Shown: piece after piece, positions 1 through 64,000 of the stretch
Numbering within the stretch: the stretch's first letter is position 1
Layout of the letters: each line of letters opens with the position of its first letter
Assembly: GCF_029223285.1 (NCBI RefSeq)
Contig: NZ_JARHUJ010000013.1
Location: 62,001 to 126,000, forward strand
DNA from: Paraflavitalea sp. CAU 1676
GTDB taxonomy: Bacteria; Bacteroidota; Bacteroidia; Chitinophagales; Chitinophagaceae
DNA length: 64,000 nucleotides
Reading direction: 5' to 3'
Translations under genes and position numbers: made by a program
Notes under the pieces: model-generated
The model's database searches: none
The model's input: only the letters and a program-made list of their open reading frames with translations
What the model was told of the DNA's origin: nothing

Positions 1-1
1 C

Positions 2-133
2 CGGGAAACACTGTTGGAAGTTGGCCGCATCATCCGCCGCCAGGGGCTTCCCAAACAGGATAAGGTAAACTACATGAAACTGCGTGGCGATACCAAACCG
101 ATCACTGCGCGCGATCTCGAAACACAGAAATAA
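2..133 (+). CDS. C-terminal end of an unrecognised protein (cut by window edge)
   Basis: The frame that starts at base 2 is open to a TAA at 131-133 and gives 43 residues, beginning RETLLEVGRIIRR and ending RDLETQK. Only the tail is present, so no domain can be assigned. It is separated by 15 bases from the MFS transporter gene on the same strand, so the two are probably cotranscribed. Because this locus handles sugars, the missing part may be a catabolic enzyme, but that is inferred only from the neighbours. Confidence 0.6.
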   Translation, partial: RETLLEVGRIIRRQGLPKQDKVNYMKLRGDTKPITARDLETQK

Positions 134-148
134 AAATCAGGAAGTCCG

Positions 149-1426
149 ATGTTGGTAAAAAGACCGATAGAACGATCTCCCTTCAGCAAAACCGAAGAAC
201 AGCCACCCAAACCGCCAGCGCTTTTCAGCATGGCGGTATTGGTGGCAGCCCTGGGATACTTTGTTGATATATACGATCTGTTACTGTTCAGTATCATACG
301 CATACCCAGTTTGCAGTCCCTGCACCTCGGCAACCAGGCTATACTGACAGAAGGCGAAAAGATCATACAGTGGCAAATGTGGGGACTGGTGATCGGTGGC
401 ATCATATGGGGTGTAATGGGTGATAAAAAAGGAAGGCTGTCTGTTTTATTCGGCTCCATCCTGCTTTATTCTCTCGCCAATATTGCCAATGGCTGGGTGC
501 AAACCGTAGACCAGTATAAGGTGATCCGCTTCATTGCCGGTATAGGACTTGCCGGCGAACTTGGTGCCGGCATTACGCTGGTGTCGGAGCTAACGCCCAA
601 AGAAAAGCGGGGTATTGCTACGTCTCTGGTGGCGGGCATAGGACTAACAGGCGCCATTTTCGCATTTGTTATGAAACAACACTTTCATTGGCGCACTTGT
701 TATTTTGCCGGTGGCGGCCTGGGTATCGTGCTGTTGATGCTGAGAATATCTGTATTCGAGTCGGGTTTGTTTCAGCAGAGCAGGAAGAAGAAACTGCGCA
801 GGGGAAGTTTGTGGATGTTGGTCAATAAAAAGAGGCGATTGAAGAAATATGTATTAAGCATACTGATCGGATTACCCACCTGGTTTGTGATTGGGGTGTT
901 GGTGTCCTTTTCGAAGGAATTTGGCGAGCATATGGATATTTCCGAAGTAATAGATCCCGGGCAATCCATCATGTATTGCTATGTGGGCTTATCCGTGGGC
1001 GACATCATCATCGGCCTGGTTAGCCAGCGCCTGAAAAGCCGTAAAAAAGCACTGTTTATTTTTTATGGTATCACCACGGTCTTCATGCTCCTCTATTTCA
1101 CCGCGCAATGGCAGGGCAGCGCAAGTGGCATGTACTGGATCTGTGCGGGATTAGGATTTGGTGCTGGTTACTGGGCCATATTCGTTACGATGGCGGCCGA
1201 ACAGTTTGGCACCAACCTCCGCTCTACCGCTGCCACCACCATACCCAATATGGTGCGGGGTATGCTGGCGATATTGATATTGCCGCTTTTTCAATACCTG
1301 CGTGGCATTGCTGATTTTTATACGGGTGGGTGGATCACTGCGGCGATCATCATGGTCATCACGGTAGTTGCAGCCATTCGCATCGAGGAGACTTTCAATA
1401 AAGACCTGAATTTTGTAGAACGATAG
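149..1426 (+). CDS. MFS transporter
   Basis: This 425-residue inner-membrane protein belongs to the major facilitator superfamily. About twelve hydrophobic segments are visible. The loop between segments 2 and 3 carries the motif GDKKGR (residues 91-96), and an acidic residue lies in segment 1 (D40 in GYFVDIYD). These features fit the metabolite:H+ symporter branch. The start is preceded by AGGAAG, an unusually good ribosome site for this genome. It lies directly behind a truncated gene, and two bases after its stop an AraC-type regulator begins, so the three are probably one transcript. The substrate cannot be read from sequence; a sugar or sugar acid is the contextual guess. Confidence 0.9.
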   Translation: MLVKRPIERSPFSKTEEQPPKPPALFSMAVLVAALGYFVDIYDLLLFSIIRIPSLQSLHLGNQAILTEGEKIIQWQMWGLVIGGIIWGVMGDKKGRLSVLFGSILLYSLANIANGWVQTVDQYKVIRFIAGIGLAGELGAGITLVSELTPKEKRGIATSLVAGIGLTGAIFAFVMKQHFHWRTCYFAGGGLGIVLLMLRISVFESGLFQQSRKKKLRRGSLWMLVNKKRRLKKYVLSILIGLPTWFVIGVLVSFSKEFGEHMDISEVIDPGQSIMYCYVGLSVGDIIIGLVSQRLKSRKKALFIFYGITTVFMLLYFTAQWQGSASGMYWICAGLGFGAGYWAIFVTMAAEQFGTNLRSTAATTIPNMVRGMLAILILPLFQYLRGIADFYTGGWITAAIIMVITVVAAIRIEETFNKDLNFVER

Positions 1427-1428
1427 TT

Positions 1429-1824
1429 ATGAACCCGAAAATCTGTTCTTTTAATAAGTACCAGGAGCGCTCATTTCTTGTTCGCCAGGTTACAGACAAT
1501 GAAAAGATAGAAATGGTACTTGATTATGTATTTGACAACTACCACCAGGGAGTATTGGTGGAAGATGCGGCCAGCATGTTGTGCATGACACCCCAAACAT
1601 TCAGGCGCTTTTTCAAAAGCTATACCAGTAGAACCTTTAAGCAGTTTGTGATAGAGGTTCGCATCAGGAGCGCCTGCCGTATGCTGTTGCAAGGCGAAAA
1701 GAATGTCTCGGAAGTTGCCTACGCCTGCGGCTATCGGACTGCTTCGCATTTTATCAGGCAGTTCAACGACATCATCGGCAAAACTCCTCTGCGCTACCAG
1801 AGAGAGGACCGTACTGAAGATTGA
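1429..1824 (+). CDS. Mini AraC-type regulator (DNA-binding domain only)
   Basis: The 131-residue product has the double helix-turn-helix of AraC regulators over about residues 28-125, including RRFFKSYTSRTFKQFV and the second-helix signature ACGYRTASHFIRQF. The usual N-terminal cupin sensor is absent. The first 20 residues contain SFLVR, which also occurs near the N-terminus of the full-length AraC protein at 29385-30296, and the two DNA-binding domains are alike. It therefore looks like an internally deleted relative of such a regulator. The start is two bases behind the MFS stop and a strong terminator follows the gene. With no sensor it may bind DNA constitutively or as a competitor; this is inference. 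Confidence 0.85.
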   Translation: MNPKICSFNKYQERSFLVRQVTDNEKIEMVLDYVFDNYHQGVLVEDAASMLCMTPQTFRRFFKSYTSRTFKQFVIEVRIRSACRMLLQGEKNVSEVAYACGYRTASHFIRQFNDIIGKTPLRYQREDRTED

Positions 1825-1865
1825 CAGGAGATGTGATCGCTTTCAACCCGGGCAACAAAAATGAC

Positions 1866-1904
1866 AACAGATGCCGATGCACTACGCATCGGCATCTGTT
1901 TTTT
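1866..1904 (+). terminator. Rho-independent terminator
   Basis: A perfect 15-bp stem (1866-1880 with 1886-1900) encloses a 5-base loop and runs into TTTTTT. It closes the MFS/mini-AraC transcript and insulates the LacI fusion gene downstream. Confidence 0.9.
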
Positions 1905-1997
1905 CGGCACGTCGGTAATACACAAAGCACAATTATGGCGAAACTTTATTTGATAGTCGGAAATGTATAAAACAAAGTCTTATTTGGGGTAAGTATC

Positions 1998-2010
1998 GCT
2001 GACGTTCCCG
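1998..2010. promoter_or_regulatory. Candidate operator half-site upstream of the LacI fusion
   Basis: The nine bases ACGTTCCCG (2002-2010) repeat exactly the right part of the palindrome at 9976-9989; the left part is degenerate. It lies about 107 bases upstream of the LacI-type regulator gene in an otherwise gene-free stretch (1905-2116). This position would suit autoregulation. It was found by eye and there is no binding evidence. Confidence 0.4.
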
Positions 2011-2116
2011 TGCTAACTTTATCCTTATCCGGTGTCTCTTCGATCCCGACCACCTGCTTGCAAGCATCAACAACCTTCGCCTATGTCTACACTAGCTACC
2101 TCATCAAAAAAGCTGT

Positions 2117-4333
2117 ATGAAAAGAAACCAGGTTACCATCCTCGACCTTGCCCGGCAGCTGGGGATTTCTAAATCAACTGTATCCAGGGCGCTCCAGGGT
2201 ATGAAGCAGATAAGTCCTGAAACCCGGAAATTGGTCACTGATCTCGCTCATGCAACCGGGTACCAACCCAACCTGATGGCGCTGGGGTTAAAGAATCAAC
2301 GCAGCAATATCATTGGCGTAATTGTACCTGATATTGAACTTCCGTTTTATGCCAGCTTAACGAGCAGTGTGCAGCAATATGCCTTACAGCATAACTATCA
2401 TACGGTGATCTGTCAATCCAAAGAATGCTTTTCGGTCGAGACAGATGTACTCCAGACCTTGTGGGGACTACAGGTTGCAGGCATATTGATGATCCATTCT
2501 AAGGAAACCAGGGACTTCGCCCATGTACAACAGGTCATCGGAAGAAAGATACCGGTCATCCTCGTCGATCGTTCTGTCACAGACTTCGATATACCCCAGG
2601 TAGAGAACGATCATTATGCCGGAGGATTTGCCATCGGACAACACCTGGCGCAGGTTGGTTGTAAAAATATCGCCATCATCGGTGGACCCAGGCACCTGAA
2701 ATTAAGCAACCTCCGCATCGAAGGCTGTGTGGCGGGTGCCGGTAGCGCCGGCGTACCTATTAAGGCTTCGTACATATACCAGGGTGATTTTAATCGTGAA
2801 AAAACACTTTCCATTCTGGATGAAATATTGAAGTCCGACACCCGGCCCGACGGCATTTTTTGTGTGCAGGATCGCGGTGCCTTTGAGGTCCTGAAGCAAC
2901 TTGAATTCCGGAACATCGCAGTACCCGATGAAATTGCCGTGGCAGGCTTTGGCAATGAAATGATGTCAAAATATGTAGTGCCCTCCCTGACTACTGTCGA
3001 ACAAAACCCAGCGAGGTTGGGTGAATTGGCGACAGCCACCCTCATCAGTCAAATAATGGATAACGTGACGGCGCCCATTCAGCAGCAACTCATCAGGCCG
3101 GAATTGATCGTAAGAGATTCCACCCGCCGTACCATTACCCGTCAAACAAAGGTTAACCACCTGAAGGCTGAACGGGTTGTGTGTACAGCGGCCACTGTTG
3201 TCGATAGTTTCAAGTCGTTGTATGGCGCCGCTCCTGCGTGTACCGTGCAGGCGCCGGCGGTAATCACCCTGGGTGGCGACTATACCGACTACCATGATGG
3301 CATTTTAGTTGGGGCTGGAATAGATCAGCAGGTCTATTGCTGTCTTTCCGAAAGCCCGGATTCCTTGTGCCATATACAGGCAGTTGAAACCAACGAACAC
3401 CTGTGCCTGCCATTGGATCAGTTAAGATTTTCTGCCGTTTCCTGGTCGCCTTTTATTCAATCGGTATTGAACGCTTTTCAACATGCTCAGATACCTATAC
3501 GACCCTTTCAGCTTGCTTTTGGAGGAAACATTGCTGCAGTAGCAGGTCCTCCCACCGCATCGCTTCAGGGAGGATTGCTGTATGGATTAAATGCCCTTTT
3601 CAACCTGGGCCTCACAAAATCAGCTCTTGTGAGGCTAGCACTGCAAGCGGAAAACGAACTGAGAGAAACGCCAACAGGGATTATCAATAAATATGCCTGT
3701 ATGCTGGGCAAAACAGGTGGATTCATGAAAGTGGATTGCCTGTCGATGGATTTTGAATACCTCGATTTTCCGTATGAAACTTATTCGTTGATCATGTGCG
3801 ACACAGGGGTGCATTATGGTTCGGCCCGTGCCGAAATGAATACCCGCATCAGCGAAACACAGGAAGTACTCGATTGTTTAAAGGGAAAATTCCCTGCCGT
3901 GCAGTCCTTCCGGGATATAACCCCCGGTATGCTGGTGGCAGCCAGGGGACGTATGCGACCCGATATATTCAGGCATGCCAACTATATCGTACGTGAAATA
4001 GCCAATGTTCAGGAGGCAGTTGGTGTATTAAGGCAGGGTCTGGTGATACCGTTTGGCGAAACGCTGTATGCTACACAAAAAGGACTGCAGGAAGATGATC
4101 GGTTCAGCTGTCCGGAGGTTAATTTCCTGATCGGTTTTGCCCGCAGGCAAAAAGAATGTATTGGTGCTAAAATGATCGGTGAAGGCTTTGGCAGTAGCAC
4201 TCTTCATATTGTGAACAGGAGCGGCTTGGCGAACTTTATGCGAAAACTGGAAACGGCCTATCTTAAAAAATATGGGGTGCGGCCAGGACTACAAGCGGTG
4301 AGTTTGTCAAAGGGAGTCTGTTTGATCTCCTAA
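2117..4333 (+). CDS. LacI-type regulator fused to a degenerate galactokinase (GHMP) domain
   Basis: This is one 738-residue open frame. Residues 3-55 form the LacI helix-turn-helix and hinge helix (TILDLARQLGISKSTVSRAL), and residues 60-335 are the periplasmic-binding-protein-like sensor of that family. After a linker, residues 375-735 align with galactokinase: APAVITLGGDYTDYHDG (380-396), AENELRETPTGIINK (511-525) and GAKMIGEGFG (683-692). The catalytic Arg of APGRVNLIGE is Val382 and the base Asp of GIMDQ is Asn524. The Ser-rich ATP loop GLSSSA is replaced by GPPTAS. It is therefore probably a sugar (or sugar plus nucleotide) sensor and not a kinase, comparable in principle to yeast Gal3. 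The gene converges on the SusC/SusD pair it likely regulates. Confidence 0.9.
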   Translation: MKRNQVTILDLARQLGISKSTVSRALQGMKQISPETRKLVTDLAHATGYQPNLMALGLKNQRSNIIGVIVPDIELPFYASLTSSVQQYALQHNYHTVICQSKECFSVETDVLQTLWGLQVAGILMIHSKETRDFAHVQQVIGRKIPVILVDRSVTDFDIPQVENDHYAGGFAIGQHLAQVGCKNIAIIGGPRHLKLSNLRIEGCVAGAGSAGVPIKASYIYQGDFNREKTLSILDEILKSDTRPDGIFCVQDRGAFEVLKQLEFRNIAVPDEIAVAGFGNEMMSKYVVPSLTTVEQNPARLGELATATLISQIMDNVTAPIQQQLIRPELIVRDSTRRTITRQTKVNHLKAERVVCTAATVVDSFKSLYGAAPACTVQAPAVITLGGDYTDYHDGILVGAGIDQQVYCCLSESPDSLCHIQAVETNEHLCLPLDQLRFSAVSWSPFIQSVLNAFQHAQIPIRPFQLAFGGNIAAVAGPPTASLQGGLLYGLNALFNLGLTKSALVRLALQAENELRETPTGIINKYACMLGKTGGFMKVDCLSMDFEYLDFPYETYSLIMCDTGVHYGSARAEMNTRISETQEVLDCLKGKFPAVQSFRDITPGMLVAARGRMRPDIFRHANYIVREIANVQEAVGVLRQGLVIPFGETLYATQKGLQEDDRFSCPEVNFLIGFARRQKECIGAKMIGEGFGSSTLHIVNRSGLANFMRKLETAYLKKYGVRPGLQAVSLSKGVCLIS

Positions 4334-4356
4334 CCAACGTTTATCGTCATTACCAG

Positions 4357-4393
4357 AAAAAAGGGGCCGGATCTTTAGAAACAATCCAGCCCC
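4357..4393 (-). terminator. Terminator of the SusC/SusD transcript
   Basis: On the minus strand a GC-rich hairpin (arms 4363-4372 and 4384-4393, one mismatch) is followed by a run of six T. It lies about 80 bases beyond the SusD stop, in the gap shared with the convergent LacI fusion gene. Confidence 0.75.
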
Positions 4394-4469
4394 GTTGAAC
4401 ATAACCAAACGAAACATAGCGAATGAGCGCTAACAGAGTTATTCTACGTTGAACTTTATTCCAATATCC

Positions 4470-6554
4470 TCAGTACCCTTTGTTCTGCACCAGGTTGGGA
4501 TTATTAACGATATCGGAATAGGGAATGGGTAAGTAATTCATGTTGTCGTTGATGTAACTGAAATCACTCTCTGGTCTGTTATACTGATTGGCCAGGTGGC
4601 TGATTATCGTGGCCGGCAGTATACCCCAACGCTTCAGATCATACCAGCGGTGATTTTCAAAGGCCAGCTCCCGTCTTCTTTCCTGCTTCACCAGGTTAAT
4701 AAGCTCTTCTTGCGAACCAAAGGTTAGATCGGAAAGTGCCGGCGTTGTACCTGTTCCCGTAGTGCCACCATGAGCCAGGCGGATGGCGTTAAGCTGTGCT
4801 AATGCGATATCCATATTCGCTGCGCCACCCATCTGGGCCAATGCTTCTGCATACATCAGGAGTACATCGGAATAACGTAGCCAGAAATAATCATCGGCAT
4901 TATCGTTGGCCAGCGAGTTAATGGGGTCATTGTATTTTACAATCCGTAAAGCACTATTCACTAAGGTGATCCTGCGCATGTCGGCCCACTCATATACACT
5001 CCTTGGGTTGGGTGTGTAGGTGAACACCTGACCAGGCTGAAAGCCATTGACGGAATAATAATACGTAGTAGAATTTTCCACCCAGTTAAATCCAGGAGCC
5101 GTACCGGCATTCCGTATCGAAGAGAAAAAAGCACTGGTTCTCACTGCAGTAGCGGTAGCGACTGCATTAACAGGTGGCGCCAGCTGATCGTACAACATTT
5201 CAAACTTTCCATCACCTTCATACAGCTTTACCTGGAAACTGATATTGTTTGACACCGTGGTTCCTGCTCTCCACCGCCAGTTCTTCCATTGCACCGTCAG
5301 CACCCGGTTAGGGGCTGCACCCGTAGTTGCATAAGATGCCTCACCACCAGCACCGTTTAAATTGTCGAGCAAGGGGCCGATCAGCGGGTCTTTGGAAGTG
5401 GTCATTCCTGTAGGGCTTACCGTCCTTGGTACAAAACTGATGAAGCCGTTACTGCACATATAGAACTTATCCACTTTCAAACCACCAAAATTAAACGTAA
5501 AGCCGATGGGCAATGCGCCGGAAATAGCTTCATCCACCTGAACGGATGGCACTGAGGTTCCACCTGCCAGGTTGGTATAAGCATTTGTTCCGGCAGTAAA
5601 AGAATACAGATTAAAATCATTAGAAACCAAGGCCATGGCAAGTGAGGTATATTTATTTTTCAACCAGGTATAGGCCAGTAAATTCGGAGGCATTCCCGAT
5701 GTACCCTTTGAGTAAAAGATCCTTTCCCGGTCAGCAGCCTTGTTCGCTGCAGAAGTATGGAAGATATTACTGTAGTTGGTATTGAGGCCAACCGAATATT
5801 GTAAATTGTTATCGATCAGTTCTTTCAATTTATCGGCCGCCAGTTGGTATTTGGAAACATCCTTCAGCGGAAACCCCGCCATGGTAAGATATACTTTGCC
5901 CAATAAGGCTTTTGCCGCCGCCCTGGTGGCCCGCCCGCCATTCTGGGAATCGTTATAGGCGTAATAGTCGTCAAGGTTAGCCTCAGCATATTGCAGGTCA
6001 TCGATGATCACCTGGTATACTTCGGTTTCTGTAGCCCGCGCAGGCGTCAGGTTGTTCTTCACCACATCAGCAGGCTCCAGCATCAACGGCACACCGCCAA
6101 ACAGCTGCACCAGGCGGAAGTAGTAGAATGCCCGCAGAAACCGGGCTTCTCCTGTTACCCGGCGAACCACCTCCCCTTTGATCTTCGTTGAATCATTTAC
6201 AAAGGCCACCACATTGTTGGCCCGCTCTATCGTGCGGTAAGCATTAGACCACGTATCCCTGATATCGGTATGCCTCGAATCGTAGGCAAGATATTCCATA
6301 TCCAGCCTGGCATCCAGGTTACTGGTTCCCACTGTACCATCGTCACTCATCCAGTCTTGTATAAACAGGGGGGCCATATTCGTTACATCAAATCGCATGG
6401 TTTGGTAAACCGCATTGACTGCTGCGATGGCATCCTGGTCTGTACGGTAAAAATTGGCGCGGTTGATCAGCGATTTGAACTCTTCCGTCAGAAACTTCTT
6501 ACAGGAAGTATGCAATAACATAATGTATAACAGTAAAAATGATAGCTTCTTCAT
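4470..6554 (-). CDS. SusD/RagB-type outer-membrane lipoprotein with an inserted beta-rich domain
   Basis: This is a surface glycan-binding lipoprotein that caps the SusC channel. A lipoprotein signal ends at Cys18 (LLHTSCKK). SusD-type TPR sequence covers about residues 20-310, and the SusD C-terminal region resumes near 517 (YEWADMRRITL, then DDYFWLRYSDVLLMYAEA and ERRRELAFENHRWYDLKRW). The region in between, about residues 312-516, is foreign to SusD and explains the length of 694 against the usual 450-600. It reads as a beta-sandwich (LPIGFTFNFGGLKVDKFYM, CSNGFISFVP), of a type seen in secreted Bacteroidota proteins. It probably adds a second binding surface; that is inference. It follows the SusC gene by 21 bases. 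Confidence 0.9.
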   Translation of the reverse strand: MKKLSFLLLYIMLLHTSCKKFLTEEFKSLINRANFYRTDQDAIAAVNAVYQTMRFDVTNMAPLFIQDWMSDDGTVGTSNLDARLDMEYLAYDSRHTDIRDTWSNAYRTIERANNVVAFVNDSTKIKGEVVRRVTGEARFLRAFYYFRLVQLFGGVPLMLEPADVVKNNLTPARATETEVYQVIIDDLQYAEANLDDYYAYNDSQNGGRATRAAAKALLGKVYLTMAGFPLKDVSKYQLAADKLKELIDNNLQYSVGLNTNYSNIFHTSAANKAADRERIFYSKGTSGMPPNLLAYTWLKNKYTSLAMALVSNDFNLYSFTAGTNAYTNLAGGTSVPSVQVDEAISGALPIGFTFNFGGLKVDKFYMCSNGFISFVPRTVSPTGMTTSKDPLIGPLLDNLNGAGGEASYATTGAAPNRVLTVQWKNWRWRAGTTVSNNISFQVKLYEGDGKFEMLYDQLAPPVNAVATATAVRTSAFFSSIRNAGTAPGFNWVENSTTYYYSVNGFQPGQVFTYTPNPRSVYEWADMRRITLVNSALRIVKYNDPINSLANDNADDYFWLRYSDVLLMYAEALAQMGGAANMDIALAQLNAIRLAHGGTTGTGTTPALSDLTFGSQEELINLVKQERRRELAFENHRWYDLKRWGILPATIISHLANQYNRPESDFSYINDNMNYLPIPYSDIVNNPNLVQNKGY

Positions 6555-6575
6555 AATGCGTTTTTTAGCTGGATG

Positions 6576-9500
6576 TTAAAAATTCACGTTCAGGCCGAAT
6601 CGGTAAACACGCCCCAGTGGGCTAGTTCCACCGTCTACACCACGCGCTAAACCGCCTGAGGTGTTCACTTCAGGGTTATATCCGGGATAAGAAGTAAGGA
6701 TAAACAGGTTCTGGCAGTTCGCATAGAACTTTACACCCGCTACTTTGATGCGCTTCATCCACGAAGCAGGCAACGCCCAGGAAAGCGTAATGTCCCGGCA
6801 ACGCAGGTAGGTGCCGTCTTCGAGGTAAAGGTCAGTGGATTCACGGGGATCATACAGCGATCCAGGTACCTGGATGTTGGCGCGCTCGTTGTGCAGCCTG
6901 ATCTTGTCCGCTTCTTCTGCACTCATAGTTGGCGTGATCATTCTGTAGCGACGATCGAAAATATCCTTGCGTATATTGGCCTGTCCACGATTTAAAGACA
7001 TCGTATTGAACTCATAATAATCAAATATCTTGTTGCCTACCGAATAACTGAAGAACGTTGCCAGTTCTAAACCCTTATAGGAAATCGTGGAACTGAAACC
7101 ACCAAAATATTTTGGCAAGGCACTGCCAAGGTAGGTCCGGTCTTTATCGTCCAGCAATCCATCATTGTTAAGGTCAGCATAACGGCGGTCGCCTTCTCTG
7201 GCGCCAGTCTGAAACCCAGCCGGTTTTTCCAGGATCGTTTTGTCCGTCCACACTCCGATGGTTTTTAACCCATAAAACTGCCCGATTGACACCCCAGGCT
7301 GCAACCGGAATAAATAAGCACCCGTTACTACCTGGCTGATATCCTGGTATTCTCCTTTTCCTCCAGACAACTGGTCTACCCGGTTCCTGTTGATGCCGAT
7401 ATTGGCCTCTAAGTTCCAACGTACCTTTTTGCTGTTAACGACTTTCCAGCCAGCACTGAATTCAATACCCTCGTTGGTAAGCGAAGCAATATTTCGGGTG
7501 AGGAAGGTATATCCACTACTCAACGGAGGGATGGTTCCATACAACAAGTCATTGGTCCTTTTCCGGTACACTTCGGCAGTCAATGAAAAACGGTCTTTAA
7601 AAAAGCTGAGGTCTGCGCCGAGATTCACAGAAGCCGTTCGCTCCCAGCGTAAGGTGGGATTGGAAAGATTGGTAGGAGTAAATCCAACATTCACCGTATT
7701 GCCAAAAACAACACTGGCCACATCCAGGGTGCTGATGGTAGAGTATGGAGCTATCGACTGGTTACCTACGATACCCCAGCTGGCCCTCAATTTCAGATCA
7801 CTGAAGATCGACCTGAGCGGTGAAAACCATTTCTCCTGGTTCAGGCGCCAGGCAGCACTCACGGCCGGAAAGAATCCATAGCGTTCATTTTCTGTAAACT
7901 TGGAAGTACCGTCCATACGACCGGAAGCACTGAGATAATACCTGGACTTGTAGTTATAAGAAGCACTAACGATGGAAGAAACCAACTGATTGGCATTATA
8001 CGTTGTATAGGGTGTGTTGGAGGCGGATCCCGATTGGAGCGAATGATAGGTGGCTACATCAGAAGTGAACCCGATGGTGGAAGCAGTTTGTGTCTTAGAA
8101 ACAAACTTCTCGGCCGAAGCCACCACAAAAGCAGACAATATATGGTCTTTGCCGAAGCGCCGGTTGTAATTGGCCTGCAACTGATAGAGCAACCCGGTAT
8201 TTTGCGAATTGCCGGCGCTGGCAGCTCCCTTCAGCGCGGAGCCGCCGATATAGATGCTGGGCGTATAATTTTCGAGCAGCGCATTAAAAGTGGTAAGCCC
8301 CAGCTTGGCACTTACGTTAAGGTGGTTATTGATTGACCAGGCAAGACCAATATTGGTTAGTAATTGGGTGGAGGTTTGTACGTTCTTCACCTGGTTTGAA
8401 CCGCCAAATTCAAATGGATGATTGGTGTAAGCCAGGCTTCTTGCTTCGTTGGCTGCAAACCGGGGATTATAATAAACAGTAATACCCCGCGTAGCATCAT
8501 ACGTTGTAGCTTGTCCATTTCCATATTGATACAGCGCCAGGTAATTCAATCCCCCATCCGGATTGACAAGCGGAACCGAAGAGGGCCAGCCTAACACTTT
8601 ATTGGAAAGTATGGTAGTAGGTTGACCATTGCGTACCGAGTTGGTATAATTGGTGCTCATGGTAAAAGTGAGGTCCGGGCGCAATTTTCCTTCATAGCTT
8701 AGCTTGCCATTATAACGGTTCAAGGAAGTGCTGGGTATCATGCCCACCTGGTTATAGTACTGGCCCGAAAAGAAAACTTTGTTTTTTGCATCACCACCCG
8801 AAACGCTCATGTAAATGTCTGTGGTAGGCGCCGTTTGCTGAATATCTTTCTGATGATCGTATGTTGGCAGGGAATCTATTTCCTCGGGGAGGTAAGGTTG
8901 AATAGCCGTGGTATTATAGCCAATGGCTTTCCGGTAGGCCCAGTACTCATTCATAAAGGTGGCATAGTCGCGACCATTCAATACCTTGATGCTCCTGGTA
9001 GACCTGGTCATTGAATAATTCGCATTCAGCGACACGTTGATCTTCCCCGCTTTGCCCGATTTAGTGGTGATCAACACCACACCGTTCGCCCCCCGTGCGC
9101 CGTAAATGGCGGTAGCAGCGGCGTCTTTCAGTATTTCGATGGTTTCGATGTCATTGGGATTGATCATCGTTAACGGATTGGACGTACTAGGGGAAACCAG
9201 GCTACTTGCACCGGTAGTGAGGTTCAGATCAGGACTATTCAGCGGAATGCCGTCCACCACGTACAACGGCTGGGATGAAAAGCTGATGGAACCGATGCCT
9301 CTTATCTCCACACTAACACCGCCGCCCGGATCGGTCGAGTTTTCCAGCACCTGCACACCGGCAGCGCGCCCCCCGATCAACTGTTGAAAGGAGGAATATC
9401 CCCCTTCGGTATTATTCTTCGTATCCACTTTTGTAACCGAAGTGGTCAGGTCCCTTTTCTTCTTGCTTTCATAGCCAATGATGACCACGTCGTCCAGATC

Positions 9501-9803
9501 CGAAATAACCGGTTGCAGGTAGATGGTAGTTGGCATGGAGCCAGCCTTGTATTCGAGGATCTTGTAACCTGAAAAGGAGATCACGATGACATCCGACGGT
9601 TTCGCTTCGTAAACAAATACCCCTTTGCTATTGGTGGCAGTACCACGTTTGGATCCTTTAATCGTTACAGAAGCTCCTTCGGCCAGTTCGCCGGAAGGCA
9701 ATTTTACAGTAGCTGTAACGGTTACATTTTGTGCGGATAGCCAATACGGCAATACTAGCAGGCAGGCAATAACGCTTAATGTTTTGAGAAAAACATTACT
9801 CAT
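6576..9803 (-). CDS. SusC/RagA-type TonB-linked outer-membrane transporter
   Basis: This 1075-residue outer-membrane importer takes up oligosaccharides with energy from TonB. After a signal peptide (ending near LPYWLSAQ) come a carboxypeptidase-regulatory-like domain (about residues 28-105), the plug with EIRGIGSISFSSQPLYVVDG and ATAIYGARGANGVVLITTK, and a long beta-barrel that ends in an aromatic residue (YRFGLNVNF). It is the first gene of a two-gene operon with SusD. It is transcribed away from the acetylesterase operon, and the palindrome at 9976-9989 lies between the two promoters. Confidence 0.95.
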   Translation of the reverse strand: MSNVFLKTLSVIACLLVLPYWLSAQNVTVTATVKLPSGELAEGASVTIKGSKRGTATNSKGVFVYEAKPSDVIVISFSGYKILEYKAGSMPTTIYLQPVISDLDDVVIIGYESKKKRDLTTSVTKVDTKNNTEGGYSSFQQLIGGRAAGVQVLENSTDPGGGVSVEIRGIGSISFSSQPLYVVDGIPLNSPDLNLTTGASSLVSPSTSNPLTMINPNDIETIEILKDAAATAIYGARGANGVVLITTKSGKAGKINVSLNANYSMTRSTRSIKVLNGRDYATFMNEYWAYRKAIGYNTTAIQPYLPEEIDSLPTYDHQKDIQQTAPTTDIYMSVSGGDAKNKVFFSGQYYNQVGMIPSTSLNRYNGKLSYEGKLRPDLTFTMSTNYTNSVRNGQPTTILSNKVLGWPSSVPLVNPDGGLNYLALYQYGNGQATTYDATRGITVYYNPRFAANEARSLAYTNHPFEFGGSNQVKNVQTSTQLLTNIGLAWSINNHLNVSAKLGLTTFNALLENYTPSIYIGGSALKGAASAGNSQNTGLLYQLQANYNRRFGKDHILSAFVVASAEKFVSKTQTASTIGFTSDVATYHSLQSGSASNTPYTTYNANQLVSSIVSASYNYKSRYYLSASGRMDGTSKFTENERYGFFPAVSAAWRLNQEKWFSPLRSIFSDLKLRASWGIVGNQSIAPYSTISTLDVASVVFGNTVNVGFTPTNLSNPTLRWERTASVNLGADLSFFKDRFSLTAEVYRKRTNDLLYGTIPPLSSGYTFLTRNIASLTNEGIEFSAGWKVVNSKKVRWNLEANIGINRNRVDQLSGGKGEYQDISQVVTGAYLFRLQPGVSIGQFYGLKTIGVWTDKTILEKPAGFQTGAREGDRRYADLNNDGLLDDKDRTYLGSALPKYFGGFSSTISYKGLELATFFSYSVGNKIFDYYEFNTMSLNRGQANIRKDIFDRRYRMITPTMSAEEADKIRLHNERANIQVPGSLYDPRESTDLYLEDGTYLRCRDITLSWALPASWMKRIKVAGVKFYANCQNLFILTSYPGYNPEVNTSGGLARGVDGGTSPLGRVYRFGLNVNF

Positions 9804-9975
9804 GGCAATCGTTTTTGGGTTTTTATAATCAGTTATTCATCGGTCTGGCAGATTGGAAGTTTCGTTCTTTCCAGTAGGTCGGGCTTGATTAAATAGTCGG
9901 CTATTGAATACACTGCAGCGATTTCAAAATTAGTATTTCGACTTGTTGATACAAGGAAGTTGGAGCATTTCCTCA

Positions 9976-9989
9976 CGGGAACGTTCCCG
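9976..9989. promoter_or_regulatory. Candidate LacI-family operator between SusC and the esterase operon
   Basis: CGGGAACGTTCCCG is a perfect 14-bp palindrome with a central CG, the usual form of LacI/GalR operators. It sits in the 276-bp divergent gap, about 90 bases before the esterase start and about 170 before SusC. Partial copies occur at 2002-2010 and 18546-18553, upstream of other genes in the same locus. Assignment to the LacI fusion protein is inferred. Confidence 0.6.
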
Positions 9990-10079
9990 ACCCCTGAAGG
10001 CCTGGTAATGCGTTGGTTCAATTAATTTACGGTCGCAATAAGCGCTTCTATTCTTCAACAAAAAAATAAAACTACACCA

Positions 10080-11492
10080 ATGACTTCGATCAGATTGTTG
10101 CTATTTCTCTTGCTGTTATGTACAAATCATTTATACGCGAAAATCACCTTGCCATCCGTGATCAGTGATGGCATGGTGTTGCAGCAAAGAGCAGATGTGG
10201 CGCTTTGGGGAAAGGCCAACAACAATGCCCGGATTATCATTACCACATCATGGAATGACAAAACATACACGACGAAAGCCACTGCTTCCGGCGACTGGAG
10301 ACTATTGGTAAAAACAGTAGGAGCCGGAGGTCCTTTTACGATCAGCTTAAGTGATGGAGAAAAAATAACACTTAAAAATATTTTGCTGGGGGAAGTTTGG
10401 CTCTGTTCGGGACAATCGAACATGGACATGCCGGTAAAAGGATTTACCAACCAACCCATTCTTTATGCCGGCGAACTGATGATGGATGCAGACAATGATC
10501 AGGTACGCCTTTTCCGTATGGAGGTAACTGGTAGCCGGGTGCCGAATTTTGATGGCGCCGCCACACCCTGGTTGGCTGCCAATGGAGAAACGATCAAAGA
10601 TTTTAGTGCCGTAGGGTATCAGTATGCAAAATTACTACAGCAACGATTAAAGGTACCCGTGGGCATTATTCAAGCAGCAGTGGGTGGTACCAAGATCGAG
10701 TTTTGGATGTCGGCCAGCAGCTTAAGTCCGTTCAGTGATGTGAAGATCAAATCTCCCGATGATCCTTCCAAGGTATCCGGCTGGGAGCCTACTGCCCTGT
10801 TTAATGCGATGATCAATCCCATCGCTGGTTATCATATCAAAGGCGCCATTTGGTACCAGGGCGAATCTAACAGCCGCACTTACCAAAACTACGAGCAGTT
10901 GATGCAAACCATGGTCAGCGACTGGAGAAAGCGGTGGAATTGCGGTGAATGGCCCTTTTACTTTGTGCAGATCGCCCCACACTTTTATAGGGATTCGACC
11001 AACAAAGCCGCCTTTTTACGGGAAAAGCAACAAAAAGCCATGAACAGTATTGCCAACGCCGGCATGGTAGTCACCATGGATGTTGGTGAAGAGTTACGTA
11101 TTCACCCAAGCAACAAAACGACCATCAGCAACCGGCTCGTCGCCTGGGCATTGGGCAACACCTATGGATACAAAGGCATTCCCTTTGCAAGCCCTACCTA
11201 TCAATCATCCAAGATCGTCAAGAGTGCCATCGAAATTACTTTCAACAATACGTCGATGGGATTAATGGCTTCCCACCCTCCATTATCCGCCTTCGAGATT
11301 GCAGGAGACGACAGGAAGTTTTACCCGGCAGATGCAATCATAACCAAAACCGGCGTCACGGTAAGAAGTGCCCAGGTAAAAGATCCGGTTGCCGTTCGGT
11401 ATGCATTTAAAGACTGGGTAGTAGGTGACCTCTTTAGCCTGGAAGGGTTACCGGTAGCGCCGTTCCGTACCGACGATTGGCCAACGCCCTGA
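10080..11492 (+). CDS. Secreted sialate O-acetylesterase-family carbohydrate esterase
   Basis: The 470-residue protein has a signal peptide (to about residue 20) and an SGNH-type esterase fold that removes acetyl groups from sugars. Block I is CSGQSNMD, with the family's catalytic Ser at 113. GAIWYQGESN follows near residue 258, and the Asp/His pair lies in MDVGEELRIHPSNK. Family members act on acetylated sialic acid or on plant polysaccharides. Beside a GH95-like enzyme and a GDSL esterase, this one probably clears acetyl groups so that exo-glycosidases can proceed. It is the first gene of a three-gene operon divergent from SusC. Confidence 0.9.
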   Translation: MTSIRLLLFLLLLCTNHLYAKITLPSVISDGMVLQQRADVALWGKANNNARIIITTSWNDKTYTTKATASGDWRLLVKTVGAGGPFTISLSDGEKITLKNILLGEVWLCSGQSNMDMPVKGFTNQPILYAGELMMDADNDQVRLFRMEVTGSRVPNFDGAATPWLAANGETIKDFSAVGYQYAKLLQQRLKVPVGIIQAAVGGTKIEFWMSASSLSPFSDVKIKSPDDPSKVSGWEPTALFNAMINPIAGYHIKGAIWYQGESNSRTYQNYEQLMQTMVSDWRKRWNCGEWPFYFVQIAPHFYRDSTNKAAFLREKQQKAMNSIANAGMVVTMDVGEELRIHPSNKTTISNRLVAWALGNTYGYKGIPFASPTYQSSKIVKSAIEITFNNTSMGLMASHPPLSAFEIAGDDRKFYPADAIITKTGVTVRSAQVKDPVAVRYAFKDWVVGDLFSLEGLPVAPFRTDDWPTP

Positions 11493-11573
11493 TCCGCCGG
11501 TTATGTTGTTATCGAACACGATGCTTGTAATTACTGATCAATAAGATTTTTACTACTTAAACATTCTTGCCAA

Positions 11574-14500
11574 ATGAAAAGAAAAGACTTTCTGCAGCAG
11601 CTCGGTGTAGTATCACTGGGTAAGCTGGTTATCCCCAATTCTGTACTGGCCAACATTTCCGGGGCCGCTATGGGCAGACCTTCGCTAGACGGCTTAAAGC
11701 TATTCAATGTAAACCATTCCGCTTTGCTGGCCCGGGCTGCTATCAGTTATGGCAAACCTCCGTCTTCAGAGAATGAGGGGATACCCATCGGCAATGGAAA
11801 CATGGGAACACTGGTGTGGACCAAGCCGGCAAAGGCTGCTACTGCCACCAATGCCGCTGAACCCGCCGATCCCGCAAAGATCATGTACCAGATCAACCGC
11901 AATGATACTTTCGGCCAGGACCGCACGCACCAGCATTACGATGATACCGTTCTTCCCGGAGATAAACAGGAAGTTACCGACAATACCCTATCCCTGTGCC
12001 GCCTTGGCATCCATGTTGGAGCGGCTACTTTTCAATCCCTCCGCCAAAACACCGAAGAAGGGACTGTTACCTTGAATTACCAGGCCAGTACCGGCACCGT
12101 AGACTTTATCACTTTTGTTTCAGCCGAACACGATATGCTGATCGCCAGAATAGGTGACAGAAGAACGACCCCGGAGGAGATCAATTTTGAGGTGAGTATG
12201 GTCCGGCAGCCACAAGAAGTACATGGCCAAAGTGTGTGGGACTACACGATCACCGAATTCTATGGCCGCACCATTATTGTGCAAACTGTTAAGGAGGGTT
12301 CCTTTTACATGCAGTATGCGGTGGCCATCAGTGTGCGCGGGACCCCCGTTGAGATCGTGGAAAAATCGGCAGACCGGGTAAAGTTCAAGACCAAGCCATT
12401 TGCCGGGGGATTTGGTTTCTTCCTGGCCACTGCCACCACCTTGTATGAGCAGGTGGATGTTCGTAAAAAGGCGCTTGCCGTTTTAGCCATTGGCGAAGGT
12501 CAGGGCACTGACACCCTGTTGAAACAACACCGTGCCTGGTGGCGTAACTTTTGGGTAAAGAGCCGCACTTTTGTACACCTTAGCAGCGATGATGGTGTGG
12601 CCGATTTCCTGGAAGCCCGTTATAACCTGCATCTCTACCATATGGGCAGTACTTCCCGGGGAAATTTTCCACCGCTCTATAACTACGGGCTGTGGTTGGC
12701 TACACCAGATGGCAAGCGCTACTGGGGTGCACAGTACAAATTCATGAACGATATGATGATGTACCTGTCGCTCTACGCTGCCAATTACATGGAGTTAACC
12801 GATTCCTACCTGAACATGTACCGGAAAATGTTGCCCGACTGCGAAACCGCGGCCAAACAACGTTGGGGTGTTACAAAAGGTGCCTTTGTTCCTGAGTCGC
12901 TTGGATTCAGCGGTCCCACGATCCTTTCCTCCCAGGCAGCTCCGATGATCCATGATGTGTTGATGGGCAGGCGGACGCGGGCTTCACTACCGCCCGCCGT
13001 GGTCAAAGAGTGCCTTGTCGAAGCAACACTGGATTGGATCAATCCCAAGTTCGGTGCCCGGTATGATCAATTCACCTGGGTAGCCCATATTCTTTCGTCA
13101 GGATCACAGCTGGCCATGCAATTTTATTGGCGCTACCAACTGACCGGAGATATCAATTGGCTGCGTGACTCCGCCTATCCCATGATGAAAGGCATGGTTG
13201 ATTTTTATCAGAGTTATGCACAAAAAGGAACGGACGGATATTACCATATTATCCGGAGCAATGTGCACGAATCTTATTGGGGGGTGAACGATGGAATCGT
13301 TGATCTGGCGGCCATCAGGTCGCTCACCCCGAAAGTCATTGCGTGCTCTCAAATTTTGGGCGTGGATGCGGGTCTTCGGGCAGGTTGGACGGAGTTTCTT
13401 GAAAAGCTTGCCCCCTACCCTGCCGGTGATCATGCTGACGTGGTACGCCTGCAAAGTGGTACTCCTCCGGCAGGTGAATACGGCGGGGAGAAAATTCCCT
13501 TGTTTCCGGCAGGCACTTTCGGAGCCGGCTATGCAGTAAGGTGTGTGGGGCGGTCAAATGTTGATCCGGTTTGGGTGTGGCCTGTACACCCCTTCGAAGC
13601 TATTTCGTTGGTGAAGGGGCGTTATACCGGAAGCCAGGAGGATAAAGACAACTTTCAGAAAATGCTGCTTACCTATAAGTATGTTCCACCTACCTGGTAT
13701 GGATATATGTGGCCCCAGTATCCCGGCCGGCTTGGTCTCACCGATGAAGTGCGCAAGATATTACCGCTGTATGCCACCGGCGCGGGAGTAAGTGGCCTGC
13801 AGAACACCTGGGGACAGGCTAATAATGGTTTGCTGCCAGAGGCTATTCAAAGCGCCCTGATGCAAAGTATTGACGAGATCATCCTGGTGGCGCCGGCCTG
13901 GCCTTCGGAGTGGCGGGCGAGCTTTACCCTGCTGGCGCGCGGTGGTTTCCTGGTATCTGCCACCCTGGAACAAGGCGCACCCAAGGTGATACAGGTGGAA
14001 AGCACCTTTGGTACAAATTGCCGTATCGTGAACCCCTGGCATCCTGCTGCCGCTTACCTGAGACGTGCAGGGCAGACACAACAAACGTTGAACGGGCAGA
14101 TCCTTGAGTTTCCACTGGTGACCGGTGAAAGTGTTTTGCTGGTCGGAAATGCAGAAATGACCCTGCAGCTTCCCATCATAATAAATCCCGCACCCGGTGC
14201 TGTAGTGAAGAAGATCCAGGCGACACACCCCAACGGGACAGTAAAAAAGACGCAGTTGGGAAAAGAAGGCCCTGTTTCAACCAGAGTGGCGGTTAAGCAG
14301 GAAACTGCCACCCAAACCCTTGCACAGGGATTGCGGATCGCTGTAAACCCTAATCCCGTACGGAATACACTTAATCTGGAGATCTATCAGGATACTACAT
14401 CCCAGATCAACATACGCATCCTGGATATGACGGGAAGACAGGTATGGCAGCGCAAGGAGCAGATTACCGGTGGTGAAGCAAGACTCATGCCGGTGAACTT

Positions 14501-14585
14501 CAGCGCATTTTCCGCCGGTACTTATTGCGTACAGGCTAATAATGGAAAGCAATCTCAAAGTATAAAGTTCCAAAAGACAGAATAA
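11574..14585 (+). CDS. GH95-like (alpha/alpha)6 glycoside hydrolase with T9SS sorting domain
   Basis: This is a large exported enzyme of 1003 residues. The N-terminus (KRKDFLQQLGVVSLGKLVIP) resembles a Tat signal with KR in place of RR. A beta-rich region with GIPIGNGNMGTLVW (about 63-76) is followed by an alpha-barrel from about residue 330 (NYGLWLATPDGKRYWGAQYK, then SAYPMMKGMVDFYQSYA). This arrangement matches GH95 alpha-L-fucosidases/galactosidases and their uncharacterised relatives; the exact family is uncertain. The C-terminal 85 residues are a T9SS type A sorting domain (NPNPVRNTLNLEIY and FSAGTYCVQ). It lies 81 bases behind the acetylesterase gene. It is most likely cell-surface or secreted and cuts terminal deoxy-sugar or galactosyl residues. 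Confidence 0.8.
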   Translation: MKRKDFLQQLGVVSLGKLVIPNSVLANISGAAMGRPSLDGLKLFNVNHSALLARAAISYGKPPSSENEGIPIGNGNMGTLVWTKPAKAATATNAAEPADPAKIMYQINRNDTFGQDRTHQHYDDTVLPGDKQEVTDNTLSLCRLGIHVGAATFQSLRQNTEEGTVTLNYQASTGTVDFITFVSAEHDMLIARIGDRRTTPEEINFEVSMVRQPQEVHGQSVWDYTITEFYGRTIIVQTVKEGSFYMQYAVAISVRGTPVEIVEKSADRVKFKTKPFAGGFGFFLATATTLYEQVDVRKKALAVLAIGEGQGTDTLLKQHRAWWRNFWVKSRTFVHLSSDDGVADFLEARYNLHLYHMGSTSRGNFPPLYNYGLWLATPDGKRYWGAQYKFMNDMMMYLSLYAANYMELTDSYLNMYRKMLPDCETAAKQRWGVTKGAFVPESLGFSGPTILSSQAAPMIHDVLMGRRTRASLPPAVVKECLVEATLDWINPKFGARYDQFTWVAHILSSGSQLAMQFYWRYQLTGDINWLRDSAYPMMKGMVDFYQSYAQKGTDGYYHIIRSNVHESYWGVNDGIVDLAAIRSLTPKVIACSQILGVDAGLRAGWTEFLEKLAPYPAGDHADVVRLQSGTPPAGEYGGEKIPLFPAGTFGAGYAVRCVGRSNVDPVWVWPVHPFEAISLVKGRYTGSQEDKDNFQKMLLTYKYVPPTWYGYMWPQYPGRLGLTDEVRKILPLYATGAGVSGLQNTWGQANNGLLPEAIQSALMQSIDEIILVAPAWPSEWRASFTLLARGGFLVSATLEQGAPKVIQVESTFGTNCRIVNPWHPAAAYLRRAGQTQQTLNGQILEFPLVTGESVLLVGNAEMTLQLPIIINPAPGAVVKKIQATHPNGTVKKTQLGKEGPVSTRVAVKQETATQTLAQGLRIAVNPNPVRNTLNLEIYQDTTSQINIRILDMTGRQVWQRKEQITGGEARLMPVNFSAFSAGTYCVQANNGKQSQSIKFQKTE

Positions 14586-14664
14586 TTGACTGGTGCCCGG
14601 CATTGTTTTCGCCAATGCAGGGCTCTTGCGCAATCAAAAAATACATATCAAAAGAATCAACCTA

Positions 14665-15816
14665 ATGAACAATTACTTTCGAGCTCAACGATCCCTAATT
14701 CATTTGCTGTGTAGCTGCCTGTTGATAGCTGCATTCACGCTTTCCTCAATGGACGGCCTATCTCAGTCGTCCGGGACGTACCAATTGTGGGAGCCGCTGG
14801 CAGATTCCCTTTCAAAGATCGGTGGCCGATTGCCTGAAGCAAGATCGCGCCATGACTATGGCCGCCTTCCTGAGAGGGCAGCTACGCTGGTCAGAAAAGG
14901 TTTATGGAACCTGAGTCTTAACAGTGCTGGTACTTATGTCGAATTTCAGACTGATGCGGCTGAAATCATGGTGCGCTACAATCTCGCCGGTTCCAACTTA
15001 TTTGAGCGTAAAACCTTTCCCGGTAATGCGGGAATTGACCTTTATGCCAAGGACAGATCAGGAAAATGGCATTGGGCAACAGGCACCTGCCGTTTTGGTG
15101 ATACGGTTGAATACTGGTTCAGGAACATTGACAAGCGCATCGACCTGACCCATTTCAGGCTTTATTTTCCATTACACAATGCCCCAAAGTGGTTGCAGAT
15201 TGGCGTGAAGGCCGGAAATACACTCACGCCGGTTCAGCCATCCATCGATAAGCCCATTGTATGTTATGGTACCTCTATCTTGCAGGGAGGAAGTGCTACC
15301 AGGGCAGGCCTCGCGTGGGGAAATATATTGGGGCGTATGCTTGACAGGCACATTATTAATCTGGGCTTCTCAGGTAATGGAATGCTGGAGACCCCGCTCA
15401 TAGATTTGGTGAATATGGTGGATGCATCTGCCTATGTGCTTGATTGCTTACCCAATCTGACCGACTCCGGAAGGGTTCCCGACACAGCACTGCGCCGCCT
15501 GATTGTAAATGCAGTGAAAACACTAAGAGCGACTCATCACCATACACCTATCGTATTGGTAGAGCATGCATCCGGCTACCCGGGTTTTTGCCTCGATGAC
15601 CGGCAAAACATACGGTACACAAGGGTCAATAAAATTATGCATGCCACCTACAGGGAAATGGTCAAAGAAATGCGCATTAAAGGGTTGTACCTGCTCTCAG
15701 CGGCACAGATAGGCCTCACGGCGGAAGGATCATTAGATGGTACTCACCCCAACGATCTTGGTATGTATAAGTATGCAACGGCTTACAGCAAGCTACTCTC
15801 CTCCATTCTTCAATGA
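14665..15816 (+). CDS. Secreted SGNH/GDSL hydrolase (GxDLY-type)
   Basis: From the ATG at 14665 the product has 383 residues and opens with a signal peptide (LLCSCLLIAAFTLSS). An upstream in-frame ATG would bury this signal, so it was not chosen. The N-terminal jelly-roll part includes GIDLYAKDRSGKWHW, the GxDLY signature. The C-terminal SGNH part has CYGTSILQGG (Ser near residue 204), INLGFSGNGM and DGTHPNDLGM with the catalytic Asp/His. It is probably a second carbohydrate esterase of different specificity. It is the last gene of the esterase/GH95 operon and is followed by a bidirectional terminator. Confidence 0.88.
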   Translation: MNNYFRAQRSLIHLLCSCLLIAAFTLSSMDGLSQSSGTYQLWEPLADSLSKIGGRLPEARSRHDYGRLPERAATLVRKGLWNLSLNSAGTYVEFQTDAAEIMVRYNLAGSNLFERKTFPGNAGIDLYAKDRSGKWHWATGTCRFGDTVEYWFRNIDKRIDLTHFRLYFPLHNAPKWLQIGVKAGNTLTPVQPSIDKPIVCYGTSILQGGSATRAGLAWGNILGRMLDRHIINLGFSGNGMLETPLIDLVNMVDASAYVLDCLPNLTDSGRVPDTALRRLIVNAVKTLRATHHHTPIVLVEHASGYPGFCLDDRQNIRYTRVNKIMHATYREMVKEMRIKGLYLLSAAQIGLTAEGSLDGTHPNDLGMYKYATAYSKLLSSILQ

Positions 15817-15842
15817 TCTGGTGCCTGAGGGGCAAAATAAAA

Positions 15843-15885
15843 AAAATAAAAAGCACCTGTCAACGGGAGACAGGTGCTCTTCTTT
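15843..15885. terminator. Bidirectional terminator
   Basis: A perfect 10-bp stem (15852-15861 with 15869-15878) has an A-rich left flank, which is a T-run for the minus strand, and CTTCTTT on the right. It separates the convergent GDSL and aldo/keto reductase genes. Confidence 0.85.
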
Positions 15886-15943
15886 ACTACCTCAACTCTG
15901 GTTGGGAAAAATTACCATTGCCAGCCTGTCAATGTTTCCATGT

Positions 15944-16942
15944 TCATTGGATTAATCCTTTCGATTGGAGGTCATTCCAGAAGGAAGCAGGAATCGGTTT
16001 GGTAGCCATGTCAATATTCACTTTCACCTTTTCGGCCCGCGTGGTATTGAGCGCAATACTGCTGATGCCACTTACCCCTATGCCAAATTGTATGCAGGCA
16101 TGCGCAGGTGAAACCTGGTGCTGTTCACAACAGGAAAAGAACTCGTTGCGCCATTGCAACAGTGGTTGATGTGCCTCCTCAGATGCCTGCACCAACTGGT
16201 AATTATAATAATCACTTCCGATGAGAAACCCACCATTAAAAACCGCTGAATTGATCACTACCGTTCCCTGGTCAGTTAGCTCTCCGATATACCGGGACAA
16301 TGCTGGCGGGTGCGCATGCAGCGTCATGCTGTTGGCAATCATGACCCAATCCAATTCAATGTCCTCCGTTATTCTTTGAATGACCTTCCAGTCTTTCGAT
16401 CCCACCCCTACTCCTTTCACCTTGCCACTGGCCTTCAATTCAAACAAAGCCCGGTAGGCGTCGAGTATATCCAGCCAGCGTTGCTGGCGATCTGCTTCGT
16501 CGGTGGCTCCTGCCAGGTATTCATCCGGATCGTGTACCGACACCAATTGCGCGTTATAGCCATTCAATAATGCATTGCCTTGTTCATAGCAGGCCAGGAT
16601 TCCTTCATAGCTGATCCTTTGCACCGCATCGTGTTGAATATCTTTCCATACACCACGCTCAAAAGTCGGCTCGGGTGTAGTGAGCGGAATACGGTACCAA
16701 CCCAGCTTGTTGCTGATCAACACTTTTTCTTTCGGCACTTTTAATTGACGCAAACATTGTCCTAATGATTCCAGCGCCAACCCGGCCCCGTATTTTCCGG
16801 CCGTATCAAATACCGCCAAGCCATCGGCATGCTGCACACATGCCTCCACGATGGATTGTCTGGTTGTATTTTCCAATACCGTATATAAATTGCCCAGTCC
16901 GCTGGTGCCATAGATGACCCTGGGCCAACTGATCTCATTCAT
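15944..16942 (-). CDS. Aldo/keto reductase of the L-fucose / D-threo-aldose 1-dehydrogenase type
   Basis: The 332-residue cytoplasmic NAD(P)-dependent oxidoreductase keeps the full catalytic tetrad: Asp46 and Tyr51 (FDTAGKYG), Lys79 (ISNKLG) and His137 (SVHDPDEYL). The sequence resembles aldose 1-dehydrogenases that oxidise L-fucose or D-arabinose to lactones. That fits the mutarotase-family gene 31 bases upstream in the same direction, since the first two steps of oxidative L-fucose breakdown are mutarotation and dehydrogenation. Lactonase and dehydratase genes are not in the visible locus. Confidence 0.85.
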   Translation of the reverse strand: MNEISWPRVIYGTSGLGNLYTVLENTTRQSIVEACVQHADGLAVFDTAGKYGAGLALESLGQCLRQLKVPKEKVLISNKLGWYRIPLTTPEPTFERGVWKDIQHDAVQRISYEGILACYEQGNALLNGYNAQLVSVHDPDEYLAGATDEADRQQRWLDILDAYRALFELKASGKVKGVGVGSKDWKVIQRITEDIELDWVMIANSMTLHAHPPALSRYIGELTDQGTVVINSAVFNGGFLIGSDYYNYQLVQASEEAHQPLLQWRNEFFSCCEQHQVSPAHACIQFGIGVSGISSIALNTTRAEKVKVNIDMATKPIPASFWNDLQSKGLIQ

Positions 16943-16973
16943 GGGAGGTTTGTTTTACAAGCATTTGTCTTAT

Positions 16974-17339
16974 TCATATGGTTATATTTTTTTCAGTGGT
17001 GGCGTGTAGTTCGAACAAAGGCTCCATCTTCACCCATTTTTCTCCTTCCTGCGTCCAGGGAAGCGGTTGTTGAAATTGCCACATCAGCGCCTCCCATTCC
17101 TGCACTTTGGGGTTAGTGGCATCCATGATAGCCTTTTGTTTAAAGGAGAAATCATCGGATACTTCCATGATCATGAATAGCCGGTTACCGGTCCGGTAAA
17201 TTTCCATGGATACGATACCTGCGTCAAGGATACTTTCCTTTACTTCGGGCCAACCATTCTCTGCCCGGTGCCAATTTTCGTATTCGCTGATGAGCGCCGG
17301 GTCATCTTTGAGGTCGAGCGCCAGTGTGTGTCGTTTCAT
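16974..17339 (-). CDS. L-rhamnose/L-fucose mutarotase-family protein
   Basis: The product has 121 residues and the DUF718 (RhaM) ferredoxin-like fold. KRHTLALDLKDDPALISEY at the start and MEIYRTGNRLFMIMEV in the middle are typical, and conserved His and Trp residues are present. The family interconverts sugar anomers. Paired with the fucose-type dehydrogenase downstream, it probably supplies the right anomer of L-fucose, though L-rhamnose cannot be excluded. It is the first gene of a two-gene operon divergent from an AraC regulator, which is its likely controller. Confidence 0.88.
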   Translation of the reverse strand: MKRHTLALDLKDDPALISEYENWHRAENGWPEVKESILDAGIVSMEIYRTGNRLFMIMEVSDDFSFKQKAIMDATNPKVQEWEALMWQFQQPLPWTQEGEKWVKMEPLFELHATTEKNITI

Positions 17340-17480
17340 AGTTCAACTGATGATAGTTTTTAGAATAAATAGTGTCGTTTTGACAAATATAGTTCCAGTG
17401 CCAGGGGCGGCTATGTCCTGAATAAGACTTTGTTTTATACAAATCCGACCATTTGGTTACCTTGCAACACCAATACAAGT

Positions 17481-18368
17481 ATGAGCAGCAGATCATTAAA
17501 ATATTCCTTTTCCTTGTTGCATGTAGACCATGTGCAGCTAAGCAAACGGTGGAATTATAAAAGTGTGATCAGTCCCTATTATCGCCTGTATTACATAGAT
17601 GAAGGAGAAGGTCTGCTGTCGAATGCCGGCGATAAACTGAAACTGGAGGCTGGTTATATCTATATCATTCCCAGCTATACCTTGTGCAATCTGTATTGTC
17701 CGGAATATTTAAGCCAATATTTCATACAATTCTTCGAGGAATCGCCCGATGGTATGTCACTCTTCCACCACAACCGCGCTTTGATGAAGGTGAGTGCCAC
17801 GGAAATGGACATAGCTCACTTCAAGCGCTTGCTCGACATCAACCCCGGAAGGGGAATCAACCGGTCGGACAATCCAAAGGTGTATGAAAAGAATGCTTAT
17901 TACCGAGAGTACCAGGAGCTCAACAACCGCCAGACCATGGCCGTCTATCTTGAAACCCAGGGCATCTTATTGCAATTGGTGGCCCGCTTTTTAGAAAGCC
18001 GGCAGTTCGAAGCAATGGCTAGCCGTGTTATTCCTCAAAAAGTGCTGGATGCCATGAGTTATATACAACTTAACCTCCATCAACCGTTAACCATTGCCCA
18101 CCTGGCTCAAAGAGCTAATCAACATGCCGACTATTTCTCCCGGCAATTCTTACAATTTACCGGAGAAAGACCGCTCGCTTACATCCATTCCAAGCGTATT
18201 GAACGGGCTCAATACCTGATCTCCACTACTGATCTGCCCTATGTTTCCATTGCCAGTGAAACAGGGTTCGATAACCTGCCTCACTTCTCCAAAGTATTTA
18301 AAAAGATAACCAGCCTTACCCCTGGTCAATTCAGGAAACAAAGTCAGCAAGGGCATATTGCACATTAA
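17481..18368 (+). CDS. AraC-family transcriptional regulator
   Basis: Starting at the ATG at 17481 (MSSRSLKYSFSLL), the protein has 295 residues. Residues 1-150 are a cupin-like effector domain (RLYYIDEGEG, IYIIPSYTLCNLY). The AraC double helix-turn-helix covers about 195-290, ending GFDNLPHFSKVFKKITSLTP. A TTG at 17430 would add 17 residues with no sign of conservation. The gene is divergent from the mutarotase/dehydrogenase pair with a 141-base gap, so it probably senses a sugar and controls that pair. Confidence 0.88.
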   Translation: MSSRSLKYSFSLLHVDHVQLSKRWNYKSVISPYYRLYYIDEGEGLLSNAGDKLKLEAGYIYIIPSYTLCNLYCPEYLSQYFIQFFEESPDGMSLFHHNRALMKVSATEMDIAHFKRLLDINPGRGINRSDNPKVYEKNAYYREYQELNNRQTMAVYLETQGILLQLVARFLESRQFEAMASRVIPQKVLDAMSYIQLNLHQPLTIAHLAQRANQHADYFSRQFLQFTGERPLAYIHSKRIERAQYLISTTDLPYVSIASETGFDNLPHFSKVFKKITSLTPGQFRKQSQQGHIAH

Positions 18369-18389
18369 AGGCACGCAGAAAAAACATTA

Positions 18390-18424
18390 CCCGGGGCTCT
18401 GCTAGCCTCCGGGCAAATGTTTTC
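18390..18424 (+). terminator. Likely terminator of the AraC gene
   Basis: A GC-rich hairpin is formed by CCCGGGGCT and AGCC-T-CCGGG with one bulge. It is followed after a short gap by TTTT. The T-run is weak, so confidence is moderate. Confidence 0.5.
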
Positions 18425-18545
18425 CTTGCATTATCCGGCACGGTTTAGGTTCCGTGTTTCCCATTACCGGGTTCTCCATAAGACTTAACGTGTACAAAAC
18501 TAGCAAGTCATGCTACACTTCGTGCATAACCTACAATAAAGTTGG

Positions 18546-18553
18546 CGGGAACG
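18546..18553. promoter_or_regulatory. Candidate operator half-site upstream of the HAD gene
   Basis: CGGGAACG matches the left eight bases of the palindrome at 9976-9989 and lies about 76 bases before the HAD start. Eight bases alone are weak evidence; the location inside the same locus is what makes it worth recording. Confidence 0.3.
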
Positions 18554-18628
18554 ATTGCATCTGGAAAATGCAGGATTGCATGCTACTGTTATAAATATTC
18601 TATTTCTTGCAGTAGCATTTCAGCAGGT

Positions 18629-19354
18629 ATGGCAATGATCAAACTAGTAGTATGTGGTATGACTGGTACCACAATTTATGATAACAGGGAAGTAGAGAGT
18701 ATTCTTTATGATGCACTCCAGCAAACAGGCTTGTTTGTGGAGAGGTCTACCGTAGTTGGCATGATGGGTTGGAGCAAACTAAAAGTGTTTGAAACATTGT
18801 GGGAGCAACAGATTGGTAAGTCTCATGCTATGTACCGGCAAAACGTGACCGATTCTTATGACCTGTTCACGCAGTTACTGGAACAGCATTATGCGAGCCA
18901 GCGGATCAGGGCTGCAGACGGCGCCACTGAATTGTTTTGGCATTGCCGGAAAAATGGCATTAAGGTCGCGCTGACCACCGGCCTTTACCGGAAGGTGACA
19001 AATATCATCCTGCAAAGGTTGGATTGGATGAAAGGATTAGATGAGCATTACACGAGTCAAAGTCCCTTTTCAGTGATCGACTGTTCAATATCCAGTACAG
19101 AAGTTCAAAGTGGCAGACCCTGTCCCGATATGATCCGGCTGGCCATGCAACAGCTGGGGGTAACCGATCCCATGCAGGTGATCAATATCGGCGATACACC
19201 TGCGGATCTTCTATCGGGTCGCAATGCGGGCGTCAGGTTATCGTTGGGCGTATCCAACGGTACGTATTCGGCCAGTGAATTGCAACATTATCCGCATGAC
19301 GGCATCCTGGGTTCTACCGGAGAACTGATCATGCTGTTAGAGAATATAGTTTAA
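18629..19354 (+). CDS. Phosphonatase-like HAD-superfamily protein lacking its nucleophile
   Basis: Starting at the ATG at 18629, or six bases later, the product is about 241 residues. HAD motif II (ALTTGLYRK), motif III (SGRPCPDMI) and motif IV (NIGDTPADLLSGRNAG) match the phosphonoacetaldehyde hydrolase-like branch. Motif I reads LVVCGMTGTTI where the branch has LVVFDMAGTTV, so the nucleophilic Asp is Gly10. GGT for GAT is a single-base difference. The rest of the frame is intact, so this is either a pseudo-enzyme with a binding role, a recent inactivating change or a base-calling error. It stands alone between two terminators, at the end of the sugar locus. Confidence 0.85.
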   Translation: MAMIKLVVCGMTGTTIYDNREVESILYDALQQTGLFVERSTVVGMMGWSKLKVFETLWEQQIGKSHAMYRQNVTDSYDLFTQLLEQHYASQRIRAADGATELFWHCRKNGIKVALTTGLYRKVTNIILQRLDWMKGLDEHYTSQSPFSVIDCSISSTEVQSGRPCPDMIRLAMQQLGVTDPMQVINIGDTPADLLSGRNAGVRLSLGVSNGTYSASELQHYPHDGILGSTGELIMLLENIV

Positions 19355-19416
19355 GATGGTTTTACTAATGCAAGGGTAAGCCCCGTTTCATAAGCAATTT
19401 TTGAAATAGCAAGTAA

Positions 19417-19446
19417 CCCCTCCCTAGTCTTAGGGAGGGTATTTTT
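19417..19446 (+). terminator. Rho-independent terminator
   Basis: A perfect 8-bp stem (19417-19424 with 19431-19438) and a 6-base loop lead into TATTTTTT. It ends the HAD transcript and touches the stop of the convergent VOC gene. Confidence 0.85.
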
Positions 19447-19826
19447 TACTCCCCTGCCGGCTCCCACAACTCTACTTTGTTTCCTTCGGCATCCAGTATG
19501 TGAACGAATTTGCCGTAGTCGTAGCTTTCAATATTGTCGAGAATAGTCACGCCTTCTTTTTTGAGTTCTTCTACCAGCGCCTCCAGGTTCTCGACCCGGT
19601 AATTGATCATGAATTCTTTGGTAGAAGGTTCGAAGTATTTCGTGGTTTCGCCAAACGGACTCCAGGTAGTAGATCCTTTCTTCGTATTGTCATCCCCTTC
19701 GTACCATTCAAAAGTAGCCCCATAATCGTTGGTGTTTAAACCAAGGTGCTTTTGGTACCAGTCTTTCATTTGTTTGGGGTCCTTGCATTTGAAAAAGATG
19801 CCGCCGATGCCTGTTACTTTTTTCAT
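19446..19826 (-). CDS. VOC-family (glyoxalase/bleomycin-resistance-like) protein
   Basis: The 126-residue protein is one vicinal-oxygen-chelate module pair: GIGGIFFKCKDPKQMKDWYQ at the start and FVHILDAEGNKVELWEPAGE at the end, with the Glu of VELWEP as the usual last metal ligand. Members bind a metal and act as lyases, dioxygenases or drug-binding proteins. The specific reaction is not predictable. It is a single gene with no obvious partner. Confidence 0.88.
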   Translation of the reverse strand: MKKVTGIGGIFFKCKDPKQMKDWYQKHLGLNTNDYGATFEWYEGDDNTKKGSTTWSPFGETTKYFEPSTKEFMINYRVENLEALVEELKKEGVTILDNIESYDYGKFVHILDAEGNKVELWEPAGE

Positions 19827-19962
19827 GTTGGAGAGTATTTTAGTCCGCTTAAGCGGTGAACGAATTTCGATAAATTTCAGTGTATTGACAAAAGGAAACC
19901 AGGTTATCGACGTGTCCGGTTGGGTACTGTCAGGCAGAACGCTGCATTGATAAAAGTTCGCA

Positions 19963-20967
19963 CTATTTTGCCCGCGACTTTCCTTGTACAGGCTGGTGCA
20001 TGATGAGCTGGTTGATCAGTGCCGTCACCTCCGCCACCGGCATTTTCTTCACGAGGTAGAAGTGGCCGGTGCCGGCATCGTCCCAACTATTGCTGCCATC
20101 GTTGTTGATCACGAAGCGCCCGGAACGAAGCGTATAGTACGGTTCCCAGCCTCTGATAGCTACCAGCACCGCCGTTTCGTCCCAGCTCATGCGCCCATTT
20201 TTATCCTGCTTACTCATGGGAATACTCAGCGCAAACACGTCCTTGACCGGACTGTTCCTGATCGCCTCATTGCCGATCAACGGCAAGCCCGTCAACACTT
20301 CCACACCGATCTCGAATCCGCTGAAGATAATGGTGCCGGGCCATTGGGTTACAACGGTTTTGGAGGATGGTATATCCCGGTCTACATTGAATTCCTTGCC
20401 GGCCGGGAAATGCCCCGCCATACTCACCAGCTGTTTTACTTTCTTTTTTACCAGCTCCCTGCCGCTTAATGGCGAATATTTATCAGGCGCAGACTGTAGC
20501 AGGTTGGCCAGGTTGGTGAAAAAGCCCACGGTCACAATTGTAACTGAATTATCCGGCTCGGCAGCGAGTAACTTACGGTAGAGCGCCACGGCATCCGGCA
20601 CCTCGGTATTGGAGGAAATAACGTGCGGATAGTTGGCCGTGACCACAGAATCCCATTTTTGCCAGGACGGCAGGTCGAGGGCCTTGCGTTTGGGTACGCC
20701 AATCGGCAGGCCGGGCCGCTTGAACCAGGTATTGAAGACGCTCAACACTGCCCCCACCCGGGCGTATTTATTACTGGCAATGGTGGCCAGTATCCTGGCT
20801 TCGCCGCTATCGGCCAGGGCATGCAGCAGCGCGATGGCGCCCACATCGTCATAATCCGGACCGATATCGGTATCAAATATAATCGGAACTGGTTTTGGGG
20901 CCTGCTGTGCCAGGCTGTAGTAACTGCCAGCCAGCACCAATAGCAATGACAGGAATAATGGCTTCAT
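19963..20967 (-). CDS. Exported nucleoside hydrolase
   Basis: From the ATG at 20967 the product has 334 residues. It starts with a signal peptide (FLSLLLVLAGSYYSLAQ), which is why the longer in-frame start was not used. The calcium-binding signature DTDIGPDYDDVGAI marks inosine-uridine-preferring nucleoside hydrolases, which cut the N-glycosidic bond of ribonucleosides. MSWDETAVLVAIRG near the C-terminus supplies the second metal-ligand Asp. The signal peptide suggests periplasmic nucleoside scavenging. The gene stands alone; the 325 bases upstream are gene-free. Confidence 0.9.
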   Translation of the reverse strand: MKPLFLSLLLVLAGSYYSLAQQAPKPVPIIFDTDIGPDYDDVGAIALLHALADSGEARILATIASNKYARVGAVLSVFNTWFKRPGLPIGVPKRKALDLPSWQKWDSVVTANYPHVISSNTEVPDAVALYRKLLAAEPDNSVTIVTVGFFTNLANLLQSAPDKYSPLSGRELVKKKVKQLVSMAGHFPAGKEFNVDRDIPSSKTVVTQWPGTIIFSGFEIGVEVLTGLPLIGNEAIRNSPVKDVFALSIPMSKQDKNGRMSWDETAVLVAIRGWEPYYTLRSGRFVINNDGSNSWDDAGTGHFYLVKKMPVAEVTALINQLIMHQPVQGKSRAK

Positions 20968-21292
20968 AGCATGCGTTTGCCCAACGAATATAACCCCTTC
21001 CCGCCAGGAAATATGGATATGCCTAGGTGCGTGAAAGCAGCCTCGGAGGCAGTTACCGCTCCCCTCATTCAGTGGCTCCGGTATCCACTTCAAAAAAAAG
21101 TTCATTTATTTTTTGTCAAACCCTGCTCGTGCTTGTTTATTATAGGCAGAACTGATAACACCACAAGATTTAGCAATACAGGATTTTCCTGAAAACTTCT
21201 ATTCACAGTTACACCTTAGTTGTAATTGCTCCCGGCAGGTCTCTGTTGGGATTTTTTTTGCCCAGCATCGCCCCCGCTCACCCAATCCCTCA
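20968..21292. other. Intergenic region between divergent genes
   Basis: This 325-base stretch lies between the nucleoside hydrolase gene and the DUF6660/TonB pair. It should hold both promoters. I found no RNA gene, strong inverted repeat or convincing coding frame in it. Confidence 0.6.
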
Positions 21293-21628
21293 ATGTTGTA
21301 TATTCGCGGCGTGAAAATCGTCGTCGCCTTCCTCCTGCTATTGCTCACTGCCTCGGGTACCTTCTACCCTTGTTGCATGGAGGATGATTGCGCAGACGAA
21401 TTGGTAGCGTCCTCCACAGAAGGCGATCAGCAACACGAGGAAACGACCTGCTCCCCCTTCTTTGCCTGCGGCACCTGCCCCGGCGCGGTTGATCTGCCCA
21501 AGGTCGAGACCATTACCATTCCCTCCACGGGCGAAAAGCTGGAGCACCAGGGGCTGTATTTGGTCCGGCTGGCCACCTTCTCCCCTACTTTTTTCCAGCC
21601 TCCCCGGTTTGTGCGCCTATCTGCCTAA
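21293..21628 (+). CDS. DUF6660-like small exported Cys protein
   Basis: This is a 111-residue protein with a hydrophobic N-terminus (VKIVVAFLLLLLTASG) and clustered Cys/acidic/His residues: YPCCMEDDCADE, then QQHEETTCSPFFACGTCPG. Such proteins occur immediately upstream of TonB receptor genes in Bacteroidota and are classed as DUF6660. The HEETTCSPFxxCxxC pattern suggests metal binding. The start is uncertain: ATG at 21293 or GTG at 21311, the latter giving a cleaner signal peptide. It is 31 bases ahead of the TonB receptor gene. Confidence 0.75.
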   Translation: MLYIRGVKIVVAFLLLLLTASGTFYPCCMEDDCADELVASSTEGDQQHEETTCSPFFACGTCPGAVDLPKVETITIPSTGEKLEHQGLYLVRLATFSPTFFQPPRFVRLSA

Positions 21629-21659
21629 CAATCCATTTTCTGTAGACTAAAGCATTTTC

Positions 21660-23822
21660 ATGAAATTCCTTTTGACAGGCATTGTACTGTGTTGCCTCTT
21701 CACGGCTGCACAAGCTCAGCATATATTTAAAGCAACCATTCGCGGCGGCGAAGACAAAAGTCCGCTGCCCGGCGCATCCATCACCTGGAAAAACCAGCAA
21801 AAAACTGTCATAGCCGACTCTGCCGGCATTGTAACCATCACCGGCATTCCTGAAGGCGAACAGCAGTTCACCGTGTCCTTTGTCGGGTACGAGGCCCAAG
21901 ACCTTTCCTATATATTTCCGCTCGCCAACCAGGCAGCCATAGAGATCATCCTGGAGCATGCGGAAGAAGAGGAGGATGAAGAAGCCGTGATCGTCACCGC
22001 CACCCGTACCAGTCGCACCATTGCCAACACCCCCACCCGTACGGAAGTGATCTCGGGCGAAGAACTGGGTGAAAAAGGCAATATGAAACCCGGCGACATC
22101 CGCATGCTGCTCAACGAAAGCACCGGCATTCAAACACAGCAAACCTCCGCCACCTCGTTCAATGCAGGCATCCGCATCCAGGGGCTCGACGGTCGGTATA
22201 CCCAACTCCTGCGCGACGGATATCCCCTCTATGCTGGCTTCAGCGGCGGGCTGTCCATCCTTCAAATTGCTCCGCTCGATCTGCAGCAGGTGGAAGTGAT
22301 CAAAGGATCGGCCTCTACCCTCTACGGCGGCGGCGCCATTGCCGGGCTGGTAAACCTGGTGTCGAAGAAACCAGGCAAGGAACGCGAGCTTAACTTCATG
22401 GCCAATGGCACCAGCGCCCGCGGGCTCGACCTGAGCGGCTTCTACAGCGAGCGTTATGGTAAGGCGGGGCTCACGGTCTTCGCTTCGCGCAATTCGAATG
22501 CGCCATTCGATCCCGCCGATATCGGACTTACGGCGATTCCTAAATTTGAGCGCTACACCATCAACCCCCGATTGTTCCTGTATGGTAAAAAACTCACGGC
22601 CGATGTAGGCGTTACTTATATTACGGAAGACCGCGTCGGTGGCAATGTCAACTACATCAAACACGGTGGCAGTGGTTTCTATGAAAAGAACAATACAGAT
22701 CGTATTACTACCCAATTGGGCGTGGCCTATCGGCTGAATGATCAATCGACCTTACAGTTTAAGAATAGCTACAGCCATTTTAACCGCGATATCGCTATCC
22801 CCGCATACCAGTTTGAAGCGCTGCAGCAGTCCTCCTTTTCGGAGCTTACGTGGAATTACAAGGGTGAGCAATCCGATTGGGTGATCGGCGCCAATTTCCT
22901 CACCGACGATCTCAAAGAAGAAAAGCGATCGGCCGATCCGCTGCGCGATTATCATTACAATACGCTCGGCTTTTTTGTACAGAACGCGTGGACTGTTTCG
23001 GAGCGATTGGTATTGGAAACCGGGTTGCGGGGTGATTACGTGAAAGAGTATGGTTTTGAATTGCTGCCCCGCGTGGCAGCTATGCTGCGTATTACGCCCA
23101 GGTTGACGACCCGGCTGGGCGGTGGTTTCGGTTATAAAACACCAACTGTCTTCACCGAAGAATCGGAGCGCATCCAGTTTCAGCATGTATTGCCGATCGA
23201 TGTAAACCAGTCGAAAAATGAAAGATCGGTAGGTGGCAATTGGGACTTCAACTACCGCACGAATATTGGTCCGGTTAATGTGAGCTTCAATCATTTGTTT
23301 TTCTATACCCGCCTCAACCGGCCGTTGGTATTGGAGCAGGAGGGATCGGGCCAACTGGCATTCCGCAACAGTACCGGCTATATCGACACCCGTGGTATGG
23401 AAACCAACCTGCGCCTGGTGTACCAGGATTTTAAATTGTTTATTGGCTATACCTATACCGATGCGAATACGCACTTTTCGGGCAAGGAGCAGTGGTTGCC
23501 ACTTACGGCGCGTCACCGCCTCAACAATGTGCTGATGTATGAAGTTGAAGACAAGCTGAAGCTGGGCCTGGAAGCGTATTATTTTAGCCGTCAGCAATTG
23601 AGCGATGGCAATATGGGTAAAGATTACTGGATCACTGGCTTTATGGCCGAAAAGTTATGGGAGAAGTTTTCCCTATTCATCAATTTCGAAAACTTCACCA
23701 ATACCCGGCAGTCCCGCTTCGATACCATCTATACCGGTACGATCGATAACCCGGTGTTCCGCGACATCTATGCCCCGGTAGAAGGCTTTGTGGTGAATGG
23801 TGGGGTGAAGATAAAGTTGTGA
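21660..23822 (+). CDS. TonB-dependent outer-membrane receptor (siderophore/metal type)
   Basis: The 720-residue receptor has a signal peptide (to AAQAQ), a carboxypeptidase-regulatory-like domain (about residues 22-105), and a plug starting EEAVIVTATRTSRTIANTP with GSASTLYGGGAIAGLVNLVSK. A 22-strand-type barrel follows and ends VNGGVKIKL. It is shorter than SusC proteins, lacks the SusC signature and has no SusD neighbour, so it belongs with siderophore, cobalamin or metal receptors. The DUF6660-like gene before it supports metal-linked import. The ligand is unknown. Confidence 0.9.
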   Translation: MKFLLTGIVLCCLFTAAQAQHIFKATIRGGEDKSPLPGASITWKNQQKTVIADSAGIVTITGIPEGEQQFTVSFVGYEAQDLSYIFPLANQAAIEIILEHAEEEEDEEAVIVTATRTSRTIANTPTRTEVISGEELGEKGNMKPGDIRMLLNESTGIQTQQTSATSFNAGIRIQGLDGRYTQLLRDGYPLYAGFSGGLSILQIAPLDLQQVEVIKGSASTLYGGGAIAGLVNLVSKKPGKERELNFMANGTSARGLDLSGFYSERYGKAGLTVFASRNSNAPFDPADIGLTAIPKFERYTINPRLFLYGKKLTADVGVTYITEDRVGGNVNYIKHGGSGFYEKNNTDRITTQLGVAYRLNDQSTLQFKNSYSHFNRDIAIPAYQFEALQQSSFSELTWNYKGEQSDWVIGANFLTDDLKEEKRSADPLRDYHYNTLGFFVQNAWTVSERLVLETGLRGDYVKEYGFELLPRVAAMLRITPRLTTRLGGGFGYKTPTVFTEESERIQFQHVLPIDVNQSKNERSVGGNWDFNYRTNIGPVNVSFNHLFFYTRLNRPLVLEQEGSGQLAFRNSTGYIDTRGMETNLRLVYQDFKLFIGYTYTDANTHFSGKEQWLPLTARHRLNNVLMYEVEDKLKLGLEAYYFSRQQLSDGNMGKDYWITGFMAEKLWEKFSLFINFENFTNTRQSRFDTIYTGTIDNPVFRDIYAPVEGFVVNGGVKIKL

Positions 23823-23928
23823 GCCTGGGTTGTCAGGAATTTACTTGACGATCTTATAAGTATTTTTTAATAAAACAACTCCAAATGGAGGTCATTAAAG
23901 CCAGATATCTGAATAATCAGTAACAGTC

Positions 23929-24411
23929 ATGGAAAAGTTATTTGCCGAATTGAATGGCTTTGCCATTTATGAACCTGCCATGTTGGTGAATTATTTGAAA
24001 GAAAACCGGCTTAGGAAGAAAGATGTATTGTCGTATTTCTATACCTCGAATCATGGCGATCTCATTACCCGCCAGGGTATTGCCCTGCCTGTTGTAAACG
24101 TCGATCCGGACGATTATGGTTTTGAAATATTGGATGCCGAACCGCCGAACTACCTGGTGAGGTCTGACGGCTGGATCTTCCACGCCCCTGCCGGCCTGGT
24201 GCGTATCATCGGAATTGGCTATCTGACCAATTTGTCTTCCATCAAAGACGATACGGGCTTGCGGTTTACTATTCCTGAAGGCTGGCATAAGCTCACTATT
24301 TATAGTTATTGGAACGACGAAGAAGAGCCTTGCTTTGGATTGCATTTCCAACCGGCCGGCCAACAGCCCGAATTCTCTGGCGATTTTGATACGGATTATG
24401 CTTTTGAGTGA
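23929..24411 (+). CDS. Hypothetical protein, 160 residues
   Basis: This is an acidic soluble protein with no signal peptide or membrane segment. It has mixed alpha/beta character, with an N-terminal helix-rich part (MLVNYLKENRLRKKDVLSYF) and a beta-rich part that includes YLVRSDGWIFHAPAGLVRII. It is not recognised. The codon pattern and composition look like a real gene, and it stands alone on the strand about 107 bases after the TonB receptor. A role with that receptor is not indicated. Confidence 0.7.
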   Translation: MEKLFAELNGFAIYEPAMLVNYLKENRLRKKDVLSYFYTSNHGDLITRQGIALPVVNVDPDDYGFEILDAEPPNYLVRSDGWIFHAPAGLVRIIGIGYLTNLSSIKDDTGLRFTIPEGWHKLTIYSYWNDEEEPCFGLHFQPAGQQPEFSGDFDTDYAFE

Positions 24412-24452
24412 GGTAACAAGTTTCACCCGAATTAACAGGAAGTTTAATTAGT

Positions 24453-24498
24453 ATGCAGTATTTTACGGTAGTCATTGACGTGACTACCGTAACTGCAT
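24453..24498. repeat. Long inverted repeat ahead of the frameshifted small gene
   Basis: TTACGGTAGTCA and TGACTACCGTAA form a perfect 12-bp stem with loop TTGACG. Outside it, ATGCAG (24453-24458) pairs with CTGCAT (24493-24498) across an internal bulge. No T-run follows, so it is not a standard terminator. It ends four bases before the ATG of the damaged small gene at 24502. Confidence 0.7.
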
Positions 24499-24501
24499 CA
24501 T

Positions 24502-24785
24502 ATGAAGCTTATTTTACCCCCATTTTAATGAGTTCAATGCCGCCTGGCTGTACAGTGCCCCGGATTGGGAAACCCTCAATGCCGGCAACCTTAACCTCGC
24601 ACAAACTTTTGCCACCAATGAGGAGCTGGCCTACCTGGGCGGCGTCCGTAAGGTCGAAAGAAGAGGCTGTTATTGGCTGAGATGCCCGTTTGTGCCATTG
24701 GGGCGTCAAATATGTCGGTCTGTCGCATTTTTACCATACTTCATACGCCGGGGAAGAGGATTTATGCTGCAAAATGGCCGGTTGA
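24502..24785 (+). pseudogene. Frameshifted small gene of unknown function
   Basis: No single frame is open, but three consecutive frames give one protein-like text. ATG at 24502 reads MKLILP, then breaks in a five-C run (24517-24521). With one C fewer it would continue HFNEFNAAWLYSAPDW and onward to VERRGCYWL near 24679. A second shift leads into DARLCHWGVKYVGLSHFYHT and ends at TGA 24783-24785. About 94 residues would result. I do not recognise the family. Two frameshifts in 284 bases point to decay or to assembly errors. Confidence 0.55.
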
Positions 24786-24859
24786 TACCGAACCTGTTAG
24801 CGGCCCGCAAAAAGTATATTATCCTTGTGCAAATGAGCCGCCAAACCTCATTTACTCCA

Positions 24860-25867
24860 ATGAAATCCAATTTCCTGTTCGCTTGCCTCACCGCATGCCC
24901 TGCAATATTTTGTCAGGCACAGTCGGGCCTGACCGTCAGTAGCGGTACTTCCCTCCTGATCAAGAGTAGTAACATGATGTCTGTTGACGGCATCGTATTG
25001 CAACCTTCCTCAGACTTCACCATCAACGGTAGTAATAGCATTGCCCGTAATACCTCCCTCTCGCATGGAGCTTCCGGCACTTATATCGGGCGCGCCTTTA
25101 AACTCGCCGGCACCGTCAATGCCTTTAGCGGCAGCATTACCATTTACTATAACGACAGTGAACTTAATGGCATCCCGGAAGGTAGTCTGACCCTGAACGT
25201 TCACAACGGAACCGCCTGGGGTGCATTTACTACAGGTATTACCAGAGATGGAACCAATAATTACGTGCGAACCACTGGCCTCAGCAACGTAAACCTGGAT
25301 GAGTTTACCCTGGCCGATGCCATGGCCACCTTGCCGTTGACCTGGGGTGATGTGACGGCCAACAGAAAAGGTGCAGGGGCATTGGTGAAATGGCAAACCT
25401 ACGACGAGAGCAGCATCAGCTATTTTGAAGTAGAAAAGCGTACCTCCACCAGCGATTGGCACACCACCGGTTCAAGGATCGAAGCCTATAACACAGCGGG
25501 CGCACATGACTATAACCTCGACGATGCGACGGTTACGCAGGCCCTTACCTATTACCGCATTAAACAGGTTGATATTAACAGCCGCTTCACCTATTCCAAA
25601 GTGGTTTCTGTAAGTGCCGTTGGTATGCCTGCTGACGTCAATCTATACCCAAATCCTGCGGGCCATTATGTGGTAGTCGATGCCCATCAGTTAAAAATGT
25701 TATCGGTTAAAGTGTATAGCTTGGATGGCAGCCTTGTGCTTTCCAAGCCGGCGAATGGTACAAGTGTTTGTGTGCTGGATTTAGGGCGCCTGCCGGCAGG
25801 CCAGTACCGGTTAGTTGCGCGGCTTTCTAATGGTGCTATTTGCAACCAGTCATTTATTAAAAAGTAA
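24860..25867 (+). CDS. T9SS-sorted exported protein
   Basis: From the ATG at 24860 (MKSNFLFACLTACPAIFCQAQ, a signal peptide) the protein has 335 residues. The same frame stays open upstream because of the damaged gene before it, so a longer start would be wrong. The N-terminal half is beta-rich and repetitive in style. Then comes a short module common in T9SS cargo (LVKWQTYDESSISYFEVEK, LTYYRIKQVDINSRFTYSK), and a type A sorting domain (NLYPNPAGHYVVV, GRLPAGQYRLVARL). It is likely surface-attached or secreted. Its gene is 33 bases ahead of the endosialidase-chaperone gene, so the two are probably cotranscribed. Confidence 0.85.
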   Translation: MKSNFLFACLTACPAIFCQAQSGLTVSSGTSLLIKSSNMMSVDGIVLQPSSDFTINGSNSIARNTSLSHGASGTYIGRAFKLAGTVNAFSGSITIYYNDSELNGIPEGSLTLNVHNGTAWGAFTTGITRDGTNNYVRTTGLSNVNLDEFTLADAMATLPLTWGDVTANRKGAGALVKWQTYDESSISYFEVEKRTSTSDWHTTGSRIEAYNTAGAHDYNLDDATVTQALTYYRIKQVDINSRFTYSKVVSVSAVGMPADVNLYPNPAGHYVVVDAHQLKMLSVKVYSLDGSLVLSKPANGTSVCVLDLGRLPAGQYRLVARLSNGAICNQSFIKK

Positions 25868-25900
25868 TTCCAACATACAATATCCATTACAATTCATTTT

Positions 25901-27397
25901 ATGAAAAACATCGTAGCCTCCGTAGGTTTATTATGCTGCTTTCAGGTTGCCAGCGCCCAGGTGGGCATCGGAACTGCAACGCCCCATACCAGTGCTCAAC
26001 TGGATATTTCCTCTACCAATAAAGGCCTCCTGATGCCGAGAATGTCGCAGGCACAACGAACGGCCATTACATCGCCTGCCACGGGTTTGATGGTATATCA
26101 AACAGATGGAACTGCCGGTTATTATTACTATAACGGAACTGCGTGGGCGCAACTGGGTGGCGTTTCCGGTTGGAGCCTGTCGGGGAATGGCGGTACCAGC
26201 AGTGCTGATTTCATCGGTACTACCGATGCAAAACCATTATCTTTTAAGGTGGAAGGTGGATTGGCAGGTTACCTGAGTTCTGCCGTAAACTCTATAACTT
26301 CTTTTGGCTATTCAGCCGGTTTTAATAATACAGGCACCCATAACATAGCCTTTGGCTACAATGCACTCAGGACAAATACCTCCGGACGTTTCAATTCGGC
26401 CGTGGGTTATGAAGCGATGCGTTTGAATAATACAGGTAGTTATAATTCGGCGTTTGGAACGTTTGCATTGTCTAACAGTACAGGTGATGATAATACAGCT
26501 ATCGGTTACGCGGCCCTGACAGCTACTACTACTGGTACGGATAATACTGCCCTGGGTTATCTGGCACTTCGTAGTACAACGACCGCTGGCTTTAATACGG
26601 CTGTTGGTGGCCTGGCGCTTACTAATAATACTACAGGTGGCCAGAATACGGCTGTGGGTTATCAGACCTTGCCTTCCTGCACTATTGGAACAGGCAACAC
26701 CATAGTAGGTCAGGGGGCCGGGATAGGCATAAATTCGGGTAGCAATAATACGGGGGTTGGACAGCACTCCCTTTTCGACTTACAAACAGGTAATTACAAT
26801 ACAGCCGTGGGGGTTGAGGCCGGACCCAACGCTCCCGGGTTGTCCAACACAACAGCCATTGGCTACCGGGCTGCTCCTACAGCCGATAATACGGTGCGTA
26901 TCGGCAATGCGGCGGTAGTTACCATTGGTGGGTATGCTGCCTGGAGTAACCTCAGTGATGTTCGCTTTAAGAAAGATATTGAACCAGAGGAGCATGGGTT
27001 GGATTTTGTTATGCAGCTGAAGCCGATCACCTATCACATGGATGTGGCCGGGTTAAACCAGCACCTCTATGGCAAGCGGGCCGGAGCCCTGATGCAGGAT
27101 GCCACTTTTGCGAAAGCGGTGGAGGCCAAGGAACAGGTGCGCCAGACAGGTTTCAGCGCACAGCAAGTCGAAAAGGCTGCTGCCAGTATTGGATACCAAT
27201 TCAGCGGCGTGCACATACCCGAAAATGAGCAGGATCATTATACGCTTGAATATTCCACCTTTGTGGTGCCGTTGGTAAAGGCTGTGCAGGAGCAGCAGGC
27301 GATCATCGATGGTCAGACCAAAAAGTTGGATGAACAGGCGAAGTTACTTGACGAGATGAAGAAGGAGTTGGAGCTGATTAAGTCAAAGTTGCGCTAA
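25901..27397 (+). CDS. Tail-fibre-like exported protein with YadA-head-type repeats and an S74 chaperone domain
   Basis: The 498-residue protein starts with a signal peptide (to VASAQ) and a module typical of Bacteroidota surface proteins (GIGTATPHTSAQLDIS, KGLLMPRMS). Residues about 140-330 are a run of 14-20-residue repeats of the form NTAIGYAAL, NTALGYLAL, NTAVGGLAL, which resemble the trimeric YadA head. After them comes a peptidase S74/endosialidase chaperone domain (SDVRFKKDIEPEEHGLDFV, with QTGFSAQQVEKAA), and a C-terminal coiled coil. In phage fibres this domain folds the trimer and then cuts itself off. The protein is therefore probably a trimeric surface fibre. Confidence 0.85.
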   Translation: MKNIVASVGLLCCFQVASAQVGIGTATPHTSAQLDISSTNKGLLMPRMSQAQRTAITSPATGLMVYQTDGTAGYYYYNGTAWAQLGGVSGWSLSGNGGTSSADFIGTTDAKPLSFKVEGGLAGYLSSAVNSITSFGYSAGFNNTGTHNIAFGYNALRTNTSGRFNSAVGYEAMRLNNTGSYNSAFGTFALSNSTGDDNTAIGYAALTATTTGTDNTALGYLALRSTTTAGFNTAVGGLALTNNTTGGQNTAVGYQTLPSCTIGTGNTIVGQGAGIGINSGSNNTGVGQHSLFDLQTGNYNTAVGVEAGPNAPGLSNTTAIGYRAAPTADNTVRIGNAAVVTIGGYAAWSNLSDVRFKKDIEPEEHGLDFVMQLKPITYHMDVAGLNQHLYGKRAGALMQDATFAKAVEAKEQVRQTGFSAQQVEKAAASIGYQFSGVHIPENEQDHYTLEYSTFVVPLVKAVQEQQAIIDGQTKKLDEQAKLLDEMKKELELIKSKLR

Positions 27398-27438
27398 AAC
27401 GATTGTTGTTCACGGCTTCCGTTTTTTCAATGCAGTAG

Positions 27439-27460
27439 GGCCCCATAGGAATATGGGGCC
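27439..27460. terminator. Inverted repeat between convergent genes, possible terminator
   Basis: A perfect 9-bp stem (GGCCCCATA and TATGGGGCC) with a 4-base loop lies in the 147-base gap between the S74-domain gene and the GH29 gene. Neither strand has a T-run directly after it, so termination is likely but not certain. Confidence 0.45.
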
Positions 27461-27544
27461 GATGGACTGCTGCTGATTAACTAACTATTGATATTATGAA
27501 AGAAACTTCAATTACAGGTTGTTATTAAAGCCGATAGCTCTGTC

Positions 27545-29149
27545 TTAAATAAGGTTATTGCCGGAGATCTTTAAAGTGCAGGCGTGGCGGCTTGGCGACT
27601 CTGCGGGCAACATTACTTTCAATCCCTGCTCATCGCGGGTAAACACGAGACTGCCGCGGCCCAGCATTTCCACTTTTTCAATGGTGCCGGTAGCGTGTGC
27701 ACTTTGCGTTCCCAAAGCCTTGATGGTGATGTGTGATTCGCCCTGCGGCCAGCCCATAAAGAAAGCATACAGCGTATTCCCTTTGGTAGTGAAGCGCACA
27801 TCTTCGTGGGTGAAATCTTTGCGGTTCCTTTCGTTGAACTGCTGGGCCGAGTTGACTTCTTTGTCGTTTTTGGTAACAGCCGTGCGGGGGCCATCACCGA
27901 ATATCTTCCAGGGCCTGGTGCCATAGATACCTTCGCTGTTTACGGCCATCCATTGCCTAATGCCTTCCAGTACGGCCAGTTCGTCCGCATCGGGCATACC
28001 GCTGGCAGGCAAGGGTATGCTCAACATAAGGTTGCCATTGCGGCTTACAATATCCACCAGCAGGTCAACCACTGTTTTTGCCGATTTGTAGTGCCCTACC
28101 CTTTCTTTGTTGTAGTGCCAGTCGCCGATGCAGGTATCGGTTTGCCAGGCCAGCGGCCAGATATTATCGACAACGCCCCGCTCAACATCAAACACACAGA
28201 TGCCCGAGCCGGCCATCGTATCTTCTGCGCGCTTGCTCGTATACACGGCCTGTGTGAGACCGCCATGTTTGGCTGCACTTTTGTTATACAGGTGCGCGAG
28301 CATATTCAATCCATACTCTTCAAAAGGCATGTGACCATCGCAATACAATAGATCGGGTTCGTATTGATCAACCAGGTCTTTGATGCGGCTGAACCAGTGT
28401 TTCTTCCAGCTATCGGGAATGCCATTCTCATTCCAGTCGAGCCGTTTGTTGAAGACTTCCTCACAGGTACCATAGAGATCAAAGTTGGCCGGATTGGCGC
28501 CATCGTAGGGTACGCCGGCAAAGGGACCTTGCTGATCACTGCCCTTGCTGCTGGAGAACCATTTGTAGGTAACCCATAAGTGATCGCTGATGCCAAAGCG
28601 CAGGTCGTGTTTACGGGCTGCGTTGCGGAACTGGCCCACGATGTCTTTGCGTGGTCCCATCTTTACCGAGTTCCATTTATTGTGCTTCGAATTCCATAGA
28701 TCGAAATTGTCGTGGTGCACGCCGAGGGCCATGAAATATTTTGCCCCCGCCTTTTTGTATAGGCTCATCAGGTAATCGGCATCGAAATTTTCGGCTTTCC
28801 AGGCAGGTATGGTATCCTTGAAACCAAACTTCGAAGGATGGCCATAGCGCTCTACATGGTATTTGTATTGTCTGGATCCTTCAAGGTACATGTTGCGGGC
28901 ATACCAGTCGCCGGCCTCTATGGCCGATTGCGGACCCCAATGTGCCCAGATACCGAATTTGGCATCCCTGAACCAGTCGGGTATCTGGTACTTGCGCAAG
29001 GATGCGCGGCTGCCGGTAAATGGACCAGGCTGGATGGCAGGAAGATCGTTGTGGCTGCTATTCGTGTTGCCAAATACGGAGGGCGCCAATGGCAATGCGC
29101 CAATACTTAAGGACAGATTCTTTAAAAGATATCTTCTGGTAACAGGCAT
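27545..29149 (-). CDS. GH29 alpha-L-fucosidase
   Basis: The 534-residue exported enzyme carries a Tat-type signal (VTRRYLLKNLSLSIGALPLAP). The catalytic barrel includes FGIWAHWGPQSAIEAGDWYA, VHHDNFDLWNS (145-155) and the nucleophile region YEPDLLYCDGHMPF with Asp271. A C-terminal beta-sandwich begins near residue 425. The family removes alpha-linked L-fucose with retention. The gene is downstream of an AraC regulator on the same strand, and it matches the L-fucose-type dehydrogenase and mutarotase genes some 10 kb away, so the genome appears equipped to release and oxidise fucose. Confidence 0.93.
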   Translation of the reverse strand: MPVTRRYLLKNLSLSIGALPLAPSVFGNTNSSHNDLPAIQPGPFTGSRASLRKYQIPDWFRDAKFGIWAHWGPQSAIEAGDWYARNMYLEGSRQYKYHVERYGHPSKFGFKDTIPAWKAENFDADYLMSLYKKAGAKYFMALGVHHDNFDLWNSKHNKWNSVKMGPRKDIVGQFRNAARKHDLRFGISDHLWVTYKWFSSSKGSDQQGPFAGVPYDGANPANFDLYGTCEEVFNKRLDWNENGIPDSWKKHWFSRIKDLVDQYEPDLLYCDGHMPFEEYGLNMLAHLYNKSAAKHGGLTQAVYTSKRAEDTMAGSGICVFDVERGVVDNIWPLAWQTDTCIGDWHYNKERVGHYKSAKTVVDLLVDIVSRNGNLMLSIPLPASGMPDADELAVLEGIRQWMAVNSEGIYGTRPWKIFGDGPRTAVTKNDKEVNSAQQFNERNRKDFTHEDVRFTTKGNTLYAFFMGWPQGESHITIKALGTQSAHATGTIEKVEMLGRGSLVFTRDEQGLKVMLPAESPSRHACTLKISGNNLI

Positions 29150-29286
29150 CTTTGTAAATAATGGAGGTTAGGAATACTTGACAGCTGTTGTTGCTGCAAT
29201 TGGCTGCGTGGAGCATACGATGGCCGTTAGCCATCCTGGAAGGAATGCTTTCATATAGCGTCACTGTAGCAAAAAGTGAACAATGA

Positions 29287-29308
29287 CCAGCAGCGTTGGT
29301 GCTGCTGG
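29287..29308. repeat. Inverted repeat upstream of the fucosidase gene
   Basis: CCAGCAGC and GCTGCTGG form a perfect 8-bp inverted repeat with a 6-base spacer, about 140 bases upstream of the GH29 start, inside the 235-base gap behind the AraC gene. It could be a regulator site or a weak hairpin; no T-run follows on the minus strand. Confidence 0.4.
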
Positions 29309-29384
29309 CAAAAAACAAGCTTAGCGCTGTAAACCTACTTAGAAGCAGAAAAAGTCCGTGACAGTTTCCGGTCAAAAAACTATG

Positions 29385-30296
29385 CTATATTACCATGGTG
29401 GCCATGGGGTCGGGTAATGCGGCCAGTTCGGCGCGCAGGTATTCCTTTTTGTACTCCAACGGCTTTTTGCGGGTGATGAGTTTGAACTGGTGAATGAAGT
29501 GAGATAGGTTTCCGTAACCGCTTTCATAACAGATCTCCGATACGTTCTTCTCGTCCTCTACCAGGAGGCGACACGCATAGCCTATCCGCACTTCCATCAG
29601 GAATCGTACATAGGTTTTGTTAGTCTTGCTTTTAAAGTAGCGGCAAAATGACTGGCGGGTCATATTGACAAGCGCCGCTACTTCTTCGATGGTGATCTTG
29701 TTGCGGTAATTATTGAAGGTGAATTCAAATACTTTTTTGATCCTGTCTTTTTCTCCGTTGCCGGCGGTTTGCATAAAGCCGGTCGATGATAGCGGACTGT
29801 AATCGCGGGACGCGGCGATCTCTTCGAGCATGGTAAGCAGGTACACCAAACGCCGGGCTGGCGTGGCGGCAACCATTTTGTCGATCATGGCGCCGATATG
29901 CTGTTTGGTTTTACCACTGATCCGCAAGCCATTGTTGCTGCGGGCGAGCAGGTCGCGGATGACCTTCGTTTCTGGCAGCGACAGGAAGGGTTCACCCAGC
30001 GATTCGGGCATAAACTTGACACAGATGCTTTCGCCGGCCGCTTCTTCCTTTTGCAATACATAATCGTACTCATGCCGGAAGCAATGCGGCAGCAGCGAAC
30101 CGATCATCACCACGTCGCCACTGTTGAAGTGGCCGATATGATCGCCGATCATCCAGGTGCCGGAACTCCTTTTAATATAGAGGAGTTCTACTTCGGGATG
30201 GTAGTGCCAGTTGTTGACCATTTCGCTGCCGGTATCCTTGCGCACCAGGAAGGAATGATCGGGCGTTGCGGTTATTTGACGCAATACAGGTTTCAT
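29385..30296 (-). CDS. AraC-family transcriptional regulator
   Basis: The 303-residue regulator has an N-terminal cupin (WHYHPEVELLYIKRSSGTWM and GDVVMIGSLLPHCF, about residues 28-75) and a C-terminal AraC DNA-binding domain (about 195-290; RQSFCRYFKSKTNKTYVRF, ESGYGNLSHFIHQF). It lies on the same strand as, and 235 bases upstream of, the GH29 fucosidase gene, which it probably regulates in response to a sugar. Its N-terminal SFLVR and its DNA-binding domain are both echoed in the much shorter regulator at 1429-1824. Confidence 0.9.
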   Translation of the reverse strand: MKPVLRQITATPDHSFLVRKDTGSEMVNNWHYHPEVELLYIKRSSGTWMIGDHIGHFNSGDVVMIGSLLPHCFRHEYDYVLQKEEAAGESICVKFMPESLGEPFLSLPETKVIRDLLARSNNGLRISGKTKQHIGAMIDKMVAATPARRLVYLLTMLEEIAASRDYSPLSSTGFMQTAGNGEKDRIKKVFEFTFNNYRNKITIEEVAALVNMTRQSFCRYFKSKTNKTYVRFLMEVRIGYACRLLVEDEKNVSEICYESGYGNLSHFIHQFKLITRKKPLEYKKEYLRAELAALPDPMATMVI

Positions 30297-30367
30297 ATAG
30301 CAATATTCAAGCGATGGTAATATAGCACAACTATTTGGAAAAAAGTTGGCCCGGCGGTTAAAACACC

Positions 30368-31510
30368 TTACTCCGCTTTATTCTTCAGGTGCATTAGCAG
30401 GGAATAAGCGCCGGTGGTGACGATCGTTTTTCCTTCCAGACCTTTTGATACGACCACCGTTGCGCCATTAGCGGTGGCTCCTTTTTCTACTGGTGTGAGG
30501 CGGTAACTGCGTTCAGCTTCCTGAACGAATATATAGTCTTTGTTTTCGAAATTGACGATGGCCGCATCGGGTAATACATTTTCTTCACGGTCCCGGAGGC
30601 GGATCTCTGCGTTCATGAACATACCCGGCACCAGGCTTTTATCGTACCGCTCAAAATGGCAATGCACCTCAGTGCTGCGGTTCTCGTTCAGTGAGTGACT
30701 TACGAGGATGATCTTTGTCTCGTACCGCTCATTAGGCCGTGCATTGGTGAAGGCAAGCGCCTGCTGTCCGATTTCCAGTTGGGCCAGGTCTTTTTCATAT
30801 ACCGTGAGGTTGAGGTGAATATCGGCTGGGTTCACCAGCTCAAAGATCACGTCGGAAGGCGTTACATACTTGCCAATGTTCACGTTCACCTTGCTGATGT
30901 ACCCGCTGATGGGCGAATGGATATTGATGGTTTTGGAGATATTGTTTTCCGTGAGGCGTTCTGCGTTGATGGCCAGCAGACTCAACTTCGCCGCCAGTGC
31001 TTTGCTTTCTATGCTGAGGTTGCGGTATTCGCTTTCTGCCTGCTGCAACACTTTATCGCTGCTGGCCTTGCTGCTGTTGAGCTCCCGCTGCCGGTCGTAC
31101 TCCTTCTGCGCATAATTGAGCTTGTTTCTTACCAGGAGATAATCCTGCTGCAGCTGAATGTATTGCGGGTCTTCCATCACCGCCAGTAGTTGCCCTTTTT
31201 GCACATGGGTGCCGGGTAGCATGTTGGTGGTCTTGAGGTATCCGCCCAGGGGCGTACTGATCGACATCAGGTTTTGCGGCGGTACGTCTATTTGTCCGCT
31301 GAGCCTGAGCGTACCGCTCATCGCCTGGCGGCTAAGTTGGCCCGTTTGCAGGCGACTGTTCGTGACTTGCTCAGCCGAGAGTGTTACGAGGTCTTCGTCG
31401 GCGGGAGCTGCTGTAGGGGCCGCTGGTGGCGTAGCCTGGCCGCCACAACCCAACAGGGTGATGCTAATGAATAAGACCAGGGTGCAATAGATGATATTCC
31501 TGCTGTTCAT
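30368..31510 (-). CDS. RND efflux periplasmic adaptor (membrane-fusion protein)
   Basis: Starting at the ATG at 31510, the product has 380 residues and a lipoprotein signal ending in LLGC at Cys22. Longer in-frame starts would mask that signal. It has the expected adaptor parts: a barrel-sandwich half-motif (GGYLKTTNMLPGTHVQKGQL), a long alpha-hairpin (about residues 110-190) and the second half-motif (IHSPISGYISKVNVNIGKYV). It bridges the inner-membrane pump and outer-membrane channel encoded just upstream, with only two bases between the genes. Export of divalent metal ions is inferred from the pump. Confidence 0.9.
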   Translation of the reverse strand: MNSRNIIYCTLVLFISITLLGCGGQATPPAAPTAAPADEDLVTLSAEQVTNSRLQTGQLSRQAMSGTLRLSGQIDVPPQNLMSISTPLGGYLKTTNMLPGTHVQKGQLLAVMEDPQYIQLQQDYLLVRNKLNYAQKEYDRQRELNSSKASSDKVLQQAESEYRNLSIESKALAAKLSLLAINAERLTENNISKTINIHSPISGYISKVNVNIGKYVTPSDVIFELVNPADIHLNLTVYEKDLAQLEIGQQALAFTNARPNERYETKIILVSHSLNENRSTEVHCHFERYDKSLVPGMFMNAEIRLRDREENVLPDAAIVNFENKDYIFVQEAERSYRLTPVEKGATANGATVVVSKGLEGKTIVTTGAYSLLMHLKNKAE

Positions 31511-31512
31511 AA

Positions 31513-34500
31513 TTATTTGGATAAAAGATAGTTCAGGTGAATGATGCTGTTGTTGAGGTTCATGATCGCTTCGAGGTAGCTCAGCTGCGTTTGGAGCGAC
31601 TGCTGGTTGAGCACGGTCCATTCGAGGTAATTGATCTCGCCACCCTGCAATTGCTTATTGAGGGTATTGGTGATGTCCTGTGCATTGCGGAGGGCGCCTT
31701 GTTCAAAGTCGGCCACTATGTTGCGGTATTGCTCTACCTGGCTCAGGGCTCCGGCATACTCTGCCTGCAATGCCTTCGACCGGTATTCCATTTCATTGCG
31801 GGAAATGCTGAGGGCGGTTTGTGCAGATCTTATTTTCGCCTTTTGAGCACTGGTAAACAAGGGTAGTTCAATACCGAGCTGAACAGATTGAAACCTGTCG
31901 GCCGTTCCGTATTTGATGCCGTCGCGGATGCTCAGGTTATTATAACCAGCACTAAACTCCGGGAAAAGCTTTGACTGCTCTACACGTATCGCTGCCTCGG
32001 CGGTCTTCTCCTGTTGCCGGTACCAGCGGAGTGCCGGATGATCCTTCAGGCTGCTGCTGTCCGTGAGGATGGATTCGGCTTTGATGGAGGATGATTGCGG
32101 ATAGCGAAGATTCGGGGTATTCAGCAATAACATGAATTGCTGGCGCAGCGTCGCTTTTTCCTGCAATAGCTGTTTCTGCAATATACGCAGCTGAATTAGC
32201 TGGTTTTCGGCACTGGCTTTCTCCAGCATATTGGTTTCGCCGGCTTTCAGCCGTAAAGCGGCCACCCGCAGGAAGGCGCTGAAACTGCTGTCCATCTGCT
32301 GCAGCAATGCTTCCTTTTTGTCGATCAGCAGGAGCTCATAGAAGATAACCGTTGTGATCTTCCGGATATCGGCCTCCTGGAGTTCTGTTTCCACCAGCTT
32401 CGCTTTCCATTCTTCGCTCAGTAGGTTCTTTTGCCGGTTGTACACGCCGGGCAAACTGAATCCCTGCACGATGGATACACGGTTGTCGGTATACGGACTA
32501 TTGAATTTGCCATATTCCACATTGACCGAAGTCTTGGGCAGGTTGGTGGCTGTTTTGATGAGTTCTTTTGCCTGCGTGGCACGCAGCCGCCTGTTCTGCA
32601 CTTGTAGGTTATTGACCACGGCACTATCGAGTGCTTCTTTCAGTCCGATCTTTTCCTGGGCTGTGGAGGAAAGCGTAATGGCCAGCAAAGCGGCGACGGT
32701 AGCTACCTTTTTGCGTGATACCCGGATACCCTTTTCAAAAGCGATATAAAGGATGGGCAATACGAACAAGGTGAGCAGGGTGGCGATGAGGAGTCCGCCG
32801 ATGACAACGGTGGCCAGCGGCCTTTGTACGGAGGCCCCTGCCCCATTGCTGAGGGCCATGGGCAAAAAGCCCAGGGAGGCCACGCAGGCTGTCATCAATA
32901 CAGGCCTCAAGCGGGTTACGGTACCGCGCAACACCAATCGCTTCAGATCTGTTTCGCCCTGCTGTTTGATGCGATTGAATTCGGCCACCAATACGATGCC
33001 ATTGAGAACGGCTATACCAAACAACGCGATAAAGCCTACCCCGGCGCTGATGCTGAATGGCATGCCCCGCAGGGCTAGCAGGAATATACCCCCGATGGCC
33101 GAGAGTGGGATCGCCGTATAGATGAGCAATCCGTATTTAATGGAGTTGAAAGCGAAATACAGTAGCAGGAAGATGAGTATGAGCGCAACCGGCACTGCTA
33201 CGGATAAACGCGCTTTGGCTTCATTGAGGTTCTCGAACGATCCGCCATAACCGATGGAATAACCGGCCGGCAGTTTGATGGAGGCGGACACCCGTTGCTG
33301 CAATTCTTTCACGATGCTTTCCACATCACGGCCACTCACATTGAAACCTACCAGTATCCTCCGGCGGGTATCTTCGCGTTGTATCTGGCTCGGACTATCG
33401 ACCAGTTCCACCTTCGCCACCTGGTATAAAGGGATCTGTGTACCCATCGGCGTGCGGATCAGCAGATTTTGAACATCGCTGATATCTGTGCGACGTTCCT
33501 GCTGAAGCCGCACCACCAGTTCGAATCGTTTTTCGCCTTCAAACACCTGGCCTGCGCTCTGTCCCGCAAATGCCGCATTCACGTTGCGGTTGATGTCGCC
33601 GATCTGCAATCCATATTGCGCCAGGGCGGCCCGGTTGTATTTGATCACGATCTGCTGCGTACCGGTAATCTGTTCTACATAAAGCTCAGTAGCGCCTTCG
33701 ACTGTTTTAACAATATTACCCAGTTGTTTGGCGTAGAGGCTCAGCGTGTCCAGGTTCTCCCCGAATATCTTGCACACTACATCCTGACGGGCGCCTGTCA
33801 TGAGTTCATTGAAGCGCATCTGTACCGGGAACTGAAAGCTCGTGGTAACGCCGGGCACTTCTGCAGCCGCGGCGCCCATTTTATCGGCCAGTTCTTCGAA
33901 AGAGCTGGCAGAGGTCCATTCTTTTTTAGGCTTGAGGTTGATGATCATATCGCCCATATCCATCGGTAGAGGTTCGGTGGGCACTTCGCTGCTGCCGATC
34001 TTGGTAACGATGTGTTTTACTTCAGGGAAGCGGCTTTTCAGAATGCCGGCTACCTGTTGCACATGGTCGATGGTGGTATGCAGGTTGCTGCCCGACAGTA
34101 CGCGTGTTTCCACGGCAAAGTCGCCCTCTTCGATAGAAGGGATGAATTCGCCGCCGAGGCGCGATAAGATGAATACCGATGTTACAAACAACAGTATGAC
34201 GGTACCCACGATGATGCGCGGTATTTGGAGTGCCCGGGTGAGCAGCCGTTTATACAAGGTTTCTATCCGCGCCATAATGCGGTCGGCCAGGTTGGCTTTT
34301 GTGGCGAGCTTTCTGCTCAATACCAGGCTGCTCATCATGGGAATATAGGTGAGCGAGAGGATAAAGGCGCCCAGGAGCGCAAAGGCGACCGTTTGCGCCA
34401 TCGGCTTGAACATTTTGCCTTCAATACCCTGCAAGCTGAAGATGGGCAGGTAAACGATGAGGATGATGATCTGTCCAAATACGGCACTGTTCATCATTTT

Positions 34501-35838
34501 GGACGAAGCACTTTTTACCTCATGGTCCATCTGCTGCCGGTTGAGCAGGTTTAGGCCGGCAAATTTTTTACTGTGACTGAGCTGATGCATCACGGCTTCT
34601 ACGATAATGACGGCGCCGTCTACGATGAGGCCAAAGTCAAGGGCGCCGAGGCTCATCAGGTTGCCGCTTACGCCAAACAGGTTCATCATGATCACAGCAA
34701 ACAGCATCGACAGTGGTATCACCGATGCCACCAGCAGACCGGCGCGCAGGTTGCCGAGGAAGATCACCAAAACAAACACGACGATGAGCGCGCCTTCGAG
34801 CAGGTTGGTTTGTACAGTATCGATGGCATTGCTCACCATATTGGTGCGGTCGAGGAAGGGTTCTATCACGACACCTTCGGGCAGGGATTGTTGGATTTCC
34901 TCAATCTTGTTTTTGATGTCTTTGATAACGACATTGCTGTTGGCGCCTTTCAGCATCATCACGATGGCGCCGGAAACTTCCCCTTCGTTGTTATAGGTCA
35001 GGGCGCCATAGCGGGTAGCTGAACCGATGGTTACGTCGGCCACATCACGGATCAGCAGCGGCGTACCATTTGGAAGGTTCCTGATGACGGTATTGCCGAT
35101 ATCGTCCTGGCTGCCGATAAGGCCTTCACTGCGGATGTATAAGACCGTAGCCTGCTTTTCGATATAGGAGCCGCCGGTGTTCTCATTGTTGTTTTCAAGG
35201 GCGTTGAACACATCGGCGATGGTAAGCCCATGGGCCTGCAGTTTTGCCGGGGTAATGGCTACCTGGTATTGTTTCAGTTTACCACCAAAGCTGCTCACTT
35301 CTGCCACGCCTTTAACGCCCAGCAGCTGGCGGCGAACGATCCAGTCCTGCAGGGTACGCAGTTCAGTGATGTCGTAGCGGTTTTCGTAGCCTTTTTTCGG
35401 CTTTACTACATACTGGTATATTTCACCCAGTCCCGTAGAGATGGGCCCCATTTCAGGCTTCCCTATGCCTTCGGGGATGGAGGACTGGATCACGGCAAGG
35501 CGCTCGGACACCTGTTGGCGGGCCCAGTAAATATCGACGTCGTCGTCGAACACGAGGGTAACGAGTGAGAGGCCAAAGCGGCTGTAACTACGGATCTCGG
35601 CCATGCCGGCAATATTGGAGCTGCTTTGCTCTACGGGAAAGGTAACGAGGCGCTCGATATCGGTAGCACCGTAGGATGGCGCAACGGTAATGATCTGCAC
35701 CTGGTTGTTGGTAATGTCCGGCACGGCATCTACGGGCAGTTTGAACAGTTCGAAAATGCCATAGATGATCAATGCGATGGTCGATAGCGCAATGACGAGT
35801 TTATTCCTCACGGAAAACCCGATAATTCGGTTCAACAT
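31513..35838 (-). CDS. czcA: CusA/CzcA heavy-metal RND pump fused to a TolC-type outer-membrane factor
   Basis: This is one frame of 1441 residues. Residues 1 to about 1035 are a complete proton-driven RND pump of the heavy-metal class, with IVDGAVIIVEAVMHQ in the membrane core and a second membrane half ending ILYIAFEKG. At about 1038-1058 a lysine-started hydrophobic stretch (KKVATVAALLAITLSSTAQ) has the look of a signal peptide with an Ala-x-type cleavage site. The remainder, about 380 residues, is a CzcC/TolC-type channel with coiled-coil helices. Fusions of this kind are known in Bacteroidota. The adaptor gene follows and a small leader gene precedes. Which metal is exported cannot be told. 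Confidence 0.93.
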   Translation of the reverse strand: MLNRIIGFSVRNKLVIALSTIALIIYGIFELFKLPVDAVPDITNNQVQIITVAPSYGATDIERLVTFPVEQSSSNIAGMAEIRSYSRFGLSLVTLVFDDDVDIYWARQQVSERLAVIQSSIPEGIGKPEMGPISTGLGEIYQYVVKPKKGYENRYDITELRTLQDWIVRRQLLGVKGVAEVSSFGGKLKQYQVAITPAKLQAHGLTIADVFNALENNNENTGGSYIEKQATVLYIRSEGLIGSQDDIGNTVIRNLPNGTPLLIRDVADVTIGSATRYGALTYNNEGEVSGAIVMMLKGANSNVVIKDIKNKIEEIQQSLPEGVVIEPFLDRTNMVSNAIDTVQTNLLEGALIVVFVLVIFLGNLRAGLLVASVIPLSMLFAVIMMNLFGVSGNLMSLGALDFGLIVDGAVIIVEAVMHQLSHSKKFAGLNLLNRQQMDHEVKSASSKMMNSAVFGQIIILIVYLPIFSLQGIEGKMFKPMAQTVAFALLGAFILSLTYIPMMSSLVLSRKLATKANLADRIMARIETLYKRLLTRALQIPRIIVGTVILLFVTSVFILSRLGGEFIPSIEEGDFAVETRVLSGSNLHTTIDHVQQVAGILKSRFPEVKHIVTKIGSSEVPTEPLPMDMGDMIINLKPKKEWTSASSFEELADKMGAAAAEVPGVTTSFQFPVQMRFNELMTGARQDVVCKIFGENLDTLSLYAKQLGNIVKTVEGATELYVEQITGTQQIVIKYNRAALAQYGLQIGDINRNVNAAFAGQSAGQVFEGEKRFELVVRLQQERRTDISDVQNLLIRTPMGTQIPLYQVAKVELVDSPSQIQREDTRRRILVGFNVSGRDVESIVKELQQRVSASIKLPAGYSIGYGGSFENLNEAKARLSVAVPVALILIFLLLYFAFNSIKYGLLIYTAIPLSAIGGIFLLALRGMPFSISAGVGFIALFGIAVLNGIVLVAEFNRIKQQGETDLKRLVLRGTVTRLRPVLMTACVASLGFLPMALSNGAGASVQRPLATVVIGGLLIATLLTLFVLPILYIAFEKGIRVSRKKVATVAALLAITLSSTAQEKIGLKEALDSAVVNNLQVQNRRLRATQAKELIKTATNLPKTSVNVEYGKFNSPYTDNRVSIVQGFSLPGVYNRQKNLLSEEWKAKLVETELQEADIRKITTVIFYELLLIDKKEALLQQMDSSFSAFLRVAALRLKAGETNMLEKASAENQLIQLRILQKQLLQEKATLRQQFMLLLNTPNLRYPQSSSIKAESILTDSSSLKDHPALRWYRQQEKTAEAAIRVEQSKLFPEFSAGYNNLSIRDGIKYGTADRFQSVQLGIELPLFTSAQKAKIRSAQTALSISRNEMEYRSKALQAEYAGALSQVEQYRNIVADFEQGALRNAQDITNTLNKQLQGGEINYLEWTVLNQQSLQTQLSYLEAIMNLNNSIIHLNYLLSK

Positions 35839-35901
35839 GCAGTAAGAGAATTTGAACGATTTGTATAAGTGGAATTGACCGACCAGCAGTGTGATCAGGC
35901 C

Positions 35902-36312
35902 TTATGCAACGGTGGAGAAGTTGCCGGCTTTGGGAGGCTGCCAGATATTGTTGACGTTGGCAGAAGGGATGAGGGTATCGTTCTTGGGGAAAAATACATT
36001 GGGGGATGCGGGCTGCACCGGCTTGCGGAGGTCGACGTAGAAGTTGTCCGGAAGTACGGGACTTGCCTGGATATTAAAGTCAATTTTTTTGAAGGGAAGT
36101 TGATTGTCGCGCTCTTCATCGTTATCGGTATGCGGCACATCGTTGTAATGGTCGATCAGGAACCGAACGAAGGTGATCTTGTCGTCGAGTTGTTTATGCT
36201 CCTGGAAATGCTGGAGGAGCACAGGGAACTTCAATATCTCCCGCAGCTCAGTGCCGGAAATAATGGAAATAACCAATAATATGATCGTCGCAGATCGTTT
36301 CAACGTGGGCAA
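35902..36312 (-). CDS. Small exported leader protein of the metal-efflux operon
   Basis: The 136-residue protein has a hydrophobic N-terminus (SATIILLVISIISG), then LREILKFPVLLQHFQEHK, a short acidic/His region (DHYNDVPHTDNDEERDNQ) and a Pro-rich tail. It is the first gene of the operon and lies 63 bases before the CzcA-TolC fusion. Small His-containing proteins are frequent at the head of such operons in Bacteroidota. A metal chaperone or sensing role is a reasonable guess, but no function is established from this sequence. Confidence 0.75.
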   Translation of the reverse strand: MPTLKRSATIILLVISIISGTELREILKFPVLLQHFQEHKQLDDKITFVRFLIDHYNDVPHTDNDEERDNQLPFKKIDFNIQASPVLPDNFYVDLRKPVQPASPNVFFPKNDTLIPSANVNNIWQPPKAGNFSTVA

Positions 36313-36545
36313 AGGTAATCAGGATCAGTTTGATTGAAAAGAAATTGTATAGACGGCGAACGGGAGAAATACTTGCGGATAACCCTATTCGGTGAGGAAA
36401 TTAGCTGGTTCGGGCAGGAAATGGGCGCTTGCTTTGCGCTCTTGCGGACGTTGCTATAGATTACGCTCATATAGCGGAAGATAGCCGGCATTACAAGTTC
36501 CGGTATGCTTCTGCATTAAACGATTTTAATGAAGGATACCAAATC

Positions 36546-36920
36546 ATGAGTGAACTAAAAGAATTTACCATTTTCAAACACCTGGCGCAGGAGCACCACA
36601 CCTCCGTTCGTATTGCCGATAAAATGTATTCTGCCAACGTAAAAGGCCCTCAGCCGGCAACGGGCAAGGTGTTGCATTTCTGGGGACAATTCACCAGTGA
36701 GCTGCCGGTAAAGTTTCAGCCTAATGGGGAGGCAGGGCATCAATACATGGAATGCAGTTCGAAAGAAGAAGCCGACAAGTTGTGTCAGGAACTCAAGGCT
36801 TATATTTTCCAAACCTGGCCCGATAGCATCGAATGGGCCAGTGATGGCTGGTATCGCTGGATGATCCATGATATGCGGCAAATGACCCTGCAATTTGAGA
36901 ATAAGATGAAGAAGAAATGA
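36546..36920 (+). CDS. Hypothetical protein, 124 residues
   Basis: From the ATG at 36546 (MSELKEFTIFKHLAQEHHTS) the product is a soluble, probably cytoplasmic protein without signal or membrane segments. Aromatic residues are frequent in its second half (SIEWASDGWYRWMIHDMRQM). The frame extends upstream to 36429, but those codons read as noise. It is divergent from the metal-efflux operon. No family is recognised. Confidence 0.65.
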   Translation: MSELKEFTIFKHLAQEHHTSVRIADKMYSANVKGPQPATGKVLHFWGQFTSELPVKFQPNGEAGHQYMECSSKEEADKLCQELKAYIFQTWPDSIEWASDGWYRWMIHDMRQMTLQFENKMKKK

Positions 36921-37348
36921 GTTCGCCGCTGTTTATTGAAAAAGAGAAGGCCCTGTGAAAACAAGGCCCTGACGTGCTATAACTGCACATGAGAAAAATG
37001 CGTTTTGCTGATCCATATGATGACGCCATATTTTGACGAATATGGTCTTATAATAATTTAACAACCCTACTTTGACCAGGTATCCCTGGTGCGGCAAGTT
37101 ATGGCTGTTGCCAACTCCGCGGAACTAAGAGGAACCGTAATGTTCAAATAGTTGCCTGGAGTGAAAGAATTTTGACATCAAGTAGCATTGCGCTTGCAGT
37201 TAATAGTGCCTCAAACATCCGGCAATTTGTAGTTGTATTTACCCAATCATTGCCAGGATTCATAAATGTTACCCTTTTTTAAAGGGAAAGCTGGCGGTTT
37301 TAGACGTTGGCGGGTGTCCATTTGGGTAAAACCCTCAGGGACATAACT
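36921..37348. other. Gene-free stretch of 428 bases
   Basis: It contains a 9-bp direct repeat AAGGCCCTG at 36947-36955 and 36963-36971, and AT-rich sequence that may hold the promoter for the T9SS protein gene downstream. No RNA gene, terminator with a T-run or coding frame of good quality was seen. Confidence 0.55.
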
Positions 37349-38416
37349 ATGAAAACAATACCATTGTCCTTACTCTGGTACTGGGTGCTGGGGGCATTCG
37401 GTACCGCGCAGGCGCAGGTGTATCATTTTCCAACGGTATACAGTCCGGCCGGATGTGCCTACACCTATGAAATAGCCATCACTGTCAGGCTCGACTCGAT
37501 AAAGGTGACCAATATCTATTTCGATGATGGCACTACCGGGTCACTGTCTTTCGAAGCGTATGTGTCTTACCAAAATGTATTTGCCAATTCGACGCTACCG
37601 CCGGGCAATTTCTTTACCTACGACATCGCGGTATTTTCAAAGAATACGAATCTAAGTCCCCAGTCGCTCACAAATAATGTAGGCAACGTGCCGGTGCAGA
37701 CAGGTGGCGCTGGTGGCCTGGCCTCTCAAAACAATCCTACTTACAATGCATCGGCCAGTGCGTTGGGGCTGGTCGTCAACAAGTCGTATAGTACGGCAGC
37801 TGTATTATCGGCACTGGCTTATGACAGCGCCACGTTGCACATCAACCTGCCTTGCCTGGATACGGTGATAACGACCGATGACTCAGGGACGCTCCCGGTA
37901 TGGTGGTCGGGGATCAAAGGCGCTGTAAAGAACCAACAGGTGTCACTGACATGGCAAACCTATCTGGAGCAAAATAACGAGGGTTTTTTTATTGAAAGGA
38001 GTTCAGATGCTGCGCACTGGGAGGTTTCTGGTTTTCTGGCAAGCAAGGCCGCTTTGGGCAATAGCCAGGTTCCCATTGCCTATCAGTATAAATGCAACGA
38101 ACCGGCGCCCGGGCGTTATTATTACAGAGTTAAACAGCGTGACTTCGATGGCCAATCGGTGGTAAGTAATATTGTTACCGTATCATTGGCCGGCCGTCAG
38201 GGTGCGGGCGGCATTGTAGTTTATCCAAATCCGGCAAAGGATGCGATTGTACTAAAACAGCTGGCACCCAATACAGCTTATACTATCTGCGATACCTACG
38301 GCAGACTAGTACAAAGGGGTATTTACCAGAACCGGGTCGATGTTTCAAAGTTGCAGCCTGGTATGTACTGGTTTCGCGCCGATGGGGCGAGTGTCCGGTT
38401 TGTGGTGGTGCGATAA
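37349..38416 (+). CDS. T9SS-sorted exported protein of unknown function
   Basis: From the ATG at 37349 the protein has 355 residues, with a signal peptide (LLWYWVLGAFGTAQAQ). The first 180 residues are beta-rich and unassigned. Then comes a module shared with other T9SS cargo (VSLTWQTYLEQNNEGFFIER and YYYRVKQRDFDGQSVVSN), and a C-terminal type A sorting domain (VVYPNPAKDAIVLKQL, KLQPGMYWFRADG). The same two-part C-terminus is present in the protein at 24860-25867. A longer start adds 14 residues before the signal peptide and is unlikely. Confidence 0.82.
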   Translation: MKTIPLSLLWYWVLGAFGTAQAQVYHFPTVYSPAGCAYTYEIAITVRLDSIKVTNIYFDDGTTGSLSFEAYVSYQNVFANSTLPPGNFFTYDIAVFSKNTNLSPQSLTNNVGNVPVQTGGAGGLASQNNPTYNASASALGLVVNKSYSTAAVLSALAYDSATLHINLPCLDTVITTDDSGTLPVWWSGIKGAVKNQQVSLTWQTYLEQNNEGFFIERSSDAAHWEVSGFLASKAALGNSQVPIAYQYKCNEPAPGRYYYRVKQRDFDGQSVVSNIVTVSLAGRQGAGGIVVYPNPAKDAIVLKQLAPNTAYTICDTYGRLVQRGIYQNRVDVSKLQPGMYWFRADGASVRFVVVR

Positions 38417-38532
38417 TACCACGTTTTAACTATAATTTAGGCGGCAGGAAAAATTCGGGAGGATATCCGGAATTAAATTCGTGTGCGCATGGCTTTTTCC
38501 CGCCATGTTTATCATCCTATAACCTGACGCTT

Positions 38533-40029
38533 ATGAAGTTTGTAAGTTTACTCCTATTGGTTTTCGTTTCCGCGTTTTGTTCTTATGCACAGCAAACCAC
38601 CATCACGGTATCCGTACCTGTCAGCAAAAAGACTACCAGCGCCATGCTTTTTGTTCCTAATGAGGTAGAGACTTACAGGCATGCGTGGAGTGATTGGTTT
38701 TGGAATATCGACACGCCGCTGTTGGCGGGAAAAGCAACATTTTCATTTGAAGTCAATACGTCGGTATACATGCGACTTTCTGTAAAAGGATTGCCACAGG
38801 CCACCCTCTTTGTGATGCCTGGTGATCATCTGTCGGTTATCTGGCAGGATACTGGCTCGAAGAAAGGATATATCGTTACTGGCCGGGGCAGCAACAATAA
38901 TCAGGATGTCAAAGAGAGACTTGCATTTAACACTGACCTCTATGAAAAAGACACACTACCCGGTCGGATACTGGCTGATCTGCGGGCTGCGTACAGCAAG
39001 GATAGCGCCGCTTTACGCTCCTATTTTGCCAAACATCGTCCTTCCCTTAGTTATGTAAATGCCCGCAAGGCCGATCTGGCCTATTTTATTCCGGATGTAT
39101 TTTGCGACTACCTGGGCAACCACAAGTTTTATCTCAGGGATCTGCCGAATTATCCTACCCTCAAACCTGTGTGGGATCGTGCACTCGATAGCATCATGAA
39201 GCGCACTACGATGACCGATTATTTCGCTCTGGTCTCCCCTCATTATACTCATTTCCTCACTACTTATCTGTTGCGATATAAAGAAGAATTGTGGGATCAA
39301 ATGAGTACAGATCCTGAAGAATTTCGTAAAGATTGGTGCTACGACGAGCATGATAGCGGCAAGGCATTGCTGGCGGATATGGAAAATCTGCTGACGGAAA
39401 AGATCATCAAGCGGTCTTTCAATGGATCTGTAAAGGAATTCGCTTATGTGCACATGATGCATGAAGCGGTCGGTGAAAAGGAGGATAACCTGGTAAAGAT
39501 CTACAACAATTTCACGGCTAACTGGCCTGTCAGTACGTATCAGCCATTTCTTGAGCCCAGATTGGCGCCCATTCGCGAAAAGTTCCGGCGATGGTATAAT
39601 GAGAAGATGATCATCGTGCCTAACAGCACAAGCTATAAGACGTTTGGTGAATTAAAGCAGCTTGTAAAAGGAAAGACGGTCTTGCTGGACATGTGGGGTA
39701 CCTGGTGTGGTCCCTGTCGCAAGGAGCTCGATCAGCATAGCCAAGCGCTTAAGGATTACTTCAAAGGGAAAGGTGTTGTTTTTCTCTATGTGGCCAATTA
39801 TGACCTGGGCAATGAAACCAGATGGAAAGACCTGATCCCCTACTATAATCTCGAAGGCACCCACATCCTGGCCAGTCAGGAGTTAACAGCAGATATCAAT
39901 AAGGTAACAAAGATGAGTGGCTATCCTTCCTATATCATCATCAAAAAAGACGGCAGCTTTGAATTGTCCCAAGCCGGTTATCCCATGAACCGCGCCAAGC
40001 TTATCAAACAAATTGAGGCGGCTTTGTGA
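38533..40029 (+). CDS. Exported TlpA-like thioredoxin-fold protein
   Basis: The 498-residue protein begins with a signal peptide (LLLVFVSAFCSYAQ). A beta-rich region (about 22-110) and a long helical region (about 120-345) come before the C-terminal thioredoxin domain, which has the redox motif WCGPC at 391-395 and the cis-Pro in SGYPSYII. Such proteins reduce disulfides or assist cytochrome c and other envelope proteins in the periplasm. It follows the T9SS gene on the same strand after 116 bases; a shared transcript is possible but not shown. Confidence 0.88.
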   Translation: MKFVSLLLLVFVSAFCSYAQQTTITVSVPVSKKTTSAMLFVPNEVETYRHAWSDWFWNIDTPLLAGKATFSFEVNTSVYMRLSVKGLPQATLFVMPGDHLSVIWQDTGSKKGYIVTGRGSNNNQDVKERLAFNTDLYEKDTLPGRILADLRAAYSKDSAALRSYFAKHRPSLSYVNARKADLAYFIPDVFCDYLGNHKFYLRDLPNYPTLKPVWDRALDSIMKRTTMTDYFALVSPHYTHFLTTYLLRYKEELWDQMSTDPEEFRKDWCYDEHDSGKALLADMENLLTEKIIKRSFNGSVKEFAYVHMMHEAVGEKEDNLVKIYNNFTANWPVSTYQPFLEPRLAPIREKFRRWYNEKMIIVPNSTSYKTFGELKQLVKGKTVLLDMWGTWCGPCRKELDQHSQALKDYFKGKGVVFLYVANYDLGNETRWKDLIPYYNLEGTHILASQELTADINKVTKMSGYPSYIIIKKDGSFELSQAGYPMNRAKLIKQIEAAL

Positions 40030-40080
40030 GATGAGACACTTAATTGTTCATTGTTGCGTACCGGTAATTAAAAACACTTC

Positions 40081-40551
40081 TTAAAGGTTGGGATTTTCTT
40101 TGGAAGGGGCTTTGTCATTCCTTAGCTGATCACGCCAGTATTTTACATCTTCCTCCTTGCTCCATTTAATCCATTCCCGTCTGTTCCTGATTGCAGTGAA
40201 TGAGCAACCCGTTGCTGTGGGAAATGAATACAATAATATATTGGCATACCAATCGCGGGTGGTGTCGGACAAGAGGCGAACCAGCCTTTTCATCAACCGT
40301 TTTCTGCCGTACCGGGTGATCATTGAATCGACATTAACAGATTTAGTATCAATACAAGGCAGGTGTATTGATAATTTGGGTTCCTTATTAGAGATAGGGA
40401 CCAGCGCGAGTACTTGATTAAAGCGTAAGCTGTCATTGGAAAGACTTTTTACGAATCGCCTCATTCCATGTTGGGCATTCGAAGTCTGATAGGATAATCC
40501 TAACGCTATTGCTAAGGAAAGCAGTTGGGGAGCAATTATTCTTAAGGGCAT
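40081..40551 (-). CDS. Hypothetical exported protein
   Basis: With the ATG at 40551 (MPLRIIAPQLLSLAIALGLS) the product has 156 residues and a signal peptide ending near TSNAQ; an ATG four codons upstream is equally possible. The mature part is basic, with SMITRYGRKRLMKRLVRLLS and a Trp-rich C-terminal region (REWIKWSKEEDVKYWRDQL). No family is recognised. It lies between a convergent thioredoxin-fold gene and a metallopeptidase-like gene on its own strand. Confidence 0.6.
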   Translation of the reverse strand: MPLRIIAPQLLSLAIALGLSYQTSNAQHGMRRFVKSLSNDSLRFNQVLALVPISNKEPKLSIHLPCIDTKSVNVDSMITRYGRKRLMKRLVRLLSDTTRDWYANILLYSFPTATGCSFTAIRNRREWIKWSKEEDVKYWRDQLRNDKAPSKENPNL

Positions 40552-40700
40552 GTCTGACCGCATTTGGAGGCGGCAAACATAATTATTATTCGTGGGCAAT
40601 GCGCTGGTTGCCGGTACCATGAATGGGCTGACGCCGTTAAATAATTTATAAAATGCATCGTTGCCGGCGGAATGGATGGTGGTTTTCTTTTTGCCGGCGA

Positions 40701-41597
40701 TTATTTTCTCCGCGCCGGCGAATTGAGGTTTCGACCATGATAAACGTCCATGGGGATATGATTGCCTGGATATACCTTCTCCAATAGAGCATAGAGCACG
40801 GGATCGTACTGCTTCAGGTCGTCGGGTGTTTGAATGCGTTGTGTGCCGTCATAAAATTCGTAGTTAGACCAGAACCACCACTGGGTGCCTTCGGCCCAAT
40901 ATTCCTCCATGGTGTTGATGGCGTATTGACCTTTGTACAGTCCTTTGGTTTTTGCGGTTTCATAAGCCAGTCTCAGTGCACTGCGAAAGGCCGTATCGAT
41001 CGACACCAGCGCGCCCATAATGTTGTGGCTGAACTCATGCACAGTAATGTTCTCGCCAAAATACCGGGTGCCGGGGATGCCGAGCAGGTTCTCTTCGGCG
41101 CAGGAGGTTTTGATGCCACCCATGCCGCGAGCCCGCTGGTTCCAGTACTGGCGATCGGTCATGGATGCGATGCCACCAGGCTTATCGTAATTCTCCCGCT
41201 CGCTGGGTGTTAAACGCCGGTCGTCTTTGGTGGGTTTCTTCCAGTCGCGGCATTCAGGCAGGTCGGTTTGCATTTCTGCTTTGGCAATGATCGACAACCG
41301 GGCTCCCCGTTTGATCAGCACGGTGCGTACATCCGGCCGCTTTAACAACATGTAGTTGACGATATCCCGGGCTACAAGCACCGCTTCATCGGACACGTTG
41401 GTGCTCGAAACGACAGGGATACCGTAGGCGTCGGTGTATTTCTTATAGAAACCGGTATCGAGGCGCAGGCTATCGGGCGGCGTGCTGATCACATACTTGC
41501 TGTAAGAGACGATCAGGCTGCCATCGCCGGAGGGCGTCTGCGCGTGAGCCGAAAGGGACAAAAATGTACCGGCTATGAGGAGAGATGTTGGTTTCAT
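40701..41597 (-). CDS. Exported HExxH metallopeptidase-like protein
   Basis: From the ATG at 41597 the protein has 298 residues and a signal peptide (LLIAGTFLSLSAHAQ). VHEFSHNIM at about 186-194 is a zinc-protease HExxH motif, and EEYWAEGTQWWFW about 45 residues later supplies candidate Glu ligands, as in gluzincins. Two Cys residues precede the motif. No known peptidase family is recognised. It could be a periplasmic or surface protease or an inactive relative; the intact HExxH and downstream Glu favour an active enzyme. Confidence 0.7.
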   Translation of the reverse strand: MKPTSLLIAGTFLSLSAHAQTPSGDGSLIVSYSKYVISTPPDSLRLDTGFYKKYTDAYGIPVVSSTNVSDEAVLVARDIVNYMLLKRPDVRTVLIKRGARLSIIAKAEMQTDLPECRDWKKPTKDDRRLTPSERENYDKPGGIASMTDRQYWNQRARGMGGIKTSCAEENLLGIPGTRYFGENITVHEFSHNIMGALVSIDTAFRSALRLAYETAKTKGLYKGQYAINTMEEYWAEGTQWWFWSNYEFYDGTQRIQTPDDLKQYDPVLYALLEKVYPGNHIPMDVYHGRNLNSPARRK

Positions 41598-41753
41598 GCT
41601 GGATGGGTAAATGCTGTTGGAAAGTGGTGATTGTAACAGCAATTTAATCTACCCTATCCTTTTAGCGGCGGAATACCCGGCTCTTTGTTAAAATGGGTTT
41701 AGTATTGGGAAAAATCAGGTAAACGCAAAAAAAGCTGTATCCGGGAAGGCCAA

Positions 41754-41782
41754 CAAAAAAAGCCTGATTTTATCTCAGGCTT
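41754..41782 (-). terminator. Terminator of the toxin-antitoxin transcript
   Basis: On the minus strand an 8-bp perfect stem (41775-41782 with 41760-41767) is followed by seven T. It lies just past the ancestral stop of the frameshifted toxin at 41792. Confidence 0.85.
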
Positions 41783-41791
41783 CAATTTTTA

Positions 41792-42092
41792 CTACTTGCG
41801 ATATTTTTTTGCAGGATCCCTTTTATTATGGTAGATGGAAGTTATAATTACTTTTTTCGATTTCTCATCAGGGAAGTAAACAAATCGTATTGGGATACTT
41901 TTTTAACGAAGTTTCTCTGAAATCACTGTATAGATTTCTAAATCTTGAAGGGTCTTTACAAATAGTGTATATCAATTCGGACACCTCTTTGACAAAATTC
42001 TCAGCAGCCACACTACTTCTGTATTTGTACCATTCCACTGCTTCTTTAAATTCTACCAAAGCCACCGGATCATAGTAGTGCCGGTATTTCAT
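41792..42092 (-). pseudogene. RelE/ParE-family toxin, frameshifted
   Basis: The present frame encodes 74 residues (MKYRHYYDPVALVEFKEAV onward) and stops after KKYPNTICLLP. Removing one T from the minus-strand ATTTGTTT (an extra base near 41881-41885) restores a 99-residue toxin: KKYPNTIVYFPDEKSKKVII, then TSIYHNKRDPAKKYRK and TAG at 41792-41794. That C-terminus is typical of RelE/ParE ribonuclease/gyrase toxins and carries the last strands of the fold. The truncated toxin is probably inactive. It overlaps the antitoxin gene by four bases (ATGA), the usual TA coupling. Confidence 0.85.
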
Positions 42093-42331
42093 TTTTTCTT
42101 CTTTTTGAGTACGTCCCGAATTTGCTTATTGGCATCGGTGGCACTCACCATTTTGCCTCCATTCTTATAATGTGCGTACCTGCTGTCCAACTCCTTTTTA
42201 AACTCGTCGGTATACTCCCAATCATCCTGAGTTATCTCATCCTCAAACAAAGCATACATTGCCTTTACCTTTTTCTCTTCTGCTGTTTCGATAAACTGGT
42301 GAAGCTTTTGACGAATTGCAGCTGTCCTCAT
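42089..42331 (-). CDS. Antitoxin of a type II toxin-antitoxin pair
   Basis: The 80-residue protein (ATG at 42331; a start seven codons upstream is possible) has an N-terminal helical part (MRTAAIRQKLHQFIETAEEK), an acidic middle with DWEYTDEFKKELDSRYAHYK, and a Lys-rich tail. This pattern is common for antitoxins partnering RelE/ParE toxins. It is placed first, and its stop overlaps the toxin start. It looks intact although its toxin is frameshifted, so it now may act only as a DNA-binding protein or be drifting. Confidence 0.8.
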   Translation of the reverse strand: MRTAAIRQKLHQFIETAEEKKVKAMYALFEDEITQDDWEYTDEFKKELDSRYAHYKNGGKMVSATDANKQIRDVLKKKKK

Positions 42332-42484
42332 TATTGTCGTGATTTTCAACAAATTTAAGATTTAACCTGGTATCCCAAAATGCCATGTTCGTTCAGCCAT
42401 TTATTCGTTTGCCGCACCAGCCACCAGGCCCGGGGCACTTGCGCCACGCCTTCCCCCACTTTGCTGTCACCGACGAGCCCGCAC

Positions 42485-43525
<1,041 letters not shown>

Positions 43526-43656
43526 TTACGGACGAGCCCGTATACCGATTACCGGATCTCTTACCATTATTACTGATTGACCGGCGGGCAACCCACTAAC
43601 CGGATAACAAGCTGTGAAGTTTGATGCAAGTCATTTCTTTGTTTGACTACGACACA

Positions 43657-43690
43657 TAAAAAGAGGCAGGTCCGTTGCGTGGGCCTGCCT
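43657..43690 (-). terminator. Terminator of the AhpD/TonB/MFS operon
   Basis: On the minus strand a 10-bp GC-rich stem with one G-T pair (43681-43690 with 43664-43673) is followed by CTTTTT. It lies 20 bases beyond the last gene of the five-gene operon. Confidence 0.85.
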
Positions 43691-43708
43691 GCTTGTGGTA
43701 CAGCCGCT

Positions 43709-44260
43709 TTATTTATTCAAATCGAACTCTACGTATCCTTCTGCGGCCCGGCGCGGCGCCCGGTCGATGTAGAATTGCCGGTCGGTGGGCGCCCAGGTGG
43801 CCATGCCATCCACATACCGGTTAAACATACAAAAGGCCGCTGCGATCAATACCGTGTCGTGTATCTCTCTATCGGTGGCTCCTTCCTGTCTGGCCGCCTC
43901 GATGAGTTGAGGCGTTACCGCTTTACCGCCCCGCTGTACAGCGCCGGCAATGGCCAGCAACGATTTCAGCTTATCGGATACAGGTGTTGAGGCATAATCC
44001 TTTTTCACGGCATCGATATACTGAATGTCGCATTCCAGGTAATGCTGCGCCAGCGCTCCATGAACATGCTTACAAAAGAAACAATCGTTGAGCGACGATA
44101 CATAAGCACCGATCAGTTCCCGCTCTCCGCGGCTTAGGGTATTGTTATCATCTCTTAAAAGCACTTCAGCAAGCGCATTCAGTGGCTGTGCCGTTTCGGG
44201 ACGGTAAGCCATTAGTCCGCGGATGCCCGGCAGTTCATTGTGCAAATCGATATGCGCCAT
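43709..44260 (-). CDS. AhpD-like carboxymuconolactone decarboxylase-family protein (copy 1)
   Basis: The 183-residue cytoplasmic protein has the redox motif of AhpD alkylhydroperoxidases, Cys-x-x-Cys-x3-His, in NDCFFCKHVHGALAQHYL. The preceding Glu-containing helix (SRGERELIGAYVSSLNDCFF) is also as in the family. Members of this superfamily reduce peroxides or act as decarboxylases. It is the last gene of an operon with two paralogues, a TonB receptor and an MFS carrier, and is separated from copy 2 by two bases. The three copies share the N-terminal pattern GIRGLMAYRPETAQPLNALA, so they arose by duplication. Confidence 0.9.
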   Translation of the reverse strand: MAHIDLHNELPGIRGLMAYRPETAQPLNALAEVLLRDDNNTLSRGERELIGAYVSSLNDCFFCKHVHGALAQHYLECDIQYIDAVKKDYASTPVSDKLKSLLAIAGAVQRGGKAVTPQLIEAARQEGATDREIHDTVLIAAAFCMFNRYVDGMATWAPTDRQFYIDRAPRRAAEGYVEFDLNK

Positions 44261-44262
44261 CG

Positions 44263-44811
44263 TTAGTTTGTTTTTTGAGGTAATACATAACCAAGGGTTG
44301 TCATCCTTTTTCCCATCTCCTCATACGCCGCCGGATCGGTAGGCGTAAGGGTAGCCAGTCCGTCTACATACCGGTTGAACATACAGAAAGTGGCGGCAAT
44401 GAGCACCGTGTCGTGCAGTTCGCGGTCGGTAACACCCAGCCATTTGGCCGCGGTGATGTCTTCCGGCGTTACGGCTGTACCGAGTATCTGCACCTTACCG
44501 GCTATGTGCAGCAAAGCTTTTAGTTTGTCGCTGATAGGCGCAGTCGTGATGTCCTGCAACACTTCATCCACGACGTTCTTGTCATCGCCGTACAAACAAC
44601 GTGCTGCTGCGGCATGGCTGTTGCGGCAAAACATACAGTCGTTTCTATGCGATACATAAGTGGCAATGAGTTCCCGGTCGCCCTCGCTGAGGGGCGATTC
44701 GCCCCTTAAAAGAACCTGCGCCAGTTCATAAAGATGCTGCCCCGTTTCGGGACGATACATGACCAGGCTCCTGATGCCCGGTACGCCTTCGGGTACTTGT
44801 ATATGTGCCAT
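44263..44811 (-). CDS. AhpD-like carboxymuconolactone decarboxylase-family protein (copy 2)
   Basis: The 182-residue paralogue has the intact motif RNDCMFCRNSHAAAARCLYG (Cys-x-x-Cys-x3-His) and the same N-terminal layout (GIRSLVMYRPETGQHLYELA). It is translated between the MFS gene (32 bases upstream) and copy 1 (two bases downstream). The retained catalytic residues suggest an active enzyme. Whether the copies form mixed trimers or handle different substrates cannot be told. Confidence 0.9.
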   Translation of the reverse strand: MAHIQVPEGVPGIRSLVMYRPETGQHLYELAQVLLRGESPLSEGDRELIATYVSHRNDCMFCRNSHAAAARCLYGDDKNVVDEVLQDITTAPISDKLKALLHIAGKVQILGTAVTPEDITAAKWLGVTDRELHDTVLIAATFCMFNRYVDGLATLTPTDPAAYEEMGKRMTTLGYVLPQKTN

Positions 44812-44843
44812 AAGTTGATTGTTTTGCTATTGTGAAGAATCGT

Positions 44844-46091
44844 TTAATGCTGGTTGTTGATGGCAGCCCGTCGGGCAAACAGCACGATCAGACCGATCAC
44901 GAAAACCAGCGAAAAGATGAACAGGGCATTGCCATAACCGTCCAGGCCCGCCACCATCACCCCAACAAACAACACCGCTGTGCCCGTCACCAGCCTGCCC
45001 ACGTTGAAGCAGAATCCGGTAGCGGTAGCCCGCATTCCTACGGGGAATAATTGCGGTATAAAACTGCTCAACACGCCCTGACTCGCCCCAAAAAATAAGG
45101 CGAGGCTGGCAATTTCAACATAGGTTACCGTGCTGAGGTGGGTGTTTGTTTTGAACAGTACTGCCGATAATACCGCACAGGCTGTAAAACAAAGCAGCAT
45201 CGAGCGATACAATCCCAATGCATTGGCCAGCCAGCCCGATACAAACCCGCCGGTGAGTCCGCCGATGCCCATCAGCATCATACTCATGCCACGTTCCTCC
45301 TGCGCATCTGCTGTGCCCGATATGCTTTGTACCCAGGTTGGCAGCCAGGAGAAGATGGCCCACAGACCTATCAGCATGGTGCCGAAGATGAGCGCTCCGG
45401 TGATCACTTTTGGACGATGTTCGGTCGAGAATAATTCAGGTACCGTGCCCGATCGTTTTTTGTTGTCAGCTACCTGTTGCTTCCAGTAGTCTGACTCCTG
45501 GATCAGTAATATGCCGATCAACGATATTACAACGGGGATGATGCCTACGAGAAATCCTTCGCGCCAGGAGCCCACGAGGTAATTGATCAAGCCGGCTGAA
45601 AATATGCCTACCGGGAACGCGATGGATAATATGCCTGCAAAGACCTGCCGGCTTTTGGGCGGCCACACTTCGCTGATGAGGGTAAAAGAGATCACCAGCA
45701 CCCCGCCTACACCAAAGCCACTGACGAACCGGCCAATCATCACTCCCCACCAGGTAGGCATTAAGCCTGTGAGGATGGTAAAGACGCCGTAGCATCCTAT
45801 CGCCAGCAGCAGTGAACTTTTGCGGCCGATAGCATCACTGATGATGCCCCAGGTGAATCCACCAAAGGCCCAGCCAAATATGAAGAGGGCGTTGATATAA
45901 GCACTGATGCGGTTCAGTTCTTCGGGCGTGGTATTGCCCAGTAGTTCCCGCACAGCTACGGGCAGGTATACACTCATAAGGGTAGACACGGCGCCGCCGA
46001 TCGCACTGCTCAGGAAGCAAAGGGTGAACAATACGACCTGGTAGGATCTGGTTTCTGTACGCACCATTGATGTTGTGATGGTAGTATCCAT
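44844..46091 (-). CDS. MFS transporter of the AhpD/TonB operon
   Basis: The 415-residue inner-membrane carrier has about twelve hydrophobic segments. Motif A lies in the loop after segment 2 (WGIISDAIGRKSSLL), and the next segments carry MIGRFVSGFGVGGVLVISF. It resembles the aromatic-acid/sugar-acid:H+ symporters. The gene follows the TonB receptor by 21 bases, so the operon seems to encode both membrane steps of import. The nature of the solute is unknown; an aromatic or carboxylated compound would fit both this transporter class and the AhpD-like enzymes. Confidence 0.9.
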   Translation of the reverse strand: MDTTITTSMVRTETRSYQVVLFTLCFLSSAIGGAVSTLMSVYLPVAVRELLGNTTPEELNRISAYINALFIFGWAFGGFTWGIISDAIGRKSSLLLAIGCYGVFTILTGLMPTWWGVMIGRFVSGFGVGGVLVISFTLISEVWPPKSRQVFAGILSIAFPVGIFSAGLINYLVGSWREGFLVGIIPVVISLIGILLIQESDYWKQQVADNKKRSGTVPELFSTEHRPKVITGALIFGTMLIGLWAIFSWLPTWVQSISGTADAQEERGMSMMLMGIGGLTGGFVSGWLANALGLYRSMLLCFTACAVLSAVLFKTNTHLSTVTYVEIASLALFFGASQGVLSSFIPQLFPVGMRATATGFCFNVGRLVTGTAVLFVGVMVAGLDGYGNALFIFSLVFVIGLIVLFARRAAINNQH

Positions 46092-46112
46092 GTTGCAGAT
46101 GGTTTATAGTGA

Positions 46113-48881
46113 TTACTTGAGCAATTGATCGAAGGTGACGGATACATAGTACACGGCACCCACGGCTGGCGAACCGAATGCCTGGTACACTTTATGGTTT
46201 AACAGGTTGCTGCCGCCCAGGCGCACAATCGATTTGATGGCCGGCAGGGTGTAGCTGATGCCCGCATCGATCGTTGAGAAGGCATTGATGCGGCCTGGCC
46301 TCAGCTCGTTGAAGGAACCGACCCAGTCATACGCATTCTGCCAGCGCCAGGCCAGGTTAATGCCTATGTGTTTGGTAAGATGCGGGTTGCCAATGGTGAT
46401 GGTCGAACGCCAATCGGGTGTATTGAAAGCCGGCACATTATTGGGATTGGCATCTTCGATATCGAATGAAGCCCATGCTGCATTGGCGCCCAGCGTATAT
46501 CCTTTCTTAAACATATACGTGATGCCGGCAGTGGCCCCCTGTGAGGATACTTTATCCGATGCATTCGTGTAAAGTTGGTACAAGGTCATATTGCCGTTGA
46601 GCAGCTCGGCGGCCGCTGCAGGATTGATCTTTCCATCGGCTCCCAGTACCGCACTCTTCGGCTGCATCACCACCTGGTTGATGATGAAATCGGTATAACT
46701 GCTGAAATAATAATTCACATCTACCAGTATCCTGTTTTGCAATAAGACTTTGTACCCTATTTCAAAGGTCTTGAGCAATTCGGGTTTTATGAACGCGACA
46801 TTCGCCTTCACCAGTTTGTCTTTGTGCTGCATGATGGCATCGGGTGGCGGAGTGCCCTGCCCTACGGCGGCGCCGAATGCCGGGGCAAACACGCCCATGG
46901 AGGCGGCTGTTACGGAGTTCTCATACACATTCATACCCTTACTGTTATTGGGCACGCCGCCGAGAATGGTGATGGGGCCTGCGTTCAGCTTAATGTATTG
47001 GTCGACAGGCGTTGGATTACGGAAACCGGTTTGGTAAGATGCGCGGAAGTTGTGCACTTTCGCTGCCGTATACACGGCAGAAAAGCGCGGCGTAAAGTTG
47101 CCATCGAAGTTCTCGTTCTTGTCGTACCGGATAGATGCGGTCAGTTTCAGCCTGTCGGTAAGCAGCTTCTTCGATACCTGGGTAAATACGCCGTATTCTT
47201 TGATGGTGATCTTTTGGCCTTTGTCGTCGAACAGGGTACCGTCGGTAAACATATTGTATTTGCGGTAGTTGCCACCGACCAGCACATCGAGCACTTTTAC
47301 GGAGGAGCTCAGGTCGTATTGCCCCTCTGTATGAAAGAATTTACTGTTGCTGAAGATGCCGGCGCCGCCCATGCCCCGGAACTGGATCAGGCGGTCTTTC
47401 TGTGTGTTGAAATCGGCCGATCCCGGCTGGTACATGCCCTGGTCGGCAAAGGCTCGTGCCGCGGCATGACTATTCCCGGCCACATTACCCACCTTACCCT
47501 GGTAGGCCTGGGTATAGCGGTTGAACCACATATCGTCTGCCTGTTGGGCGCTAACCACGTTACCGTTGAGGTCGCGCACCCAGGTACGGTTGATGAGCTG
47601 CCCCAGTGATCGTGCGTTGTACGAATCGTGCGAGTTCTCTTCGGAGGTATACATCCGGATGAAATAATTGCTGCCCCTGACTTCAATGCGGTGATTTTGC
47701 AGGGTGAAGTTATTTATCGAGAACCGGTTGCTGCCGGTATAGGCCGCTGTACCCTGTCCGAACTTGTATTCATAGATCGCTTCGAGATTATCCGTAATGC
47801 GGTAATGAAGAGAGCCGCTGAGTTTGAGGCTGTAGACGTCATAGTCCATCAGGAACCGTTCTTCGTATCCTGTACGGGAAACCCGGCCAATACCATTGAT
47901 GGTGCGGGCCACTTCATCGCCATATATGTTGAGTGCATTGCGTGCGGGATTGTTGGGGCCTTTGTTGGCCTCGGGCGTTTGGGCATCCACATCGGTGTAA
48001 TTGGTAGCATACCAATCGAGCCCCTTGAGGTACGACGCATTCAGTTTAAAAGCAAAACGGTTGTTGAAGGCTTTGGCATAGCGGATGCCGACATCGGTTA
48101 CGAGGTGCGGATTGGCCAGTTGCTCGCCAAAATGATTGGCGCCCAGTTTCACCTGTGCACTGAGGCCCTGGTATTTGAAAGGATCTTTAGTGGTCATCAT
48201 GAGCACACCATTGAAGGCGATGGGGCCATACAGGGCCGAGGCGGCGCCTGGTATAAGTTCAGCACTCTCCATATCGAGTTCGGAGGCGCCCAGCATATTG
48301 CCCACCGAAAAGTTGAGGCCGGGTGTTTGGTTGTCCATGCCATCGATCAATTGCAGGAAGCGGGAGTTGCCGGTATGGTTAAAGCCCCGCGTATTGATCT
48401 GACTATACGTTAAACTGCTGGTGACCATCTCCACCGATTTAACGTTGCGCAGCCCTTCATAGAAATTCAAAGCAGGTGTTTCCCGAATGGCCGTGAGGTT
48501 CATTTTCTCAATACTCACGGGCGATTGTAGTATGCTTTCTGGTACCCGCGAAGCAGAGATCACCACCTCGTTGAGCATACCTGGTTGTTTTTTGAGGCCA
48601 ATGCTGACAGGCTTGCCGGCATCAGCTACCACAAATTCATTTAGTTCATAACCAATCACGGACAATTGGAGTATAACCGGGAATTTTTGATTGGTATGTA
48701 GGGTGAAAGCGCCTTTGGCATCCGTGAGCGTGCCGGCCAGCTTGCCCTTGATGGTGACGGAGGCATTGGGTATGGGTTCGTTACTGGCCTGGTCGGTGAC
48801 CGAACCGGAAATGGTTGTTTGCCGGGCAAACAAGGTCGAAAAGCATAGCAGGCAGGATATCAGGGTGATGAATTTTCTCAT
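46113..48881 (-). CDS. TonB-dependent outer-membrane receptor of the AhpD/MFS operon
   Basis: The 922-residue receptor has a signal peptide (to TLFARQ), a carboxypeptidase-regulatory-like domain (about 22-100), a plug with NEVVISASRVPESILQSPVS and GAASALYGPIAFNGVLMMTT, and a long barrel that ends ending in YYVSVTFDQLLK. No SusD gene is nearby and the SusC signature is missing, so the ligand is probably not a large glycan. It is flanked by an AhpD-like gene 25 bases upstream and the MFS gene 21 bases downstream, which ties outer-membrane uptake to those products. Confidence 0.92.
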   Translation of the reverse strand: MRKFITLISCLLCFSTLFARQTTISGSVTDQASNEPIPNASVTIKGKLAGTLTDAKGAFTLHTNQKFPVILQLSVIGYELNEFVVADAGKPVSIGLKKQPGMLNEVVISASRVPESILQSPVSIEKMNLTAIRETPALNFYEGLRNVKSVEMVTSSLTYSQINTRGFNHTGNSRFLQLIDGMDNQTPGLNFSVGNMLGASELDMESAELIPGAASALYGPIAFNGVLMMTTKDPFKYQGLSAQVKLGANHFGEQLANPHLVTDVGIRYAKAFNNRFAFKLNASYLKGLDWYATNYTDVDAQTPEANKGPNNPARNALNIYGDEVARTINGIGRVSRTGYEERFLMDYDVYSLKLSGSLHYRITDNLEAIYEYKFGQGTAAYTGSNRFSINNFTLQNHRIEVRGSNYFIRMYTSEENSHDSYNARSLGQLINRTWVRDLNGNVVSAQQADDMWFNRYTQAYQGKVGNVAGNSHAAARAFADQGMYQPGSADFNTQKDRLIQFRGMGGAGIFSNSKFFHTEGQYDLSSSVKVLDVLVGGNYRKYNMFTDGTLFDDKGQKITIKEYGVFTQVSKKLLTDRLKLTASIRYDKNENFDGNFTPRFSAVYTAAKVHNFRASYQTGFRNPTPVDQYIKLNAGPITILGGVPNNSKGMNVYENSVTAASMGVFAPAFGAAVGQGTPPPDAIMQHKDKLVKANVAFIKPELLKTFEIGYKVLLQNRILVDVNYYFSSYTDFIINQVVMQPKSAVLGADGKINPAAAAELLNGNMTLYQLYTNASDKVSSQGATAGITYMFKKGYTLGANAAWASFDIEDANPNNVPAFNTPDWRSTITIGNPHLTKHIGINLAWRWQNAYDWVGSFNELRPGRINAFSTIDAGISYTLPAIKSIVRLGGSNLLNHKVYQAFGSPAVGAVYYVSVTFDQLLK

Positions 48882-48906
48882 ACGGGCAATAGTTGTTGGT
48901 TAGTAG

Positions 48907-49467
48907 TTATTTTTTCAGGTGGTCGTATCCCTGTGGCAAACGGGTATAGCCGTGGTTCACGAGGCGATCGGCCAGTGTGCCGAAGTACTCCGGCTTCTCG
49001 GGCATGGCGGTGGCGAGGCCGTCAACGTATCGGTTGTACAGGCAGAACAGGGCAGCGATCAATACCGTATCGTGTATCTCCAGGCCTGTGGCGCCTGCTG
49101 CTTTGGCGCTGGCAACCGATTCCTCCGTTACCTGTTTGCCGCTTTGCTGTACCTGTGCGGCGATGGTGAGCAGTGCTTTCATCTTATCGCTGACGGGCGC
49201 GGTGTGAATGTCTGTCTTTACACACTGTGTAGTGTCTGACTCTCCCAGCAACAGATCGGCCGCTGCGGTATGGGCCGTGGTGCAGAATTTACATTCGTTG
49301 CGGTGTGATACGATGGTGGCGATCAGTTCCCTTTCGGCTTCGGTGAGTGTATTGGGCCCGCGCAACAGGTATTGGGTAAGGTTGCGGATGGGCAAGGCTG
49401 AATCTTTCCGGTATTCCAACAGGCCGGTGATGCCGGGTAAATGTTGTTCCAGTTCGATGTAAGGCAT
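48907..49467 (-). CDS. AhpD-like carboxymuconolactone decarboxylase-family protein (copy 3)
   Basis: Starting at the ATG at 49467 (MPYIELEQHLPGITGLLEYR), the protein has 186 residues; the start matches those of the two downstream paralogues, so the longer frame was rejected. The motif HRNECKFCTTAHTAAADLLL keeps Cys-x-x-Cys-x3-His. It is the first gene of the five-gene operon, directly before the TonB receptor. The promoter should lie in the 139-base gap behind the hypothetical gene at 49607. Confidence 0.9.
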   Translation of the reverse strand: MPYIELEQHLPGITGLLEYRKDSALPIRNLTQYLLRGPNTLTEAERELIATIVSHRNECKFCTTAHTAAADLLLGESDTTQCVKTDIHTAPVSDKMKALLTIAAQVQQSGKQVTEESVASAKAAGATGLEIHDTVLIAALFCLYNRYVDGLATAMPEKPEYFGTLADRLVNHGYTRLPQGYDHLKK

Positions 49468-49606
49468 GGTGTATGTTGAATGGGTCAATGAAATAGACTG
49501 CAGGTAACATGGCTTGCATGGGCACGCTGTGCTCATACGGTTGTGCAGTGCGGGTAACCCGCCTGCTCGTGCTTATGTTGTTTGGATCAGGACCATGTAT
49601 AAAAGC

Positions 49607-50161
49607 TCAGGAGCGGTCTGCATCAGGAGGCTGGTGCGGGATGGCCAGGCAGGTTTGAAATAAACATGATGCCTGGTTCATAGCGTCCTTGTGGAGGATA
49701 GTCGGGGGGCATTGAAAGGTATAGTCAATGGTGCGGTCGTCATAATCACCCATCAGGGTTTTGGCAACATTGGTTTTGTGCTGCTTACTATCGGAGTGAG
49801 CCAGGCCGTTGGCGAGTTGGAAGTAATCGTTGCCGGCGGCTTTGATCTGCTCTTTGGAGTCGTTGGCGATGCATTTGAGGATCAGGTAGCCGTTCTCGAT
49901 CTTTCTCTTTACGTACGTGTAGTATTTGCCTTCAATTTCTATTTCGCCGTAGCATCTTTCAAAATCCGACTGGCTGGGCTGATAAGGAATAATGATGGGT
50001 ACTTTGAATTCGACCAATTGTGATTCGTGATAGTCGTTGTTGTCGATCTTCCGTTCGAGGAGTTTGTCGGCGTCTTTGGTGAGCATCCCTATAACGATAC
50101 GGTAACCGTACCAGTTAAAGAAAAGTAAGGCAATCAGGCATATGGCAGCTGGCTTTTTCAA
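49607..50161 (-). CDS. Hypothetical membrane-anchored protein
   Basis: The 184-residue protein has one N-terminal membrane segment (AAICLIALLFFNWYGYRIVI) and a long exported part. That part has NDYHESQLVEFKVPIIIPYQ and a strand-rich stretch (IEIEGKYYTYVKRKIENGYL). I regard it as a real gene because of the clear signal/anchor and regular composition. It lies 139 bases upstream of the AhpD/TonB operon on the same strand and might be its first member. No function is known to me. Confidence 0.7.
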   Translation of the reverse strand: MKKPAAICLIALLFFNWYGYRIVIGMLTKDADKLLERKIDNNDYHESQLVEFKVPIIIPYQPSQSDFERCYGEIEIEGKYYTYVKRKIENGYLILKCIANDSKEQIKAAGNDYFQLANGLAHSDSKQHKTNVAKTLMGDYDDRTIDYTFQCPPTILHKDAMNQASCLFQTCLAIPHQPPDADRS

Positions 50162-50236
50162 AGCAGTCGTTGGTAGTACCTAATTTAAGGAAATTTCCCA
50201 CACAAACATGAGGGGGCCGTGATAATTTGCCGGTAA

Positions 50237-50320
50237 AGCTGTATTTCATACAATTAATACGGAAATTGATCCGGTTCGGCGGTTTATGCCAGACCTCCGG
50301 CAGACATATGAAATACAGCT
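50237..50320. repeat. Long-armed inverted repeat in the gap upstream of the hypothetical gene
   Basis: AGCTGTATTTCATA (50237-50250) and TATGAAATACAGCT (50307-50320) are perfect 14-bp inverted arms separated by 56 bases. CCGG lies just outside both arms. The 272-base gap has no coding frame worth calling. The structure could be a cruciform or part of a small mobile element. Confidence 0.6.
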
Positions 50321-50375
50321 GCCGGAAGCCTGGTATGGGAATTACCCGAGTGGAGAACAACTACAACAGTAGCGG

Positions 50376-50412
50376 GTAAAAGAGAAGCCGCCTCCTGTAC
50401 AGGAAACGGCTT
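50376..50412 (-). terminator. Probable terminator of the SusC/SusD/phosphodiesterase operon
   Basis: On the minus strand AAGCCG pairs with CGGCTT around an inner CCTG/CAGG stem, with small internal loops, and CTCTTTTA follows. It begins about 22 bases after the phosphodiesterase stop. Confidence 0.6.
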
Positions 50413-50433
50413 TGAGCTATAATGCTAACCTAC

Positions 50434-51666
50434 TTATTTTACTACGATCCACCGGTTGAGGTAATGTTCCGGTGTTTCGATCACGATCTTGTAAAACTTC
50501 GACGGTATGCCTGTTACGTCGATCTCTGCTGTCTCACTGGCCAGAGGAACTGTAGCTTTCAACACGTATTGGTCACGGCCGCCTTCTTTGAACTGATTGG
50601 TGGTCGTGAGCCAAATCTTTGCATTGCCTTTGCGGCCGGTAGACTTCCAGCTTACTTTAATCTTCCCGTTTTCCAGTTTGGCCCCGGGATGCGTAGCAGA
50701 GATATTGCCGCTTAACGGTACGCCGTCTACTTCCATCAGCTGCTCGCGCGGAATCGTTACGCCTAAGAAGTTCGCGATCGATGGCATGATGTCTACAATG
50801 CCAGGATTGCCGGTCTTGAAGTAGTTGTTCAGCTTCTTTGCGTTGGTCACGATCCAGGTGCTTCTTTCCCGGTTCGACTGGCCTCCATGGCCCTTGCCGG
50901 TTGCACTGTCGCGTCCATGGTCGGTGGTAATATAGATCACCCAGTCTTCTTTAAACGCCTTCTTACGGTAACTGATAGCATCCCACAGGCGGCCCATCTG
51001 CTTGTCCATGTAACCAATCGCCTCGTGAAACTCGGGACTGTCACCATACCGGTGGCCCATATCGTCGGTGTACTCGAGGTACACCCAGGATAGATCGGGC
51101 GCATCCTGTTTGATATATTCGGCAGCTTTATTCACCACCGCTTCGTCGATGCGGTGCATATACTCCTTCTTTTTGTCGTGCGGGTATTGCAGGGTATCCA
51201 GCTCCAGCCCGTCGAAATGATAGTCGAGTTGAATGCCGCCGGTGGCTGGCAGGCCCTCTCCCACCAGTTTGGTGCGGTTATCGAGCCAGCTGGAGAAAAT
51301 GGCCGTCTTCTTCTGCGGGTATTGCGTCTTGAAAAAGCGGAAGATGGTCCAGTAGTTATAGTCGGGTGCGGCGATATCATTGTCCCACACATTGTGTTTG
51401 TTGACCCAGGTGCCGGTGAGCAGGCTGTTGTAGCCTACTGCCGAGATGGTGGGCGTTTGGGAATACCCGCCTTTTTCACCACCCACATGCGCGCGGGTAA
51501 AACCGCCCTCTTTGGCAATCCTGTCGAGGTTGGGGGTTGGCTGCTGCTCGATCACGTCGGCCGCAATACCATCTACGATCACAAATAATGCTTTCTTCTT
51601 TTGCTGGGCCTGTGCGCCCGTTGCTATAGCAAACAGAACGACTGCCGTCAATAATCCTTTCATCAT
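50434..51666 (-). CDS. Exported alkaline phosphatase/phosphodiesterase-superfamily protein
   Basis: The 410-residue protein has a signal peptide (LLTAVVLFAIATGAQAQ) and the metal-binding fold of nucleotide pyrophosphatases/phosphodiesterases. The first metal Asp lies in LFVIVDGIAAD, the nucleophile region is YSQTPTISAVGYNSLLTGTW, and later ligands are in DDMGHRYG and YITTDHGRDSATGKGHGG. It should hydrolyse a phosphodiester or phosphomonoester in the periplasm or at the surface. It is the last gene of an operon with SusC and SusD (20 bases after SusD), so its substrate is probably the imported or bound molecule, such as a phosphorylated glycan or glycerophosphodiester. Confidence 0.9.
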   Translation of the reverse strand: MMKGLLTAVVLFAIATGAQAQQKKKALFVIVDGIAADVIEQQPTPNLDRIAKEGGFTRAHVGGEKGGYSQTPTISAVGYNSLLTGTWVNKHNVWDNDIAAPDYNYWTIFRFFKTQYPQKKTAIFSSWLDNRTKLVGEGLPATGGIQLDYHFDGLELDTLQYPHDKKKEYMHRIDEAVVNKAAEYIKQDAPDLSWVYLEYTDDMGHRYGDSPEFHEAIGYMDKQMGRLWDAISYRKKAFKEDWVIYITTDHGRDSATGKGHGGQSNRERSTWIVTNAKKLNNYFKTGNPGIVDIMPSIANFLGVTIPREQLMEVDGVPLSGNISATHPGAKLENGKIKVSWKSTGRKGNAKIWLTTTNQFKEGGRDQYVLKATVPLASETAEIDVTGIPSKFYKIVIETPEHYLNRWIVVK

Positions 51667-51685
51667 GGTTTTTTCAAAATCGTTG

Positions 51686-53164
51686 TTATTGTAAGATCCA
51701 CATGGTGCCGTTGATATTATCTCCGCCGGGATACTGGGCTTTTACGGCATTCTCTACATTTACCCGGTTATTGGTGTACTCATCGTTGGGGTACATCCAG
51801 CGCCTTGGTACCACTCCCCCATTCAATATGCCCGATCCGCTTACATCGAGTGCAGGGAACCCGGTACGCCTTTGCTCGTAGAATGGCTGCCAGCCGGTAT
51901 TCATGAACATACTGATGTACTTCTGCGTAATGATCTGTTTTACTTCCTGCCCGGCCTGCAAAGCTACGCCAGCCTGTGCAAGGTAATCATTGATCTCGGT
52001 GGCTGTATAGGTATTGTTATAATTGGAAAAGTCCAGGGATGCTTTGATGCCGTTCTTGTAATAAGTGGCCGCGTCGCCGGTGATCCAGCCACGTACCACC
52101 GCTTCTGCCAGGATAAATTGCAGTTCTGCATAGCTCATCAATACGCTGGGCTCGTTGATGGCCTGGTAAGCGTAGCGGTCATTGATCTGTGAAGCGTTGC
52201 CTGCTCCCCTTTTCGCTGTATTGTACGACAGGGAGGCGCTGCCCTTCAGTCCGTCGTAGCCGTTGAAATCCTTCACGGGCAATCCGCCGGATGGCTTGGG
52301 TTTGCCGAATACGAACAACCGGGGATCTTTCAGGTCCTGTAATATATCCACGAAGGTGCTATCCAGGTAATAATCCGTTTTCATCGAGTTGTTGTTGAAA
52401 TACGGATACTGGTTGCCCGTGATATCGTAGTAAGGCAGGCGTCCGTTATCTGAATTGGATGCCAGTAACGGGTATTTAGCCGGATTGGAGATGATCTCGT
52501 TAAAGCGTTGTTTAATGTTCAGGGAGGCTTCGGCTTCTTTTTTGGAGAGGCTCATCAACACGCGTAAGGTAAAGGAGTTGATCAGCTTTTTCCAGCGTTC
52601 GATATTGCCGGCATAAACGAGGTCACCGGCGATGGCTACATCTGCGGCAGACAGGGAGTCGCTGGCAATCTTCAACTCGTCGAGCGCACCTTTGTATACA
52701 TCCTGCTGTTTATCATAACCGGGCCTGATGGCGGCGGTATCGGTAAAGTTGTTGTTGCGGATGGACTGCATCATCTTCGAGTAAGGGATATCTCCAAAGG
52801 TCTGCGTCATGCTTATGATGAAATAGCTGGTAAAGAACTTGCCGATGTACCGGTAGTTCTTTTTGCCAACACGGGCTGCCTCCTGCTCCATCTTCATGAC
52901 CTGGCTGATGCTGCCATAGCCCATACCGCTGCGCTGCCAGCCATAGTACTGGGAATTGCTGACAGATTGCGTGTACACGAGGTAGCGCGATGCCAGCGCC
53001 GCATCGGCAGATATCGTAGAGAAGGCCGTTCTTTCAATGGCTGGTAACAACAGCGAGGGATCGGCTACCGTAGGGTTATTGGGATTGATCTGGAACTCTT
53101 CGAACTTCTTACAACCCGTAGCAGCTGCCAGGGTAAGCAGGAATAATATTTTATATCGTTTCAT
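51686..53164 (-). CDS. SusD-like outer-membrane lipoprotein
   Basis: The 492-residue protein has a lipoprotein signal with Cys18 (LAAATGCKKFEEFQINPN) and belongs to the SusD-like group whose N-terminus reads NPNNPTVADPSLLLPAIERT. Helical TPR regions follow, and PSVLMSYAELQFILAEAVVR near residue 340 is typical. It has the normal length, unlike the enlarged SusD at 4470-6554. It is encoded 31 bases after the SusC gene and before the phosphodiesterase gene, and acts as the surface ligand-binding cap of that transporter. Confidence 0.92.
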   Translation of the reverse strand: MKRYKILFLLTLAAATGCKKFEEFQINPNNPTVADPSLLLPAIERTAFSTISADAALASRYLVYTQSVSNSQYYGWQRSGMGYGSISQVMKMEQEAARVGKKNYRYIGKFFTSYFIISMTQTFGDIPYSKMMQSIRNNNFTDTAAIRPGYDKQQDVYKGALDELKIASDSLSAADVAIAGDLVYAGNIERWKKLINSFTLRVLMSLSKKEAEASLNIKQRFNEIISNPAKYPLLASNSDNGRLPYYDITGNQYPYFNNNSMKTDYYLDSTFVDILQDLKDPRLFVFGKPKPSGGLPVKDFNGYDGLKGSASLSYNTAKRGAGNASQINDRYAYQAINEPSVLMSYAELQFILAEAVVRGWITGDAATYYKNGIKASLDFSNYNNTYTATEINDYLAQAGVALQAGQEVKQIITQKYISMFMNTGWQPFYEQRRTGFPALDVSGSGILNGGVVPRRWMYPNDEYTNNRVNVENAVKAQYPGGDNINGTMWILQ

Positions 53165-53195
53165 TTGTTGCTTTTTAATGGATGATTGCTCCGGG

Positions 53196-56100
53196 TTAAA
53201 ACTTCAGGTTGAGGTTAAAGCCCATCGACCGCATCGAAGGAGTTTGCAGGTTGTCGCTTTCCGCATCGGGATCAACGTTGGGTATCTTAGACAGGATAAA
53301 CAGGTTGTTGCCGATCAGTGATACCGAAGCGCTCGAGAATACTTTCTTGATCCATTGGCCGGGCAGGTTATAGGTGAATACCAATTCCCGCATTTTCAGG
53401 TAGCTGCCACTGTAGTAGTGGTAGTTATTCAACATAGCGCCGCTGGTGGTTTGCATGAAGCTGATATAGTTGACCGCCGTGGTATTGGGGGCAAACTTGC
53501 GGGTGTCGGAAACGATATTGCCATAGCTGTCATAAGTAACCTTTCCGTCGGTGATCACTACCCCGGGACCCACATAGGTGTTCTTGCCGGCATTGGCATC
53601 ATCGCGGTATTGTGTAACGGTGCCTTTGGCCGATCCGCCCCACCACATTTTCTGGTTGGTGGTAGAATAGATCCATCCGCCCAGGCGTCCATCGAAGGAG
53701 AAGCTCAGCGAGAAATCTTTATAGCTGAAGGTGTTTTGTATGCCATAGATCCAATCGGCATCGCGATTGCCGAAATACTGTCCGTAGGGTTCATAGGCCT
53801 GCATACCATTGCTGTTGTAGATAGCCTGACCGTCGGGAGTGCGCGACTCGGTCATGTAGATCCGGTCGGTACGTTGCCCTTCCTTGATCAGTCCGAGATA
53901 ACCATCTGGATTATCGGTGGCGTCTTCGAGCCAGCGATGCACGTTGCTGAAGTTGACGGTGGCTTCCCATTTGAAGTCCCTGGTCTTTATGGGCGAACCA
54001 CTCACCATGAACTCCCAACCCTTGCGGAGGTACACATTCGCGTTCTTCAGGATGCTGGTATTGCCACTGGCCTGCGATTGTGTTACGTTGGTGAAGTTGT
54101 TGTAGTCTTTATTGCGGAAATAGGTTACGTCCACATTCAGCCTGTTCTTGAAGAAACCGGCTACGATCCCGTATTCACCCGACTGCACTGTTTCTGGCAC
54201 CAGGTCAGGTGATATGAAGGTGGTGGGCCAGCTAAGCGACGGTGTATTGTTCCATTTGGGGCCAATGCCATAGGTGGTGATGTGCGCATACGGGTTGCCG
54301 CCGTCGATGAAGCCGGTATTCACTTTCGCCCAGGAGCCACGCACTTTTAAGAAAGAGATGGGGGCTGGCATTTTGAGTACATCCGAGAGTACGGCAGAGA
54401 CCCCGGCTGAGGGATAGAAATAGCCGTTGTTCCTGGTGGGCAGCGTCGAGGTCTTATCGTAGCGGCCGGTGAACGACAGGTATAAGAAACCAAGCGTTTC
54501 GAGGTCAAGCATACCATAAGCGCTGGCCGTTCTGCGTTCGCGCAGCACATTGCTGGCCTTGAGGGGATTGACGGAATTGCTGAGAGAATAGAATCCGGGA
54601 ATGGTAAGTCCGTCGGTTGTGGTATACACCGACTCGAAGCGTCGGTAGGTATTGGAGCCCCCTGCCGTTACATTCACCTTGAGGGCTTTGCCAAACTGGT
54701 GATTGTAGTTGAGGATAAGGTCGGAGTTGATGTCGAAATAATTGGCTACGTCGGTTGAGAAATTACCTCTTGATATATAGCTATAAGCGATATAGCTGTA
54801 GGGCTCTTTAACGTCGGCATTGCTGGCGTACTGATTGAAGCCGTTCCGGAATTTAACACTGAAGTTGTCGGCGATCTTATAGTCGAAAGTAACCTGTCCG
54901 AAGTTGTTGGTACGCTTGTAACCGTTCAGCAATTCATTGGCCACGAAATGTGGGTTGTTGTACCAGGAGAGGTTGTAATTGCGCTGCTGCAGTCCTTCGC
55001 GGCCGGTGAGCCAGTAATTTTCGAGGCCGCGTATGTCTACATCCGGACCGATCCAGAGGATCAGATTATACAGGTAGTTGGGCGGACCGTAACCAACCGT
55101 CGGATAGTTGTCGGAGTATTCCTTGTTGAAGGTCAGCTTGCCGTCCATGGTCAATTTGGGCGACAGCTTGTAGTTGCCACCGATCGAGAAAGAGGAGTTG
55201 TTCAGACCGGTATTGGGTACCACGCCTTTCTGGAAGATATGGTTGGCCGCTACGCGGAATGAGCCCTTTTCAGTACCAATGGAGGCCGACACGCTGTTGG
55301 TAGACAGCAGCCCGGTACGGAAGAAGTTCTTGATATTATCACGCCCTTTGGACACCCAGGGTGTTTTGATAAGCTTGCCGGTGGTAGGGTCGATGGGACT
55401 GTCGAACTGCGTGGTTTCATAGAAGCCACTAGGGGTAGATGGATCGGGTTGATCGAGCTTGGGTCCCCAGATCCAACCGCCGCCTTCGGTGCCGCCGCCG
55501 GAACCGTTCACATAGGCATACTTACCCTGATCGCCGCCGCCATAAACGGTCTGTACTTCGGGTATAACGGTGTAACCTGTCTGGAACATGGTAGAAGAAT
55601 TGAACTCTACATTCAGCTTTCCTTTATTGCCTTTCTTGGTGGTGTACATAATGGCGCCATTAACACCTACTGCGCCATAGAGGGCAGCGGCGGCCGTGCC
55701 TTTCAGTACGCTGATGCTTTCAATATCGTCTGCGTTGATCTTGTAGGGATCAGCATCGGGATCGGGAATACCATCGATCACTACCAGGGGCGTTCTGCCA
55801 CGGAGCGAAATGCCCGGGTTGCGAAACAGGTCGGTCGTATTGTTGATGTTCAGGCCTGCCACTTTACCCGTCAATGCACTGAGGGCGGTGGTGGTTTTGG
55901 TTTTCGCCATCGTTTCTCCGCTCACTTCCTGCACGGAGTATCCCAGTGTTTTTTGTTGCTTTTTGATGCCGAGGGCAGTGGTGACTACCACTTCACCCAG
56001 CTCGCTGCCCGTGTTGCGTTGCAGCTGAACATGGATAGTAGTTCTGCCATTGAGGGGTACCTGCTGGGAGGTGTAACCGAGAAAAGAAAATACGAGTACG

Positions 56101-56300
56101 GCCTCTTTGGTAACGCTCAGGGAGTACTGGCCCTCGTTGTTGGTGGTGGTGCCGCGGTTGGTGCCCGCAACAGAAATGGAAACGCCGCTCAGCAGGGCAT
56201 TATCGCCGGCAGAGCGTACGGAGCCTGTTACGGTGATATCCTGTGCGAAGGATACATACTGCAACAGTAATGTCAGGAATAGCAAAGCAGTTGTCTTCAT
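53196..56300 (-). CDS. SusC/RagA-type TonB-linked outer-membrane transporter
   Basis: The 1034-residue importer has a signal peptide (to YVSFAQ), a carboxypeptidase-regulatory-like domain (about 22-100), and a plug with GEVVVTTALGIKKQQKTLGY, ISLRGRTPLVVIDGIP and AAAALYGAVGVNGAIMYTTK. The barrel closes with RSMGFNLNLKF. It is the first gene of a three-gene operon with SusD and a phosphodiesterase. A TetR-type regulator gene lies opposite, and the palindromic site at 56400-56417 is 100 bases before its start. Confidence 0.95.
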   Translation of the reverse strand: MKTTALLFLTLLLQYVSFAQDITVTGSVRSAGDNALLSGVSISVAGTNRGTTTNNEGQYSLSVTKEAVLVFSFLGYTSQQVPLNGRTTIHVQLQRNTGSELGEVVVTTALGIKKQQKTLGYSVQEVSGETMAKTKTTTALSALTGKVAGLNINNTTDLFRNPGISLRGRTPLVVIDGIPDPDADPYKINADDIESISVLKGTAAAALYGAVGVNGAIMYTTKKGNKGKLNVEFNSSTMFQTGYTVIPEVQTVYGGGDQGKYAYVNGSGGGTEGGGWIWGPKLDQPDPSTPSGFYETTQFDSPIDPTTGKLIKTPWVSKGRDNIKNFFRTGLLSTNSVSASIGTEKGSFRVAANHIFQKGVVPNTGLNNSSFSIGGNYKLSPKLTMDGKLTFNKEYSDNYPTVGYGPPNYLYNLILWIGPDVDIRGLENYWLTGREGLQQRNYNLSWYNNPHFVANELLNGYKRTNNFGQVTFDYKIADNFSVKFRNGFNQYASNADVKEPYSYIAYSYISRGNFSTDVANYFDINSDLILNYNHQFGKALKVNVTAGGSNTYRRFESVYTTTDGLTIPGFYSLSNSVNPLKASNVLRERRTASAYGMLDLETLGFLYLSFTGRYDKTSTLPTRNNGYFYPSAGVSAVLSDVLKMPAPISFLKVRGSWAKVNTGFIDGGNPYAHITTYGIGPKWNNTPSLSWPTTFISPDLVPETVQSGEYGIVAGFFKNRLNVDVTYFRNKDYNNFTNVTQSQASGNTSILKNANVYLRKGWEFMVSGSPIKTRDFKWEATVNFSNVHRWLEDATDNPDGYLGLIKEGQRTDRIYMTESRTPDGQAIYNSNGMQAYEPYGQYFGNRDADWIYGIQNTFSYKDFSLSFSFDGRLGGWIYSTTNQKMWWGGSAKGTVTQYRDDANAGKNTYVGPGVVITDGKVTYDSYGNIVSDTRKFAPNTTAVNYISFMQTTSGAMLNNYHYYSGSYLKMRELVFTYNLPGQWIKKVFSSASVSLIGNNLFILSKIPNVDPDAESDNLQTPSMRSMGFNLNLKF

Positions 56301-56399
56301 AAATCTGAACCTGTTTTAAGAGTTGAAGTGCGATGAGGAGATTGGCGCTGTTTTGATGTCATTACAAAAATGGTGAATAAAATGAGATTACAAAAATTA

Positions 56400-56417
56400 A
56401 TTGAACGTTCATTCAAT
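56400..56417. promoter_or_regulatory. Candidate TetR-family operator
   Basis: ATTGAACGTTCATTCAAT has 6-bp inverted ends (ATTGAA/TTCAAT) and contains the perfect 10-bp palindrome TGAACGTTCA. This is the size and style of operators bound by TetR-family repressors. It lies in the 420-base gap between SusC and the divergent TetR gene. Confidence 0.55.
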
Positions 56418-56487
56418 AAAATTTTACAACCATAATGCAATGGTCACAATTCCTTAATATGCCTGTTGGGGAAGATGTGTTATGGAC

Positions 56488-56580
56488 GCAATCGGTTGAA
56501 TGCTTTGTGCAATCGTTTGAACTAACCGGAAAGGCGATCGGGACTGGATAAGAGGGGCTAAGTTGGAGTCGGCTAAGTTG
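56488..56580. repeat. Two pairs of short direct repeats upstream of the TetR gene
   Basis: GCAATCGGTTGAA (56488-56500) recurs as GCAATCGTTTGAA (56509-56521), one mismatch, at a 21-base period (two helical turns). Further on, GGCTAAGTTG occurs at 56556-56565 and 56571-56580. The first pair looks like a tandem activator site; the second may be a chance slippage product. Confidence 0.5.
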
Positions 56581-56720
56581 CCTGCGGACAGGCGTCCGGC
56601 CTTTAAGTGGGGAACTGTTGGCGCCGGGGCGCCGGGTCTGTCGCTTACCGGGTGCTTGCGATGGAGCTGTTGGCAGTTGAGCGGCGAACCTTATATTTGC
56701 CGGAAATCAGCTGACTATTT

Positions 56721-57350
56721 ATGGGACGTAGAAGCATCAAAGAATCCAGGCAAAAGGAAATCATAGAAGCATTTTACCAACTGGCGATCAAGGAAGGATT
56801 GGAGAATGCATCCATCGCCAAAACAGCTGCCCTCATCAACATCAACCCCAGCCTGGTCATCCATTACTTCAAGACAAAGGAGTACCTCGTATATGGCCTC
56901 ATTGAATATATTCTCGATAAGTACCTGCTCATCTATGAAACGCCGGCTGCCTATCGCAACGATCCCCAGAAAAGGTTGCTGAAAGTGATCGATAATATCT
57001 TCTCGCAGAAATGGAATACCTTATTTGATGACAGCGTTTCTTACAGCTGCTATTCCCTGGCTTTTCGCGACCAGAACGTTAAGGAGAATTATAAACTGTT
57101 GTTGGATACCCTGCGCAGTAACCTGAAAGATATTATAACGGAGTGTAATAAGCAGGGTGTGCTGGCGGTGAAAGATCCCGCCCTGGTGGCGGATACCATT
57201 TTTGTGATGGTAGATGGCGCTTATTATTACCTGAGCCTGGTGAGCAATAAGCAGGAGTATAAAAAGAAACTGGCTCAATACAAATCGCTGGCGCTGGCGC
57301 AGCTCAATTTTGTTTCTTCCTCTTCCGCCAAAGCACTACCAAAGCGGTAA
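56721..57350 (+). CDS. TetR-family transcriptional regulator
   Basis: The 209-residue protein has the TetR helix-turn-helix at about residues 10-55 (RQKEIIEAFYQLAIKEGLEN, then ININPSLVIHYFKTKEYLVY) and a helical effector domain behind it. The sequence is closest in style to BetI-type members. It is divergent from the SusC/SusD/phosphodiesterase operon with a candidate operator between them, so it most likely represses that operon until a ligand binds. Its last 47 bases overlap the end of the convergent small membrane-protein gene. Confidence 0.9.
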   Translation: MGRRSIKESRQKEIIEAFYQLAIKEGLENASIAKTAALININPSLVIHYFKTKEYLVYGLIEYILDKYLLIYETPAAYRNDPQKRLLKVIDNIFSQKWNTLFDDSVSYSCYSLAFRDQNVKENYKLLLDTLRSNLKDIITECNKQGVLAVKDPALVADTIFVMVDGAYYYLSLVSNKQEYKKKLAQYKSLALAQLNFVSSSSAKALPKR

Positions 57351-57573
57351 CAGCAATGAGTCCCCATACGAGGTTAACGACTATGTTGGGCAGGTCGGCA
57401 TGATACACTGCACTGGCAATGAGGCCGACTGCCCCGACGATATTCAGTGCATGGTAGATCAGTTGGTTGGCCTTGATCTTATTAATGCTCAGCAGAAAAT
57501 AGGCCAGCAGGTACGCCAATGTACCTATCCAGCCCAGCAGCGAATAGATACCACTCATCGACAATTGATACAT
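57304..57573 (-). CDS. Small CBU_0592-like membrane protein
   Basis: From the ATG at 57573 (MYQLSMSGIYSLLGWIGTLA) the product has 89 residues and three hydrophobic segments, with NQLIYHALNIVGAVGLIASA in the middle and a basic tail (WRKRKKQN). This matches the CBU_0592 family of small inner-membrane proteins, whose function is unknown. A start 13 codons earlier is possible. The 3' end overlaps the TetR gene on the other strand by 47 bases. Confidence 0.75.
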   Translation of the reverse strand: MYQLSMSGIYSLLGWIGTLAYLLAYFLLSINKIKANQLIYHALNIVGAVGLIASAVYHADLPNIVVNLVWGLIAVTALVVLWRKRKKQN

Positions 57574-57809
57574 ACTCCGTTTTGTGCGCCCAATATACAG
57601 AACATGGGGCATAAGGGCGAAAAAACCGTTTTAGCATGACGCTGTCCAGCCGTGTGCGGGGAGGTTGTGAAGCTGGGATTTGCCCGGCCGGGGCGTAATG
57701 AGGTTTTTTCCCGCTTTTACCGGCCGGCCTGTCACAAAGAATGCCCTTATTTTGTCTACTGTATTGGCCCGGTCGGAAACCCCGGTTGCGCCGCAAAAAG
57801 ACCCATGCT

Positions 57810-58718
57810 ATGGTGAACAAAGACGAAATATTCAGGGAGTATAAATCGCTGTTATTCTCTATAGCCTACAATATGCTGGGGCAGGTAGCTGCTGCGGAGG
57901 ATATTGTACAGGATACCTTTGTGAAGTGGCTGGAAGCCGACACATCGCAGGTGCGGCAAACCAAGGCCTACCTGGTGAAATCGGTTACCAATGCCAGCAT
58001 CAACTACCTGCAGAGCGCCCGGATAAGGAGGGAATCGTACGTAGGCATCTGGCTGCCCGAGCCGCTGCACCAATATGACGGCCGCGATGCACAGACAAAG
58101 TTCGAGACCTGGCATACTTTGTCAATAGGCATTCTTGTTTTGCTGGAAAAGCTTTCGCCGGTTGAACGTGCGGTATTTCTGCTGCGGGAGATCTTTTCGT
58201 ACGATTATGCGGAGCTCGCCGAGGTCGTGGAAAAGTCGGCCGATAATTGCCGGCAGATCTGCAAGCGGGCCAAGGATAGTTTGGGTAAGGATGCCCGCCG
58301 TTTTGCTGTCGATATCAAAGTGCACGAGCGGATATTGCAACATTTCATGCGCGCTATTGAGGAGGGCCATGTAGACGACCTGGTACAGGTGCTGAAGGAA
58401 GATATTGTATTGCTGGGCGATGGCGGTGGCACCACCTTTGCCGTAAACGGACAACGCATCACGGCTACGGCCAATCCTATTTATGGCGTGGATAAGGTGA
58501 GCCGGTTGTTGCTGAAGATCGTTCCCAAATTCGATGAACACCTGCCCGGTTTTCATCGCACCATCGTTATCGCCAACAACCTGCCTGGTATTATCAGTTA
58601 TGCCGGTACGCAGCCTGTTGCCCTGGTGTCGATCGAGCCGGAGGGTGATAAGATCAAAGCTATTTACGTGCAAACGAATCCGGAGAAATTGAAGCGTTTT
58701 GTGAAATTAGCTGTTTGA
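57810..58718 (+). CDS. ECF sigma factor with SnoaL-like C-terminal domain (SigJ type)
   Basis: From the ATG at 57810 (MVNKDEIFREYKSLLFSIAY) the protein has 302 residues. Sigma region 2 (about 8-75, with AAAEDIVQDTFVKWLE) and region 4 (about 115-165, with SPVERAVFLLREIFSYDYAE) are followed by a SnoaL-like domain of about 120 residues (MRAIEEGHVDDLVQVLKEDI). This layout is that of the SigJ/ECF41 group, in which the extra domain controls sigma activity without a separate anti-sigma factor. Such genes usually adjoin a small enzyme or membrane target. Here that neighbour is the DoxX-like gene 63 bases downstream. Confidence 0.9.
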   Translation: MVNKDEIFREYKSLLFSIAYNMLGQVAAAEDIVQDTFVKWLEADTSQVRQTKAYLVKSVTNASINYLQSARIRRESYVGIWLPEPLHQYDGRDAQTKFETWHTLSIGILVLLEKLSPVERAVFLLREIFSYDYAELAEVVEKSADNCRQICKRAKDSLGKDARRFAVDIKVHERILQHFMRAIEEGHVDDLVQVLKEDIVLLGDGGGTTFAVNGQRITATANPIYGVDKVSRLLLKIVPKFDEHLPGFHRTIVIANNLPGIISYAGTQPVALVSIEPEGDKIKAIYVQTNPEKLKRFVKLAV

Positions 58719-58781
58719 TCTGTCACAGCCTTTACGGTTATACTGTCTCGTGTATAGAACCAATTGTTCAACTAAAACAGT

Positions 58782-59189
58782 ATGACCATGAAAAAGAATC
58801 TGCTCATTTATTGGATCGCTACCGGCGTGATCGCCGGCGTTATGGTGTTCAGCATTATCAGTTTCACGTTTATGGAGAAAGCCATTTATCCCGATGGGGC
58901 TTTCCGGCATCTTGAATTACCGGCTTACATCAAGATCGAGCTCACGGTTGCCAAGGCCTTGGGGTTGATCGCTTTGCTGATACCGGGCATTCCGCCCCGG
59001 TGGAAGGAGTTTGCGTATGCCGGTTTTGCCATCACCCTGATCTCCGCCAGTATCGCGCACCTCGCCATCGGCGATCCGTTGTACAATATCATCGATCCAC
59101 TGGTTTTCCTGGCGATCCTGTATGTGTCCTGGCTTTATTGGCATAAAATAAAGAACCGGCCAACAGAGGCCGGTTCCGCGATGGTATGA
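58782..59189 (+). CDS. DoxX-like membrane protein
   Basis: The 135-residue protein has four predicted membrane helices and the DoxX-like pattern: KIELTVAKALGLIALLIPGI in the second helix and WKEFAYAGFAITLISASIAH in the third. It is most likely under control of the SigJ-type sigma factor encoded just upstream, since members of that sigma group typically activate the adjoining gene. The biochemical role of DoxX-like proteins is unclear; links to quinones or redox stress are proposed for some. Confidence 0.85.
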   Translation: MTMKKNLLIYWIATGVIAGVMVFSIISFTFMEKAIYPDGAFRHLELPAYIKIELTVAKALGLIALLIPGIPPRWKEFAYAGFAITLISASIAHLAIGDPLYNIIDPLVFLAILYVSWLYWHKIKNRPTEAGSAMV

Positions 59190-59210
59190 TTTTGGTGCAT
59201 GGGCTGCCGC

Positions 59211-61145
59211 TTAATTATCATCCTTGTGAATGCCCAGCTTTTTCATCTTGGATTTAAGGGTCGTGGGCGGTACGCCCAGCACTTCGGCTGCTCCGCCCCG
59301 GCCCCATACCCTTCCATAACATTTTTTCAACACACTGATGATATAGTCGCGCTCATTCTCGTGGATCGATTTCAGCGGCATGTCATGGCCGGTTTTCGCC
59401 TGCACTGCCGCTGACGGTATAGACGGTATCGCGATATCTTCAATAAGGGATCCTTTTGCCAGCAATACGCTTCTTTCTATCAGGTTTTCCAGTTCCCGGA
59501 TATTGCCGGGCCAGGCATAAGCCATCATGCTGTTCAGGACCCGGTCGGATAATCCGTTGATCTTTTTTCCGGATTTCCTATTGTAGATGCCAATGAAGTG
59601 TTGGGTCAGTGCAGGGATGTCTTCGGTCCTTTCACGCAGCGGCGGCAGAGATACCGGGAATACGTTCAACCGGTAATACAGATCGAGCCTGAAGCGGCCC
59701 TCTCCTACTTCCTTTTCAAGGTTCCTGTTAGTGGCGGCAATGATCCGCACATCGATCTTGACGGGTGCTCTGCCACCCACCGGTTCTATTTCTTTTTCCT
59801 GCAGTACCCGCAATAGTTTTACCTGCAGGTCGATGGGCATTTCACCAATTTCATCCAGGAATATCGTGCCGCCATTGGCCTGTTCAAACTTACCTATTTT
59901 CTTATCGGTTGCGCCCGTAAACGAACCTTTCTCGTGACCGAATAATTCTGACTCGATCAGGGTGGCCGGCAACGCCGCACAGTTAACTTTCACGAAGGGC
60001 TTTTTCTTACGGGGCGAAAGGTTATGGATACAATCTGCGATGCGCTCTTTACCGGTGCCGCTTTCTCCCAGTATCAATACTGCTGTATCGAAGGGTGCTA
60101 CCTGTGAAATATGGTCAAATACGGTCAGCAACATGTGGCTGTTGCCTACAATACCTTCAAAGCCCGCCGGTGCTGTGGAAACGTTACCGGGTGCCGGTGA
60201 GTGTGCTGCTTTATTGGCCTGGTCTGCTGCCGGCTCCTCATCTATTAGCCGGACCAGGGTTTGTTGCAGGCGTTCCAGCAAGGTGATATGTTCTGCGTTA
60301 TAGCTGTCGGACCGGCGACTATAGAAACTACAGATCGTCCACTCGCCGTTGTTCATGGTAAGGGGAAAAGAAAGTAGTGATTCCAGGTCAAATTCCCGGC
60401 TTACCAGTTTCCTGATCGAAGTAGTTTCCGTGATCCTTTCAAATGCTTCATTGATAAAGAATCCCTTTTGTGTTTTCCCGTCGACCGCGTTCATCAATTG
60501 CCTTAATTCATGTACCGAAGTGCCGCTGATCGTTGACAGCTCCTGTATCCCGATCGTTTGGTATTCGTTGAATCCAATCCGCAGTAAACTGGTGATCCTG
60601 CTGTTGGGGCCTGTAGGCTCCTCAAACCCCACGGTAAAATAGTCGAACGGCAGCTCCTGCTGCATAATGGTGCCAATTTGCACAAGCTTTTCCTCCCAGT
60701 CCAACGATTTATTGATCTTTTCCAATTGTTGCAGCAATTCACTTTCCCGTCTGTGTTTGGTTGCCCGGCTGTGCTCGTGCCGGTATTGAGCAATTTCAAG
60801 GGTTACGAGAAGGTCTCTTTCCCGGAAGGGCTTTACAATGAAACCGTAGGGTTCGGTTGTTTTGGCAGCATTCAATATCTCTTCGTTGGAGTTGGCGGAC
60901 AAATAAATGAAGGCTGTATTGTCTTCCTTGAGCTGTCTGGCCAGGTCGATGCCGGTTCGGCTTCCTTTCAGGAATATATCGAGTAGAACGAGATCTGGTT
61001 TTTCTTTTTTGATGATCTCTTCCGCTTTGTCTACGGAACGCGCAATACCACACACTTCATAACCTGCTTTCCGTAGCATGAGCTGGAGATCATTCGCTTC
61101 CACGAACTGGTCTTCTACAATAAGCACTTTCTTATTCATGGTCAA
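59211..61145 (-). CDS. Response regulator: receiver - GAF - sigma54 AAA+ - Fis-type HTH
   Basis: The 644-residue activator has a receiver domain at 5-120 (phospho-acceptor Asp56 in LVLLDIFLKG, Lys in YGFIVKPF) and a GAF-like region at about 150-295. The AAA+ domain covers about 325-560, with Walker A GESGTGKE, the sigma54-contact loop GSFTGA and Walker B GGTIFLDEIGEMP. The C-terminal Fis-type helix-turn-helix includes GGAAEVLGVPPTTLKSKM. It should open sigma54 promoters when phosphorylated. The gene is 45 bases downstream of the histidine kinase gene, its likely partner. Confidence 0.94.
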   Translation of the reverse strand: MTMNKKVLIVEDQFVEANDLQLMLRKAGYEVCGIARSVDKAEEIIKKEKPDLVLLDIFLKGSRTGIDLARQLKEDNTAFIYLSANSNEEILNAAKTTEPYGFIVKPFRERDLLVTLEIAQYRHEHSRATKHRRESELLQQLEKINKSLDWEEKLVQIGTIMQQELPFDYFTVGFEEPTGPNSRITSLLRIGFNEYQTIGIQELSTISGTSVHELRQLMNAVDGKTQKGFFINEAFERITETTSIRKLVSREFDLESLLSFPLTMNNGEWTICSFYSRRSDSYNAEHITLLERLQQTLVRLIDEEPAADQANKAAHSPAPGNVSTAPAGFEGIVGNSHMLLTVFDHISQVAPFDTAVLILGESGTGKERIADCIHNLSPRKKKPFVKVNCAALPATLIESELFGHEKGSFTGATDKKIGKFEQANGGTIFLDEIGEMPIDLQVKLLRVLQEKEIEPVGGRAPVKIDVRIIAATNRNLEKEVGEGRFRLDLYYRLNVFPVSLPPLRERTEDIPALTQHFIGIYNRKSGKKINGLSDRVLNSMMAYAWPGNIRELENLIERSVLLAKGSLIEDIAIPSIPSAAVQAKTGHDMPLKSIHENERDYIISVLKKCYGRVWGRGGAAEVLGVPPTTLKSKMKKLGIHKDDN

Positions 61146-61190
61146 ATTTAACTATTCGATAGAAATGGTATACTATTTAATGTTGCACGA

Positions 61191-63437
61191 TCAGTTGTCC
61201 GATGAGGCAGGAGTTGTTAACCGGTCGTGTCCTTTGGCATTTTCGTCGTGGATAAAGGAAACCTTCACAATGGTGCCGCCGTTGTTGTCGATCGAAAAGC
61301 TTCCATCGAGGTCTTCACTCAATCCTTCCATCAAGCTCATGCCGAGCGAACCGGGCCTTCGGCCAGACTGCCCTCCGGGCATTCCAATGCCATTGTCGGC
61401 AATGGTGAGCAAGTAATTTTGTGGGGCCGTTTTTACAAGGGTGATGGCGATCACCCCCTGCCTGTCGTTGGGAAATGCATACTTGATGGAATTGGTAATG
61501 GCTTCATTGAGAATGAGGCCCAGCGGTACGGCCTGACTTACATCCATATCGAGCGGTACGATATCGAATTCAAACCGGATGCGCTGTCCTGTGTTGTAAC
61601 TGTCGCCCAGGTAAAGGGTCAGTTCGCGGATATAGGAAGAGATATCGATGCTGGAGATATCATCCGTATTGTAGAGCTTTTGGTGTATCAGCGACATGGC
61701 GTGCACCCGGTGCTGGCTATCATGAATAACCCGGAGGGCCGGCTCGTTGTCGATATAGGCAGTTTGGGAATTGAGCAGGCTCATGACGATCTGCAGGTTG
61801 TTTTTAACCCGGTGATGCACTTCTTTGAGCAGCCATTCTTTTTCCGTTACCAAGCGTTGCAGCTGCTCGTTTTTGCCGGCAATCAAGCTATTGTGTTTTT
61901 TTCTTTGCCGGGTTTGCCGGTAAAGGAGTCCGGCGATAACCAGCAGCATGACGGCGCCTACAACGACCCAGTTACGGGTATTCTCGGCATATTGTAATTG
62001 CGCCTTGGCCAGCTTTTCCTTGCCTTCCAGCACCTTGATGTTTTGGTCTTTCTGCTCGGTTTGATAGGCGACTGTCAACTCTTCGATCTGCTTGTTCCGC
62101 GCTATGGAAAAAAGCGAGTCGTTGACCCGGTTGCTGAGTTGCAAATGATTGATGGCGGAGAGGTAGTTGCCCGTTGCAGAGTCCAGTTGAAAGAGGGATG
62201 CGTGAACATTTCTTAATAACTGCAACACACCGCCTTCTGCATACACCTTCAAGGCTGTGTCCAGGAACGGGCGCGATTGCTCGTAGTTGCCTTTGCGGAG
62301 GTAAAACTGTCCCATCGAATAATAGTCGGCCCCCTTGTCAAAAATGGAGAAGTTGGATCGCTGTTCTTTGCCCAGCCTGATCGCTTCGGCAAAGCATTTT
62401 TCTGCCTTGTCGTATTCTTTGAGCAGGTTGTAACAGTCGCCCATTGCTTTTTGAATGGCACGCCGGTCGTTGGTGAGCACAGGTTTGTTGTGGGCTGTTT
62501 GATCGAGGATGAACTGGAGGGCTTCCCGTGGCTTGCCCTGTTTGATGTGGAGATTGCTGATGCCCACGATGGTGCTGAATACCGGGGCCAGGTTCTGCGT
62601 CCAGATGCTGTTGGTAAGACATTTCTTTTGCCATTCGATGCTTTCGGGCAGTTTACCGAGGTAGTAATAGATCTGAGATATGCGGTTGTAAAAAGTGCCG
62701 GCGAATGTAGTATCCCCGGTTGTATGCATCATCTTCTCGGTTTTGAGTGCGTACTGCAGCGCTTTGTCGTAGGCGCCTTTGGTCACGTACAGGGCTGCCA
62801 GCAAGTCGCAAGCATACATAATATGTACCGTTGGGGACTTGTTTTCATTTCCGATGATCTGGAATAACTCTTTTTCGGCCAGATCAAATTTGCGTTGCTG
62901 CAGGTGAACATCGGCTATATACCTGAGCAGGTCGAGTTCATCTCCCCCATTATTCCTTTTCCTGGCCAGTGCCATCGCTTTCTCATAGCAGCTTATTTTA
63001 TAGCCGGCTGTTTGTGCGTCATTGCCGAGATGATCGCCGAGTTCGGTCCAGGCACGTTGCTCGTGCAGTGCATCGCCCGTTTTTTGGCAGGTGTCGATGA
63101 CCAGGGTAAATATTTTCGTGGGGTCTTCATCGGGGTGCAGCTCGCAGAAAAGCTGTGCATTCAAAATACCCGCCTGGTTTTGAAAATCTACCCGCTTCAC
63201 GGTTTGGTTGACCTGTCTTGCCTGATGCAGGTAGTAGGCCATGCTGTCGAGGCGGGCAGGTACGCTATTCTTCCTGTAATAGTAATCGGCCAGCTGCAGG
63301 TATATCCGGATGCGGCCGGTATCGGTCGGGGTTTCGGCTAGTTTTGACTGCAGCGGGTTGGCAACGGCAGGTTTAACCTGCGACCGCGCACCCAATGCCA
63401 CGAAGCCCAATAGAATGAACGTAACGAGTTTTTTCAT
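61191..63437 (-). CDS. TPR-containing sensor histidine kinase (HisKA_2 / HWE-like)
   Basis: From the ATG at 63437 the protein has 748 residues: a signal peptide (FILLGFVALGARSQ), a long periplasmic TPR region (about 30-440), a short coiled coil, one membrane segment (WVVVGAVMLLVIAGLLYR) and the kinase core. The phospho-accepting His lies in EVHHRVKNNLQIVMSLLNSQ near residue 540, the HisKA_2 type. The ATPase domain has NEAITNSIKYAFPN and ADNGIGMPGG. The TPR repeats suggest sensing through a protein or peptide partner. It is cotranscribed with the sigma54-type response regulator gene. Confidence 0.92.
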   Translation of the reverse strand: MKKLVTFILLGFVALGARSQVKPAVANPLQSKLAETPTDTGRIRIYLQLADYYYRKNSVPARLDSMAYYLHQARQVNQTVKRVDFQNQAGILNAQLFCELHPDEDPTKIFTLVIDTCQKTGDALHEQRAWTELGDHLGNDAQTAGYKISCYEKAMALARKRNNGGDELDLLRYIADVHLQQRKFDLAEKELFQIIGNENKSPTVHIMYACDLLAALYVTKGAYDKALQYALKTEKMMHTTGDTTFAGTFYNRISQIYYYLGKLPESIEWQKKCLTNSIWTQNLAPVFSTIVGISNLHIKQGKPREALQFILDQTAHNKPVLTNDRRAIQKAMGDCYNLLKEYDKAEKCFAEAIRLGKEQRSNFSIFDKGADYYSMGQFYLRKGNYEQSRPFLDTALKVYAEGGVLQLLRNVHASLFQLDSATGNYLSAINHLQLSNRVNDSLFSIARNKQIEELTVAYQTEQKDQNIKVLEGKEKLAKAQLQYAENTRNWVVVGAVMLLVIAGLLYRQTRQRKKHNSLIAGKNEQLQRLVTEKEWLLKEVHHRVKNNLQIVMSLLNSQTAYIDNEPALRVIHDSQHRVHAMSLIHQKLYNTDDISSIDISSYIRELTLYLGDSYNTGQRIRFEFDIVPLDMDVSQAVPLGLILNEAITNSIKYAFPNDRQGVIAITLVKTAPQNYLLTIADNGIGMPGGQSGRRPGSLGMSLMEGLSEDLDGSFSIDNNGGTIVKVSFIHDENAKGHDRLTTPASSDN

Positions 63438-63610
63438 GATAACAGTCATTGTGCTAACCTCTTCTAATTCAAAAACGGGGCAGTTTCATGGTCACCAACC
63501 GCTTTATGCAGCGATTTTCTCCCTGCAAAGAAAGAATATCCTCATTATCAATGGATAGCCCAGGAAACTTTTTGTTGACATGGAGCTGTATTCATTGCCA
63601 GGTAGATGAT

Positions 63611-63670
63611 CACCACGGAAATTACCATTTTATTTCGTGGTGCATTGATTGGCGCCACGACATGTCGTGG
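63611..63670. repeat. Cluster of CGTGGTG-type inverted repeats
   Basis: CACCACG (63611-63617) and CGTGGTG (63636-63642) face each other, and the perfect 16-bp palindrome CCACGACATGTCGTGG (63655-63670) follows directly. The cluster lies in the 326-base gap between the divergent histidine kinase and hydrolase genes, where regulator sites for either promoter would be expected. The rest of that gap shows no gene. Confidence 0.65.
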
Positions 63671-63729
63671 TGAACACGATTGGTGTGGTACTCGGTTTGT
63701 GTTGATTATCAATTAATTGCCTTATTGGC

Positions 63730-63761
63730 ATTTCGTTTGGCTATTCCTCTCCAAACGAAAT
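63730..63761. promoter_or_regulatory. Inverted repeat abutting the hydrolase start codon
   Basis: ATTTCGTTTGG and CCAAACGAAAT are perfect 11-bp arms with a 10-base spacer, and the right arm ends two bases before the ATG at 63764. In RNA this hairpin would occupy the ribosome-binding region; in DNA it could be an operator. Confidence 0.6.
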
Positions 63762-63763
63762 CA

Positions 63764-64000
63764 ATGTCAGGTACTTCATCAAAAACAGTTGTATTCATCG
63801 CAGGATTATTTGTTAGCCAGCAGTGTTGGGAAGAGTGGATCGCGCATTTTGAACAAGCAGGCTTTCAATGTATCGCTCCGGCCTGGCCTGGCCAACAGGC
63901 CTCGTCTGAAGAGCTGCGCAACAGGGCCGATGAAGATCAAACTGTATTCCCTACCCTGCAATCCCTTACCGGTTATTATGCTGCCATCATCCGGGCTTTG
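63764..64000 (+). CDS. Alpha/beta hydrolase, N-terminal part (cut by window edge)
   Basis: The 79 codons present read MSGTSSKTVVFIAGLFVSQQ, then CWEEWIAHFEQAGFQCIAPA and WPGQ. This is the first strand, oxyanion-side turn and first helix of an alpha/beta hydrolase. The catalytic Ser region lies outside the window, so the substrate class cannot be judged. It is divergent from the histidine kinase operon and preceded by two inverted-repeat elements. Confidence 0.75.
   Translation, partial: MSGTSSKTVVFIAGLFVSQQCWEEWIAHFEQAGFQCIAPAWPGQQASSEELRNRADEDQTVFPTLQSLTGYYAAIIRAL

Follow-up and report, generated by a model that had tools for sequence, protein, structure and literature searches.

A LacI-type regulator fused to a probably inactive galactokinase-like domain beside polysaccharide genes of Paraflavitalea sp. 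CAU 1676

Here we describe a gene of Paraflavitalea sp. CAU 1676 in which one uninterrupted reading frame joins a LacI regulator to a galactokinase-like domain whose catalytic residues have been replaced. It lies in the window, by which we mean the whole stretch of 64,000 nucleotides that was analysed. We propose, with a probability of roughly 0.45, that its product is a LacI factor of the adjacent polysaccharide genes in which a catalytically dead, C-terminal galactokinase acts as a second, non-catalytic regulatory module. The first part of this proposal, a LacI-type regulator of the flanking genes, is by itself likely from the sequence and its surroundings.

The gene and its domains are laid out as follows.

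2117-4333 (+): fused gene, LacI regulator plus galactokinase-like domain; open frame of 738 codons plus stop, with Pfam matches
2135-2272 (+): LacI helix-turn-helix, residues 7-52; Pfam LacI PF00356, 41.7 bits against a cut-off of 27; predicted helices 8-15, 19-26 and 34-47
2273-2293 (+): hinge helix, residues 53-59; predicted helix 53-59 and alignment with other LacIs
2300-3124 (+): periplasmic-binding-protein-like sensor core, about residues 62-336; Pfam Peripla_BP_3, predicted fold, PDB relatives CcpA, PurR and RbsR
3134-3175 (+): linker, residues 340-353; pLDDT below 50 in the full-length model
3188-4330 (+): galactokinase-like GHMP domain, about residues 358-738; Pfam, NCBIfam and PDB matches, predicted fold

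Translation of 2117-4333 (+) gave zero internal stops and Pfam matched both sets of domains, which bears out the initial annotation in reading the frame as one LacI-galactokinase-like protein; a frameshift splitting it into two genes, the result named there as telling against a fusion, was not found. In the LacI half, Peripla_BP_3 (PF13377) covers residues 175-336 at 110.9 bits (cut-off 26.5). In the kinase half, GalKase_gal_bdg (PF10509, residues 364-411, 33.7 bits) and GHMP_kinases_N (PF00288, residues 481-532, 26.8 bits) score over their cut-offs, and GHMP_kinases_C (PF08544, residues 647-712, 19.9 bits) falls slightly under its cut-off of 21. Structure prediction, suggested at the outset as a check, folded the LacI half and the kinase half alike. 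Because the full-length model has a pTM of just 0.56, the relative placing of the domains cannot be read from it. With recognition helix, hinge and sensor core all present in sequence and model, the LacI half is predicted to be complete. A search of the organism's own 8.84-Mb genome returned no second copy of the fused gene.

The likeness of the second half to galactokinases is not a matter of chance, since sequence and predicted-fold comparisons both return it. The NCBIfam galactokinase model PRK03817 matches the fused protein at 179.7 bits (E 7.9e-53, below the model's cut-off of 443), galactokinases of the PDB match at E about 5e-30, and a model of the kinase half by itself (mean pLDDT 89.6, pTM 0.89) was used as a Foldseek query for which all 50 matches listed are galactokinases, with 2dei, 6gr2 and 1s4e at the top. 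As a protein family, the domain thus classed by its predicted GHMP fold and Pfam domains is a galactokinase. Its domain scores of 33.7, 26.8 and 19.9 bits compare with 70-87, 72-90 and 32-46 bits for five intact GalKs on PF10509, PF00288 and PF08544, respectively. To place individual residues we used an alignment with 36 galactokinases, picked by similarity rather than randomly (38 were found, and two second copies of the same genes were dropped). The fused protein retains 35 of the 73 columns that are at least 95% conserved in this alignment, which also gave the following replacements.

3260-3262 (+): Val382, replacing the Arg of APGRVNLIGEHTDY (Arg in 36 of 36)
3533-3562 (+): degenerate phosphate-binding loop AAVAGPPTAS, from residue 473, replacing PxGAGLSSSAA
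3686-3688 (+): Asn524, replacing the catalytic Asp of GIMDQ (Asp in 36 of 36)

The changes at Val382, Asn524 and GPPTAS (477-482) had been read from the sequence in the initial annotation and proved correct, as Arg, Asp and Ser-Ser-Ser are each found in 36/36 galactokinases. The G-PPTAS loop, with its two prolines, is one residue shorter than GLSSSAA; its residues 475-478 have pLDDT below 50 in the full-length model, and the loop is disordered in both models. The accompanying view that the substrate-side and third motifs are kept stands only in part, with Asp391 and GFG among what is retained: the first motif GEHTDYN has become GDYTDYH (Glu to Asp388, His to Tyr389, Asn to His393), and the third, ARMMGGGFGGC, reads AKMIGEGFGSS. 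A Tyr common to all 36 galactokinases is Met574 here; the survivors in the kinase half include Asp391, Glu512, Gly521, Asn575 and Arg577. We take the galactose contacts of human GALK1 to be Arg37, Glu43, His44, Asp46, Gly183, Asp186 and Tyr236. In the PDB alignment numbering these presumed contacts correspond to Val382, Asp388, Tyr389, Asp391, Gly521, Asn524 and Met574, so that two of the seven are kept (Asp391, Gly521) and five changed. Given these five changes and a phosphate loop shortened with prolines, binding of galactose or ATP by the kinase half cannot be assumed. As read from the alignment, the domain has neither the active-site Arg and Asp of galactokinases nor their GLSSSAA loop, and it is very probably catalytically dead. 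Since the genome carries a separate, ordinary galK with intact motifs (C1:271104-272240), the sole other galactokinase match at the threshold used, the fused domain would be freed from its old task.

We searched for relatives of the full protein in several overlapping samples, of which the genus, phylum, family and class tallies take in the window's own genome. None of the four other genomes of the genus matched at E 1e-100. Matches were found in 7 of 395 genomes of the phylum sample (1e-68), 8 of 394 of the family sample (1e-72), 2 of 395 of the class sample (1e-80), 1 of 12 in the genus of L051 (1e-65) and 4 of 200 in the family of G668 (1e-76). Querying with the kinase half alone gave matches in 113 of 294 family genomes at 1e-50; among the matches listed, every place except the window's is an open frame 359 to 442 codons long. 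Eight matches outside the window extend over both halves (L039, L040 and L045-L050), and all eight are a lacI gene followed by a separate galK gene, with order, strand and frame as in the fusion, a single stop between the two (two stops in L049) and intact kinase motifs; galT comes after galK in L049 and L050. The search for pairs is biased, as a spanning match is visible only with both genes in one frame; L032 is an overlapping lacI-galK pair in different frames. No second LacI-galactokinase fusion was seen in any of these samples, and the sampled Bacteroidota genomes yielded no fused homologue with intact kinase motifs, which was the other finding named from the start as counting against a dead kinase. 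Two low-sensitivity scans of genome contigs, with back-translated peptides and a degenerate first-motif pattern, extended the search to other phyla and gave no fusion relatives, and none of the 16 plasmid records with a match covers 80% of the query. Searches of open-licence PMC papers returned none that, judged by title and the opening of the abstract, describes a fusion of a LacI protein with a galactokinase, GHMP or sugar-kinase domain, which is not proof of absence from print.

Because lacI-galK pairs recur, fusion of neighbouring genes is a natural route to such a protein. In the LacI tree the LacI half groups with the kinase-free LacIs L041-L044 and L051 (support 100/99), and the LacIs of pairs fall in another clade (7 of 9) or elsewhere (L039 and L040). 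This placement argues against stop-codon loss in one of the pairs found, among which no parent of the fusion was identified; another pair, whose LacI belongs to the clade of the LacI half, may be the parent. The kinase half has no supported neighbour in the kinase tree. Its best match, L068 (35-36% identity), was considered as a free-standing relative and rejected as an ordinary galK beside galT with intact motifs.

The genes downstream of the fused gene are its probable targets; a hairpin lies ahead of it.

4470-6554 (-): susD; Pfam SusD_RagB; probable target
6576-9803 (-): susC; Pfam TonB plug; probable target
10080-11492 (+): acetylesterase gene; Pfam; probable target
11574-14585 (+): gene for a GH95 protein with a Por secretion tail; Pfam; probable target
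14593-15816 (+): GDSL esterase gene; Pfam; probable target
1866-1900 (no strand): 16-pair hairpin with a T-rich stretch, between the AraC-type gene and the fused gene

The upstream neighbours are susC, susD, a gene for an 813-residue protein, a GH29 fucosidase gene, an MFS transporter gene and an AraC-type gene, with a GH2 enzyme further off. The enzyme families point to a polysaccharide substrate containing sugars of the fucose and galactose types. That L-fucose and L-galactose might be ligands is a guess prompted by the GH29 and GH95 genes nearby. The 813-residue protein, encoded upstream of the window between susD and the GH29 gene (L052:14424-16865 (+)), has no Pfam match. The AraC-type protein (131 residues, 1429-1824 (+)), directly after the MFS gene, consists of the DNA-binding part with no sensor domain. 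The SusD of the window (694 residues) matches Pfam at 64-223 and 534-694 only, and the approximately 310 residues between may hold an inserted domain. A synteny search found no close match to the GH95 protein in 58 relatives at E 1e-150. Homologues of the MFS gene are many, and none of the nine loci read has an adjoining LacI or kinase-half match.

To look for a target site we scanned the intergenic stretches for CG-centred palindromes.

9976-9989 (no strand): candidate operator, perfect palindrome CGGGAACGTTCCCG, between susC (-) and the esterase gene (+)
1997-2010 (no strand): weak candidate operator CGCTGACGTTCCCG, 3 mismatches, 106 bases upstream of the fused gene
9932-9955 (-): candidate susC promoter CTTG-N19-TAATTTTG; the whole window has 39 sites this good on both strands

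The perfect palindrome is flanked by the ATG of susC at 9803 (-) and that of the esterase gene at 10080 (+). It is the sole perfect copy of CGGGAACGTTCCCG in the 8.84-Mb genome, a uniqueness that is no test since the site was chosen as a palindrome, and sites with up to 2 mismatches are not enriched (23, against 30 for the reversed control). Independent support for the operator comes from its recurrence upstream of related lacI genes. Within the 400 bases before the helix-turn-helix codons, a near copy occurs in five of six LacIs of the same clade (2 mismatches in L041, L043, L044 and L051 and 3 in L002; the sixth, L042, has 4), as it does in all three further relatives fetched later (2 mismatches in L069 and L070, 3 in L071), giving a similar palindrome upstream of 8 of 9 related kinase-free lacI genes in total. 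Among less related LacIs the count is 2 of 11 (L045 and L005), with the start of L006 poorly placed. Random 400-base stretches contained a site with up to 2 mismatches in 1 of 2000 trials and with up to 3 in 21 of 2000. The palindrome between susC and the esterase gene is thus a likely target of the regulator, as judged from these sequence comparisons. We called the susC promoter with what we take to be the Bacteroidota promoter consensus; the palindrome sits upstream of this candidate rather than on it, so repression by simple blocking is not obvious.

Several further features of these regulators and their sites were observed. Upstream of L041, L043, L044, L069, L070 and L071 the palindromes come in pairs with starts 12 bases apart, the second often weaker, an arrangement that suggests side-by-side binding. 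Elsewhere in the window's genome two TGGGAACATTCCC-type palindromes lie 19 bases apart (G000:C22:388697-388729), and TGGGAACATTCCCA and AGGGAATGTTCCCA upstream of L002 are likewise 19 bases apart; the former pair is perhaps the target of a paralogous LacI such as L002. All seven LacI relatives inspected (L041, at 2706-1465 (-), L042, L043, L044, L069, L070 and L071) begin with Cys-x2-Cys ... Cys-x2-Cys, in a conserved stretch of about 35 residues ahead of the LacI helix-turn-helix that has no counterpart in the fused protein. This stretch resembles what we take to be a zinc ribbon, which would make these relatives an unusual kind of LacI with two DNA-binding domains.

These data allow us to outline how the fused protein could work. 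The regulator would bind GGGAACGTTCCC-type palindromes and so target the susC/esterase intergenic region, perhaps together with its own promoter; of the steps proposed this one is fairly firm. The dead kinase domain might bind a sugar or metabolite other than galactose plus ATP, and its closing or opening might then alter the DNA-binding state of the LacI dimer, with either repression or activation as the outcome. That the dead domain is a second sensor is our leading reading, held tentatively, and a domain merely carried along is nearly as good an account. More doubtful is the specific form with two independent inputs, the LacI sensor reading one sugar and the reshaped dead galactokinase a second sugar or derivative from the same polysaccharide. 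If true, the polysaccharide genes would respond to a combination of two sugars, and the protein would match, within one bacterial chain, the galactose switch of yeast.

We found the kinase half to be under coding constraint, with its frame kept open. When point mutation without selection was simulated from each of two intact galK genes down to 31% identity, on average 11.3 and 12.9 stops accumulated, and none of the 300 runs from either gene was free of stops. Codon usage scored 0.701 in the kinase half and 0.703 in the LacI half, against 0.645 and 0.628 when the kinase half is read in its two other frames. A requirement to fold and nothing more would leave the same signal of constraint as function. 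The fused kinase could accordingly have lost its function and be kept foldable and soluble by selection against aggregation, in what is otherwise an ordinary LacI with one ligand; we consider this quite possible. It accounts together for the open frame, the intact fold and the lost active-site residues, and it suits a fusion that is a singleton in the sampled genomes and whose kinase half is the longest branch of the kinase tree (4.3 to 5.0 changes per column, where the median branch has 0.41 to 0.43). The LacI half, too, sits on a long branch (1.79), so that the whole protein evolves fast. Conserved columns are retained at 18 of 46 positions in active-site motifs and 17 of 27 elsewhere (Fisher p 0.057, with a motif grouping of our own), so that the lean of losses towards the active-site motifs is suggestive only. 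A fold kept without its pocket is equally expected of a domain carried along, and conservation of a pocket is not demonstrable because there is no second fused copy. Against this explanation, it is costly to maintain a complete fold of 380 residues that has diverged so far yet carries neither a stop nor a gross deletion, the easy truncation by one stop after codon 340 is not seen, and Asp391, Gly521, Glu512, Asn575 and Arg577 survive.

An unlikely alternative to a second sensor is that the dead kinase fold serves oligomerisation or partner binding with no small ligand. Parallels are the binding of HPr(Ser-P) by CcpA and of Gal80 by Gal3. Among solved structures, CcpA (1rzr) is the best match to the LacI half, and regulatory relatives of galactokinase work by protein contact, as described in PMC7556753; in the fused protein's case, however, no partner gene is apparent and no fusion homologue exists to reveal a conserved surface. 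Continued phosphorylation of some sugar by an altered mechanism, which would make the protein both regulator and kinase, is very unlikely. GHMP kinases differ in substrate, and this variety, together with the retained fold and conserved Glu512, is what speaks for it. It has to contend with the replacement of the active-site Arg by Val and Asp by Asn in combination with a lost Ser-rich loop, with the disorder of that loop in both models and with the normal galK elsewhere in the genome. Least credible is an artefact of assembly or sequencing by which two genes became joined, for instance through an overlooked stop where a lacI gene adjoins a galK-like gene: same-frame neighbours with little beyond a stop between them are common enough (8 pairs) and the fusion is in one genome only, but the lost active-site residues are scattered over the domain and would not be the product of one error, the LacI half is unlike the LacIs of those pairs, and the contig is 156 kb long in a genome 99.97% complete and 0.51% contaminated.

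Compared with known systems, the fused protein resembles the LacI family (CcpA, PurR, RbsR) in its complete helix-turn-helix, hinge helix and sensor core and in its palindromic, CG-centred candidate operator, and differs in a second domain of about 380 residues past the usual protein end. It shares sequence family and whole fold with GalK of the GHMP superfamily, whereas the catalytic Arg and Asp, the Ser-rich loop and most of the presumed sugar-contact positions are replaced and the domain is joined to a DNA-binding protein. The lacI-galK pairs of Bacteroidota have the same gene order, strand and frame, but encode separate proteins, the kinases with their motifs intact and the LacIs belonging to other clades.

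ROK repressors (Mlc, NagC, RokB) have a different kinase fold. Like the fused protein, they use a sugar-kinase relative in a regulator (PMC4856308). Unlike it, they have no LacI sensor, where the fused protein carries two sensor-type domains in one chain; its Pfam matches include no ROK domain, and Foldseek assigns the kinase half a GHMP fold. In yeast, Gal3 is a paralogue of Gal1 that has lost enzymatic function, and Gal1 acts as a sensor when galactose and ATP bind to it; Gal3 and Kluyveromyces lactis Gal1 are thus comparable as galactokinase relatives, without enzyme activity in the case of Gal3, that are linked to transcription control (PMC7556753). Gal3 acts via the separate inhibitor Gal80, in contrast to a domain fused to a DNA-binding protein, and Gal3 sequences are weakly similar to the kinase half (E about 1e-4), with the galactose and ATP positions degraded in the fused protein. 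The suggestion that it is a bacterial counterpart of Gal3 therefore survives as regards a galactokinase relative in a regulator with its catalytic residues lost, and weakens as regards ligands, with 5 of 7 presumed galactose contacts and the ATP loop changed. Enzymes turned regulators are already known in yeast Gal3 and the ROK repressors; a GHMP kinase incorporated into a DNA-binding protein of bacteria would add a third, separate route to this outcome, in a single chain.
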